Source of the DNA: Ceratodon purpureus
Lineage: Eukaryota; Streptophyta; Bryopsida; Pseudoditrichales; Ditrichaceae
DNA: 64,000 bases
Assembly (NCBI GenBank): GCA_014871385.1
Contig: CM026424.1
Coordinates: forward strand, 13,854,892 to 13,918,891
Reading direction: 5' to 3'
The first letter of the stretch is position 1, and each line of letters begins with the position of its first letter. The notes under the pieces were generated by a model. The model was not told the origin of the DNA and ran no database searches. It saw only the letters and a list, made by a program, of their open reading frames with translations. This document shows positions 1 to 64,000 of the stretch, piece after piece. A program made the position numbers and the translations under genes.

Positions 1-880
1 ACACACCTCCATTCCCAGTGTATGATACTGGCACCCTGTGATAATCGTCTCACACGGGATGAATACCGCTTCATTGCTTCAAAAAACGGGGATAAGGAAT
101 CACATGACTCACATCCTTTGTCATAATAATGATCTGACTCACAATATTAATTCGTTCCCAAATTCGAATTGGCCACGTGGGAAATGACATGCAAATGCAG
201 ATGTGCTCCAAAAAGTGGCGTAGTAAGAACCGTCAAATGGGCACATTTTCAAGAGTATGGACACCTTTTCACTAATCGAATCACATCATAATGTTTTCGG
301 CAGGGATCTTCCAATTATATCACTTCAACTCTTCATCTTTATGCTTGGTGCTTTCACATGTACGATGATCAAGAGTATTTCTAGAAGGTTAAACATTTTG
401 TGACACAAACTGTCGCCCGGATTGTATTCTGGAAATAACGACAATTTGAGAAATCACTGCACTGAACATTCACCTCAGAACAGTCAGCCGAAAGTTCGAA
501 AACAGCACAAACTCTGGGTGTTTTGAGGTGCGTGACACAGTCAAACCGAAACGCAACGGTTTCTGAATCTGGTTAAACGAGCAACACAAAAGCAGCACGG
601 CGGTCTTCCAAAACCTCCGAATCATTCACGACGGTGAAGACTGGCAGTGCCAATCAATAAGGAGGACGGAAACCAACATTTTACATTAATGTTGGAAACC
701 AAACTCTCACCGAATCGAACAAACACAATCTCCGAATCGACAGCTCTATTCCAACCTCGAAGTCAATTAATAAGAGATGAATTGTCAGGATGAATAATTC
801 TCGACTTATCAGCACAAGAGACATCAACTCAGAAACAAGAGACAATCTAGGCAATGAACGCAGATACTGCATTTCCTTCC
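1..880. other. No gene recognised
   Basis: This stretch has only short ORFs without codon bias or recognisable motifs. It lies beyond the 3' flank block of the first rbcS copy. Nothing else could be supported. Confidence 0.5.
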
Positions 881-1479
881 CTCAGCAACGTCCATCAATT
901 CTCTCCAGCCAGCAATTCCAAATTTCCATAACAGCGCGTGCCTCACGGTTCAAAGGATAGAGGGCGGTACCTAGCATATCGCCTAAACATCCCAACGCGG
1001 TTCTGAGGGGACATACAGAGCTACCGCAGTGCTCGCATGGAGAGCTAGGTGCTGATTCTAACAATCTGATGCAATTTCGAAGTGCCCAAAGTCCTCATTC
1101 TTCTCTCGACAAACCTGACATAAAAAGCCGTCTCCAACTCATCGCGAAGAGCAACTTCATAAACAAATTATTGGTATCCGTCAACCTCGTACAATTACTG
1201 CTGACCACGAATACCGAAAGTACGCTCAACTTCGCCATCGACACACGAAACAGAGCGAAAAACCTAATTATACGGTACGCTCGCATAACCACACAGATAA
1301 ACAGAGCCAGATGCATGTCAATCCAAACCAGATAGTAGATCACGAATTCCAGCAGGTCCCCAGATAGGTCAAAGAATCCCTCTCGATTGATGGCAAAAGA
1401 TAGTACACGAGTATAACGCCAAAACACAAATTCTGAATGAGCTATTGACATCTACTCTGAAGTGAGGTCGACAGATTGC
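881..1479 (-). repeat. 3' flank block of rbcS copy 1 (duplicated)
   Basis: Read on the minus strand, about 1000-1460 matches the downstream flank of rbcS copy 4 (29478-29860). It also matches a block at 23881-24330 that is not next to an rbcS stop codon. Shared stretches include TCGAGAGGGATT and TGGAATTCGTGATCTACTAT just downstream of the coding region. The block probably includes the rbcS 3' UTR. The three copies are diverged by substitutions and small indels, so the duplication is not recent in the non-coding part. Confidence 0.75.
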
Positions 1480-2028
1480 TTAGTTGGGGCGGGCCACCAA
1501 GAACCCGCAGATCTGCACCTGCCTCACATTGTCGAACCCCAACACGCGCACGAAGCAGTTCGGGTACTCCTTCCTGCACTCCCCGATCTCGCGCAGCACC
1601 TGCGCCGCGTCGTTGCACCCGAACATCGGCAGCTTCCACATCGTCCAGTACCGCCCGTCGTAGTACCCGGGGCTCTGGTTGTTCGCACGCGACACGCCCT
1701 CCGAGTTGATGTCGAACTCCAGGCACGGGATCAGCTTCTGCTGGATCATGTAGTCCACCTGCTTCGCGATCTGGTCGTCCGTCAGCGCCGGCAGGTACGA
1801 GAACGTCTCGAACTTGGTCTGCCCCATCGGGTTCCACACCTGCATGCACTGCACGCGGCTGCCATTCTGCACCGAGCTCAGGGTCTGGCTCTTGGAGGCG
1901 AACAGGGTGGCGCTCTTGAGGCCGGAGAAGGCCCTCACGGAGCTAGACTCCGAGGTCGACACCGCGGACGAGGCGGCGGCGAAGGCAGCAGGGGCCACAA
2001 CAGAGGAAGCAGCGACGATGGAAGCCAT
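1480..2028 (-). CDS. rbcS: Rubisco small subunit, precursor (copy 1)
   Basis: This encodes the 182-aa precursor of the small subunit of ribulose-1,5-bisphosphate carboxylase/oxygenase, which caps the L8S8 holoenzyme in the chloroplast stroma. Residues 1 to about 60 are a Ser/Ala-rich transit peptide with few acidic residues. The mature protein starts near MQVWNPMGQ (residue 62). Family hallmarks are [17 protein letters not shown] and [12 protein letters not shown], and the protein ends FLVARPN. I chose the ATG at 2028 because it begins the canonical MASIVAASS transit peptide; the frame stays open 51 codons upstream without family character. The coding region is intronless and very GC-rich at third positions. 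The protein differs from copies 2 and 4 only at residue 10 (Val for Ala). It lies in an inverted segmental duplication with copy 4. Confidence 0.97.
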
Positions 2029-2490
2029 TGCGAACAGGGAGGTGATGGACTGCGCTGCACTTTTGCCTCCACTGCGGGTAGTGTACACTTTCAAGGTGAT
2101 GTGAAGAGCTTCGGAGTTGGGAATATGTAGGCATGGATCGGAGATTGGAAGCCACGAAAATGCATGTCGAGTGTTGTCCACAAATTGGCCGAATCTTATC
2201 AGACTTGGATCCGATTGGATTATCCATTTCCGAATGCAGCGTTGGGAAAGCGGACCTCCACTGGAATGTGTGTGCTATCTTTGAGCCTAATTGAGTTGAT
2301 GCATGGTTTTGCTTTCTGCCCTTTCTCTCGTTTCAACACCTGGAAGTGGTTCGAACAAATTTTATTGGTTCAGGGTGAATGGCAATGCTTGGTCTGATTC
2401 TAGCTCCTTGAAGGCGATGCAAGAAATATGGGTGACTGCAATGGCTTTTCGAATCCATTGCATCTGTTTGCAAGTGGTTTGTTTCTGTGG
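2029..2490 (-). promoter_or_regulatory. rbcS copy 1 promoter region, duplicated upstream of copy 4
   Basis: Read on the minus strand, this matches 28345-28928 upstream of copy 4 over its whole length. The best-conserved part is around 2130-2230 and contains CTGATAAGATTCGG-type sequence, that is, a GATAAG I-box core typical of light-regulated rbcS promoters. It also contains a shared GACAACACTCGACATGCATT stretch. No TATA box was assigned with confidence. Both members keep long matching blocks, which suggests they were copied together with the gene. Confidence 0.6.
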
Positions 2491-2821
2491 CACATCAGGC
2501 GAAAATCTTAGCACTAGTTGGTTTTCACACAGTGGTATGATTGGCGAATTTAATCGGTAAGTTTTGTCTGGTTATGGATCTTGGGCATCTCGGAAGTAAA
2601 AATGAATTGTTGTTTCCGGCCATTGTTGTTTACAAAGTTCAAGTCAGAAGCCAATCAAGTCATTTGATTGACTGGTTGTAGCATTGGAGGGTTTGTTACC
2701 GCAATATAGTATCATTTTATCCATACATGGTTAAACCGGTAGGCCCCGACTCACTCCCAAGGTTACCTCCACCTTCCTACACATTTAAAAATGGGATTTC
2801 CGAAGGTGTGTGAGTTTAAAG
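2491..2821. other. Spacer, no gene
   Basis: No coding region is visible. Around 2740-2790 there is a short piece resembling one end of the repeat seen at 25160-25370 and 40010-40200 (shared ACTCACTCCC..GGTTACCT). Confidence 0.4.
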
Positions 2822-2825
2822 TTAA

Positions 2826-3756
2826 CCCCGAAAGTTCCCTTACTATGTTTCACCAAAAAACGCTCCAAAACTGCAATCTCCAATGTAAAAAGCATGAATG
2901 ACTAATAAATTATTTTTTTCTAATTCTAACTATAAGATCTTCAACTAGATTATTGTTTTAGGCACCTCAATTTTTTTTTAATATAATCGACCGTAGAGAT
3001 TAGAAGATTATGGCAATTGAAATTTGAAAACAAACTTTTTTGACAAGATTTATGACTAGGTTGACACACTCTAACTTTTTTTTTCTTAGGTTTTTGGCAT
3101 TATGGATTTTGGCCTTTTTTATGCATGTCAAAGAAGACTAAGGTAGCTAATTGTATTAAAAAAATTACTTTCAAAAGTCAAGTGTAGCATGTTGAAAACA
3201 ATATTTGTATTAAGTTGAATACACAAGAATGCTAAATCTTATATCTTGTCTAGAAATTCCGTTATTTGACAAAGTCTCAATCCAAACAATCAAAGGAAAG
3301 ATTAATGTCCATCCTTTCACTGAAACAAAGAAAAAACTATAAAATAATACTTTTTTCTAACAACTATGAAGGAAAGAAGAAGTTCTTTAGTACAGTGCTC
3401 GAAACGGTGAGAAACATTGATATTTTGTGGAATGAACATCATGCATTCAAAGTCGTTTTTTATTGGAAACCTCAAAGGTGGCATCATGAAGTAATTATAG
3501 AAATATTCTCAGAGGTAATTGATATATTTAGCATGGCTTCCTGAATTGCCCATTGAGCAGCTTTTTCCACTTCGGGTACCATAACTATTTTTATAAATAT
3601 TCAATTTAAAAAGAAAAAGAAAAAATAGATTCCCTCAAAGTTCTTGTTATGGCCTATATTTACAAAAAGTTTCAAAAAATCTTGACTTCAATTGAAGTCA
3701 CATGTACATGCCCAAATTCTAAAAAAGCCCATTCTAGGACAATGGTCCTTTAGGGG
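2826..3756. mobile_element. TTAA-flanked inverted-repeat element, copy A (931 bp)
   Basis: The element starts CCCCGAAAGTTCC and ends GGTCCTTTAGGGG. It is bounded by TTAA at 2822-2825 and 3757-3760. It matches copy D (56403-57334) throughout, including the shared stretches TACTATGTTTCACC and CCCATTCTAGGACAATGGTC. There is no convincing ORF. The TTAA target and CCCC-type termini are the signature of piggyBac-type transposition, so it is most likely a non-autonomous member. That superfamily call is inferred from the ends alone. Confidence 0.75.
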
Positions 3757-3760
3757 TTAA

Positions 3761-4959
3761 TTTAAGTTTGGATTAAAATTTCAATAACAAAAGTGACTAG
3801 GTTCACTAATGACATATATGAGCACTACTCTATTTCAATCTTCCATTCTAAGAATAGACCTACACACATTATCATGAATTTTACAAGTAAAAAAGAAAGG
3901 TTATTGAAATATGGTTGAGAACAAAATTTTATACATTTAAAAAGTGAAATAGTTGGTACAATGATTTAGATGGGAGTATATAAACTTATGGAACATGAAC
4001 GGAAAATCCCAATTCAAAAAAGTAATACAAGATAACAAGCTTCTGAACATTAAAAATACCTTATTGTTCATGAGTTGTATTTCTAAGTATTTTAAGTAGA
4101 ATTAAGCATTTGCAATGTTTTGTGTTTTGTTTATAAGTATTCTTGATAATTTCACAGCTTCATACTGAAGTTTTATTTTATGAAAAGATGTATATTACAA
4201 TTCTCTAATTTTAAACTTCAAAAATTCAAAATCCAATTCTTTTATAGACACACTTTTATTTGCAATTTTTACACAGTGGAGACCGTAGTTCTATTCTACT
4301 TGTCATTCAACCATATATAGTATCTTGTACTCAGCTGCCTTGCTTGCCATCAAACTATACTATTGTAGCGCTTGCGTAAAGAATCAAGAAGCTATAAGTT
4401 TTAAGCACCGATCTTGACTATGGCCTATTGGCATGAATGGAATTATATTTTATTGGAACGTTATGGCTTGGTTAGAAGAGCTTTTATTCTCATAGAAAGG
4501 AAGAGAAGTTCTTTACTTCTATTATTTTGTCATGTGGGACAAGCAACCACTTCATTCATTTGAGTCTTCTTCAAAAATCAAAGTTTTCCATTTTCTAATC
4601 AAAAAAGCGGCAAATATTTCAAAAGATGCTACAAGTATACATCTTTCTGCTGAAAAAGTGCAAACAATTTTTTTTTAAAAGCTCAAAATCTCAGGACTTA
4701 TATACAAAATAAATTGGACTTCTACCTATATAAAGTAGAAAAGGTATTTTTTCATTTCAAATCCTAATTTGTGATTGCGCTCCACCTCTCTTGAAGTTCT
4801 CTCTCCAATCCCATGTCCACTTATTCTCTAAAGACTCTTGATGTTTTTGGAGCCAAAACTGCCAGAAACAATATTAAAATTAACCTACTGGTTTCTATAA
4901 TTATACATCATTAAATAGACTATATAACCGTAGAATCTTGTACTTACGCTGTCTAAAAT
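3761..4959. other. AT-rich spacer, no gene
   Basis: Long A/T runs and frequent stops occur in all frames, and no motif was recognised. Confidence 0.5.
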
Positions 4960-5690
4960 TATATAAACCAAATTTGAGCTCATTCTACCATACATATTGC
5001 AAGATTATAAGGTCTGAACTCACTGCAAAAGTTTCTTTTGACACTGCCCGCCATTATATCTAAGTTTGGATGCCTGAAAAGTATACATTGCAAACAAATT
5101 TGATCCATGAAAGGTCATCAATTCTTCTAAGTGTGGGAGTTAAGTAGACGCTTATAAATTTTGAGCCCTATTCGGGCTTGGAAAGGGAAAAAAATCCTTG
5201 ATTTGGTGAAAGGAGGTGTGCTAAAAATGCCTTGCATTCTCCAAAATACAAAAGGTAATTTAAACTATGGATATCTTCATGTCAATGAGGGAAAGAAGCA
5301 CAATAGATTTCAATGCAATCGAAGTAAAACTAGAATTTTTAGAATTTTTCAAAGTATAAATAATATATTTCACTTTAATTTCATAGGGGAGTTTTGCTAA
5401 TAGGGGGTCTTGTGGATGGACCTATGCCACGTCATAGATAGTGAATGAAATTTGTTAAGTCTAGATGAAAAATGAAGATTGAATGTGTTATTTCTATAGA
5501 TGAAAAAAATATTTTGAATGGAAAATGAGCTATGGATGATGATTGACATTTGGATGAAAATTTTCAGGAATGAAGACAACTCTTCTAGATAGAAATGGTT
5601 AGTTACATGAAAGGTGTTTATCGGATGAAAATCGTCATCAATATGCATGGATGAAAAAAAAATTGTCTGATTATTTTGCAAATGCCCACC
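4960..5690. repeat. Dispersed repeat, inverted partner of 45000-45610
   Basis: The two regions match in inverse orientation over about 0.6-0.7 kb. Shared pieces in the same order include CCAAATTTGA, ACAAGATTATAAGGT-like sequence, GGTCATCAATTC, AAGTTAAGTA and GCCACGTCATAGATA, followed by many GGATGAAA-type units. There is no coding content. It is probably an old non-autonomous transposon or fragment whose ends I could not define. Confidence 0.65.
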
Positions 5691-6209
5691 CTTTAAAATT
5701 TAGTCTATTCACTTTCTGCCCTTGTAAAAGATAAGAAATTTGGGTAGAAAATGGAAGATTCTAATTGGTTAGTGGTTGCCGAAATTTAGAGCAGATTCTT
5801 CAAAAATTGATAACGTTTGCATCGCAACTCTAAATGCTTTGAAAATTGAAAGCTATGTGCAATAAAAATTACATAGAATATCTAATTTTGGAACCTTAGA
5901 ATAGTCTGCTCAAAAGTGCCACGACGACAATGTGGTCTCAAAGGCCTTTAGAGATTATGCTACTTTTGACCTGTAAACTTGAGTAACTCCTATCTGTACT
6001 TCAAACTTCCTCTTTTAGTAAAAAGCCAATTTAATAAATCATGAATGTAGTAAAACATAATAATGTCATGCAAATTGTCACTTTTAGTTCATGTAGTGAA
6101 GGTGTTACAATTTTGGCCTACCAAATGTCAAAGGAAAAATTATAGTGCAAACATGAATTACTTTAGAGCTACTCCATTTATATGTCAAAGTAGCTTAAAT
6201 GAATGAGCA
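5691..6209. other. Spacer up to the 13.45-kb element
   Basis: AT-rich with no gene. The last bases before 6210 are host sequence next to the target-site duplication. Confidence 0.45.
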
Positions 6210-6221
6210 TATAAAACACCA
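6210..6221. repeat. Target-site duplication, left copy
   Basis: TATAAAACACCA occurs here and again, in the same orientation, at 19674-19685 on the far side of the right terminal repeat. The true duplication may be 10-12 bp, depending on where the terminal repeat is taken to begin. Confidence 0.85.
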
Positions 6222-6226
6222 GCGAC

Positions 6227-6268
6227 GCTATCTTGTGAGCGGTGAGCGGTGAGCAGTGAGCGGTGAGC
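6227..6268 (+). repeat. Left terminal inverted repeat core (42 bp, perfect)
   Basis: It begins GCTATCTTGTGAGCGG and consists mainly of five GTGAGC units, four of them 7 bp apart (GGTGAGC, with one AGTGAGC variant). It is base-for-base the reverse complement of 19625-19666. Arrays of short repeats at the tip may be transposase binding sites; that is inference. Confidence 0.92.
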
Positions 6269-6799
6269 CCAAAAAAATTCAGTTTCTGTGTAAAAATTTG
6301 AGTTTTTCGTATATTTTTTGAAATTTTTTGAGAGCAATCACACAATGATGAGCGATTTGGGACACTTTGCTTGAATATACGAATGCCAAATAAGTAGACC
6401 CTATAACCGTGGAATGAATGAAATGTGCGTGGTTTCAGGTAATATCTAACAGTTAAGGGTTTAATACAGAATGTATATTCTATTTTATTGAATTTTTCTT
6501 ATCTCATTTTCGTGGTCTTGGAAGTGGAAAAGGAATATTTTGAGGTCATGAGGGAATATTCTCTACTCGGATCCGAGGAGAGAATATTCCCTAAGTATGC
6601 CAAAACATTGGTTTTCCTCTTAATTTTCACACGTACACATTTGAGAAGTGAACAATATCTAAATAAAATAGTGACCTTTATTTATGTTCTGCGGATTCCA
6701 AATCCAGCACAAAGCAAAAACAAATCAATTCCGCTATTGATATAATGTATTCTTGAACTGTATTGGTCACTCTATTTCAAAAACTAAACATAAGAAAAA

Positions 6800-9700
6800 C
6801 TACTCAAGCGGTTCAGCAACTTTGGCCATCTCCAGAACACGCATAACTTCGTTGAAGCTGAAGCTAGGGGCGTGCATAAAAGTATCAACCTTGTAATCCA
6901 TCTCACATAGATAGCGGAAGATATAATAAACATGTTTGCAGTACTTCCACTGGCCTCTTTTGCCAAGGGTCTCCGAAGTCATTTTCATGAAGTCGGGGCA
7001 AGTACATCCAGGGAAGTCCGTGATGGTGATACAATATATAGTTTCACTGGGACTCTTCAAGGAGATGACGCATCCAAATCCTGGATATGGGATCGATGTG
7101 ACACTTGTTATCCAATACTTGTTCATGAGACCCGCGCTGCTCCACTTGTTGCGGTGGTCGGAGGAAGGGGCGTCAGGACTTCTCCTGATGGCATATCCGT
7201 TTCGAGTCGTCGGGTGTGTATCAGGATCTACAGGAACCGGGAAATGACTCCTTGGAAGCGGCATATTAGCAGAGACCTGGAACTGACGTCGAGGTGATAG
7301 TACTCCACGTTGTTGGAGTTGGAACCCGGCCTCTTCAAGATCCAAAATCTCTTTGATGGTCAAGTTCGTGCCCCTCTTCACAGGCCAAGTCTGCGGGATA
7401 GATGGCCAATCGATCACAAAGGACTTCTTTGTGCCCTTCACACATCTATTAATGTCGTCGGCGCAAAACCAGAAGTCAGTAGAAATATGGCGGTCGGTTC
7501 TGAACTCCTTCTTCAGCCCTACATATGTAGGAGCAGGCGTACCATGTGTACCTCGGCGCACTCGGGTATCGCACTTCTCATTCGTATGAGCCTGCATTGC
7601 TTGACATTTTCGGTTAGACTTGCCGGACAGTCTGGCAATGTGCCACTTAGAGGGGTCGCAATCTGTCTCCTGCACTGAAGTAGTGTGTTGAACTCCGGAG
7701 TCAGGTTGAGAAAGGGCCTCCTCAATGCGTGCTCTAGTGGATCTCGTGCCATCACGAGGAATGGAGTAATTCACTGTATCATAACGATGAGAGTCATGAC
7801 TGGAACCGGGCGGCAAATCCAACTTCCGTTTTGTAGATCCAAAGATCTCTGCACCTTCCAAGCCTCCTTTCTTCGTCAATATATCCTCGGCTCCCGGGTA
7901 GGAGTTCACTGCCTCAGCAATCAACTTGGGGTCACCAGAGCGTTGAGCGTGGCGTAAACGAAGTTCTGCTTTGTCCGGACCTTTACCGCCCTTTCCTCCC
8001 TTCAACCAAGACCGGTAACTTGTTATCTGCATGAATGCTCGGATCATATCATCCACTGTTGCCTCGTACAAACAGGTCATTGTATTTCCTGATTGTTGAA
8101 GCCATCTGTTGTGGACGGTTTCGGCAAGGTTGCAGGAAGGCATGTCGGCTCTCTCGTCAAGGGTGAGATCCTGGGAAAAAAATTAAAACAAATGATGTCA
8201 TTTTCAAGATTATAAAAATTAATTAAAGTATACTAATACTAGATGAAGGGATAAAAGAGAATTCAACTTACAAGCTGCATTGAACCTCCCCATTGTTTGT
8301 ATCGATAGTGCCAGAAAGCCATCCAATCATTTAGATGACCCCTTCCTTCTTCTGTTGTGGCGCCTGACGAAAGCCACCACCCGCGGATGACGTTGTATTG
8401 TGCGTCTGCTTCTTCTTGGGTCTTTGCGTCCTTCCATACTTTGCACAAAGCTTTGTGTTGGTCTTGAAAGCTTGGCAAGATGTTCCGAGAAGTTGCCCTT
8501 TGCAAGCACTTTGTCCAGTGGAAAAGACAAGTGCGTTCCCGTTCTTCCATTGGATCATTGGGATCGCCGTTCCCATACACCTTACGAACAGCGTGCCAGT
8601 TGGCTCCAGCGTTGTCAGCCATGAATCCTTTGAAATTTGTATTTTCAAGGCCGTTCTTCCGCATAACTTCATTAAGCTGAAGCCAAAATAACTCCTGAGC
8701 AGCAGCATCTTCAGATTGCATGTCACAAAGGGCAATCGTCATAACTTTACAGTACTTACTGTCATAAACGTGGCATGCCATAGTGGTCCAGTCAGCTACG
8801 CGCTTGACATGGTCGAACATGATCCAGCAGTCTTGAAGATCGCCTCTAGGCTGCATGCGCTTCACCAAATCCACACCGCTTCCTGGACGATCAGTGGACA
8901 TCTTCAACAGAAATACCTTGCCTTCGTTCTGTCCAGGGAATTGATTACGATGGATAAAATCGAAGTTGGAGTAGTCCTTCAGCTCCAGGATGCTGTCTGT
9001 TACTCCTCTTCCTTGGCGGAAAAACCTCTTTGAGCCAGAAACAAAATTGCGTATATTCGGTGATGTAAGAGTCTCAAATTGGTCCATTACAGCATCCATA
9101 GATGCTCCTCGAAGATGACTACCTCCTGCAGTTGGACGGATCAGAGCATCGGCAAGGTACTGTTTGCTGGCCGCTAAGACGATAGCAGAATTCTTGGCGT
9201 TAGGTGTCTTCTGAACCTCCTTAGCTATGCACTCAAACATTACGTCCATTGAATCCTGACATCTACCTTGAGATACAGGATGTCTGTGACGTCCTAAATG
9301 AATGGCCGCACGAGTAACATCTTTATCTGCGGATGACACGTGGTAGATCCTAGCGTCGCATAGTGCTAGACAAATTGGAGGTGTCTTACATACTTTGCAT
9401 GCTAATGTAGATTTCTCTGTGGGAGATCCTCCCACGGAAAACGGTACTAAGGCTACACCTGACCATTCTGTGCTGTTTACCATTCCATTATTCCTGCAGA
9501 TATAATCGCAACTACGGTTGGGACATTCTAAATGTCCAGTACAGGATGACTTACGATATGTGAGGCCGTACTCGTTCTTGATGTTTGTGGTCATGGTCTT
9601 GCACCAGGTGTGGCCATCATACTGCTTGCTCATCCCGTCCATGCCACCTCCAAATTGAGTTGGAACTCCTTCAGGTAAAGGGGGCAGCTCAAAAATCTTG

Positions 9701-9885
9701 TCTCCGTCATAAACTGGCGGTAAGTACTTCACTTGTTCATGGTCGATTGTGTCAAAATCAATCTGCGACAGTTCTGATCGGGAGCCCCTTCTTGATGCCG
9801 TCATCCTGATGGCAAACAAGACGCTTCTATTTTTTTGGGAAGTAGGATGAATAGGTGGACGCCCTGTAGACAATGATCCGGACAT
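6800..9885 (-). CDS. Mutator-like transposase with GCM1-like and SWIM zinc fingers
   Basis: Two exons, 9885-8272 and 8170-6800, join in phase across a 101-bp intron with GT..AG borders, giving 994 aa. Residues 115-202 form a cysteine/histidine cluster (C115, C121, C126, C163, C166 and a terminal HLGRHRH) like the WRKY-GCM1/FLYWCH fingers that bind transposon ends. The RNase H-like core shows D358 (IMFDHVK), D424 (MADNAGAN) and a CLFH motif at 453-456, the CxxH signature placed between the second Asp and the catalytic Glu in Mutator transposases. The final Glu was not assigned. Residues 927-951 form a SWIM finger (CTC..CKH), the usual C-terminal finger of this class. There are no internal stops. 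The product should be nuclear and cut and join the element's own ends. The start at 9885 is the first ATG downstream of a MITE-like insertion, and the native N-terminus may lie further upstream. Confidence 0.85.
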
Positions 9886-9907
9886 ACTAGCATTAGGGGA
9901 AAAATCA

Positions 9908-10324
9908 GGTCTCCAACGGGCCTTGTAAGACAGCCCGGATTAGGTGAGCTTCCTGCCCGCTGACACTTCTCTTCGAAATCTCATTGGTCGATATCCTGCC
10001 CGCTGACAACAAAATTCGCCTCGCTGACAGCAGGATTCGCTGACAACAGGATCCGCTGACAACAGGATCCGGTACTGTCCAATGGGGTGATAGCAGTGGG
10101 CACACGGTCGGTGACAGTGTCATTACTGCTTATATTGTCCAATGGAGGGGTGGGGTGGGGTGGGGTGGGGAAGGGAAGCGATTGGCTGGACCCCCCAAAT
10201 GCCAACTGCTGTCACTGCTGGCAGCATTTGGCGACCTGCTGGCACAGTTGGTGCCAGCAGGTAAAGTGCACGGGCATGGCAAAAATTTTGGCACAGAAAA
10301 CATGGAAAAGGCCCGTTGGAGACC
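9908..10324. mobile_element. MITE-like inverted-repeat insertion (417 bp) nested in the large element
   Basis: The termini GGTCTCCAACGGGCCTT (9908-9924) and its exact reverse complement (ending 10324) face each other. Inside are repeated GCTGACAACAGGATCC-type units (about 10000-10075) and a (GGGGT)n tract at 10147-10173. No clear target duplication was found. It lies between the 246-aa ORF and the transposase and overlaps the 3' end of the former. Confidence 0.6.
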
Positions 10325-10870
10325 CCAAACTTCTCCTAATGAACGACTGGTCTGTCGCGATGGACGACTTGACTGCTGAGACCCCCGAGACTGGAATGGA
10401 TTTGACCTAGTATCTCCTAGCTTGATTTCACTGTGACTGTCATCATCCGAGTCACTCAACAAGTGCACTGAATTGTCACTCGGTTCTATTTTGACAGATG
10501 CTCCACCAGGAACTGGAACAGTAGACGTTGAAGGAGGAGGGGTCAAAAGAACAGTAGACTCAGACATCTGTGCATCTGATAACCCGTATACCTTGAAAGT
10601 TCCAGTGCCAAGAGTCCAGACATAACCATCAGGTGTACTATCCTTCACTTGGAATATACACTCACGAATCTCTCCATTATCATCGAATATCTCCTCTTCC
10701 ACGTAAATGGTCCCGGCTCTAAAACCAAACCTTAAACTAAGCAGTCGCTCCTCGACAAGTACCTTATTGTCTGGACCTACAGACATAACTAATGGAATAC
10801 CTCCATCATGAGCTCGCAGAGAGGCCATTCTAAGAGTACTATAGAAGATGGAAGAAGTACAATCATGCAT
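10130..10870 (-). CDS. Unknown 246-aa protein with SUMO-interaction-like motif; possibly the 5' part of the transposase gene
   Basis: I do not recognise the family. Residues about 15-95 look globular (hydrophobic/acidic alternation, YVWTLGTGTFKVYGL). They are followed by a Pro/Ser/Thr-rich linker, a VKIEP sequence that fits the sumoylation consensus, and HLLSDSDDDSHSE, a hydrophobic patch followed by acidic and Ser residues as in SUMO-interacting motifs. A Ser/Arg-rich stretch follows. The last ~65 residues come from the MITE-like insertion at 9908-10324, so the native C-terminus has been replaced or the true exon ends near 10325. ATG at 10870 is the longest start; ATG at 10828 (MASLRAHDGG) is an alternative. 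It may have been joined originally to the transposase ORF, which begins just beyond the insertion. Confidence 0.55.
   Translation of the reverse strand: MHDCTSSIFYSTLRMASLRAHDGGIPLVMSVGPDNKVLVEERLLSLRFGFRAGTIYVEEEIFDDNGEIRECIFQVKDSTPDGYVWTLGTGTFKVYGLSDAQMSESTVLLTPPPSTSTVPVPGGASVKIEPSDNSVHLLSDSDDDSHSEIKLGDTRSNPFQSRGSQQSSRPSRQTSRSLGEVWGLQRAFSMFSVPKFLPCPCTLPAGTNCASRSPNAASSDSSWHLGGPANRFPSPPHPTPPLHWTI
10147..10173 (+). repeat. (GGGGT)n tract, G-quadruplex-prone
   Basis: Five consecutive GGGG runs separated by single T occur on the plus strand (10147-10173), within the MITE-like insertion. Such a pattern fits the sequence rule for a G-quadruplex. Confidence 0.7.
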
Positions 10871-11521
10871 TGGAGGAGAGGTGGAGCGGGAATACTACAA
10901 GACAATGAGTTGTGACTCCAAGAGATTGTACAGACTATATAGTTCTTCGGGGGCTAAATAAATCGCCACCTTCCATGTTCTGAAAATAAATAATTTATAC
11001 AGGTGGATATTGCATGACCTGTAGAGCACAAAATTTAGTTACTTAGTATCTGACATACTAAAGTGATTAGGCGGCTGAGAGCGCCAATATGGTTATCTTG
11101 GGCTACTACAAATATAACAAGCAGCCGTCAAGTTAATCTTTTAGCATTGACCTTTAATTTAAATAGGGGTTTGTTAAGATACAGTTTATTAAATTGGACG
11201 TTCTAATTTGCGTACAGGTCATGAAAAGATAATTAGTGGATCTCCATAATTCATACATAATATTGTGTCATACTCTTTACAGATCGATATTGGACTTCAT
11301 TAAGGGTGTAGTGGCAATAATTCAAATGGTTACTAATATTATAGTTTATTTAAATACTGGCACCATCCATAACAGGTACCACTCGTGACAATACAAGTGT
11401 TATAGGGATTAGAGGAGAAGATACACATAGTCTGCTAAGTGACAATGAACGTCTCACTTATCAATTTCATGACAATCTTCCCAGTTAGTTGTATGTTTGC
11501 GAGAGCGTGTTAGTGAGACAC
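10871..11521. promoter_or_regulatory. Divergent intergenic region inside the element
   Basis: This 650-bp AT-rich stretch separates the 246-aa ORF (minus) from the first exon of the ParB-methyltransferase gene (plus). It should hold the promoters for both directions. No individual box could be assigned with confidence. The 5' UTR of the plus-strand gene probably occupies its last part. Confidence 0.5.
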
Positions 11522-14500
11522 ATGAGGGACGGGGAAGAACCGAGTCCAAGAGTGCCTAGGGCTCCTAGATCTTCTGCGATTAGAGGTAGAGGAAGAAGGC
11601 GAGGTCCTCGTTTCAGTAATTCCAAGCAGATCACATACCAGAGGAGACGAAAAGAGAAGGATGCCCTCACCCGTATCGCAGAAGTGGATTCTTTATCAGA
11701 TGAATCTGGCCATCTGAAAATCAAGGAATTGGCTACTTTATGTCAAGTATAAGTGACTTATTTGCTTCCACATTTTGTTTTCTCTTTGTGTGTTTTTTAT
11801 GTTCATCATGTGTAGTTCAAATATTTGATTATGTCTATCCCGCCCAAGCTCTCGCTATGGACAATTTCTCCATGGAATAAGTTTAGCCATTGTATTTAAC
11901 GTTTGGGAGTTTCTGGACTTGAGTGAAATGTACTTGGTGAGTCCCTCAGTATCTCAATCATGAAAATCTCGAGATCACTGTAAAGGTAGGCCTGACGCAA
12001 GCTACGGATCCAATACTTGGACTGCAGGTCGTCACGGTTGACCCTGATACCGAGGGTACGGGCTACTCCCATCGAAGTGCTGCCTGGGAAGCAGAAGTCG
12101 CTGAGCTAACTTGCAAGGGCGACTCGCCGGCTGCTCTCTCTTCAGCAGAGGTCTCGGACCCACAGGTACGTTCTCTATCTCTAAGCTGTTTCTCAAACCC
12201 GATTCGGTATGCAAGAATATAGTTCTGAGACTGCATAAAATATAACTGTATGAGAATGTTTTGAGCACTTATTGCGGTCTCTACTTCAAATCTAGAATCT
12301 AAACCCTAGTTCAGTCCAGCCGCAAATTCAAACAAATGTCTTCTTGGGTACTCAGCGTTTCTCGTCGCAGGCGATCGAAGAGCTTCAAAACCCGAGGGCG
12401 GGTCGTTCCCATATTGAAATTGTGCAAGATATCCGACCAGTTGCGCTCCCGGAGCTCTTGGACCAAGCAGCAGATTCCATTCAGATGGAGGCTGTAAGTT
12501 CGAATTCACGATTCTCGAGTTTGTTGTCTGAGTGAGTTGTGCATGCTGGCTGGATTAAGAAGTAGGTTGTACGTCTGTGGAGCTCGAATTCATGATTCTC
12601 GAGTTTGTTGTCTGAGTGAATTCTGCATGCTGGCTGGATTAAGAAGTAGGTTGTACGTCTGTGGAGCTTTGGAGTCTCAGTCAGCGCTTGTGAATAAGTA
12701 TCGACTAACTTTCAATTCAGAAGTTAGATTGCTAGATGTTAGGTCTCTGTAATGGGTAATCTGTAATAGGCATAATTAATATTTGAGAGTTATGCCTGGG
12801 CTGTTTAGATGCGGTTTAGGTGTGCTTAATGGTTGCATGAAAGGCTGCTGTCGTCGTTCCAAGCCAGCGTGAAACTAGAAGCTTATACGGTGTAGGGGTA
12901 GTAATTGATTGAGAATCTGAAATTGTGTCTTCGTGTTTGCAGATGAGCAGGGAGCATGGGATGGAGGAGGTCCCTTGCGCGACCGCTGACAGAGAGAGTA
13001 CCTTAGGAGGAATGGCAGCAATGGAAAACTTGTTACGCAGGGAAGTGATGGGCACCTCACACCTTGCACTTCAGAGTGCGGTGGACTCGCCAGGTATGGA
13101 GATTGACGTGCCACTCTGCAGAATGATCCCCATGAAGGATGTGAGGGAGCCATTGCAGAACGACATTCAAAAGCTCAAGGCCGAATTCACGCGTGGATAC
13201 AGGCGGGCATCGGCATGCTTCTATCTCTCATTGAGGAGTTACAGGATGGAGGAATCATATGTCACTGAGACGGACAGGGCATCGTGGTCAGAGTTATGGC
13301 GCCAAGAGGATCTTGAGTTTGAGGGGCGCTTGCTTTCTACTCCGGGGTTGGAGAAATTCTCCAACCGATTCTTCTATGTTTGGGACGGGAATCATCGACA
13401 CATTGCATGGACTGAGAGCATCAACGCTCTTCATCAACAAGATGCAGAATTCCATGTTTCTGTTCGCTCTGTGATCATCAATGTCACACCTCAAAATTGC
13501 AATATGATGTTGCACGCCATGACTGATTGGAACAAGTAAGTATTTCAAACATATCTTTATTTTTTATAATGGCTTTGTAGATTCTGTATGAACTTGTCCA
13601 TTTACTCGCATTGCCAATGCCAATTTTGGTTTTATAATTTTATATGAATCTCTATGTAATGTGTTTCAGGAAGAATCAGGTAGACCATGTGGCTCAGCAC
13701 TGGACCCATGAGTTGAGGCGTGTCCAACAGCTCGGTTTGTTGGACTTTGACCAATTGAAAGGATTGGTGAAGGAGGAGGACTTGCAGGCAAGCATTCTAG
13801 AGTGGACACGAACAAAAAACAAGAAATGGTATCATCTAACGATTGATGCATTCATCAACTTCTTATACGAGGTAAGCAAGATTATTTTTCTATCCTTGCC
13901 GCAACCTCTAATAATGAAAGTACTCTATAACTAACTATATAGTACTGTGCATCTAGAGGGAGATTTTAGCCGCTCAAGAGGAGGCAATTCGAGCATACAA
14001 AGACTCTTTGATAACAGGACTAGGTGAAGACCGGGAAGGAAGTCCCTCTGAGCTCCTTACAGCTAGTAAGAAGGCTGTTAAAGTGATAAAAACATCACTA
14101 CACACACGATTGGAGCGCTTCGTAGCGATCGCCAATCCAGCTAACGGTGATGGATTTATCAAGGAGGTATGTAAATCTCCAAATTGCCACGCCAGCCTCA
14201 GTTGGAGGCATGCGGTTCTTATGTAATGTTTCAGAAATAGTGGTCTCAGGAGTCACCCCGGACCCATGCCTCGGATCCGAGGGGTGCTCCTTTGACTCTC
14301 CTGAATCTTGGTTTTGCCGGTGCATGAGCTCCAGCCCAGTGCTGGAGTCTTAATGCACCATTAACTTTGTTTGTTTTATTTTAACCTTTGTGCGTTGCTC
14401 ATGCTTGTGAGCCTCGGTACTGCGTGCATTGAGCACGCAAGGACTCCCTGCTCGTGTTTTCTTTTTTGGAAAGTTTTGCAATTGGAGGCTTGCGGCCTGG

Positions 14501-17500
14501 TTGAATTCCTTAGTTTTTCTCAAAATGCTTCGGTTCTGGACTGCAGTGGCTTCCGGTTTGTTTTATGTTTTTGAAGCAAGCCTCACTTGGAGGCTTGCGA
14601 TTTTGTTGTAATTTTGAGAAATAGTGGTCTCAGGAGTCACCCCGGATCCATGCCTCGGATCGGAGGGGTGCTCCTTTGACTCTCATGAATCTTGGTTTTG
14701 CCGGTGCATGAGCTCTAGCCCAGTGCTGGAGTCTCAATGCACCATTAACTTTGTTTGTTTTATTTTAACCTTTGTGCATTGCTTATGCTTGTGAGCCTCG
14801 GTACTGCGTGCATTGAGCACGCAAGGACTCCCTGCTCATGTTTTCTTTTTAGGAAAGTTTTGCAATTGGAGGCTTGCGGCTTGGTTGAACTGCTTGGTTT
14901 TTCTTGGAATTCAGCACCCAACGAATGGTGTCCTGGGATCCGAGGTGAGAATATTCTCAATATTCCTCGAGATTGTAAGTTGATTCTGATGATGCTTCGG
15001 TTCTGGACTGCAGTGGCTTCCGGTTTGTTTTTTGTTTTTGAAGCAAGCCTCACTTGGAGGCTTGCGATTTTGTTGTAATTTTGAGAAATAGTGGTCTCAG
15101 GAGTCACCCCGGACCCATGCCTCGGATCCGAGGGGTGCTCCTTTGACTCTCATGAATCTTGGTTTTGCCGGTGCATGAGCTCCAGCCCAGTGCTGGAGTC
15201 TTAATGCACCATTAACTTTGTTTGTTTTATTTTAACCTTTGTGCATTGCTTATGCTTGTGAGCCTCGGTACTGCGTGCATTGAGCACGCAAGGACTCCCT
15301 GCTCGTGTTTTCTTTTTTGGAAAGTTTTGCAATTGGAGGCTTGCGGCTTGGTTGAATTCCTTAGTTTTTCTCAAAATGCTTCGGTTCGGGACTGCAGTGG
15401 CTTCCGGTTTGTTTTTTGTTTTTGAAGCAAGCCTCACTTGGAGGCTTGCGATTTTGTTGTAATTTTGAGAAATAGTGGTCTCAGGAGTCACCCCGGATCC
15501 ATGCCTCGGATCGGAGGGGTGCTCCTTTGACTCTCATGAATCTTGGTTTTGCCGGTGCATGAGCTCTAGCCCAGTGCTGGAGTCTCAATGCACCATTAAC
15601 TTTGTTTGTTTTATTTTAACCTTTGTGCATTGCTTATGCTTGTGAGCCTCGGTACTGCGTGCATTGAGCACGCAAGGACTCCCTGCTTGTATTTTATTTC
15701 TGCAGCAAGCCTCACTTTGAGGCTTCTGGCTCGGTGGAAATGGTACTTTATTTGTGAATGTTCTTTGTTGATTTCGAGTGCATCGTCCATTTACACTATG
15801 TTTTTTTGTAGTGTCTTTTACATTTGTGATGCATAATTTCACTTAATTGCTCTTGAGTATCAAGTAGATTATATGAAATGATATGAATGTTTACTAAGAT
15901 GATGCTTGACTTTTTTGCAGATCATCCGGCACTTTGACATATTTTATATGAATGCAGAGATGACCCCTGAAAAGTTGCAGCTTTTTTCAAGTGCGAAGGT
16001 TTCTGCCAAGTACAAAGAGAGGTGGTTGAAGTGGTGGAACATGAGCAAGGAGAGTCGGCAGGAGTACAATTTTCCTCCACATCCAGCTTCCGATTTAGTT
16101 CTCCGGCCTTGGGTTGATCAGGCTGCCTTCTGGGCTGGGGTAAGTTTCTAATTCTTAAGCTTTTGCATTTTTTTTCACTGATGTTGCTTATTGCAAGATA
16201 ACATAATTTTTGATCATAAGAATTGTCATGTATTCTTATGTGTTTCTTAATTGATTGTATTTGCAGCTAGAGGAGGAGGCAGTCATTCGTTATGCCAAGA
16301 TTGTAGAGGAGGACATGATAGTTTTGAGGACAGAGGATTTACCTAATCCTGTAGATGATATTGGCTCATGGATTGAGGCTCATTCCATCACTCTGTGGGG
16401 AAAAGCCTTTAAGCCTTTTTTCCCCAAGGCTGGAACCTTTACCAAGAAAGAGCCATTTCTCCACCAAGCTGGAGCTGAGAATGCTATGAAGCAGGCTATC
16501 TTGAGGTATTTCTGGAGGGAATTGGTTGTAAAGGGTGCCATTGATAGGAAGGATATTCCTCAGAGGTTTAAGAAATGGGTGGATGTCTCTAGCAGTGAGT
16601 GCATTTTTACAGATTATCAGAGGAGGCATTTTGGAGCTCCTCATCTCCTTCAGTGTCCTTGGTACCTTGAGCTCAAGGAGAATGATCAATGCCCAGGGGA
16701 AGAGAGAGGTCTTAAGGCAAGTTGTGAGAATTTGATGAAGCAGCTTGGGGATGAGAACATGGTGGGTTTGGAGGAGGATACCTCGCAGGTTGGTGATGAT
16801 TCTGCTCTTTCTGAGAGACAGAAGAAGAAGGTGGCTGAGAGGAAAGCAAGGACAGAGGCAAAGATGAAGGAGAAGGAAGACAAGAAGAAGGAGAAGGAGC
16901 AGGAAGCTAAGCTCAAGAAGGAAGTGGCAGCAAGAAACAAGGAATTGGCCAAGTTAGTTTTGAAGGAAGGGCCAGAGAAGTTGATGTCTCATGTTGGCAT
17001 TTCTCCTTCAGGCAGTAGCATGCAGGCTGCCATAGTTCCTGTAGCTCCTCAGGTGCCTCTTTTTTCTACCCCCATGCCTTCTCAGACTATCTACACGATT
17101 CCATGCTCGCAGTTGGATGAGGTAGACACTAGTGTTGAGATCATCAATGATTGCCCTATGGGCATTTTGGATTTGTTTACTTCTTTATCGGAGGGGGATG
17201 TGCCTGAGATTTGGAGCAAGATCAAGGATTGGATCCAAGACCATCTCGGTAGCAAGGCTAGGAATTTTGGGGGTGAAGAGGCTGAGGCTGCTGTGGACCT
17301 CATCATTTTCGATGTGCCAGAGGATTTACCAGTTCCAGGTTTAGGGCAAGATGGTGAGATTCCCTCCTGGAACAAGCACCCCAAGATTTCAGCAAGGAAA
17401 AAAATGGAGTCTTCATGGATTAAGGCCCATTTTGAGTTTGCTATGCAGTTTCTGCAAGATGATGGAGCTTTGATTATTTTTTACCCTGATTCAAAGTTCA

Positions 17501-18580
17501 TTTCGAATGAGCTTATTTCCTGGGCAGAGTGGGCTAACTTCCAGGAAGAGGCCAAGTGGTTTGCAATCAATGGGCTGCCATTGACTATTCCAGACCGTTA
17601 TCCACGCCAGCACAAGACTTTTATGGTCAAGTGCTTCATCAAGATGGAGAATGTCGAGGAGGAAGTGCCAAGGTCTTTGTTCCAGTTTCATGATAGGGCT
17701 GAGCTTGGTGCCTATGGCATCAAGCTCTCCTTTGATGGACATTGCACTAATTTGATTACTGCAGATTCTCTGACAATTAATTCAGAGACTGGGGAGCCAT
17801 TCAGAGGAGCAAGGGAGAAGACTTCTAACCTCTTGCAGGCTCTAATTGATTTGTGCACGGTTGAGAATGACATTGTCATGGATCTCACAGCTTCTACAGG
17901 TATTAATTTGTTTTTTTTTTTTGTTTAAAAATATTCTGTATTTCATTTTATAATTTTTACTTATGATTTGGAGCTCTATTTTCTGTGCAGGTGCCTCCAT
18001 TCGAGCATCCAAGAGTCTCCGGCGTCATGTCATAGGCTTTGAGTCAGACACCACCTTGTACAATCAAGTGTTGTTTCCTCTTCTTCCAAGCACGGAGGAG
18101 GTTGAGTCTACTCCAATTCCTGTGCCTTCACCGAGGAAGAAACGTTCGGTTGAGTCAGACGATGAGCCTGAGAGGAAGACTGCCCCCAAGCGTTCTTGTA
18201 AGTAAGTCTTTACATTCATTTTTCCTTTGTTTATTTTTTTTTAAAGTTTAGTTCAATATTTATTAGACTGTAAAATTGTCATGTGCAGTCGGAAGAAAGC
18301 GTTGAAGAATGACATTGGTGGCTCTATTATCTCGCCCCATCTTAGCAAGATAAGGAGTCCAGTTAGACCTTTAGAGCTTCCACATTATGCAGAGATGCAA
18401 GCTCAAGCCTATTTAGCTGCTCCTTCTCCATCTATTTCATCTGATAGAGATAGCATTTGTCGTGATGCTGAGATTTATCTTGACATAGCTGCAGAAGTTG
18501 CCAGAGTGGTATTATCTAGTGATAGCGATTCTTATGATGGTTGGATTGGTACTTGTAGTGATGACGAGATGTCTTCTTGA
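11522..18580 (+). CDS. ParB-like domain fused to N4/N6-type DNA methyltransferase fold (ten exons)
   Basis: Exons 11522-11746, 12028-12165, 12320-12493, 12943-13535, 13670-13871, 13957-14166, 15921-16139, 16267-17899, 17991-18201 and 18289-18580 all join in phase with GT..AG introns, giving 1298 aa. The acceptor of exon 6 is the least certain. Residues 1-75 are basic (RGRGRRRGPR), likely a nuclear signal. Residues about 234-375 resemble a ParB/sulfiredoxin-fold domain: VPLCRMIPMKDVREPL, then YVWDGNHRHIAW (DGNHR at 327-331). Residues 768-822 are Lys/Glu-rich, probably helical. Residues about 925-1160 follow the beta-class DNA methyltransferase order: DLIIFDVPED (931-940, position of DPPY motif IV), GAREKTSNLLQALIDLC, then VMDLTASTGASIRASKSL and IGFESD (motif I, SAM-binding region). 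The tail has basic clusters (RKKRSVESDDEPERK) and an acidic Ser-rich end. Motifs IV and I deviate from consensus, so catalysis is uncertain. Bacterial and phage ParB-methylase fusions are the closest architecture I know of. Confidence 0.82.
12501..12668 (+). repeat. 84-bp direct repeat, two copies, in intron 3
   Basis: Two tandem units begin CGAATTCACGATTCTCGAG (12501) and CGAATTCATGATTCTCGAG (12585). They differ at only a few bases. They lie just after the exon 3 donor and carry no coding signal. Confidence 0.9.
14190..15730 (+). repeat. Tandem array of ~384-bp units in intron 6
   Basis: About 3.7 units start near 14234, 14616, 15084 and 15468 (each with AATAGTGGTCTCAGGAGTC). Spacings are about 383, 468 and 384 bp; the second unit carries an extra ~85 bp. 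Units 1 and 3 share variants (GGACCC, CTCCAGCC, TCTTAATG) against units 2 and 4 (GGATCC, CTCTAGCC, TCTCAATG), so the array grew by duplication of a two-unit block. Each unit has an inverted GAGCTC..CAGCCCAGTGCTGGAG hairpin. Repeated short ORFs in it are repeat products, not genes. Confidence 0.9.
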
Positions 18581-19624
18581 TCATTGCATATTTACACTAT
18601 ATTGTTATGTTTTCCCTACTTATATATTATATGATTGTTTTCGCGTTGGATTTTATATTTTGCCTGAACCTCACTTTATTCTACTTCATTATGAATTTCT
18701 ATATCGGCCATATGTTTTAAATTGACTTCATACATGAATCATGTTTGAATTATAAAGATGGTACGATTTTTTTTAGAAGTTGAATATTCCTTGGGTACAG
18801 CTTGAAGGCACCACAATAAAATGTGATTTTCTTAGAACCTTTCTCATGTATTTCTCCCTTTTCTATTATGCAAATACCCCTAGTAATTACTTGGGGTACT
18901 TGGGCACCCCTAGTACTTACTTCGGGTACTTGGACACCCCGTACGGACACAAATCCCAAGTCCGTTTTAGGAGTAATTAACTCTCAGTTAATTAATTCTG
19001 CATCTTTAAATCAGTCATCCAACAATTGGATGAAAATTTATCCATCCCATGAAACTAGAAGCCACAATAGCCGTTGTGTATATCTATTCTTCACCTAATT
19101 TTGTTTTACATTATTTTATCATTCCTCTTATTCTCCTATATGTACTTGTTCAAATTTTTTTAATATATTTTTGTTAATTCTTTTTTATGTTTTATCTTTT
19201 TTTATTTTCTTCATTTATTTATTTATTCTTTGTTTTTCTTCTTTCGTTGTTTTATTTATTTTTCTTTCTTTTCTTCTTATTTTCCTTCATTTTTTAATTT
19301 GTTTTCCGTATATTCGTTTTCATTATTTGTTTTCATCTTTTTTCTTTCTTTCATTTATTTATTTTTTTCTCTTTTCTAATTTTTTCTTTATTTAAATTTA
19401 TTCCTATTGGTCTTCATGGCGTGGAATTGATAAGATATATGAAAATAAAATTACAACTTATTCGGGTATGAATCGGGTGTAAATTTCTACATTTATCAAT
19501 TTAGAAGCCATTTTTTTGGAATATACCCTAGAACACCTTCCACGGTCATAGGTCCCATATATGCCATGTCATTCAAAATCATCTCAAAATATCAAAAAAA
19601 GAGTCAAAAAACTGAAAATTTAGT
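18581..19624. other. 3' flank of the ParB-methyltransferase gene and right subterminal region
   Basis: It contains a repeated TACTTGGGGTACTTGG-type motif near 18890-18940 and a strongly T-rich pyrimidine tract at about 19160-19400. No gene is seen. The last ~100 bp are the diverged inner part of the right terminal repeat. Confidence 0.5.
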
Positions 19625-19666
19625 GCTCACCGCTCACTGCTCACCGCTCACCGCTCACAAGATAGC
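19625..19666 (-). repeat. Right terminal inverted repeat core (42 bp, perfect)
   Basis: Exact reverse complement of 6227-6268. The outermost few bases (19667-19673) differ from the left end. Confidence 0.92.
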
Positions 19667-19673
19667 ATTCCCG

Positions 19674-19685
19674 TATAAAACACCA
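19674..19685. repeat. Target-site duplication, right copy
   Basis: TATAAAACACCA, identical and in the same orientation as 6210-6221. Confidence 0.85.
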
Positions 19686-20004
19686 TATTCGTTATATTTC
19701 GAGAATATGAACCTCTTAATTTGATACATGTGTTACACTTGAGCTCTAAAGCGTACCTACCATGAACATTTAGGTTGGGTCGAGCTAAATGTGCATTGGA
19801 TCAAATTCATGGAATTTTCCCAATATAACCAATATGTTGTTTGAAATATAAAGAGATAAACTAATTGAAGACTCAGGAATGTTGGGATAAATTATATTTA
19901 TTCCTGATCCATTTTGCTCCATCTATTAAACGTGCAAGATTGCCTTGGGAACATAGCTCTAAAAAATAGAGTTGGTCAGTGTTCATTGATACATTTAAGA
20001 CATA

Positions 20005-20241
20005 CCCCCTTCGTCTCACTAAAAGAGCATTGTTTGCCAAAAATATCTAATTTAAGGACCGTTCTAAATTTAGAAACAAGTTGATCAAATTTAAAAATAA
20101 GTTCCCAAATTTAAAAGCAATGGTAACATTTAGAATCAAGTTGCCAAATTTAGAATCGAGTTTGCCAAATTTAAAAACCACTCGTTTTTTTTGAGACAGT
20201 TTATTTTACCAAACCATGCTCTTTTAGTGAGAAGAAGGGAG
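20005..20241. mobile_element. Stowaway-like MITE (237 bp)
   Basis: Ends CCCCCTTCGTCTCACTAAAA and CTTTTAGTGAGAAGAAGGGAG form an imperfect inverted repeat of the CTCCCTCCGT type, flanked by TA on both sides. The interior is AT-rich with repeated AATTTAAA/CCAAATTTA pieces and no ORF. Stowaway elements are mobilised by Tc1/mariner transposases. Confidence 0.8.
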
Positions 20242-20243
20242 TA

Positions 20244-22453
20244 CATTATAATTCACGTTCCAATTTTGTACTTAAGCACAACAAGCTTCGGAACATGCTG
20301 AAGAAGATGGTTTGAATTATTCAATAAAATCTTCAATATATAATGCCTCTAAGAGTGCATATTTTGACAAACATGTTTATTAATGTAGTCATCAAATATT
20401 TTATTTTGAGTCATAGTCTATATAAACAACAAATTTTGAGTTTTAGAATTATAATTAAATTATCAAAAGATAAACTGTGTGTATCAGATTGGTGAATAGA
20501 ATGAAGAAACACAATATTCACGTTGGCCCCTTCAGGGTTGAAGTTGTTCATCTTTTCTTTAAAGATAAAATAAAAATACAAGATAACTTATACAAAAAAT
20601 AAATAAATAAAAAATCATCTAGTTATATATCAATTTTTGAATAGAACTTAATTAAATTGTGGTTATCCTTTAAATAGAATAAAAAGAGAAATATCACTTA
20701 ATAGGCTGTAGAATAATATTTTTATCCAATTCAAAGTTTAAGAAGCCACTTTAGAGGCTTATCTTGAATTAAGAACAAAAACACCTTGACTTTCATTGAT
20801 TGAAAAAGAAATAGTTAGAGCTTCATCATTGATAAATAATTGAATAAATTTAAATGAATTTTCAGGTTGAATTTCACTATTTATTTTATCAAAATACCAA
20901 TCAACAATCTAATATTAATGAAATTTGTACAGCTATGAAAGGCATTCTATTAATTCTTTGTAATTGCTCCATTTATCTTAAAAAATGTTTATGACTCTAG
21001 ATTCATGACTTACTTTAGGTTGAATATTATTAATCAAATATAAAACCAAATCATTTCTACATCCATATGTATGTATTTTATGAATATTCAGCATAGAGAT
21101 GGCATAGAGAAGGCAGCGGCATAAACTATTTCACTAGTTCATTGGATATTTTGGCAGCTTCAGTGCGCATTAAGATAGATTTCTGGTTGCAGAAACCATG
21201 TCAAGCAACTTGTATATGGAAAAACAGTTCGATATAATCTATCACAGTTGCACCAGCATCCGACTTGAGGCATGAGTAAGCGAGACGATTGCTGCACTTA
21301 GATAACTTGTCACAATCACCTGCTTTGTCCAAGGTGAAGCAAGTTCGGGGGACAACTTATTACTTATTCATTCCAACTTCAAATCTAAAAACTCATTTTG
21401 ATTTCTCTCCATTTACAAATTATGCTCATACGCGCAAGTCTTCATTTCTAGCATGAGAATCTCCTCATCCAGCAAGAATAGGTACCTCTTCGTCAATCCA
21501 ACCGACTGCATTGGATGCGCATCTGTGTAGCTGCTACTTATACACAGGAAGTCCCACTCTTCACATCGGTTTGAAACACTCAAACCGACTCCACTGGGTG
21601 CAAGAACGAAAAAAGGAAATTCAATTTCGTCTAAAGCAGAATCACAGCGCAATCAGCTGTCTAAATTTATCAACAAAAATTGCAAACCGCGCGTCAAAGG
21701 CTCAACTGTTCATGATCCTTCCGTTACCGCAAATTCAAAATCATCACATAGAATTCTTCACTCATTTACTTGGGCTTCAGGACCCATATACCGCAGATAT
21801 GCAATAATCACTTCTCAAAACATTCCTATCCGAGTGATTGTAAAACCGCATAACTTAGATAAAACATCTTGACGTCCAAGTACTTGCCTAATTGTAACTG
21901 CTGAACAACACTTCCAGATAAGGAAACACTTCAAGACCATCAAACAAATGTCGGAGAGCCCTCTTATTCATTCTTCTGCATTTCAGCTTACAAAGTACTA
22001 TCAACGGCCACTACAGCGTTTCAGAGATCATTCGACCGCCAATTGTTGGCAGGTTTCACGATTCCAAGTAGTACTTCCTGTGGCTAATTCCCGAGCTGAC
22101 ACAACCATGGCCACTTCAACCACTCTAGACGGCGTAGGTCAACTATCGAACGGTGTACCAAAACCTCTGGCATGAACCAGCGCGGTTCTGGTAAAGAAGA
22201 CAAAAGAGCAACTGCGCCACTTCCGACGATATAAAGACATATAACCTGAAAACATTGTGCAATTCATGTTCTCGGCAATGCACACAACACCAATCAAGTG
22301 TTCCGGGACAAGGGGAAATAGGGGAAAATTGGATAAATTCCTCTCATTAGGACAATGCTGCATATAATGTACATCGATCGAACAGTCCTAGTCTCAACTA
22401 TTCGCTGACTAACAGTCATGTAATCTCGGCAAATTGTTCACTCAAGTGTCCAC
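20244..22453. other. AT-rich spacer and 3' side of rbcS copy 2
   Basis: No gene was recognised. Base composition becomes more balanced after about 21100, and 22380-22453 probably includes the 3' UTR of rbcS copy 2. Short ORFs here lack supporting motifs. Confidence 0.45.
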
Positions 22454-23002
22454 TTAGTTGGGGCGGGCCACCAAGAATCCGCAGATCTGCACCTGCCTCA
22501 CATTGTCGAACCCCAACACGCGCACGAAGCAGTTCGGGTACTCCTTCCTGCACTCCCCGATCTCGCGCAGCACCTGCGCCGCGTCGTTGCACCCGAACAT
22601 CGGCAGCTTCCACATCGTCCAGTAACGCCCGTCGTAGTACCCGGGGCTCTGGTTGTTCGCACGCGACACGCCCTCCGAGTTGATGTCGAACTCCAGGCAC
22701 GGGATCAGCTTCTGCTGGATCATGTAGTCCACCTGCTTCGCGATCTGGTCGTCCGTCAGCGCCGGCAGGTACGAGAACGTCTCGAACTTGGTCTGCCCCA
22801 TCGGGTTCCACACCTGCATGCACTGCACGCGGCTGCCATTCTGCACCGAGCTCAGGGTCTGGCTCTTGGAGGCGAACAGGGTGGCGCTCTTGAGACCGGA
22901 GAAGGCCCTCACGGAGCTAGACTCCGAGGTCGACACCGCGGACGAGGCGGCGGCGAAGGCCGCAGGGGCCACGGCAGAGGAGGCAGCGACGATGGAAGCC
23001 AT
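22454..23002 (-). CDS. rbcS: Rubisco small subunit, precursor (copy 2)
   Basis: The 182-aa precursor is identical in protein sequence to copy 4 and differs from copy 1 only at residue 10 (Ala). It has the same transit peptide (residues 1 to about 60), mature start near [27 protein letters not shown] core and ARPN end. The coding region is intronless and near-identical to the other copies at the nucleotide level, with a few synonymous changes (for example in the TACTGGAC region). In contrast, its immediate 5' and 3' flanks do not match those of copies 1 and 4. Conservation confined to the coding region suggests gene conversion or strong purifying selection. The start ATG at 23002 is fixed by the transit-peptide sequence. 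Confidence 0.97.
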
Positions 23003-23880
23003 CGCGGAGGCTGACTAGCAGACTGTGAACTGGTAGAGCAAGGAGATTGAGAAAGTGCTGTGAGATGGTGAAAAGCGCGACGCGAGTGCGAATAAGTAGC
23101 AACTCATGCAGACTTAGCAATGCGTGCGGGATTGGCCAATGGCCACCATTGTGGCAGGCATGGATGATGGTGGTGGAAAGCGATTGGCTCATGGGAGTCG
23201 GGCAGTGTGGTCCACAGAGGGAGCGGCGTCTGATCTGGATGCTGTGCAGTGTGTGGGCTCCGGAACAACTTGTTGTCGAAGCGGATGAGCTTCGTCGCCA
23301 GGGGCGTGAGTCGCTATGCGTAAGTTGTGGATGCCAAATGCCAATCCATGGATGGGTTGCGGGGCGGGAACTTTGCTATGGCACCGTGAGGAAGTGATAT
23401 CTGTATAATTCGGTCTTTTTCATTCTTTGCTTAATCGTCGGTGAGCAATGTTTTCAAAGTTAGAGCCTTTCTGGGGAGCCTTTCTGGGAGTTGACATGCG
23501 ATTGCTAATCAATGGTATGAAGTTGACATTTACTCTCATTAGTAGTTTCAAAGGAACCATATGCAGGAGTAACTGCCAACACTGTATGAGATTTATAGAA
23601 AGGTTATGCGATCTAAATTTTAATCCTCAGATGAATAATTAACCAGAATGATGATTGAATGAACTTTTCCATTACGTGTGAATAATCTGTATTGGACTTC
23701 ATATCAACTGGATATCACAATGAGAAGGGGTTTTTTGAGATGGAGCAATCACAAAATTAGGGTTAGTTGTGAGGAGAAGCTATTTGCCCCTTATAAGACT
23801 CCCTGTTTAAGCTCGCGACTTCTCGACAGTCAGCAAGTCACAAATACTTGTGATCGCATCGAAGCGTACAAACGACGGTC
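23003..23880 (-). promoter_or_regulatory. Upstream region of rbcS copy 2
   Basis: This stretch should hold the promoter and 5' UTR of copy 2 read on the minus strand. It does not resemble the promoter block shared by copies 1 and 4. A CCAAT motif pair lies around 23130-23150 (GGCCAATGG on the plus strand, ATTGGCC context). No gene is seen. Confidence 0.4.
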
Positions 23881-24330
23881 ACAGCGTATCGACAAATCAT
23901 CTCAACATGGTTGGAGCGGTACGTATCGAAATACCGCAGTGCCCAAGTGGAGGAGCTGGGTGCGGATCCTGACAATCCGAAACAATTTCGAAAGAACTTA
24001 GAAGTCCACACTCTTCTCTCAAGAAATCATAAATAGCCGTCTCCAACTCATCGCATAACCCAATTCAGTCATCAAATTGGGTTGAACGCCAACCTTACAC
24101 AATTACTGGTGGCCATACCGACAGTGTCGCTCGGCTTCACCATCAACACACGAAACACGAAACAGAGCAATAACCCTAAATAAAAGAGTAAACTTGCATA
24201 AGGTCCACAGGAATGCACAAACAAGGCAAGTGGAAACAGAAAAAAACAAGGGGCTTCTTAACACATGTAACAGAGCCAGATGCATGTCAATGCAAACAAG
24301 ATAACAAATCATAATTTAATTCATGTACGA
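23881..24330. repeat. Third copy of the rbcS 3' flank block, detached from any rbcS gene
   Basis: It matches 940-1330 in the same orientation (shared AGCCGTCTCCAACTCATCGC and ACACACGAAACAGAGC) and 29600-29860 in inverse orientation (shared TTCCACTTGCCTTG). Here it abuts the 3' end of the LEA-like gene rather than an rbcS stop codon. So either an rbcS copy was lost next to it or the flank was copied separately. Confidence 0.7.
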
Positions 24331-24358
24331 TTTGTTCTGTACACTCTAAACAAACAAT

Positions 24359-24706
24359 TTACATGGGCTTTCCAGCGATGTCATCCCGCACACCCTCCTT
24401 GTCAGTCTTCCCAACCGGCTTCCCCTTCAAATCCTCCACACTGTCAGACAACCCAGCGTTGTCATGCTGCTTCATGCTCTCCGCCACATCCTTAGGACTC
24501 TCGCCTCCTTCGGTCACCGACTCCCGATCCCCGCTCTCCATATCCTTCGACCCCGCACTCACGCTCCCCGGAGAGCCTGGGCCCGTCACAGCATCCGCAC
24601 CCTGAGCGAAGAGGCTCCTCGACGCTGTAAAGTGGCGCACGGCTCCCAACGCCGCCGTCACTGGCGCGTACTGCTCCCCGAGCACCATCACCGCTCGCAA
24701 TGCCAT
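24359..24706 (-). CDS. Small hydrophilic LEA-like protein, probably mitochondrial
   Basis: This 115-aa single-exon ORF has a clear two-part layout. Residues 1 to about 38 are Ala/Val/Arg-rich with few acids (MALRAVMVLGEQYAPVTAAL, then RHFTASRS), as in a mitochondrial presequence. The rest is highly polar and rich in Gly, Ser, Asp, Glu and Lys (GGESPKDVAESMKQHDNAG), with no hydrophobic core, as in late-embryogenesis-abundant-like stress proteins. Short plant proteins of this type accumulate during drying. I do not recognise a specific family, so the name describes composition. GC-rich third positions support coding. Start at 24706 is the only ATG before the presequence. Confidence 0.65.
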   Translation of the reverse strand: MALRAVMVLGEQYAPVTAALGAVRHFTASRSLFAQGADAVTGPGSPGSVSAGSKDMESGDRESVTEGGESPKDVAESMKQHDNAGLSDSVEDLKGKPVGKTDKEGVRDDIAGKPM

Positions 24707-25159
24707 CTCCCTAACTCACAACCGAGCTCCAAAATCCTTCACAAGCTCCTACAACCTCTGAACAACGGCCTTTAGTAACAATTACCTCTTCACGTCCAGG
24801 TGAGAAACAAACTCAAGGATGAGCTACTTGATGATTGAAGCAAAACGAGTTGGGATAACTGAAGAAAATGATGCAAATTCTTCCTCAAATGAATGGTATG
24901 CAACGTGAGATCTGGGCATGAATTTACTTAGCAGCGACATACATGAGAGAATTTGATGTGTTGAGCAGAAGGTGAAGACTGTTGCATGCATGTGAGCGAG
25001 CAAGCCAAGTGTACTGACGGAGACGGTGACATGGCGGCCCCCGAGCTCAGAATGGTGCCATGTGGATGCTCACTTCCAGTTGGGTGCAGTGTAGGTGTTG
25101 TAGTTTTGGGCCTTTATCCAAAATGGTTTTTTCCATGTAAACTCAAATTATTTTCCATT
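24707..25159. other. 5' flank of the LEA-like gene
   Basis: Likely promoter and 5' UTR for the minus-strand gene at 24359-24706. No further gene is visible. Confidence 0.4.
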
Positions 25160-25370
25160 GATAAAGTGCATTTTTAAACCGGGTGTCCGGGTATATCAGG
25201 CGGGGACAGTCTCTGCACCATTTGGAACTCTATTCCTGTGAGGTTTGTCCGGCCTTCTCGGAGTTCTCAACAAACCAAAGCAATAGTTCAAGATCTTTTG
25301 ACTCCGAAGTTAGAAAGAGGGAAGTAACCTCGGGAGTGAGTGGGGGACTACCGTTTTAAGAACAAGGTGA
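25160..25370. repeat. Dispersed repeat, inverted partner of 40010-40200
   Basis: Shared pieces in order are GTCCGGGTATAT, GCGGGGACA, CTCTGCACCATTTGGAA and GTAACCTCGGGAGTGAGTG. The second copy is in the opposite orientation. It looks like the end of a larger, undefined element, with a TATATA-like box followed by an apparent transcribed flank. Confidence 0.65.
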
Positions 25371-25921
25371 AATTCACACTGAGGTGGGACATGCTGCCGA
25401 TGGCATTGTGATCAATGCATAATAATGAAGACCATTCATGTTAAATGACTTTTGTAGTATAGTTGACAAAAATTTATAACATTTAAAATGAAGAAGTGTA
25501 AATTTAAAAATAATGATCTACAACCAATTTAATAGGAATTATATTGAATTTTTTAAATTTTTTTTCTATACGATGCATTCGAAAAATATAATTTTTTTTT
25601 GTCGTATTAAGGAGCACAAAAGAAAGTTTGATGAATTTTATTCAGGCTAAGAGAATTTCCATAAGTCCAATTGGTAAGTTTCTATAAGTTCCTATACAAT
25701 TCTCAATTATAAACAAACGAATTGTATATGTATACTCATATATAAGTATAAACAAATCATATACAGCTACATTACTTCTTTAATACAAGAAATAGAAACC
25801 TCAAATATAACAATTAATGTGACTTATTCTCATTATCAACGAAATAAGTTTCCAAAAAAGTTTATCATGTGTAATATATCATACATTGGAGGTTGTCATT
25901 CAGGAGCGTCATATAGACTCT
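25371..25921. other. AT-rich spacer, no gene
   Basis: No ORF or motif recognised. Confidence 0.45.
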
Positions 25922-25924
25922 TAA

Positions 25925-26183
25925 GAGCATCCCCAGTAGTACTGTAAACCTGAAAGCGAAAAGCGGAAAGATGTGGAAAGACGTGAATTGCGGTTCAGGC
26001 CAGCATGGGAATCAAGCCAGTAATTTACAGGTTGAAACCTCGTTCTAGAAGGTTTTTTTAGGGACAAACATGTAAACATGTACACGGTTTTGGAATGTTT
26101 ACTTCGGAAAGTCACTCAGCTTTGGGAGAACGATGTTCTCACAATTATAGGCTTACATGTTTACAATACTACTGGGGATGCTC
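25925..26183. mobile_element. Tourist-like (PIF/Harbinger) MITE, 259 bp
   Basis: Terminal repeats GAGCATCCCCAGTAGTACTG and its near-perfect inverse (ending GGGGATGCTC at 26183) are flanked by TAA on both sides. That is the 3-bp duplication typical of PIF/Harbinger. No ORF. Confidence 0.85.
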
Positions 26184-26186
26184 TAA

Positions 26187-26620
26187 GGTAAGATTGTTTG
26201 CAAAAAGTGGAAGCCAACTCCTCAAAAACAATAATAAAAAATTATCCTTGAAAAAAATATATAGCCAAGTTACTAAAATGGGCAAACACTATCCGCTACA
26301 AAACATTGATGAACAAAGCAACTCAGCATTAGCCCAGAACATAGAACAGGAACTGAAATTTTCGTTTTCTTTTCAAAGCAGTCGTCTTTATCCTGACAGT
26401 CCGGATTCCTGAATGTCACGCTCGTACCAACCGATGGCGATCAGATGATCCACTCAATTCGTGGTCATGATCGGACTCAGCTACACTTCGAGGTTGCATT
26501 CTAGATTGCATCATCGTACTTAAGACCACCACCCTGGCATTGGAAGTCAATCACTACGTTTCATTTCTAATTTGTTTTGTATCGATCGGTTTCCGGTCTC
26601 CCTGCCCGCCAGTCTTCGCA
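26187..26620 (+). promoter_or_regulatory. Upstream region of rbcS copy 3
   Basis: This contains the promoter and 5' UTR of copy 3. It does not match the promoters of copies 1 and 4. A MITE ends only 437 bp before the start codon, so this element could affect expression. No individual boxes were assigned. Confidence 0.4.
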
Positions 26621-27169
26621 ATGGCTTCCATCGTCGCTGCCTCCTCTGTTGTGGCCCCTGCTGCCTTCGCTGCCGCATCGTCGGTGGTGTCGACCTCGGA
26701 GTCTAGCTCCGTGAAGGCCTTCTCCGGCCTCAAGAGCGCCACCCTGTTCGCCTCCAAGAGCCAGACGCTGAGCTCGGTGCAGAATGGCAGCCGCGTGCAG
26801 TGCATGCAGGTGTGGAACCCGATGGGGCAGACCAAGTTCGAGACGTTCTCGTACCTGCCGGCGCTGACGGACGACCAGATCGCGAAGCAGGTGGACTACA
26901 TGATCCAGCAGAAGCTGATCCCGTGCCTGGAGTTCGACATCAACTCGGAGGGCGTGTCGCGTGCGAACAACCAGAGCCCCGGGTACTACGACGGGCGGTA
27001 CTGGACGATGTGGAAGCTGCCGATGTTCGGGTGCAACGACGCGGCGCAGGTGCTGCGCGAGATCGGGGAGTGCAGGAAGGAGTACCCGAACTGCTTCGTG
27101 CGCGTGTTGGGGTTCGACAATGTGAGGCAGGTGCAGATCTGCGGGTTCTTGGTGGCCCGCCCCAACTAA
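26621..27169 (+). CDS. rbcS: Rubisco small subunit, precursor (copy 3)
   Basis: This 182-aa precursor is the most divergent family member here, yet it differs from the others only in the transit peptide: Val at residue 10, Val at 22 and Lys at 32. The mature protein is identical to the other three, including the [18 protein letters not shown] core. The coding region is intronless and GC-rich. I chose ATG 26621 because it starts the MASIVAASS transit peptide; the longer frame upstream has no transit character. After the stop (27169) the sequence resembles the relic at 32445-32545 (shared AAACAA, CTCCTTCAGGAATT..CAGA-type pattern), so the pseudogene probably derives from this lineage. Confidence 0.97.
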
Positions 27170-28344
27170 ACAATATGAAGAATTAACCTGTTTTATCTCC
27201 TTCAGGAATTGCCAGAGATGTGTGAAGGCAGGCTCTTCATGTACATTATTTTTCCACGTTTAATTTCAATCGATTCGAATCATATGATCGATGTACATTG
27301 CCATTGCTGTGACTCTTCACCCTCGGTATAGATGTTGGTCTTTTTCGAAACGGTTTGATTGGGGTATATGTGCAAGGACCTGGGTTTTCAACTAAGTTCA
27401 TTATTGGGTAACTGTGACCTAAACGCTGCTTATTGCTTACATTCAGTTGCGTTAGGTACTTTGTGAGTCGTTCGTTTTGGTGCCGTGTGTTGTTCATTTT
27501 TCCGTGAAAGGATTGAACCGAATGAAGATGTCTACATCATGATCATATAATGGCTTCTTTTTTTGGGCACACTTGTGAAAGCATTCTCGTTGTGGGGAAA
27601 TTTTCTCACTTAAAACGTTGGCTAGACTAATACTTCAGGAGCATTTTCCAATTTCCTCGGCTCTGAGGATACTATTGTTTTCACAAGTACACCAAAATAT
27701 TGTGTCCAGCCCCCCTCTTTGACAACACGATTGTAGATAATCTTGCAGAATAGGAATTGCTGTGTTCACGTACTACTGTCCCGAATGTCGTTGGAGGGTT
27801 TGCGGTCTCCAGGGTAGACTTGTTAATTATCCTCAACTTAAGGCTCCGTCGTCGCCTGTCCCACAAAATCTTGGTTGACCCATGTTCTGGGAAAGGCGGT
27901 CCCATCTGAGTCGTATGTGTAGGAACTGAACACTTGACAAGCTGTTCCTCATCATCTCAGCCGACGAGCAGTTTGATAAAACAGAAGCTTACTCAAATTT
28001 GATATGTTAAAGACTACAGTGATATTCAAATTAAGCTTTCAGATTAACTTCGCAAGCACAGTACACTCAATTTCAACATGCCCCAAATTTCCTACTTAGG
28101 GCATTTGAGTATAGTATGCAGTCTCCTACCAACTGTCGCGAGCCTTACACTAATAAGTAAGAACGTAGTCACATTTTCACCAAATTCGCCTTGTTAATGT
28201 TGACCCCACCTCAAGCCAGGAAACCTAATCGTGTTCATTTGAAAACTTGTGCTACAGACAGCCTTGAGCGCACTGTACGATCTTTGCATACGCCGAAGTT
28301 AAAGCACAAATGTCACCCAGACTCTACATTCAAAAAAGCACAAA
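27170..28344. other. 3' UTR of rbcS copy 3 and spacer
   Basis: The first ~130 bp are probably 3' UTR, since the same pattern recurs after the rbcS relic at 32445. The rest shows no gene. Confidence 0.45.
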
Positions 28345-28928
28345 TACATTTAGCAACCACCTGCAGACAGATGAAATGAATTCGGAAATCCATCAAGTTG
28401 GCACATCACGATTCACAATCACTCATATTTCTTGCAACGCCTTGGTTTCAGGGGCAAAAAGCAGGCCAAGCATTGGCAGCTACCATGAACCAATGGAATT
28501 CGTTCGAACCACAGTTTCAAAGTGTTGAAACCATGGTGCAACGGATAGAAAGCGAAAGGACTCTCCTTTATTTGTGTCAAAAAAAAAAAAAAGAAAAAAA
28601 AAAAAGAGCGAATTGACGCGTCAATGTCAAGGCATGCATAATGCATACATTAGGCTCTTCTTAAAGATAGCACACATATCGAGTGGAGGCCCGCTTATCG
28701 AACTCTGCTTTGGGAAATGGATAATCCAATCGGATCCAAGTCTGATAAGATTCGGCCAATTTGTGGACAACACTCGACATGCATTTTCGTGGCTTCCAAT
28801 CTCCGATCCATGCCTACATATTGCCAACTTCGAAGCATTTCACTTCACCTTTGAGAGTATACACAACTGGCAGTGGAGTTAGATTCTGTATCCGAAGTGC
28901 AGTGTCGTCCGACATCTCCCTGCTCGCA
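28345..28928 (+). promoter_or_regulatory. Promoter region of rbcS copy 4 (matches copy 1)
   Basis: It matches 2029-2490 in inverse orientation. The strongly conserved block at 28725-28840 holds CTGATAAGATTCGG with a GATAAG I-box core and TTTGTGGACAACACTCG. A poly(A)-rich tract at 28577-28606 is absent from copy 1, so it arose or was inserted after duplication. TTGAGAGTATACACAACTGG at about 28849-28868 may include the TATA-like element. Confidence 0.6.
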
Positions 28929-29477
28929 ATGGCTTCCATCGTCGCTGCCTCCTCTGCCGTGGCCCCTGCGGCCTTCGCCGCCGCCTCGTCCGCGGTGTCG
29001 ACCTCGGAGTCTAGCTCCGTGAGGGCCTTCTCCGGCCTCAAGAGCGCCACCCTGTTCGCCTCCAAGAGCCAGACGCTGAGCTCGGTGCAGAATGGCAGCC
29101 GCGTGCAGTGCATGCAGGTGTGGAACCCGATGGGGCAGACCAAGTTCGAGACGTTCTCGTACCTGCCGGCGCTGACGGACGACCAGATCGCGAAGCAGGT
29201 GGACTACATGATCCAGCAGAAGCTGATCCCGTGCCTGGAGTTCGACATCAACTCGGAGGGCGTGTCGCGTGCGAACAACCAGAGCCCCGGGTACTACGAC
29301 GGGCGGTACTGGACGATGTGGAAGCTGCCGATGTTCGGGTGCAACGACGCGGCGCAGGTGCTGCGCGAGATCGGGGAGTGCAGGAAGGAGTACCCGAACT
29401 GCTTCGTGCGCGTGTTGGGGTTCGACAATGTGAGGCAGGTGCAGATCTGCGGGTTCTTGGTGGCCCGCCCTAACTAA
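28929..29477 (+). CDS. rbcS: Rubisco small subunit, precursor (copy 4)
   Basis: The 182-aa precursor is identical in protein to copy 2. It is the inverted-duplication partner of copy 1: promoter, coding region and 3' flank all match copy 1 in opposite orientation. Residues 1 to about 60 are the transit peptide; the mature chain starts near MQVWNPMGQ and carries all the conserved small-subunit features noted for the other copies. It is intronless with high GC3. ATG 28929 was chosen as for the others; the open frame continues 56 codons upstream into the duplicated promoter. Confidence 0.97.
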
Positions 29478-29860
29478 ACTATCTGTCGACCTCACTTGAG
29501 TGCAATTGTCAATAGCCGAGCTTAGAAGGTGTTCTGGCGTTATACTCGTGTACCACATTTGCCATTAATCGAGAGGGATTGTGTGACCTATCTGGGGACC
29601 CGCTGGAATTCGTGATCTACTATCTGGTTTGGATCGACTTGCATGTAGCTCTGTCGCACTTGTTAAGTCGCAGCGTATTTTTTCCTGTTTCCACTTGCCT
29701 TGCTTGTGCATTCCTGCGATTGTGCGAGTATGTTTTTCTATAGGACGTTGTAGATCTGTTTTACTGTCTATGTTGGAGCCGGGGCACAAAGTCGGTATGG
29801 ACAGCAGTGATATCTGGCGTCCACCAACGTGACCATTGAATAAGGTTGTGCGATGTGTTG
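29478..29860 (+). repeat. 3' flank block of rbcS copy 4
   Basis: Inverse match to 1000-1460 and to 23881-24330, as described for those entries. It probably includes the 3' UTR. Confidence 0.7.
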
Positions 29861-29979
29861 GGGACGACTTTTGACGTTCTGATGAGAAGAATGCTGACTT
29901 ATCACATGCAATTGGAGTACTATGAAATCGTTTCAGATTCAGGATATCACCACCCTCTCCGTGTGAGAATTTAGGCGTC

Positions 29980-30700
29980 ATACTTTTTTATCGCCAACCA
30001 TGTGCAGATGATTTGCAGATATGCGGGGACTGTCTTTTGTATGAACCGTGTAGTGTCCGATGCTGTCGAAAGTGTTCGAGATTTGCTGACTGTGCACAGC
30101 CCGTAACATGTGCAAGCAAAAGTAACATACGCGGAAAATAGCGGTTGTGTAACTTTCTCCCTATTTCCTGCATATACTGCCTTTAAGGTTTGCAAATGTA
30201 TGTTACTAGTCAAATAAAAATGTTGCATTAGTAGAAATAGGTAGGAATGTTGCGAGCAAGCTTGAACAGTTGCCTTGCAACCTCCATGTACAACTACAGG
30301 CAAAGTTTGGCAAAAATCACCTCCATACAATACTACAACACCGGCATCTAAACTATCTATATTGCGTATATCTTGCAAAGATATGTTTATAGAGCCCCAA
30401 ACATAAAACAATGCCCGGCACAATCTTCATCAAGAACAATCAATCGTACTTTAGGTGAGCTTTGACCTAATGTAGACTGGGCACTCATGTTACATATTTC
30501 ATCATGCAATTGTAAAGAAATAGCAAGAAATTAGTGTGCCGTTCGTCCTTCATGCAAAAGGCATGCGCAATTCCACTTGTTGCTATTGCCATACACTTGA
30601 CATTATGTCCACAAAGATATCCCAATATGGTGTAATACAAAATCATAACAGCCCTCAGAAACCCCTGGGCCAGTTTCAACAGGATCAGTGCGTTTAAATG
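29980..30700 (-). pseudogene. Helitron-type PIF1 helicase fragment, broken
   Basis: Read on the minus strand, pieces of the Helitron/PIF1 helicase domain occur in the right order but in shifted frames. First, ATSGIA (30485-30679 ORF) matches the helicase segment after Walker A. Then RLIVLDED at about 30440 fits the Walker B (DE) motif. Then VVVLYGGDFCQTLPVVVHGG, with ACSQHSYL and LTSNIHLQ (30423-29971 ORF), follows the family pattern GGDFRQ..PV..SSYLW..L..N.RL. The Walker A lysine region is not recognisable, and stops interrupt the frame. There is no replication-initiator domain, so this is only a relic. Confidence 0.7.
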
Positions 30701-30749
30701 TGAACTTCGTACAAAACGGGTTTCAATTCAAGGGTTCGGACCAGCTGCT

Positions 30750-31500
30750 TTTACAAGATTGACATCCAAGTCATCAATGAGAGCAAATACGCACGCCTTC
30801 GGTAGGTCAAACATTTCTTAGTTTTGTGCGTGTTTGTTGTCTGCGTTTTGAGTTTGTGCGTCTTATGTTGTGCGTCAGGGTTTGGGGAGCGTGTTAGTTG
30901 TGTGTCAGGGTTTGTGTGAGCGTGTTAGGTGCATGAGGTTTTGTTTGTTAGTGTTCTTTGTCTAGGGTTTGGTCTAAGCCATGTCTTCTGTGTGAGTTTG
31001 TTAGTGTGTCTTTTGTGTGTGTTAGACGTGTCTTCTGTGTGTGTTGTGTTTGCACTGTGTCTAGGATTTGATCTGAGTTGTCTGCGTGTGTTTTTGTTTG
31101 TGTCGGCGACTTCGGTATTAGGGTTTGCAGAAGTCTCAGCTTGTTTGAAGAATTCCGTAAGGTTTCTTAAAGTATGAGGGTTTGAAAAACCTCGTAGGGT
31201 CTGTCAGTTGTTCGTTTTTGCGAATTGTGTGCATAAGTGTCTTCCAGGTTGTGTACATAGCGAATTCAGAAAAACAGCAAATTCAGAAAAACAGGTATGT
31301 TTATGATAATTGTTAGTTTTGATTGCATTGCGTAGGGTTGCATTGCGTTGATTTGGATTGCATTGACTTGTTCTAGTTCATTCAGATTCTGTGTTTAACA
31401 ATTAGTTCGATTCTGCAGGTTATTTCTCACTCGCGGACAGAAGCGGTGAATTTTTGTTTGACTATTTTCTGCGCTCAAATGGCACAGTGGTAATCCGGAG
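30750..31500. other. G/T-rich low-complexity spacer
   Basis: About 30830-31130 is a degenerate GTGTGTT/AGGGTTTG-rich stretch. ORFs here are composition artefacts. Nothing else was recognised. Confidence 0.5.
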
Positions 31501-31689
31501 TTATTAACGAATTATCGTAATAGGATTGAATGAATAAAATCTATCATCTATCCATGGATGCATATTAGAGCTGATCTCAAGTATATCAAGAAAGACCTTG
31601 AGATGACTTCAACATTCGAATTTTATAAACTTCCAATGAATCTGAACTTGTTCTGGCACTTAGCATTTTACATTAGAAAAAATTATGTT

Positions 31690-32012
31690 GCACATCAGCT
31701 CGACTCGAGCTGATTATGTCGCATACTTCCAACAATCTTCTTCAATTATTAATATCTAAATGGATTTGGAAGACATTCCACAACAACAATGTACAGCCCA
31801 TAGAAGTCCACTTCAGTAAACAGATAACGCATGAATAGTTTGTAGAACCGCACACTCAGCTCGAGTCAAGCTGAATATGTCGTTCAAAATTTTGCAATAA
31901 AGACCTTAGTAGAATCAATCCATGCCGATCACATCGAGCTCGGCTTGAGCTGAATGTGGTATGTCCACAGTCTGCAACACAGTAGCGATTCACAGCTTGT
32001 GTCGAGCTGAAT
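31690..32012. repeat. Four dispersed copies of a GAGCTGAAT-type motif
   Basis: Related ~28-bp motifs occur at about 31691-31720, 31850-31883, 31929-31960 and 31989-32012. All have the pattern CA..AGCTCGAGTC.AGCTGAATRTG, with a short inverted AGCT..AGCT core. Function unknown. Confidence 0.55.
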
Positions 32013-32289
32013 CTTGTTTGCAAATGACATGGATCATTATTCCATTACTAACCATGTTGTGTTCATTCATTAAGCCCTGCAGCGACCTCGAACTCGTTCA
32101 ACAGTTGAATCTCTACGGTCTCAAAGTTTGTCATCGAAACAGACGATGGAGAGACCTCATCTCCCTACCACGAGTTGCTTGAGCCAATTAAGCACACGGG
32201 ATGGGGAGTAGAGTTAGTTCCACTATCATCGAATCTAGTTGTATCACATAGATTTGTTGGTAGTGACGAGTACATGCCGATCAATCCTG

Positions 32290-32560
32290 AGGGTTGGTGT
32301 CCATGTTGAAGCTGAATGCAGAACGTAGGTTGCGCGACCTGTTCACAAAATTACTTTCACTTACCAGAATGTGTTTCGCAGGAAAACATGCGTAGCTCTA
32401 GCTCGTGTTAGGGTGCATAATCGCTGGAGAGATGTGAGAATTTTCAGTGTCCCGCCCCAGCTAAACAAAATGTCGGTTATCTTCTGTAGGAAGTTCCAGA
32501 TACAATGAGAATGCTGGATATCTATGCACATCATTCCCGTCAATGAATAAATGAATTGAG
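32290..32560 (+). pseudogene. Decayed rbcS 3' end and 3' UTR
   Basis: Alignable pieces of the rbcS coding end survive: AGGTTGCGCGACCT (compare AGGTGCTGCGCGAGAT), CTTACCAGAATGTGTTTCGC, CTCGTGTTAGGGT, GATGTGAGAATTTTCAG and CCCGCCCCAGCTAA (compare CCCGCCCCAACTAA). They are followed by a 3' flank like that of copy 3 (TCTGTAGGAAGTTCCAGA). The frame is broken by stops and indels, so no protein can be made. The 5' part may extend to about 32080 but is too eroded to claim. Confidence 0.65.
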
Positions 32561-33027
32561 AAAAGTCATAGTTTTTCGAAAGGCGCTAGGTGTTTTTCTT
32601 GTGAAGTACATTCCTCGGCCAGTCCCTTCTTTCTGCTGGAGGCTCTGGTCCACCATCTCTGCGATTGTTGTCGTTGCTCTTCATTTTGTCTGAATTTGAG
32701 GCATGTCAGCAAGTTGGTACTTTATTCTGCAGAAGCCTCTCGTTACACTCCCATCGATAATGAAGAAGACCAACTGAGCGACCTGAGCGGCGTCAAACAT
32801 CTAAGTATGACTTGAGCTGTGAGCCGTTGAAGTATTGATGATGTCCATGTGCGATTCCACAATGTCCTCATTTGCAGCGCATCCGCATGTTCTCTACACT
32901 GGAAACTCTACCACCCGGTGCACAACAACGGTGCAGAATCGAGTCCTAAATAGCAATGATGCCGTCTTAGAGGAATCGTGCTTTATCGGCGTTTTTGCTC
33001 GGTTGAATTCAGTCTTGACTCACAGCA
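32561..33027. other. Spacer, no gene
   Basis: No supported feature. Confidence 0.4.
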
Positions 33028-33201
33028 CGACTACTGTACCGTTCTTGACTTCCATTTTAGCAACATTGCACCATGAAACTGGGATGAAGCTGATGAGCTA
33101 CGCGAAAGACAGTGCAGAGTGGTTGATTCTTGATGCTGTCGGAACGACTACTGTACCATTCTTGACTTCCCTTTTAGCAAAATTGCACCTTGAAACTGGA
33201 G
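33028..33201 (+). repeat. 57-bp direct repeat, 117 bp apart
   Basis: CGACTACTGTACCGTTCTTG at 33028 recurs at 33145 with few changes, and the similarity extends through ATTGCACC.TGAAACTGG. An open frame at 32835-33215 spans both copies and would contain two TTTVPFLTS segments, but I see no other evidence of coding. Confidence 0.75.
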
Positions 33202-33205
33202 CAAT

Positions 33206-34143
33206 TCGAAGATAGAGCACAGTAGCTGAATCCTGGTGGTGTCTGTAAACAGCATATTTGCTAGCATAAAGTGAGAATTCTCCATTGGATTTCTTCAAAG
33301 TCAAGACTACTACAGTACATCCTCACCTGGAACCAGGATGTCAGTTGTCAGCTTATCACTAACATTCTCTCACTTGGAAAGGATCAACCCATTGCGCGCA
33401 CAGACTTGCACCTGTCAGACTGGTTTCCAGAGTACATGCCTTAAGCGAACTGTACTTCAAAACATACAACTGTCGGAGTTACAGTGTGGGATCGGATGCA
33501 AGTCTGCTGCAGATATGTAGTCATGAGCGCGAGAGAAAAGAAAAGAAAAACTAACGGTTGGAGAAAGATGCCACTCCGGCCATTCGTCCAGAGGCATGCA
33601 GGATTTTATTGCACAGAAAAACCCATCAAAAGAATGGCACCCTTTGAAGGGTCTACTACAATAATTACTGGCTTCAGAACTGCACATCAACAGCAAGCTC
33701 ACGCTCCAACGGTCCCCTCTTCACTCACAGTTCTACAAACTGAGGAAATAATTCTGAGAAAAAAACAATTACAATAATCATAATCATAGCGTGTCTATCG
33801 ATCTGAGCTGTGCTACTGACTCGTATCATTCACGTACTTCACATGAGAAAACAGTGGGGCGCGGCTCGATGCAGTGCACAATTGGGCGATGATCAACTTC
33901 TTCTCTCCCCGCCTCCGCATAAATGCACCAGGCACCTGCTCTCCAGCTTCTTCTTCTTCTTACACCGATTTTTCTTCTTTTTTTTGTTTTGCTCTCATAG
34001 AATTTGACCACGGAGATGGGAGGCATGGTCAAAAGCTATGCGATCTCCTGACGCTAACATAACGCCCTCACCAGGATCATTTTCTTACAAAAACGACGAC
34101 CATAAAAAAACATCGATCCGACGCTATTACAATAATAATACTA
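33206..34143. other. Spacer and 3' flank of the zinc-finger gene
   Basis: Pyrimidine-rich tract at about 33945-33990. The 3' UTR of the minus-strand zinc-finger gene probably occupies the right end. Confidence 0.4.
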
Positions 34144-36126
34144 CTACCTGAGACGCGCTCCATGCATCAACTCCAGCGCGCTCTGTCCAGGTAACGTCGA
34201 TTTGCGAGACGAGAACTGAGAAATACTCTGAGAAAAATAATAGTTATCCAAGTTGCTGAGGATGCGCGAGGCATACACCGGAGTAGCCAAACCCACCCCG
34301 GGAAGGTTTGATCCGGCCCTCCTGCTCGGGTTGCTGTGCCGGTTGGACGCGGTCCCCAACAGGCCGGAGGAGAGCTGCAACCCGGCGAAGTTGTAGCGGG
34401 CGGCCTTGTCGGGGAGGTTTTTGAAGATGGGCGCGGGGGTGGTGAAGGTGGACATGTGGTGCGAGGTGATGGACGACGAGATCGCGGCCTCTTCGTACGT
34501 TGCGCGGTGTCGCTTCGTGCCGTGGCGTTGCTGCGGGGAGCAGCTGCTTCGGCCGCCGCTGTTGTGACTCGAGTCCTCGTCGGAAGTTGTTGTCGACTGG
34601 TTGCAAGACGAGTTGTTGGAGTTCGCGCCGCAGTTGTGGTGGTGGTGGGGGTGATTGTTGCTGGTCTGCTCTTGGCATACTGGATGTGCCTTCTTGTGCG
34701 CCACCAGGTTGCACTTGAAGGCGAATTTGAGCCCGCATTTGCACTCGATCGGCTCCCCACAGAGCTTCTCGTGATCTCGCACGTCAACCTGAATGATCAT
34801 CCACGCAAATTCTCAGCAAAGGATTCAATTTAACACTTGAGAATGTATGTGAAACCTGCGAATAGAAGACCTTAAACCCTAATTACACGATGAAATTAAA
34901 CTTCTTCAGGGGTGGTGGCATTGTACTGCGAGTTGAGATGAAAAGAGGAGTGAGGAGTAGTACCTCGATGTAAAACTTCTTCCCGCATTTGCGGCAGCCG
35001 AAGGGCTTCTCGCCGTCGGAGTGCTTGCGGCCGTAATGGCGCCGGAGCTCGTACAGGCCCACGAAGGTTTTCCTGCATTTGGGGCAGCGCGAGGGGATTT
35101 TCTTGTTGGTGCCGGCCTTCGAGGAGGGCGTCAAGGTTGGCAGCGTCGGGAGGCCGTCTGGGCTGATTGCGCTCCCGTCCGTGTAGTGCGTTTTGTGGTG
35201 CATCTTCATGGTTTGTGGGTTCTTGAACGTCTTGTTGCACCCTTCCTGGCCGCACCGAAACGGACGCCGGTTCTGAATCAAGTCCAACGAGACCTCCGCT
35301 GCCTCGATGTTGTCATCGATGTACTCCACCTTCTCGATCCTCTGCACGTCCAACGCCACAACCGATTGTCAGCAATTATGTTTCATATGATCACAAATTT
35401 CTTTCCCACCACGAACACCTAAATTAAATGAGCTGCACATGTGAAATTTTCAAAAGGGCTTACTGAGTGAGAGAGAGAGAATTCTACCTTGTTGTTCAAA
35501 GGTGGGGGTTCGTGTTTCACAACAACTTCATCTGAATCCACGGAATAGGCGATGTCCTGACTTGAAAGCCCCGACTCATCGCTGGGTGACATTTCAGGCG
35601 ACTCTGGTGAAAGTCCCAGGTGCTGCTCAAGAAATTGCACTGCCCTTCGTTCCTGTTCTTCCTGTTCCTCCTGTTGGTACTGATTCAGCTCTTGCCCGAG
35701 CTCCGGGTGCTCAAAGTATGGCGTCTCGGGTGATTCTGGCGGTGTCACCAGGTTCTTGAGCGCGTCCATCAAACTGGGATGCATCGCAGGTTGGTTGCAT
35801 CCATTAAACTGTTGCAAAAACTGGCTGGCGTCAGCTCCGTCGAGGAGATTTACGTCGTCGTCTTCTGTAGAATACACCAGCTGGGGCTCATCGGAAAGCG
35901 GCGACGCGCAAGCGAAGTCGAACGTGGCACCTGGGTTGTTGGACGAAGAGCGGCACGGCGAGTAACTCAAATCAGGTCCGGACCAACTGATGCCGGGGGA
36001 TCCAAACACGCTCAAGTTATCGCCGAAGAAGGACGCCACACCTCCACTGTCGATGTTGCCGTAAAGCTGGTTGGAATGCGGCTCGTTGTTGTAGAATCCG
36101 GGCAGGGCGAGAGCACCGGGCGCCAT
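34144..36126 (-). CDS. Four-finger C2H2 zinc-finger transcription factor (WIP/STOP1/IDD-like)
   Basis: Three exons, 36126-35488, 35341-34964 and 34788-34144, join in phase 0 with GT..AG introns, giving 553 aa. Residues 1-213 are acidic and Pro/Ser/Gln-rich (TPPESPETPYFEHPELG, QQEEQEEQE), typical of an activation region, and include a VKHEP sumoylation-type site. Fingers: ZF1 C243/C248/H261/H265, ZF2 C299/C302/H315/H320, ZF3 C329/C332/H345/C349 (a C2HC finger, split by intron 2) and ZF4 C355/C357/H370/H374 (short C-x-C spacing). The RRHYGRKHSDGEKPF linker, HEKLCG and CKCG are features shared with plant WIP, STOP1 and IDD fingers. The C-terminal ~180 residues are Ser/Asn/His-rich. It should be a nuclear DNA-binding regulator. 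The exact subfamily is not settled. Confidence 0.88.
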
Positions 36127-36786
36127 GATCACAACAATCCCTCAAAAACTCAAATTCAATTCTAGTTCTTCAACTTCTCCCTCCTTTCAGTTCTCTGGCT
36201 CTCAATCCTTACAGTAATGTTACTGATGGGGGAAACTAAACCCTCCTCACTCCAATTCTAAGCTCAGCAGCTTCGTAATATATTTGAAACTGCGGCACAA
36301 ATGTTACAAAACTCACAACGTCCCACGAACAAGGATACTTGTGTACGTTCTTCCAGATTAGTATCTTTCTTTTTCAGCCATAATTTGTGATTGGATCTCT
36401 CCCTTCTGCTGCCCAGAAATCTACAATTGATTGAATCCCCGACTAGCTTCTTCAACGAGCTCAAAACCGTAACTCAGTTGCAAACTTTGCCAGTGATACT
36501 CAGTTGCATTGAGACCATCGGCTTGCGACTAACAACAAAATGAATATGTGTAATCCTGAACTCGAGGTTACAAGGATTTAGATCTGTGAGAAAAACTCTA
36601 CAAAAGAAATTGAAGAGTGTGTATATTTACACTGCACTAGATACAAATATAATCTATTGCTTCTCAAATATGTGAGCTCCGGGTGAAAACCCTGGAAGCT
36701 GGAATGTGACAGTGACTTGTAAGAATGAGACTCTCTGCCGTTACAGAATGCTTCAATCAGTAGAGCGACACCTTACAAGTACAAAA
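36127..36786 (-). promoter_or_regulatory. 5' flank of the zinc-finger gene
   Basis: Minus-strand upstream region. 36127-36250 is probably 5' UTR with CT-rich stretches. No specific promoter box was assigned. Confidence 0.4.
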
Positions 36787-36856
36787 GAATCAGCAAAGTG
36801 CTAGTGACAAGTTCCCTCTAGAATCAGCAAAGTGCTGAACGAATCAGCAAAGTGCT
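36787..36856 (+). repeat. Three copies of a 16-bp repeat
   Basis: GAATCAGCAAAGTGCT begins at 36787, 36821 and 36841. Confidence 0.9.
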
Positions 36857-38470
36857 GCCGAAACAGACGGTGAACTCTGGAGAGTAGATCGACTGATCTT
36901 ACTACTCCTCTTTGGATCGTTCTCTCCTGTTGTACTACTTTCAGGAACTGGGTACCCTCATTGATCTGTGGGATCGACCTCACTTGCAGTGTCGACGATG
37001 CAGTGGACCATCGGCAAACCCAGAAAGTGCTGCGCTCTGACAACTCTGGCCAGTGGAGTCAGAGGGCGATTGCAGGGTACACATGGGACAGAGCTCAATG
37101 TATCACATATCCCAACTTCCCAAGTCTATCATCGACTTCCAACCAACAACATCGATCATCGAACATTCAGAAACTAAGTTAACCAACGAACGTCGCCGGT
37201 AAGTGGGACTTGATCGTGGGCAGTACGTGACATCTGGGATGGTTCTACTTCCATCTAGTGACTCAACTCCACTCCTATTTAACCAGATGAGCGACACTTC
37301 GAATCTACACCCCCAAGAATGGACTACAGTAGAAATTCAACCTGGCGTGGTGGACTTTCACCGGATGGTCCAACCAGGAATATCATGCCGAAATGCTGGA
37401 CTTGTTGCGGGCGCGGGTTATAGAATCTTCGCTCCCTCTCAGTAAGAATCGACCACAATACCAGCGTTTGAACATACCCCCCAGAGCTCCTCACATTCAA
37501 GATGCTAATTCTCCGGCTCCTGATTCCCTCAAGAATGTGGCTTTATCAGATTCGTTGAATGAGTTTTTTGGTACCTGTAGTACCCAAGTGGGCAGACTCC
37601 AGTAAACTCGATGGCAGTCATGCAGTGAATCCGTAACTGATACGGTATTAGCATTCACTTGCTCACTGTAACTTGATGTTATGTTGATCCGGGGGAGTAG
37701 TTCGAATAATTGTATGTTGAACGAGTGATTAAGGGGTTGAAAGCTCCTGTTTATCTAGATTTTGAAATCCCCGATTTCTTCCAAGAAATTTAATTTCGGC
37801 AAGTCCTCGGTGACCGGTTGACAGTCGACAGGCGACTGCCCTCGCATCGGATGAATGCACCGCCTGGTCGATACAGTGCTCCCTTGGGGTGCGATCCCAG
37901 TGAAACTTGTCTTGCACACAACCTGCTCATTGGTTCGCTCACAGCGGTAACAAAATAGATTGTGAATTATTTTTATTGCCGTTGTGACGGAAAGCGAAGA
38001 ATATGCTGTTTTATATAAATAAGTTATATGTGTGTGTATGTGCAGGAACACTCAAGTTCGTTTTAGTTTTTCTTACTTTTTTTAAGAGTTTATCTGTGTT
38101 GCAGAGATCATTCAAAGGTGCAGTGACCTGCTGTAACTTGGGTGTGTGCAGTATGCTTATTGCTAATTTACCGCGCATGGTGTTACGTGGGTTTTGTTAT
38201 GGATAGATTGGATAGACTCCAGTACAGTAGAAATGCATTTGATTGTTTGTGAAAGAAATGTGGTATTTCGGAAAAGTCTCGATATCTCTTGCAACCATTG
38301 TAAAAGTTCAGCTGGAACGAATATTGTCACTTCGTACGCCGGAAAATGCTTAAAATTTTACCAATATTGTATTTGTACATATGCATCAAAATTATCTATG
38401 TTACATTGAATCGCTAAATGTTTTTGAACGCGGTGCAAACTGTCCCAAACACAGTTCAAGGGTAATATAT
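36857..38470. other. Spacer with possible exon pieces
   Basis: About 37284-37605 (plus strand) has coding-like stretches: HPQEWTTVEIQPGVVDFHRM, and EYHAEMLDLLRARVIESS in another frame after a possible acceptor CCAACCAG. I recognise no family and cannot build a full gene. The remainder shows nothing. Confidence 0.3.
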
Positions 38471-38486
38471 AAAAACCAATCCTTTT

Positions 38487-38688
38487 TGGTCCGGAATGAC
38501 CTTAAACTACCAGATGATGGACTTGTGTACCCTCGGTTGTTGCCGGGGTACTAGGGGGTTGGCTGTTCGATTCCGATCGACCGTAAAATCTCACTTGTAC
38601 CGGATGGATAACCCTGGCGATGGGTTGCGAAAAGCAACTTGTCTGCTTCGCCGCGGATTGCGAAAAGTAATCCGTGTGTTCCAAAAAA

Positions 38689-38727
<39 letters not shown>
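38487..38727 (+). mobile_element. tRNA-derived SINE with poly(A) tail
   Basis: This ~240-bp unit is flanked by a 16-bp direct duplication AAAAACCAATCCTTTT (38471-38486 and 38728-38743). It ends in a ~40-base A tract and has a TGTTCGATTCC box (about 38568) matching the B box of RNA polymerase III promoters. The A box is not certain. It is a non-coding retrotransposon that depends on LINE enzymes. Confidence 0.8.
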
Positions 38728-38734
<7 letters not shown>

Positions 38735-38743
38735 AATCCTTTT

Positions 38744-40009
38744 ATTTATTTTGTAAATGGTCTTTTTCCATTTTCATTTTTTGTACTTATCATTCTATGG
38801 TTCTAATGTCACCTTATCTAGATTGAATAAGGGGACTAGTATACTGAGATAGCTATAATATTAAAATGGTCCTCTTAAATGCAATAGTTGAAAAATATTG
38901 TTTTGGTTTTGTGTCATATAAGGCTTACAAGGCTTTGTTCAATAAACTACAAAGATTTACAAAAATTATTATCAAAATAAAATAATAAAAAATAATCATG
39001 TAAATTTAATACAATATTTCTATTTGATGTAATTGATTTTATCTTCAATTGTTTCTATTATGCTTATATATGTGAGCAATTTTTAGACTTCCTTGTCAAA
39101 TTTTCATTTTTCTTTGTAAAATCAAAGTAACATTGTTAAAGAAAATATATTTACATCCATAATTAAAAATAATAATAATAATATTGTATAGAATTATACA
39201 TCTACTTTGATTTAAAATTTACACGGTCACTATAGAATGTTAAAGACCACCTTTATTTTCAAGTCCTACATTTGATATACTAAAATTTATCATCCAAGTT
39301 GAAGAATCATTTCATACTTCTGAAATCCCTCTAAACACCTTCATCAAAAAACATCAACTATCAAACTAATATTTAGATGAACGTAGTCTAAGAGATAATA
39401 AAGTTATTTGTAAACTCACCTAATTTGTCACATATGATTTCACCTTCTTCTTTTCTACATCCATGTTTACAAATAGAATACATACTTTACTATTAAGATA
39501 TTTCATACACTTGATCAAAACACATATTTCAATACAAACATATTCAAACACTCATCCTTTATAAAACCATTAACATGACAAATTTCCAAAAAATTGAGTC
39601 AAACTCTAAAGGTAACACACCATACATCTTCAAACGTTTGTAAAATGAAGATATGTAACATAAGACAACTTTTTTTTTATAAAGGTTTGGCTAAACATCA
39701 CGCTGTGAGAACAGATTGATAAAACAATCGAGGAAGAGAAGGCATGAGGGAGGAATTCACAATTGCACGTCGGCCATGACCAGCCACGCCTGGGCCCTCC
39801 ACGCTCCAGTGAGTGTCTGCGTCGATGAGCGTGCGGCAGCTTGCCCCAATCGCAGCAGCACTCCATCGTCCCCACCACTCGCAGCCTGCAGGCCACGGCT
39901 TGTCGGCGATTTCTGTTCCGTTTTCTTGGACTCCCTCCCGGGTTGCACATTTTAACGGAAAACTGCCATCTCGGTTCTCCCAGCATAAGTTTTTCGTTGA
40001 ACCCGTAGT
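38744..40009. other. AT-rich spacer; GC-rich island at 39740-40010
   Basis: 38744-39700 is AT-rich and empty. 39740-40076 is GC-rich and has overlapping ORFs on both strands (for example 39813-40076 plus, ending PEVTMTILYSDSSKFDY), but neither has recognisable motifs. A first exon or transit-peptide exon is possible but unproven. Confidence 0.35.
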
Positions 40010-40200
40010 CGCCGCACTCACTCCCGAGGTTACCATGACAATTCTATATTCAGATTCAAGCAAATTTGACTACTGAGTCTGAATCGCAGAGAGCTCCGAG
40101 AGAGGTGGAGAGACTCACATGATTAGGGTTCCAAATGGTGCAGAGTGTGTCCCCGCTTTATATACCCGGACTCCCGTTTTAAGCACTTCGTTGCACTTCG
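40010..40200. repeat. Dispersed repeat, inverted partner of 25160-25370
   Basis: Same blocks as the partner in reverse order and orientation (CACTCACTCCCGAGGTTAC, TTCCAAATGGTGCAGAG, TGTCCCCGC, TATATACCCGGAC). Confidence 0.65.
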
Positions 40201-40371
40201 AGCGCACTCTTAATAGTGCAATGGACCGTTATGTTTGGTAACGCCGAAGATGCACGCTCTTATGGTTGGGAACTTGTACTTATCGCCGCGTTATGCACTA
40301 AAACACGTGCGTATCTATGTTATTGCACTCGGGTTCGAAATGTAGTCCTCGAGCGCGGGTGCACAAAACAT

Positions 40372-40401
40372 GGGTTACGCACTCGTTCTAGTGCGTAACC
40401 C
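40372..40401. repeat. Perfect 12-bp stem hairpin
   Basis: GGGTTACGCACT, loop CGTTCT, then AGTGCGTAACCC. Isolated, with no evidence of transcription. Confidence 0.8.
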
Positions 40402-41509
40402 TATACATTTTAGCACCAAGTTAACCCATAAACGTCAACCCCAGTCCCTCGCGCTTGGTTTGATTTTGGAAGAATCTTATTCATATCCTATATTCCATTG
40501 TATCAATGGGATTTTTAGAATGTCAAAACGAGCACCTTAAAGAACTCTAGTTTTTTTTTAAATAAAGCCAAACCAAATTTTAAAAAGAAATATGCTTAAA
40601 AGAGATTTTAAAAGAGATTTTGGATGTGATATTAGGCAAAAAAAAAATTGTTGTTTAAGGGTTAATATTCTTGTTGTATGGGAAACATATTTCCTAAGCT
40701 TCATGGTCATTTATAATATTTGTTCATTACAAAATGTATTCTTACCTTGGGTGTCCATATATATAAAGTGAAGATAGGTTGTTTTTGTTTGAAGCCCTAA
40801 TTTTGTAAATCTACTCCATCTCTCATTGCTTTCTTTGTTTCTGCTTCTCTCTCTAATCAAATGCAAGTTATACTTCTTTGACTATCTATGTGGAGTAACT
40901 TTCTTCACTCTAAGGTCATTAAGACAAGAACTACTAGTTTAACTCTACTGGTTTTGGTATCTAAGCAAGGAGCACTATCACAGAAGATTTTACAATAAAT
41001 ATTATCTATAACAAATATATTCATAGATGTACTCCAACATCGTTCCTATGAATATCTTAACATGTTTAAAAGCAATCTTCACTATAATAAATTATACCCT
41101 CATCTAAAAATGTTCAAATGCCTACCCCAAGTAGGAAAAAAATGCTAAAAAAATTGGTTTATTCAAGAGCCAATATGAATTAAGTATCTATTTATTCTTT
41201 TTTGTTATGTCAATATCCACAAAACAAAGACCAAGAGGCCAAGACACATTTAGAAGGATTATGGGTTTAGTCTTAATTTTTCTTATTCTCAAATGAAATT
41301 TAAATATTTTCAATCATGAAATTTATATTCAATTTACATTCAAAATTGTTGAATAAATTTTGCAGTGAGATATAAATACTACTATTGTGCGGTATTTTCT
41401 CTTTTGTAGAAAAAAATTGAATGCAATGTGCACTAAAAGCTTGTTTACAAAGAACATGGGCTACAATTTAAAGCCAAAAGTGTTACTTATCAAAGGGATG
41501 AAGTCATCA
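40402..41509. other. AT-rich spacer, no gene
   Basis: A CT-rich stretch at about 40800-40860 resembles one at 4780-4810, which hints at shared repeat ancestry. Otherwise nothing. Confidence 0.4.
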
Positions 41510-41511
41510 TA

Positions 41512-42075
41512 CCGTAGGTTCATAGCAGCTTGGGCAGAAAATAATTATTTACAAGACTGCCCAGATTTTTCAGAAATTCATGACTGTAATTGCCCAAAAA
41601 TGAATACATGAAATTACAAAACTGCCCAAACTTACGTAAATTCAAGTGGCATGAGAGAAAATCCAACAAAATAGTGCCAAATATATTCTACAGTGACTTT
41701 AGCACGTCATGAACTCCACAAGTTTAGCTGACACTTATGCTTGTTGTGAAGCTCACAAGGGTCTCGTGGGCTCACAATCACTTCTCTACATACAAAAACC
41801 ATTGATACACGATAAAACTACAGCATATACTACAATAAGTCCGCTTAAGGATATTAATGCAAGTGATTAGGGTAAAGTCAAATGTATAAGTATCCGTCAT
41901 CCATTTCGAAAGTAACCCTAATCAATTACAAAACTGGATGAATGCCTAACTTATATTTAATTATACTTTAGAGCTGCCCAACTTTTGAGATATTATTTTT
42001 CAAATTGCCTAACCACTTTTTCTACTTTAATTAATTATTGGGCAAAAGAGTGCCCAAGCTGCTATGAACCTACGG
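41512..42075. mobile_element. TA-flanked inverted-repeat element (564 bp)
   Basis: Terminal repeats CCGTAGGTTCATAGCAGCTT (continuing GGGCA) are perfect over about 25 bp at both ends. TA flanks both sides (41510-41511 and 42076-42077). No ORF. TA target points to a Tc1/mariner-mobilised element; the superfamily is inferred. Confidence 0.78.
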
Positions 42076-42077
42076 TA

Positions 42078-43737
42078 AGTGGAGAACCATCTTTGAAACG
42101 GAGGAGTTATAAGTGTGTTGTTGCCTTAACTTTTGGCATAAATCTAATAAGAGTACTCAAACTAAAATCAAAGTTGCAATGATAATACTTGAATATTAAA
42201 CTTCAAAAATAGATAATTAAAAGAAGATTTTTATCATTGTCATCATTAGTACTTTTTACCATTCTTTGATAAATGTTTATAGAAGATGAATATGGGCAAG
42301 TACAATTTTTACTTCTAGCTGTCAAGAAAATTTCAGCTCTTTTTTCTAATGGAATCCAAAAATATTCAAAACATGTTTTCTACGCTTCGAAATATGATTT
42401 CTAAAAACTCTTAAAATTATTTGAAAAATATAAAATCAAAGGTATTATGTTTTTTGTGTTCACTTATCATTTTAAATACGTAACATTATGGTCAAATAGC
42501 TCTAAATATCTTCAAATGATTGAAATATTACAGATAGCTAAAATACTTTAACTCAGAAAATGTCAAAATATATTCAATTGGAACTCACGATGTGACTTGT
42601 CATTTTTACTGGATTAAAAACGTCATGACATCTATATGAAGTTCATGGTCCCAAAATATTGATTTTGTTACCATGTATTTACAAACTCACACACTAACAC
42701 ATTGCATTCATTGCATAAGCCCAAACCATTTTTGGTACCACTAATATGTTTTCATACTTTTTCCATCTTTATTTCATTCCTAAAAAATTAATCATCTTTT
42801 ATCATAGATGTTTCAACTATTTTTTTTTCATAAAAAATAGAATGAACTAAACTCTAGATTCCAAATGCTATTAAGCTAAAAGTATCCATTTTGGTTTAAT
42901 AAGTAAGTTTTTATATTATAAACAAGACTTAATTATTAAAATTAATTATATATGTAAGCAATTGGAATAGGATTTTATAATTTTGGAATTCATATAAATG
43001 TACAAAATAAAAAGTGGCAAAATGAGGGCAATACGATTATCCAAGATGGATATGATAATCAAACTATTGGAAATCAAGATTAGAGGTTGTAGCTAAGATA
43101 AATTTAGGTTATATTACAACCGTTTAAAGGAACCCTTCTAAACAATCTAACATTGTTTCTTGTGGTAAGGGCCAGTTCACATACAGAAGCCAAGCCAATT
43201 TTCATTGGGGCCAATTGCTTGGAATTTCAGTCCATTTTTGGGTTGGGGCTGGCCTCAAGTCCCCATTATAATGTGATTATAACGGAGGCCGATTTTCCCA
43301 TATGTAATGGCCTTGGGGCCAAGAAGCTGGGCCGATCCAATAGATTTAGAAAATTTCAACCCTTCTTTCTCACTTTTCATTGCCATTTGTATAAGATGAA
43401 TGAACGAAGACATAAGATTTTAATGGTTCTTGTGTTCTTCATGGCCGTGCGACATGTTATAGAAATAATGCAATATTGCAAGGTTTGATTAAAAGTCTAG
43501 GAATCACCGCAATCAAACAAGAATATAGCATCAACCACATATCTACACTTATACATCTTCTACATAGACCAAAAACATAATAAAAAGTGGATTTGGGCCT
43601 CATTTGGCCTCCAAATGGTGCATAAACTGAAAATTCCAGCAATGATTTGAGTACAAAAACAATGAATTATGAAAGGTGGACATGAAGGAAGAAGGAAGGA
43701 AAGGGTGGATGAGATCTATGGAGGCTCTCTCTATGTA
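42078..43737. other. AT-rich spacer, no gene
   Basis: 43150-43340 is GC-richer (GGCCAATT and GGCCTTGGGGCC words) but shows no gene. Confidence 0.4.
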
Positions 43738-43875
43738 CTTGGGTGAATTGGCCCGGGTGAATTGGCCCGGGTGAATTGGCCCGGCCCCTTGGTGTAAATT
43801 GGCCCGGCCCCTTGGTGTAAATTGGCCCGGCCCCTTGGTGTAAATTGGCCTGGCCCCTTGTGTAAATTGGCCCGA
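43738..43875 (+). repeat. Short tandem repeat array (15- and 25-bp units)
   Basis: Three GGGTGAATTGGCCC units are followed by four GGCCCCTTGGTGTAAATTGG units. The last is slightly shortened. Confidence 0.9.
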
Positions 43876-44999
43876 AGATCATGAATTCAGGCTACTCCAT
43901 GGAACCGCAACAAATCAATAAAGCTAGGAATTTTCCTCTTCAAAGTATGAACCAGTTAATCAAAAAAAATTCTACTAAGTATGGAGTAAGGATCCTCACT
44001 GCTTTATGAAATTATGAATCACCTTGGTCAATGCAAACCAAAAAGAAAACCATATTGTATTTGGATTACCTGAGGTCTATACTTAGACAGTAAATCAACT
44101 ACAGTGCGTATGTGTATATTTACTGTACAATACAGATGCCAAAGTGGATGCAACATACTGTACAAACTTTTGATGTTTGTGCTCCAATTTGGTCACCATA
44201 AATGTGCACTAACTCAGACATGGGAAACAAGGACAAAGACCAACATCAAGTTACTGTGGTGAGCTTTGAGTAGACTAGCATGACCCAGCCAGTTATCAGC
44301 TTATCAAATAAGGTGCTAAGGGCGCTCCACACTGTGGCCAAGTCAGGAGGCCGACCATCAAACTTCTAGACCAAACTAAGTTGAGAGTCCAAACTTAAGG
44401 GCTTGAAAAATATATCAAATTAGTCCATTTCAAGTCTTTGGCCGGTCACAATCTGAAGCTCTAAAGTCCAAGTTCAAAGCCTAAGTCCTATCATCCAAAT
44501 ATTTGAAAATTTACAGAAAATAGAAAAAATAAAATAAAAAAAGGTTTTGGAAACTCAAGCTCTTATACACTAGATATAGTGAGACCACTAAGATCTTCCA
44601 TGCCGCCAAACTATTTGGAGTAAAAAACATTGATGTAACAAAGCCAAACTCATAATATTTTCTAAAAACTTAAGGTGACTTTAATGGTAACTTTGTTAAT
44701 CCCTAAAGGCCTTTAAGACCATATTATGGTCGTAACACTTATAGGTAGGCTATTTTGAAGCTATTCTAAGGTCTTAGTATTTAATATATTTTTGACTACA
44801 TACAACTTTCAACGGTAGATTTCCAATGGCCCAAGTTTCAAAGCATTTGGAGTTACGATGCAAAAATTTTGAATTTTAGAAGAATATGTTCAAAATTTGA
44901 ATAGCCAATAACCAATCATAATGATGAAGAACTTTAACATCAAGGGAAGAAAAAGAAAACTGTACAAGGTACTGGTGAAGAAGACTTTACCATTTTATA
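43876..44999. other. Spacer, no gene
   Basis: No ORF with motifs and no repeat boundaries were identified. Confidence 0.4.
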
Positions 45000-45610
45000 G
45001 CCAATATTTTTCATACATACACATTGATAACAATTTTCATCCAATATACATTTTTCCATCTAGATGGGTTGCTGAAATTTTCTCATTCAAATGATAGTTA
45101 TCATCCATAATTCATTTTGCATCCAATATATTTTTTCATCCAAGCTTAATGAATTTCATCCGGTATCTATGACGTGGCAGGAGGTTCATCCATAGAATCC
45201 GCTTTTATCAAAAGTACCCTTCAAAATGAAAGGAAAATATACAATTCACACTTTAAAATTTTCTAGAGATTTTAGATTTAGAAAGATTGCGTCAAAAAAA
45301 TTTGTGATTCTTTATCTCATTGACATGAATAGACTTACCGTTTGGATTTTCAATTGGATTTTTTCTCCTTCCCAAGCCCCTATGGCTCAAACTTGGTGAG
45401 CGTATACTTAACTTCCACACCTATAGGAATTGATGACCCCCCACAAATCAAATGCGTTTGAAATGTATACTTTTTGGGCATAAAAACTTTGGAGTACTCT
45501 TGTGGGAGTGTCAAATAAAACTTCTACAATTACCTTAAACCTTATAATCTTGTAATGTGTATGGTGGATTATATTCAAATTTGGTTTACACCTTTTTGAT
45601 AAAATAGAAA
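45000..45610. repeat. Dispersed repeat, inverted partner of 4960-5690
   Basis: See the partner entry. The match runs from CATCCAATATAC/GGATGAAA-type units through GACGTGGCAG to CCAAATTTGG..TTATCA. Confidence 0.65.
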
Positions 45611-46276
45611 CAAGATCCTACAATTACATATTCAATTGAACGTTTAAATTTAGAAAAATGTGTTTCTATATTTAGAGATATGTTTTTGGCAATGCTTTTA
45701 GGGATTAACTCCAGAAGTTTATATCTCCATCATACCATATTTAGTGTTCTCTATAAAAGTTATGCATCCCACAACCTTTATTTAGCCGTTTTCAAAAACT
45801 CAAAGATACCACCATACAACTTATATTGAGAGTTAGAATTTTTTTTAAAAGAAACTTTATAATATTATATGTGTTCTATTCAAAAACATTGTTACAATAC
45901 CATTTTACTACCTCCTTGATATCCGTCACAATACCATGTCACAAAATCATCCATGTGTTACATCCGTACCTTTCATCCACACTTCTGTTCTATTTCCAAA
46001 GGTCCCCATGTTCCTTTCATGTTTTCAATTGATTCTCACTTTTCCAATGATCAATGCAATTCTTGATCTTTCTTTTGTTGCACTGCAACAATTTGTTTGT
46101 TTGTCTTACTTAAAAATTACGCAAATCTTACTTGTCATATGTGTGTCTTACATTAATTAACCACATTTTTCCAATGAGTCCAAGATCAAAATCCAATTCT
46201 AAGTATTATATGAGATATAGTTAAGTAAACGTGGAGATCCAAAATTTAGAAGTTTACATTGATGGAGGGATTCAAA
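45611..46276. other. AT-rich spacer, no gene
   Basis: No supported feature. Confidence 0.4.
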
Positions 46277-47861
46277 TGAATTTAATTAGTTTATACTTAT
46301 GAATTTAAACTTATTGATTTAAAATTATCAATTTAAACATGTCAATTCAAATTTATTTATTTAAATTGATTAATTTAAACTTGTTAATTTAAACTGATTA
46401 GCTTATGCTTATTATTTTAAACTTATTAAATTTGTATTTTTCAACATATAATATTCTTAGGAGGCAAAGCAAATTTAAAAATATTATTGACTTTATTTTT
46501 TGAAATGAAATTCATAGTTAATTGGTGATATGAATAAAGACATAATTGATTGTTTTTTTCAATAACCGTGTGCTAAAAATTGAAATCATTGAGGGACGTG
46601 GCAGATGCCTCTTTTCCTTCCCCTTCATACACAAAAGAACTTATTCAACCACGTTGTATTTTAAAAATAAAAAAATGATAAGAGTGGAAATTAAAAAATG
46701 AATGCGATGGATCAAATTACTTCAATGTCACATCTAACGCTCATTTTCTGCAATATGTCATCTAATGTCTTCTTCACATTGCTCAGCTCTGCACTGAGTG
46801 TATGTTGCTTTGCCGACAGCCCTCGCACGTCAGCCTTTAGACTCATGTGGTCCTCCTTTTTATCTTGAACAATTATCTACGTAGAGTCTTCGTATCTAAT
46901 TTCTCCTCTAGGGTTGTTTCATACTGGCCAAAGTAATATTAAGCCTTTGGTCTATTGCACTCAATTGGCTCTCAACCTGTGATGGTCTTCTTAGGGCGGT
47001 GCGTGAAGAGGAGAAGCCTTTTTAACAGAAAATTCTTGATAACAAAGGTAAATTGGACTACTATTCTCAAATTTTTTTAGGTTGGGTTTTTTTAACAACA
47101 TTACTGAGGATTATTTTGAGTTCTGGTTCAGAACCGTGTGATAAAACAATTAGGCATAATATGGAGTTGTGTTTTTGGCGTCGCCTCTATGGCCATGTGT
47201 CTGGAATAATTTATAACGACGCAACGGTTTGCGGCTCTTAAAACAATGATGAAAGCCAATGAGTCTAAGGTTAGCAACCTCAAGACGTGCACGGAGTTTC
47301 ATTTCAATGCTGTCAAAACACAGCTAAGTGCTATGAGAAGCCCTTTCAATGTTGTTGAGAGTCAACTAAGTGCTATGAACCAAAGGCTTAATACTACTTT
47401 AGCCACTATGAAACAACTTTATAATTAGATGTGACATTGAAGTAATTTGATCCATCGCATTCATTTTTTAATTTCCACTCTTATCATTTTTTTATTTTTA
47501 AAATACAACGTGGTTGAATAAGTTCTTTTGTGTATGAAGGGGAAGGAAAAGAGGCATCTGCCACGTCCCTCAATGATTTCAATTTTTAGCACACGGTTAT
47601 TGAAAAAAACAATCAATTATGTCTTTATTCATATCGCCAATTAACTATGAATTTCATTTCAAAAAATAAAGTCAATAATATTTTTAAATTTGCTTTGCCT
47701 CCTAAGAATCCTATATGTTGAAAAATACAAATTTAATAAGTTCAAAATAATAAGCATAAGCTAATCAGTTTAAATTAACAAGTTTAAATTAATCAATTTA
47801 AATAAATAAATTTGAATTGATATGTTTAAACTAATACGTTTAAATTGATAAGTTTAAATTT
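46277..47861. mobile_element. Foldback element with ~440-bp inverted arms
   Basis: The left arm (about 46277-46744) and right arm (about 47424-47861) are near-perfect inverse copies. Shared stretches include AGGGACGTGGCAGATGCC, AACCGTGTGCTAAAAATTG and GGAGGCAAAGCAAATTT. The outer ~150 bp of each arm are ATTTAAAC-rich subrepeats. The ~680-bp centre is not AT-rich and contains a coding-like stretch on the plus strand at 47246-47428 (repeated QLSAM segments). It may be a captured host fragment. Outer ends and target duplication could not be fixed. Confidence 0.78.
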
Positions 47862-48458
47862 ATTTAATTATAAAATCTTTGTTGTTGTCTTATATATCCA
47901 AACGTTAGATTTAAGCACTATAGAATCACATAGCTCAAAATGGGCTGTGAACCTTTTTAGGCAACGAAAGGCAACCTTTAAAAATACATTTTTAATATTT
48001 TGGAAGTTTAATAATCTTGTAGAATTCAATTTTTTAAAAATCTTTATATCTATAATTTTTTATAAAACTTTTTATGCACAAATTATTGCCTAAACACTCC
48101 ACATAATGGACTCTAATGCAAAGTACAAATTGCAGCCAATGAAGTCTAAGTATAACATCCAAAATCTTTTGAAGATGTTGCCGAGATAAATTTATCCCAT
48201 CCAAGGCTTGAGGATGGAAGATCCTTTATATTCTTTTGCCCCAAGAAATACACCCAAAATTTTAGATTTTGATTCAAAATCCATGACATTGTATTAAATT
48301 ATGTTTATGATTTTTTTCTTTTTCAACATTTCAAGTTACGCCGGTACAAAATTCTTATCATTCACTTTTAGAATATTTTTTTCTTGAATTTTACATTAGC
48401 CTTCAAAAATTGCCCTTAAAGCTCTATGAAAAGTAAACCCTTACTTATTGCAGACTCA
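47862..48458. other. AT-rich spacer, no gene
   Basis: No supported feature. Confidence 0.4.
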
Positions 48459-48932
48459 GGCCCTCTTTACACTAAAAACCAAAAGTCATGGAGAAAATCA
48501 GCCAAGGGCTATGGTCTATTCTTGAGAAGATCAACTCTAAATTTGACATCTTTTGGATATAGTGTAAAGTGAGAAGGAGTCTAAAAACAATGTGATGAAT
48601 TTTTTAATGCATCTTCTAATATAGAATTATGAATAATTATTAAAAAAATGAAAATGATTGGATGTGAGAATTTTGGCCAAATGGCCTCCCGGATTTTTAG
48701 TTAGGCCCACTTTTTAAGGTAGGCTCGACTAAAAATCCGGGAGTCCTCAAAGATGTGCCTTTTTGCTGCTACCAAAGACAAAAGTGATGTCCATGTCATT
48801 TTCTCCTCGTTTCGTCTCTTGGGCTGAAATTTTGGGTTTGAAGTGACATTTATTGGTCTTCTCAATTTCTAGGCATGTCATTGGCTGAGAATTCTTTTCT
48901 CACGGCCTTTCACCTCTAGTGTAAAAGTGGCC
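48459..48932. mobile_element. Inverted-repeat MITE candidate (474 bp)
   Basis: Ends GGCCCTCTTTACACTA and TAGTGTAAAAGTGGCC are imperfect inverse copies. The centre contains a second dyad (CTCCCGGATTTTTAGT at about 48686 and ACTAAAAATCCGGGAG at about 48729). No clear target duplication. Confidence 0.5.
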
Positions 48933-51900
48933 TCATTCTCTAATGGTTCCTATAACATTTTGGTTCTTATTTTTAAGGTTGTTCAAAACAAAAATAAGTA
49001 CATGAAATTATCAAATTTTGAATGTATAAGAAAATGTTTCTAAATGTTATTCTAAATGTAGATGGTCCTTCTAAATGTGGATGCTCCTTTGCCTTTGCAA
49101 ATTATCTATTGCAATTTCAATGGAAGTTTGAATGGTACATCTTCTCTTCATAATTTTAACAATTGAACATATCTTCGTGTTTTAAGGTGACATTTGAGAG
49201 ATTGACTTGTGGACCCATGCACATGGTATTTCAAATTCACAAATGCCAAGTTTAGGCTGCACTCCATTGCTATGAGGGAAACTGGAGACTGATTTTTTAA
49301 AGTTAGTTCAATATTTAACTATTAACTTCTTAATCACAGAATGTGGGACATACCAGGGGTAACTTTAGGAATATCCAGGTTTTAAGGCCAAGCAATCACT
49401 GGCCAAGTAATTTAGAACAGACATGAGGCGGAAGTGAATCCCTCATCAAAACCCTCAGTTGGGCCAATCTGGTATTTGACCAACCATTTTGTCGTAACTA
49501 GCAGCTGGTTGTGTGTTTTACATGGTTGCAAAAGGAGAAAGAAACAAAGCCCAATTTGTGAAATTGTAAAATGTTGATTTAATCAGTGGGCGCGTGGAGC
49601 TCTAAAATCTAAATCCCAGAAGGGGGATCCTGATTTGGTCCAGATTATGTTTTGACTGAGGGCTTCCAGCATTTTTGCGTTGACATTCTCTTTTGCATTG
49701 AGTATGTGGAACCATCACTTGATTGAGTTTTGCAAACTTTTGTGAAGTCCACTAGATATAATTCAACATTACTACAGTTACAAACACAAAGCATGCAAGA
49801 AGCACAAAGATGCTGTATACAAATTCCAGTCAAACTTCTAGTGGGAAACCAGGTATGCTGAAGCACCTGAGCAAGGTGTTTAGAATGAGTGAAATGCAAT
49901 TGGCAATCTGATCGGAATCTCCAGGAGTTAATCATGAAAGAGAAATAATACAGTAATAGGCTAGTCATGCATGTTGATACAACCACATGGCTAGGGCTTC
50001 AACACCAAATAGAATGGTTGATTATCACACAATTGATACAAATGTTTCTAAAAATGAACATCCAAAATTGCAGCATAAGATACTTTTAGTGTCTCAAAAA
50101 TGTCTTAAATTTTGTCCAATTTGATATGTTGGAAGAATGTCTTAAAAATCACCTTGTAATATGTAGAAAAAAGTGTCTTCAATTATGTCAAAGTAATAGT
50201 ATCAAACAACAAACGCTAGAATTCATTTAATCTCTAAAGGATTATTGTATGTTCAACTGATAGTCCTAATTTTAGGCATGTTTCTACAATGACAACATAG
50301 TATGTGATTTTCTCAATTTTCTTATAGACATAGGTAATAAGAAGAACTTCATGTCATCATCATAATTTTTTTCCTTAGGTCTTTAAGAAAAAATTAGGCT
50401 CCTGAAGCCATTTTTCCTTGCAAAGGGGTTACTGTTTCGATTTTTTTGCTGCACCTCTTTATTACCTTAGACATTTTTTATATAAGCTACTAGCTTGTTT
50501 GTCTTTGAAATTGTCAAAAAAAGACCTAGTCCATAGTGGATATACTGCCTCTGTTTCACAAAAAAACCATGGTTTCTATATAAACTTTGTACCAAAATAA
50601 AACCATGGTTTCAACAGATGCTTGCAATAACATGAAACTGTAGACTTGTTTTAATGGGCTTTAGCACTTAATGGGCCCAGCTGTAGTTGAATTTGTGGTT
50701 ACTGTGGAATCCATTGCTTCTCGCAATCCAATCACATTCCATTTATTTAGAAAGTGCATCACTGTTCTTAATCACCTTTTTTGATAAGAATGCAAAAAAA
50801 ATAAAATCAAAAATCCTTTATTAATGGATTTTTCAATGAAGAGAAAATGGATTTGTCAATGAATTTTTTTAAAAGATCACAAATTCACCAAAAACTTCAC
50901 ACAATTAGTTTGCAATAAAATTTGCTTCGTCAAAAACTTTAACACTAGAAAATTAATTTTAATTATTTCAAATAACTCTAAAACCCAAATTGGATACAAA
51001 AGAACTTTAGGAATGAATAAAGTCTTTATTCAAAAAATTGGGAAGTAGTTCTATATCATCAGTTACATATGCCCTGCAGACTTAGGAGTTAAAATATTCC
51101 TTAAACACCTATGTGCAATGAAGGCTTTACATGACAAGTTTGAAATGAATGGTAAGTTATAAATTAAATTTGTATAAAATATTACATGTAAAATAGTATT
51201 CATATATTAAATATTATAAATTTTTAATGTAAAATATACTCTTTAAATGAGTCTTAAGATATATCTTCTAAAGTGCGTCAAAAGGTATGTCAATTTCTTG
51301 TCACAATGGTTGTCTTCATGCAAATTGTTACAGTTACTACTTCCTTTAAGAAATTCTACTATCCTAAAAACATAAAATAGTTTAATCCCTAAACAATCAT
51401 TGTCCTAGAATGTGCATTTTGAAATTTCGAGTAGGTTCCTAGTTAAGATATCAGTTTTTGGTATGGCTTTTTCAATTTTTTTTTATAGACGGTGGGAATT
51501 GCCGGAGCTTTGTGGGAATATAATTTTTTTTACACAAAATGTTTTTTGTACAAATTTCTTTTAAAAAAAATTATGGTGCCCAAAGCAATTTTTACTACTT
51601 CTTGGGGTAGCTCCAAAATTTTGATAAACCCTTCAACTACCTCAAGAAGCAAATTTTTCTCATCTTTCTTGGTGAAGCTGAAAGAAACTTTTTCTACATC
51701 ACATAAAAGATAGAGATTTTGATTTTTTTTTCTCTTTTTTTCTATGTCAAGAATAGACATAAACCTTTGTTTTGACTGCATGAATTTGTATTTTAACAAA
51801 ATATGGTTTATTAAAAATATAGATTGAGGATTAGCAATAACATGAACCCATGTTCCTTATATAATTTTTTTTCACAATCCTACACCTTTTTTTAATCTAA

Positions 51901-52625
51901 AATTTGGTGCTAAGTAACTAACACTATGTACATTATACTAATACAAAACCTCCAACTTGTATCGTGCAAAACATTTACACAAAAAAAAATCAAGGTTTAC
52001 TGATCCTATTTGAAAATGATAAAAGAAAACAATGTTTCTTACTTCAAACCCTATAATCTTTTAATCCACGCGGTCAATTTTATTAAAAAGTTTTGTGCAC
52101 GATCCTCTAGAAGTCTTTAATTAGGTCCTATGGTTATACATGCAAATAAATATTTGGTTTTGGTTTGTTTACTTTTACCTCATAAATGGCAATTTTTTGG
52201 AATGTTTTTGATGAGAAATGGTCACCGCTCAATAGGGATAAAGTTCATTTTAAGTCACTAAAATATTTTAAAATAAATTTTAATTATGCCTTAAAATAAT
52301 TCTTAAAACATCGTCATGTTTGGTAGTGTTTGATTTTCATAGAAGGCATAACATAATGCACTTTAGATAATTTCCAACTTGAATGGAAACTTGCCAAATT
52401 GTGAGGGTGATCATAATCTAAATCTACCTTAAGATCATTTTACTTACTTGTATGTTAAGCCAACCTAATCCGAAGCATTTCAGCAATTAACACACTTTGT
52501 GTTAATAATTAGAATTACTTTTTTATTAGGTCATGTTAGCAAAAAATAAAATAAAAAATCATTCTAATGCACTTAATGATATGTTTTTTGAACACCATAT
52601 AAATCTCTTATAAATTTTAAGATGT
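48933..52625. other. Gene-poor AT-rich desert
   Basis: No gene was recognised across 3.7 kb. Around 50549-50580 a CTGCCTCTGTTTCAC piece resembles one end of a Stowaway MITE, without a partner. Confidence 0.45.
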
Positions 52626-52629
52626 TTAA

Positions 52630-53558
52630 CCCCTAAGTGCCCAGGAAAGCCGAAATGACTTTTTGCTGTTTCGGCTAGTCTAGATAAAGGGGTTAAAATG
52701 GATATTTTTGCCTAAGATTTTTACTGGATGCTCCATGTACTGCAAAGTGTATGTGGTAAAATTTGCAAAGCCAAATTCCAATTTGAAGACCTTCATCTAG
52801 AAATTTTAGGTTTCAAGTCCAAAACGGGCAGCTTAAAATTAGGCTTTTTTTTAAAAAAAATTCTTGGAATATGTTCATAACCAAACCACCACTCAAATTC
52901 TAAAGAGACCCAAGTCAAAAAATATACCAATTTTACAAGGGCAGCCTCTAAAAATTACAAAGACAAGCTTCAATATTTACAGTAATTTTTGAATTACTTC
53001 TTTCAAAATTCGTCAAAATTTGAGATTTTGAAATTTTTTTTAAAAAAAAATCTCAAAAATCAAAAACTTATAAATGCACCTAATCACCGTTCAGATTTTT
53101 CTAAAACCAAATATACGTGACCTCATGCATGTTTTACTATATCAATGTTTTCAGACCTGCTTCCAGAAAACAATTTTTATGAGAGCCAAAAAAAGGAATA
53201 AGTCTCTCAAATTTTCCATGGAGGTACTCAACTTGATTACCTACATGGAAAAAAATATGGGCAAAATGTTTGGGGTAACAATCTTCAACTCCCCCTTTGC
53301 ACCATTTTGACTATGTCACTCAGCCAATGCCCAAAAAAAGTTTTGCTGCAACTTTGAATATTATAATCTCTAAGATGGTAAACATCCAACGGCTGAAAAT
53401 TTTATCAGTACTTTTGAAGAAGGTCTAGTGAAAGATCTTACGGCTGGATGTCAAAAAAAAAACAAATTTGTTTGGTTCAAATTGTTGTTTCTACAAGGTG
53501 GTCAAAAATCACTGTTTTGGAGGTTTTGAGACCCAAAACATGCTTGGGCACTTAGGGG
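52630..53558. mobile_element. TTAA-flanked inverted-repeat element, copy B (929 bp)
   Basis: Terminal repeats CCCCTAAGTGCCCA and TGGGCACTTAGGGG are perfect inverse copies, flanked by TTAA at 52626-52629 and 53559-53562. It is related to copy C throughout (shared TTTTGCCTAA, ACTGGATGCTCC, GTGTATGTGGTAAAATTT). No convincing ORF. Confidence 0.85.
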
Positions 53559-53562
53559 TTAA

Positions 53563-54217
53563 CATAGATATGCGCAATTGGAGCATAAACTTTCATGTTT
53601 ACCTTGTACACATTCTTGTTTACATTATCTATTAGAATATCATGATTTTCTTGGATTCAGAGTGTTTGGAAATAGGCTAATGTTCAGGATTATGCTCGTA
53701 TACGGTACATTTGTTTTGATTATAGACATCATGGCACCTCAGTATGTAGGACATGACAAACTCAACACTGCCTCTCACCGCAATTTATCAAAGTTGGATA
53801 CTCACTTTGCAAGGGATCAAAGGAGAGCAGTATGAGTTGTTCACAGGTGTCTATAAACAACCCAGAGTCATGCTGAGAAGTACATTACCCTGCATTCCTG
53901 CTACTCCCAAAATGCAGGCAATGCAGCTCACGCTGTCCCAGCCTGCATGCTACTGAAATATGCAAACAACACCAGTAACTGTAATTTACTACTAACTATT
54001 CACAAACCCAAGTCAGGAGTGACAATGTGGTCGTCTCCAGATAAACTCAACATGAAATATTCTTTTCTCCTCCTGGAATGATTGTAGCTACTCGAAAAAT
54101 CCGTTTGGAATGTCAACCTGGATGAAACAGAACCCCAGTTTTACGAAGCCACGGTTCCTAATTCATGTGCTTCCACTCAATACAATTTCTCATTGATGCC
54201 CAACTCACCTCTGATTA
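53563..54217. other. Spacer, no gene
   Basis: Less AT-rich around 53740-54000, but no gene could be built. Confidence 0.4.
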
Positions 54218-54510
54218 GGGGTAGAATGTCCTTAAACCGCAAACTTAAGCATTTGGGTATAGGTGTGGGGCTCTTATGTATTTTCTGAAAATTTTCATCA
54301 AAGGTAGAACAAGAATGATGCTGAAGGCAATTTTTTTCGGAATTAAATAGCAAAAATCCAATTTATTATGAATTTTGTAAGTGAAAAGTGTCCCAGACCT
54401 TAAACCGCAAAGATGCTGAAATGTACAAAAGAGGTACATCTGATTTTTTAAAATCTAGAAATCAAGCCTGATCGGTTTAAGGACATTTGCGGTTTAAGGA
54501 CATTCTACCC
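54218..54510. mobile_element. Inverted-repeat MITE (293 bp)
   Basis: Terminal repeats GGTAGAATGTCCTTAAACCG and its inverse (ending TTCTACCC at 54510) match over about 25 bp. The motif CTTAAACCGCAAA recurs internally at about 54400. Flanks are TTA on the left and TAA on the right; the target duplication is uncertain. Confidence 0.75.
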
Positions 54511-54513
54511 TAA

Positions 54514-55358
54514 ACATTTTTAAAACAAGAGGAGTTTGGGTGGATGAAGGCATCCCCAAGAGGATTATTAGGCTCAGATACCAACAACTTGGCCTTGGAG
54601 GAGAGGGCATCCATGTCATCCATTCCTTAAGCCAGGGGATAAGTAGCATCCCCATCTCTCATCCTGTGCCTAATTGGCGCTTAATGCGCCTAATACAGAC
54701 AAGACATGCTCAATCAACACTGCTTTCATTTAATATGGATTGGAACCTTTCAGCACCATTTCACACGTTACCACTCATTCATCCATCCACTCCAGAGTCC
54801 AAACTCCACAGCACTCCTTCACTGTAGGTTGACGGATGAACCTATGAGATCATTCGTTTTACCTCTTATCCTGGGTTTGGGAACGGTGATTAGCTTTGTG
54901 AGGACTATGTGTTGTTCCACTATTTAAAAGTTGACAATGCTGTTTGCTTTGCACTAGAATCGTTCCTCAACTTTAAAATGAAATAAATTTAACATTTAAA
55001 CGCAGAGTTTTGACAGAGGTTTTGTTATGTAAGATAGTTATAAGGGTGTCAGGCGAATTTATTTGAATATAGTAGCTTCAAATTAATCGCTTCAATCATC
55101 TGTATCTCATTCAATACTTGGAGTTAGCATTTGATTTTGGGTTTGGGCTTCTTGGTAAGGTTTTATTAAGAAATATAAGATGTATTTATCATAAAAAAGA
55201 CCGTTAATCAATGTCTCATGGACTTAACTTAGTGATGGAACAAACAAACACTTTTGGCATTGGTCTGTTTTGATGCCAAGAGTGATGGCCTTCTTCTTGC
55301 TCATAAATGGGTTATACTAAGAAATGACTTTTGATAATGAGAATAAGAAGATTTTTAG
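54514..55358. other. Spacer, no gene
   Basis: No supported feature. Confidence 0.4.
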
Positions 55359-55362
55359 TTAA

Positions 55363-56288
55363 CCCCTAAAGGTTCTGGAAATCCAAAATGGCTCTTGGCT
55401 ATTTTGGGCAGCCTAGATGGAAGGGTTAAAAGTAATATTTTTGCCTAATAATTTTACTGGATGCTCCTTGTATTGCAAGGTGTATGTGGTAAAATTTTCA
55501 AAGCCAATTTTCACTTTTAGAATCTTCATCTAGAAATTTTAGGTTTCAAGCCCAAAACGGGCAATTAAAAATTATGCTTTTTTAGATTTTTTTTTTTGGA
55601 AATGTGTTCATAACCAATTCACTACTCAAAATCCAAAGTGGCCTATGTCAAAAAGCTTACCAATTTTACAAGGGCAGCCTCCAAAAATTACAAAAAACAA
55701 CCTTCACAATTTTTGGTAATTTTACAGTTTTTTCTTTCAAAATTTTTCAAAATTTGAAATTTAGGAATTTTTCAAATTTTGTTTTCCAATAATTCAAAAA
55801 CGCATAGAAATAACTTTTAACTGTTCACTTTTATAAAAACCAAAACAATTTAACGTTATTTTCGTTTTAACATATTGTGGTTTTTTTACCTTCTTTTGAA
55901 AAATAATTTGCATGAAGGCCAAAAAAGCGTAATGAGACTCTAAAATTTTGTACGGAGGTGCCCAACTTAGTTACCTACATGGAAAAAAATATGAGCAAAA
56001 TGTTTGGGGTAACAATAATCAAGTCTCCTTGGCACCATTTAGAGTATGCCTTTCGCACAAAGCCAAAAAAAGAGAGCTCTAAACTTTGAACATTATAATC
56101 TCACAAATGATAAAGATCCAACGGTTGAAATTTTACAGGGTATTAGTGTGGATAGTTAGGTTCAAGATCTTATGGTTGGATGTATCAAAAAGTAAAAAAA
56201 AAAAGAATCATACTCCAACTTCTACAAGGTTGTCAAAAATCACAGTTTTTTGTTTTCGAGGTCCAAAAACGGCTTGAACCTTTAAGGG
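55363..56288. mobile_element. TTAA-flanked inverted-repeat element, copy C (926 bp)
   Basis: Ends CCCCTAAAGGTTC and GAACCTTTAAGGG, with TTAA at 55359-55362 and 56289-56292. It matches copy B along most of its length, including the internal AGGGCAGCCTCCAAAAATTAC stretch in shortened form. No ORF. Confidence 0.85.
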
Positions 56289-56402
56289 TTAAGTCAAGAG
56301 TACAAAACTCTTTAGATTTTTCTTGATATAATATTTTTTAAATTCTGATTCCAAGTATTAAATATTGAGTTTGGTTCATTTTATGGCATCTTCTGACTTT
56401 AA

Positions 56403-57334
56403 CTCCTAAAGTTCCTTGACTATGTTTCACCTAAAAACGCTTCAAAACTCCCATTTCCAATGTACAAACCATGAATGACTAAAAAATCATTATTTTCTAA
56501 TCCTAACCGTAAGATCTTCAAGTTTCAACTAGATTATTGTAGTAGATAGCTCAATAAATTTCATCATAATCGACCATAGAGATTAGAAGATTATAGCAGT
56601 TGAAATTTGAAAATAAACTTTTTTGACACAATTTTTGACTAGGTCGACACACTCTAACTTTTTTTTTCTTAGGTTTTTTTGCATCATGGATTATGAAGTT
56701 TTTGGTGCATGACAGAGAGAAGTGAGTTAGCTGATTGTATAAAAAAAACTACACACAAAAGACAAGTGTAGAATATCGAAAACAATATTTTTATTAAGTT
56801 GAATACACAAGAACGCTAAATCTTATTTCTTTCCTAGAAATTCCATTACGGTATAAAGTCCCAATCCAAACGGTCAATGTAAAGATTGATGTTGATATTT
56901 TAAGTGAAAAAAAGAAAAAACCTAAAAACATATTTTTTCTAATTTTTATGAAAGAAAGAAGAAGTTTTTTTAATACACTTCACGAAACTGTGAGAAAATT
57001 TTGATATTTTGTGGAGTGAACATTATGCACTCAAAGTCGTTTTTTTTTTTCGGAAACCTGAAAGATGACATCATGAAGTATTTATATAAATATTCTCAGA
57101 GGTAATTGATATATTTAGCATGGCTGCCCAAATTGCCTCTCGAACAGTTTTTTCCACATTGGGTACCATAACTATTTTTATAAATGTCTGATTGAAAAAA
57201 AATTAGATTCCCTCAAAGTTCTTGTTATGGCCTACATTCACAAAAAGTTTCAAAAAATCTCAACTTCAATTGAAGTTACAGGTACATGCCCAAATTCTTT
57301 AAAAGCCCATTCTAGGACAATGGTCCTTTAGGGG
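56403..57334. mobile_element. TTAA-flanked inverted-repeat element, copy D (932 bp)
   Basis: Ends CTCCTAAAGTTCC and GGTCCTTTAGGGG, with TTAA at 56399-56402 and 57335-57338. It matches copy A (2826-3756) throughout. It starts only ~110 bp after copy C. Confidence 0.82.
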
Positions 57335-57449
57335 TTAAACTACTTCTAAATGTCAGAGCTTCCCAAAGGAGACTTCTCATTTTTCAAGCGAGAGGCCTTG
57401 ACATGACTCTTATTATTTATTTATTTATTTATATTTATTTTTTTGGTTT

Positions 57450-57480
57450 GTTTTTGTTTTTGTTTTTGTTTTTGTTTTTG
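57450..57480 (+). repeat. (TTTTTG)n microsatellite
   Basis: Five consecutive hexamer units inside a T-rich stretch. Confidence 0.9.
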
Positions 57481-57803
57481 TTTCCTTTGGCTCTCGAACT
57501 CTTGCATAAAGAGGCCCTGAAGAGGCCACACGAGAGGCTACTGTTTGGCCTCCGCAGTTCATTTATGGCAAAATAAAAAGAAAAAGAGGAAAAACCATTC
57601 TCGCCATCTGCTGCAGCACCTGCACGAGTCAGCTTCGACAGAAGCAATCTCTAGTTGCGCCTCCTGCACTACAAACTGCATGCATGCGCATCAGTGTCTG
57701 TCGGACACAAGTACTACTTTGACATTCTGAAACACTGCTGTCTCTAAGTACACCGAGATACACTATTCAGCAGACCAAGATCTCGTATCACAGCACTCCC
57801 CTC

Positions 57804-58311
57804 TCACCTTAATTTTCTGAATACAATCTCAGCTGTCTGCAATGCCAAGCTCCAATAAATCCTCCAGTGTGATCCCGCAACTTGAGAAGACAATTGTGTC
57901 ACACTATTTCTCCACTGAAACACAATGATAATACAGAAGAAGGAAATCAAGGAATGCACACACAAAACCGTCACTGTACTCAGAAGCAATGCAATTGGTA
58001 GGTTACAGCGACTCAAATGTGTGTCTCTTGTGAATGATATCTGTTTAAGGAACAGTAATGTTGTTGAGTACGCATCCAAGGCTGTATGATGAATATACTG
58101 TTACGAATTTCCGAACTGTTCAGAAACCTTCTAATATGCACCACATGATGTCATGAAGTACCCTCTGCCGGTGGATCGATGATGTGATAACATACTCACC
58201 AAGTGGCGAGCCCAGGCTACCCCAGAAACGACAGCCCAGAAAAAACAAGAGAGGAGACACTATTTCTAGTAAAAGCGTCATAAAAAGCACGACGAGCAAA
58301 TGGCACAGCCG
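57804..58311 (-). CDS. Candidate small membrane protein, partial model
   Basis: On the minus strand, two hydrophobic exons can be joined in phase. The segment ending GSPL (58311 down to 58201) is followed by a strong donor GGTGAGTAT. An acceptor CATCATACAG precedes LDAYSTTLLFLKQIS (58083 down to 57804, ending EIVFRKLR). The result has two to three hydrophobic helices, for example VVLFMTLLLEIVSPLLFFLG and PIALLLSTVTVLCV. The first exon has no ATG start before an upstream stop, so further 5' exons would be needed. I recognise no family. This could be chance. Confidence 0.3.
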
Positions 58312-58314
58312 CAC

Positions 58315-60620
58315 AGGCCCCTATTCAGGATCATGGAAGGCTATTCCTGATCGCCTCCAAGTTTCCAACAGATTGGGATTCTTTTTATATCGCCATGGCA
58401 TGATGAGAATTGGCTGCAAATACCATTGCGGTGGCACAGAGAAGGAGCCAAGTTGACGATCTCCTCAGCACTGGGCCTAGGTTGACTCCCTGTGCTTGAA
58501 AGGCCACGGAATCATCCCTGCTCAATTCCAGCGATTCCCAAACTTAAATCTCAGTCGACCCTGCAAAATCAGGAACTGCAGAAAATCCGGTGCACTCGCT
58601 GTCCACTTCGAAAGTCTCCTGTAAATATTACAATCCAGGGTCAACCTGCAGGTCACTGTAACTATGCATTTTATGTTGAGGAATATGCGCATCAGAAAGG
58701 AATTAGCTACACACAGCTGTGTTGGTTCAACCCATTTGTAGATTGCTTGCGAACGTTGTATGATATTGAGCTAGGGGGCGATAGCACTGGAGTGAAAACT
58801 TAGTACATGATTGCATCAGAAATGAGTTGATGGGTTCACTGTGAAAGGGCTGTGAAGGTTGTTAAAGAAAGAGCGGGAGAGAGAGACTCGAGAGAGTTGG
58901 GGTTCAGGGTCGTTAGAAAGGATTCCGGATCTGCGGCGATCGGACGCAGTATATTCTTCTGACCAGGGGTGGCAAATGAGGTGACGTAGCTTACTTTAGC
59001 AAGATTACTCTGGGAGGTCCTACTGACTTGTGCTAAATTTGCGTCCTGCCTCCCAGCGATTGGGAAGCAGGCGATGATAGGAGTGTTGCAGACCTGGTTC
59101 CAGATTCAGCGGACGTGTTGGTGCGCTGGGGACACGAGCGAGCTTCACGCTTGGCCGGCCTGTCAGTCAAATCTGTTACAGTGCATTTTTTTCATGAAAT
59201 ATCCCACCTGTGACTCGCCATGATGGCGTCACCACACATTTCCATCGTTATCGTCCAAATTGAGGTCTCCGATCTTTACCTCAGCATGCTTCGGAGGCGA
59301 GCATGCACCGGTGGGGACCGGTGGCAAGATAAGAAGACCCAATTGAGGAAGGAGGCCGTCACCCGTGCTTCCAATTTGTCTCCAGTTCATGGAAGGTAAA
59401 GTTGAGTGCTCTCTCGCTTTGCTTTTAAAAAGAATCTTTAAAGAATTGAAACTTGACGGCGATTAATGACGAGGAAGCCGCATAGCATTGACAAGGGAAG
59501 AGGGATCATATCTCCGCATGCTTGCCAAACCATTCACCGCTATGCACATGTCAGACATTCTGCTATCCCCCGTGTGATGTGTCCCGATCGATATTTCATT
59601 CCGCATGGAGGAATTTAGAATGCTTAATGCAAGGACGTCATGTGTACAGGATATTATGTATGTTCACCAGTTGGCCATCACTCTGCAAACTATGCATATT
59701 TTGTGGTTATGGTCTCCTTACTTCGGTTGAGTTTGAAATTCTGAGACGAGGAATGCAAATGGAATTATAAATGATGCAATGAAGAAAAGCCGACTTACCC
59801 CTAGGCTTCCACCGATTGCAAGATCATAATTCGACACTCCTGCATTATACGACCTTCGCAATTGCTCCGAAAGATTCAGTGCACCTGAGAAGTGCTGCAA
59901 CATCAACATCTCAAAAGCATGGTCACCATAGCCTTGCGTCGTGCAATCTTGGAAGGATTTTGCGGGGGACTCAAGTCAGGACGAAGTGAAGATATCCAAC
60001 TACTACACTTGGCACGAAGAGTTTGCGAATTCAAATCTGAGCTGTATGTCCAGGGTCCGTCCTTTGCCTTATGGTCATGCCACTTGTGGCTGTACTATAT
60101 ATGTTTCCTATGCAATGAAATCTCGTTCCATTTGTTTCAAAAATGAAATAAAAATCTAAACTGTATGCATCTTGAGGACATGTTTTGCTCAAATTGGTTG
60201 TCTAACCCGACGGTCGAAATTTGGCCGGCTTCTGTGCTGTACCTGGGAGATGAAGGCTGAACTGAATATGAAATAGGCGTCACAAGAACACTCTTAAAAT
60301 TGTTGACTCCTTATGTTTGTCTCTGGTTGATGAGTACAAACTGTAACTCGGAAGGAAGTCATGTATGCTCAGAATGAGCGAAAGACAAATCTTAAGACAA
60401 TATAAATGGCAATACAAATTTAATATGAAATAATTAAAAATATATATTTTCACAAGTTCATTTCATTAAAGTATTTTATGTTAAACCCAAGGTTTCAGTG
60501 CAGAAGGCCGTCCAGGCTAGAGGTTACTAGTGTACAATCCACTCAAACACTAAAAGCATCTGATTCAAACAAACAAGGTTTGAATCTGCAACCCTTGTCA
60601 TGCCGTTTCTAAAGAGCTAA
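58315..60620. other. Mixed-composition spacer, no certain gene
   Basis: GC is higher at 58440-59400. The plus-strand ORF at 58492-58803 (ending in an NPFVDCLRTLYDIELGG stretch) and one at 59941-60159 look protein-like in composition but show no family motif. No gene is asserted. Confidence 0.35.
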
Positions 60621-61116
60621 GAGCATCCGTACCCTACCTCGCCAGTTTAGACTCGCCAAAGCTCAAGTGGAGGGCTCCAAAAGGGCTTAAGGACTCGCTG
60701 AAATACTCACCCGCACCCTCGCACAGTGAGCCCACTCTGGAAAACGAGGGTATGCACAACTGGGACACGACATTCACTGCCACATGGACAGGTGATGCCA
60801 CCGCTGCAGCTAACACATCATATTTGGTGGGGTTCAAGGTACTTGAGCTGGTGAGGTAGCTGGAGGAGCGGAGGAACAGCAACGCAGTTCAAAATAAGAA
60901 AAAAACAAATCTTTGTCATAATCAACGTTAAATGGGCGCGTTGAAGGGCACGCTAAAACCAATGCAAGTACATCAAATCGTCGAGTGTTGGACCATTTTT
61001 GAAGAGCCTAGAGCTCAAAAAGCCGTTGGAAGAGCAGGAGTGGAGGGGTCAAAAGAGCCCATGCCCACAATTTAGAGCACCGTGGTCCAACATCGTGCAC
61101 AGGGGTGCGGATACTC
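60621..61116. mobile_element. PIF/Harbinger-like MITE candidate (496 bp)
   Basis: Ends GAGCATCCGTACCCT and AGGGGTGCGGATACTC are imperfect inverse copies with GAGCATCC-type tips like the MITE at 25925. Flanks TAA and TAG fit a mutated 3-bp duplication. Confidence 0.65.
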
Positions 61117-62208
61117 TAGAAACAATGAAATACTAACGAAGATATGAGCTTTCAAAGATTTCCAATCCTATAAATAAACAATAATTATTTATAAATAGTT
61201 CAAGTCAGGTATGGATGCTGCACTAGTTAAAGTACATCCAATGACCTAAGGCCCATCACCATACAACAACGATCTACAAAAACATTAATTTATTAATATC
61301 AAAACCTTAGAAGTTTATATTTCCTTCACATTTGGATTTTAAAGTTGAAAGTTTGAAAAGGACTAAACAGCAAAGATACCAATGGATACAAATGACCTTG
61401 CAGCTCCACAACAATCCACCAGTGCAACACTAAACAATAAAATCCAACTGAAAAACAGAATATATAACCCAAGATATACAGTAATGTCAATTCTTGTTCA
61501 GGCAGGAAGGACAGGGCCCAACAAATGTGACAGGAGAAATGGAACACCGCAGTATGGACTGACTCATCACATCATGTGTGTCTCCAATTCAGGCTTCATA
61601 TCCAAGAGATAGTTCTCGTCCAAAATAAGTGCACATGCAAACTCATTCCTCCGAGTTTCTCTATCTGTTCACAACTACGGCCCTCAACATCAAAGACTCC
61701 AGCAATAAGAGAGTTGCACCACTGTGGTCACACCTTCGGCCTTTCCAAAATTTGGTGTAAGCGATCCTACAGTCTCATTGGCTTGTGCATGTCATATGAC
61801 TTTGCTCCACCCCAGTCGAGTTTTTCAAACAGATGTTGTAGTACAAAGAAGGTGTCAAAATTTGTTGAACTCAATCGCAACGCCAATTACTTGGTGCCTC
61901 CAATTTTGAAGTACTGGTAGCAAACCTGGCGTCTATGACTGACTAGAAATGCGGAAAAGACCACCTTTTTCTTGTCTGTTGTTACAGACAACTTCTACAA
62001 TGACTCAAAATCGGTGTCAAAGTGTTGAGGGTTTGCTACCAGTGAAGTTAATTCGTCCACTTTGGTGCTTTGAAGTAGTGTGAGGCGCCAGGTGAGGCAC
62101 TTCAAGCTTATAAATCAAGCACAACTGGCAATGCTAGAGGACTTCATTAATCATACACTACAATGTTTCCATCCTCACAAGCCTGTGCAGGCCCGAATCT
62201 TACAAAGT
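61117..62208. other. 3' flank of the NBS-LRR gene
   Basis: No gene was recognised. The 3' UTR of the minus-strand NBS-LRR gene probably starts at 62208. Confidence 0.4.
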
Positions 62209-64000
62209 TCACCTTTCGAAGGTTAAGTTGAGTACCAGAAGGTTTGTGAGTCTCCGTATATCAGGCAGCTCAACAAGTCCAGAACATCTTTCAGCTCGAA
62301 ACTCCTGTAGAGAGGTCAAGTCATTTAGACCCGGCACTGTTTCAATCAAACAGCAGTCTGTGATGTTCAATTTCCGCAAATGTCCCAGATTTCCAAGATA
62401 GGACAATTCTTGAAGCAATGAACAGCCCTCTAGATCTAGTTCCTCCAAAGCAACTAGATCACCCAGACCAAGCAGTGCTCTGATTGTCAAGCAACGCCTC
62501 ATCTTTAACTTCTGCAAGTGTCCGAGCTTTCGTAGATTACGTGGCAACTTTTGAAGCGAAGAACAGTTGCACAAATCAAGTTCCTGCAAGGCTACCAAAT
62601 TATGCAGACCCGGCACTGCCACAATTGATCGGCATCCAGAGATGTTCAATTTCTTTAAATTGGTAAGCTTCTGTAGATTGGGCAATTTTTTAAGCTCCAA
62701 ACAGTCACTTAAATCAAGTTCCTGCAAGGCAACCATGGCACCAATACCACTAGGGCAGCTACACAACCGATGGCACCCTCCAAGATCCAGGAATTGCAAA
62801 CTGTTCGTCTCCCAGCTGATCAAGCCTGAGTTGGTGTCGACCCCATTGCCAAAGCGAAATGCTGCCTCCCTCAACAAGCTCAGCCTGCTAAGATCCGGCA
62901 ATTTATTCTCATTTTCACTAGAATCCAACCCCAAGATCCGGACTTCTGTTAGCAACCCAATCTCCTCAATGCACGGTGACCTGCTCGGAATGTTGTCCCA
63001 TCTCAGAAACAAAAGATTGCTCAGCAGGCCAAGTCCAAGAATCTCGACGGGAGATGTACATGAGATGATTTCCAGGCTCTTCAATCTTGTCAGTGGGCTT
63101 AAGTCAAGGCTCACATAGTTCTCAACGTGACTTCTCACCAGCTTTAACACTGTAACATTTGTGCAACACTTGAGGCTGAAATTTTTCCTGGTCAAAAAAA
63201 TTTCTGTAAAGCATATTCTCATCATGTTTTCCCAGCCATTGTGCTCAGGCAGGAGACGCTCTTGAACTAATATTTCTGAGTCGTTGAACACCCACCGTCG
63301 GCTTGCAAGTTCCCAACATTTGCTTCCGATTTACAAAACTGACGCACCAAGGGGTGCATGGCGATTCTTGTGCTGCCATCTCGTGAGTGCTCTAAAAGCA
63401 ATTTGTTCTTCAGGCCCTCCAACTGCGAACAAGGATAACAGCGAAACACAATCATTCGATCTATTCACAAGCTCTCAAAGATTACATTACACAATTGAAT
63501 CATTGTTTAAGGAACGGTCTTGCAATGATCTGTGGTTTTCACAATGGGTGAGACCTGCAAAATATTTAACATCAGATAGGCTGGGGCCTTACCCGCGTCA
63601 TGATGGCACCTACACTTATTCCATGTAGCAAGCTTAGCCATGTGAAGATGTTCAACTGCGTCAATATAGAACCTTCTTGAGAAGGTTCAGGATTAAAAAG
63701 GGCTGCGTCCATGTGTAAGAGCCGATCTTCAAGTGACAACATGTCAAAACTTTTCCTCAAAAAACTAGGCCGAGAGCCCAGTGTCAACATGTCAAAACTC
63801 AACCTGAAGCGACCGAATCTGAGCTTGGTCAGTTTCTTTTCCCACTGTTTCGGAAGGATCCCGAGCTGCATACCCAACTCCCTCAACACAACTGGATGAT
63901 AATGATAATGAATGTCATCATCTTCACATGGCATCATCTTCACCGAAAAAATGTCATCATCTTCACCGAAAAAATGCTCCGCACTCCTCATACATCGCTC
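62209..64000 (-). pseudogene. NBS-LRR resistance-type gene, 3' part, one frameshift; 5' end outside window
   Basis: Minus strand. The first segment (64000 or about 63891 down to 63614) has ARC-type sequence: VVLRELGMQLGILPKQWEKK and SFDMLSLEDRLLHMDAALF. A 191-bp GT..AG intron (63613-63423) joins in phase to LEGLKNKLLLEHS..RIAMHPLVRQFC, the usual end of the NB-ARC region (MHD-like MHP). Then the frame breaks near 63300-63330: the downstream frame continues as WELASRRWVFNDSEIL and runs to 62209 through about ten leucine-rich repeats of the LxxLDLxxCxxLxxLP type (QELDLSDCLELKKLPNLQKL). Such proteins detect pathogen effectors in the cytoplasm. A single-base indel explains the break, so this is either a recent pseudogene or a sequencing error. 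N-terminal and P-loop parts lie beyond the window. Confidence 0.8.

Follow-up and report, generated by a model that had tools for sequence, protein, structure and literature searches.

Proteins that pair a ParB domain with a methylase have been found in bacteria and phages by means of the PF02195 and PF01555 profiles, and a ParB-methylase of Bacillus cereus is described as DNA-nicking (PMC5512222, PMC12704722). In eukaryotes, the Ectocarpus transposon Sola1-1_Ec32 encodes an accessory protein reported to contain ParB-like and N4/N6 methyltransferase domains; the same paper attributes similar transposon proteins of green and red algae to Iyer 2011 and Petroll 2025, and mentions giant EnSpm elements of red algae that carry accessory genes (PMC12477816). 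According to two further papers, C5-cytosine methyltransferases occur in eukaryotic retrotransposons, including an element of dinoflagellates and charophytes (PMC5890265), and Arabidopsis transposons encode VANC, a protein that counteracts silencing and often targets tandem repeats (PMC5735166).

In the window, i.e., the whole 64,000-nt stretch of Ceratodon purpureus DNA that was analysed, a ParB-methylase gene is part of a DNA transposon that is complete and 13.45 kb long (6220–19673). The sequence-only reading had called the gene transposon-borne, which is borne out by terminal inverted repeats, 10-bp duplications, and a transposase gene lying head-to-head with it; the locus delimited there (11522–18580) is inside the transposon, but the transposon extends further. 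The element is flanked by identical copies of the 10-bp target-site duplication TATAAAACAC at 6210–6219 and 19674–19683. The left terminal inverted repeat (6220–6268, plus strand) begins with CAGCGACGCTATCTT, followed by iterons, and the right one (19625–19673, minus strand), delimited by inverted-repeat comparison and the end of homology, carries five iterons as well. These iterons are 7-bp tandem units, five per end, the left set showing GTGAGC every 7 bp over 6235–6268. The comparison of the inverted repeats pairs 6227–6274 with 19619–19666 at 96%. Of the 14 copies that match at the DNA level, 11 have their right-hand homology ending at 19671–19674. The genome contains 313 occurrences of a 21-mer of the left end, GCTATCTTGTGAGCGGTGAGC, and none of its reversed control.

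MULE (Mutator) elements, which include those carrying VANC, have target-site duplications of 9–11 bp. Terminal inverted repeats and 10-bp duplications were present in all five copies having both ends (the window copy, L011, L013, L014, and L018), and the transposon thus looks MULE-like. The element has two genes, and its transposase gene is on the minus strand, with listed open reading frames for the N-terminal part (10341–10894), the central part (8263–9890; the listed frame reaches 9939), and the C-terminal part (6800–8182), in which a SWIM-like CxC..CxH finger was recognized by eye. A 450-bp insert with 34-nt inverted ends (9891–10340), into which the listed central frame runs, interrupts the gene in the window copy and is missing from L011, L013, and L014. 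The central frame was scored at 78 places in the genome, 52 of which are stop-free, and the C-terminal frame shares 35% identity with its counterpart in a second, distant family (family 2), which retains the same pair of transposase and ParB-methylase genes. Pfam transposase profiles gave no match to the transposase of the window or of family 2, and the window transposase was absent both among the 93 PF10551 matches listed for the genome and among the matches listed in a genome search with the SWIM profile. The SWIM profile was sub-threshold in the L034 transposase and reached E = 0.54 in family 2, and the IS256 profile (NF033543) matched the family 2 transposase at E = 0.026, below the cut-off.

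The ten-exon model that the sequence-only reading had proposed for the ParB-methylase gene stays in frame: it has GT-AG introns and no internal stops, encodes 1281 amino acids, and ends at 18580. All exons are on the plus strand. Exons 1 (11522–11746, 225 nt), 2 (12028–12165, 138 nt), and 3 (12371–12493, 123 nt) are supported by the spliced model and by copies. Exon 4 (12943–13535, 593 nt) encodes the ParB-like region from about residue 215, with YVWDGNHR at 13375–13398 (DGNHR at 13384–13398), and exon 5 (13670–13871, 202 nt) encodes part of what lies beyond the ParB-like core. Exon 6 (13957–14166, 210 nt) is separated from exon 7 (15921–16139, 219 nt) by an intron holding four copies of a 300-nt repeat (14229–15763, plus strand). 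Exon 8 (16267–17899, 1633 nt) encodes a conserved middle region with a charged stretch, motif IV (DVPE, 17311–17322), and the start of motif I, DLTAST(G) (17881–17899); exon 9 (17991–18201, 211 nt) supplies the remainder of motif I and the following region, and exon 10 (18289–18580, 292 nt) ends with the stop codon. The splice sites of exons 4–10 recur in L009, L010, and L015. The joined exons are open in four of the 13 aligned copies, namely L009, L010, and L015 (exons 2–10) and L017 (exons 3–10), the last with one changed acceptor. Exons 1–3 are weakly conserved, yet in frame in several copies, and exon 4 opens with an ATG that all but one of the 11 family-1 rows in the exon-4 alignment share, the exception being L007, which has a valine codon displayed as M by the aligner; the weak conservation and this ATG make the N-terminus less certain. 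Fusion of two separate genes by the model was rejected because the linkage and the splice sites recur in copies, and prokaryotic contamination was rejected in view of the spliceosomal introns, the 22.8-Mb contig, and the RuBisCO small-subunit genes in the window.

The pairing of the two halves recurs across the genome. In the 362-Mb genome, a degenerate pattern for YVWDGNH matched 144 places and its reverse none. On contigs C1–C4, a DLxxASTG motif follows 3.3–7.7 kb downstream on the same strand at 51 of the 58 YVWDGNH places, with no match within 8 kb in three control arrangements; within 15 kb, the linkage was seen at 52 of 58 places with one control match. The ASTG pattern by itself is noisier (260 places versus 45 reversed). 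A chance motif was rejected on the basis of the reversed-pattern and arrangement controls. The ParB motif is head-to-head at 39 of 46 transposase places (C1–C7).

Two further observations make the picture less simple. The wider pattern WDGNHR occurs at 453 places (reversed control, 2), and an ASTG motif lies downstream at just 42 of the 94 WDGNHR places on C1–C3, so that many of these wider members have another, an unrecognized, or no methylase partner. A second abundant methylase-like family, marked by DWNAGTG, occupies 327 places in the genome; DWNAGTG was found within 8 kb downstream at none of the same 94 places.

The N-terminal part had been read as ParB/sulfiredoxin-like. This description holds for the DGNHR motif and for the arrangement in which a helix-G-loop is followed by DGNHR and then by a third box containing N, which by eye resembles ParB Boxes I–III, but profiles and fold prediction gave no match. 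A search of the entire genome with PF02195 (ParB_N) found nothing, the ParB-family profiles in Pfam, PHROGs, NCBIfam, and PADLOC gave no match above their cut-offs, and neither solved structures searched with ParB-region profiles nor tblastn of this region for phage relatives yielded any. The low-confidence fold predicted for the ParB part (pLDDT 49.5, pTM 0.31) gave no match with E up to 0.001. These results would suit an unrelated domain, neither ParB nor Srx, in which DGNHR arose by chance, and so would the fact that GpU (0.0095) and a 16S rRNA methyltransferase (0.0074), both unrelated families, score at least as well as the sub-threshold matches to DndB (0.052), DUF1015 (0.053), and DGQHR (0.23). 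DGNHR is present in all 16 alignment rows; the rows were retrieved with YVWDGNH, so that these seven letters are invariant by construction and only the arginine is independent. On the other hand, that arginine, as well as A124 and W125, is invariant in all 16 rows outside the retrieval pattern, the three weak matches all cover the motif, and DndB is described as ParB-like (its profile gave one weak match over the moss genome, located elsewhere). The Ectocarpus protein, moreover, was named ParB-like by its authors (PMC12477816). We consider that the N-terminal part is probably homologous to ParB, judging from its motifs, and that an unrelated domain has a smaller though real chance; the homology is graded lower because most of the motif invariance stems from the retrieval pattern.

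The methyltransferase fold proposed for the C-terminal half is well supported and belongs to the beta-class amino-methyltransferase fold family. N6_N4_Mtase (PF01555) matches residues 953–1138 with 29.4 bits, above the curated Pfam cut-off of 26.7, and the predicted Rossmann methyltransferase fold has amino-methyltransferases as its nearest folds, in a structure model of low confidence (pLDDT 45.2), like that of the ParB part. A profile search of solved structures found DpnA/M1.HpyAVI at 0.019, and a sequence search of them with the window exons found no methylase and no ParB. Tblastn of the methylase exon found no phage relatives, and peptide patterns gave 43 and 86 matches in viral contigs and prokaryote genomes, respectively, none of which was a relative by tblastn. 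The beta-class motifs were confirmed in their order, motif IV (residues 919–922) preceding motif I (DLTASTG, residues 1109–1115), but not in their canonical sequences.

Canonical amino-methyltransferases have [DNS]PP[YFW] and FxGxG. The window protein has DVPE for DPPY and TASTG for FxGxG, and its motif I is without the first glycine; DVPE, shared by family 1 and L026, is without the aromatic residue. Given these altered catalytic motifs, the methylase activity is putative. The motifs may indicate a pseudo-enzyme, in which a methylase fold that has lost catalysis assists the transposase by binding DNA or in a structural role, and their conserved, non-random nature is what would be expected of a re-purposed site. 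However, the aromatic residue is kept in family 2 (DTPF and DQPF) and in L045 (DQPY), and dN/dS values across the methylase region range from 0.05 to 0.57, with 26 of 28 pairs lying under 0.4; we regard a pseudo-enzyme as unlikely, albeit a serious alternative. The domain might instead methylate adenine in RNA, its substrates being the transcripts of the element itself, following the logic of MT-A70. MT-A70 and beta-class enzymes have the same motif order, and MTA1 and METTL3 structures were among the Foldseek and VIA-align matches; the best structural and profile matches are nevertheless DNA enzymes (M1.HpyAVI, MboIIA, CcrM, and type II methylases), and the RNA reading appears improbable.

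The long retention of the gene suggested by the sequence-only reading agrees with purifying selection, dN/dS being 0.15–0.31. A passenger gene without function for the element, captured in the manner of Pack-MULEs, would fit the frequent presence of captured genes in MULE elements and the many broken copies, but is very improbable given those dN/dS values, the many copies, and the joint retention of both genes in two distant families. On C1–C3, both the ParB and the methylase motif are missing from 12 of 30 exact pairs of terminal inverted repeats, and of the 40 ParB places there, only 15 fall within an exact pair. L018, 7.2 kb long and flanked by a duplication of its own, lacks nearly all of the transposase and carries exons 4–10, which are not fully open any more. 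These arrangements, which weigh against the explanation favoured below, mean that neither gene is needed in cis.

We are confident that the element is a transposon with two genes, one of which encodes a conserved accessory protein with a methylase fold. In this 1281-residue protein, the N-terminal part is probably ParB/sulfiredoxin-like, the middle is charged, and the C-terminal part has the beta-class amino-methyltransferase fold. Alongside the observed boundaries, duplications, gene pair, linkage, purifying selection, and methylase family, we infer that the protein may recognize DNA of the element, its likeliest targets being the five GTGAGC iterons of either end. It would act there via the methylase domain, by adenine methylation if active, and this action at the ends might help transposition or the escape from silencing, for which VANC offers a precedent in logic. 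The sequence-only reading had named self-marking of the element's DNA, protection of its ends, and evasion of silencing as putative uses. The best explanation as a whole, a MULE-like two-gene transposon whose accessory protein acts on element DNA, has in our judgment an even chance. That the protein methylates the element's own ends is conceivable but somewhat doubtful. A still more speculative proposal, which we hold to be rather unlikely, is that a MULE-like land-plant lineage adopted the ParB-methylase as its regular second gene, a sequence-specific factor that would load onto the terminal iterons and modify them through a non-canonical (DxP[EFY], ASTG) methylase site. We know of no established non-5mC mark in land plants; if the proposal is true, the element would write its own such mark, evading host silencing or controlling transposition.

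The plant host, the seemingly different transposase class, and the high copy number, together with purifying selection and open copies, point to a repeated or ancient association of ParB-methylases with transposons. The moss element provides a system for testing if transposons of eukaryotes mark their own DNA at adenine or at N4 of cytosine, and its conserved yet non-canonical catalytic motifs raise a separate question about the role of the domain. No paper on a ParB-methylase in a moss or another land plant was present, by title and start of abstract, among the matches listed, and a word search of PMC12695648 found no moss, bryophyte, land plants, or ParB; a land-plant case could already be in print, e.g., in subscription journals.

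Compared with the bacterial and phage ParB-methylases, the moss protein has the same domain pair, its ParB part being putative; unlike them, it is large and encoded by a spliced gene, and neither ParB profiles nor a tblastn search for phage relatives gave a match. The moss transposon shares with the element of PMC5890265 the uptake of a DNA methyltransferase, which in the moss is an amino-methyltransferase fold carried by a DNA transposon. The likeness to VANC would lie in the anti-silencing logic and in targets that are often tandem repeats; VANC is not described as a ParB or methylase protein in the abstract (PMC5735166). The closest counterpart is Sola1-1_Ec32, whose two-domain accessory protein is likewise encoded opposite to the transposase strand (1104 residues there, 1281 here), the two proteins being likened by the description of their domains. 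Sola1-1_Ec32 is a 21.5-kb element of a brown alga with a Sola1 transposase (PMC12477816), whereas the Ceratodon element is from a plant and has a MULE-like transposase, 10-bp duplications, and a length of 13.45 kb. A ParB-methylase on a eukaryotic transposon is not categorically new, since such proteins are said to ride on brown, green, and red algal transposons already (PMC12477816). What is new here is the occurrence in a land plant, the MULE-like character of the element, its many copies, the evidence of selection, the iterons, and the altered motifs.

The window element is a DNA transposon with two genes, and selection maintains the protein encoded by the second. It occupies positions 6220–19673 and is bordered on both flanks by the direct repeat TATAAAACAC (6210–6219 and 19674–19683). 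The terminal inverted repeats (TIRs; 6227–6274 and 19619–19666) are 96% complementary. Of 14 copies matching at the DNA level, 11 lose homology at 19671–19674, and the other three lose it sooner or where the fetched stretch itself ends. Twenty further copies were fetched, and the 10-bp duplication was found in all four for which both ends were in hand (L011, L013, L014, and L018); in the remaining copies, one or both ends lie beyond the fetched stretch or lack an exact match (L016, left only; L017, right only). GTGAGC is repeated five times at 7-bp spacing at either end of the window element, and the same repeats occur at all eleven right ends examined, L011 having four. A genome-wide count gave 313 occurrences of the 21-mer GCTATCTTGTGAGCGGTGAGC and 0 of the reversed pattern. 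The window is plant nuclear DNA, because the contig bearing it measures 22.8 Mb, in a genome of 362 Mb (151 contigs), and because the window contains three RuBisCO small-subunit ORFs flanking the element on both sides (1480–2271, minus strand; 26471–27166 and 28749–29474, plus strand). A leucine-rich-repeat ORF is located at 62209–63327 (minus strand).

The transposase gene comprises three minus-strand ORFs (6800–8182, 8263–9939, and 10130–10894). In the window copy, it is split by a 450-bp insert (9891–10340; inverted ends of 34 nt, 82%), which is missing in L011, L013, and L014. A genome search using the central ORF (8263–9939) gave 78 scored places from 2790 first-look candidates, 52 of them without an internal stop. 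Sola elements do not fit, since their duplications are 4 bp and those observed here are 10 bp. The 10-bp duplications, a C-terminal SWIM-like finger (E 0.54 in the second family), and a weak match of the transposase to IS256 (E 0.026), a bacterial relative of Mutator, led us to regard the transposase as MULE-like, a class that is tentative because no Pfam transposase model matches.

The ten-exon gene proposed at 11522–18580 (plus strand) in the sequence-only reading was borne out: all introns are GT-AG, and the joined exons encode 1281 amino acids with no internal stop; this gene is open in the window copy, unlike the interrupted transposase gene. The joined exons are open in four of the 13 aligned copies; the others show stops, frameshifts, altered splice sites, or absent 5′ parts, and some of these defects may be misaligned diverged exons. 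Exons 1–3 look like a linker, because their frame and splice sites are retained in several copies but they evolve fast. Translation could alternatively begin at the first codon of exon 4, an ATG retained in 10 of 11 rows. Intron 6 carries, at 14229–15763, four copies of a 300-nt repeat, 83–98% identical to the reference copy and spaced by 384, 467, and 384.

Profile searches supported one half of the proposed protein: residues 953–1138 matched PF01555 (N6_N4_Mtase) with 29.4 bits against a cut-off of 26.7, whereas no ParB family matched. The ParB-like motif noted earlier held at the motif level, with a helix and G-loop, DGNHR, and then an N-containing box following by eye the order of ParB Boxes I–III, but the ParB_N profile had no match anywhere in the genome. 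DGNHR is present in all 16 alignment rows; since the rows were collected with the YVWDGNH pattern, independent evidence comes only from the arginine and from the A and W after it. Weak profile matches cover the motif in one member each (DndB, 0.052; DUF1015, 0.053; DGQHR, 0.23), and single members give equal or stronger matches to unrelated families (GpU, 0.0095; a 16S rRNA methyltransferase, 0.0074). A fold search with this region gave no match, the predicted model being poor (pLDDT 49.5, pTM 0.31). Judged from its sequence, the N-terminal half appears ParB-like at the motif level only.

The two genes lie head-to-head in the window element and are linked across the genome. On contigs C1–C7, for which all ParB-motif places are listed, a YVWDGNH site lies head-to-head within 6.1 kb at 39 of the 46 transposase places, and three of the 46 show some other arrangement within 15 kb. 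On C1–C4, the methylase motif DLxxASTG lies on the same strand at most 8 kb downstream at 51 of the 58 YVWDGNH places, and the three controls within 8 kb (upstream same strand, downstream opposite strand, and upstream opposite strand) gave 0 each. Among the remaining seven, six lack the motif to 15 kb and one has it at 12.1 kb; widening the search to 15 kb turned up one control place. A second abundant methylase-like family with the motif DWNAGTG (L046 and 327 places in the genome) is not found downstream of WDGNHR (0 of 94 sites on C1–C3).

Both genes recur, arranged alike, in a second family (L021, L025, and relatives), with identities to the window of 44% and 35% for the transposase ORFs, about 40% for the ParB region, and 27–34% for the methylase pieces (alignment A2). 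The introns differ between the families: in L021 a single open frame spans the stretch matching residues 215–426, and the intron that the window has at residue 360 is absent. Pairwise dN/dS over exons 4–10, calculated for the window together with seven copies from the 13 aligned, was 0.15–0.31 in all 28 pairs; three of the seven (L014, L016, and L018) are not intact, and broken codons were skipped. The ParB exons gave 0.09–0.29 and the methylase region 0.05–0.57 (below 0.4 in 26 of the 28 pairs). The C-terminal tail is looser (0.29–0.92 in 25 pairs, above 1 in two with a single synonymous change each, and undefined in one).

Among 30 exact TIR pairs on C1–C3, 15 contain the ParB motif, three contain just the methylase motif, and 12 contain neither. 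These contigs have 40 ParB places, 15 of which are enclosed by an exact TIR pair; the remainder have different or altered ends. Short TIR elements without either motif exist (e.g., 3.1-kb and 2.8-kb pairs), and L018 (C1:5953000–5962900) is a 7.2-kb element with TIRs and its own 10-bp duplication that has nearly no transposase and retains ParB-methylase exons 4–10, no longer fully open. These elements show that neither gene is required in cis. L018, L022, and L024 are chimeric, the 3′ part being 85–93% identical to the window and the ParB exons mostly 70–74%, suggesting gene-module exchange between subfamilies. Three ParB-motif fragments exactly 4970 bp apart (C6:19184339, 19189309, and 19194279; L027) form a tandem array; the two seen in L027 have stop codons.

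We infer that the second protein may act on the DNA or the expression of the element; its obvious target would be the iterons at the two ends, and its obvious effector the methylase fold. PMC5735166 describes VANC of Arabidopsis transposons as an anti-silencing protein, and its targets are often arranged as tandem repeats; VANC shows that a transposon-encoded second protein can operate by countering silencing. No land-plant case of a ParB-methylase was found in the literature searched, which did not include two key references. Phage proteins that join ParB to an N6_N4 methylase, and a bacterial ParB-methylase that nicks DNA, have been described (PMC12704722 and PMC5512222), and thus the pairing itself is already known; what is new in the window element is the plant host, the MULE-like element, the terminal iterons, and the altered catalytic motifs.
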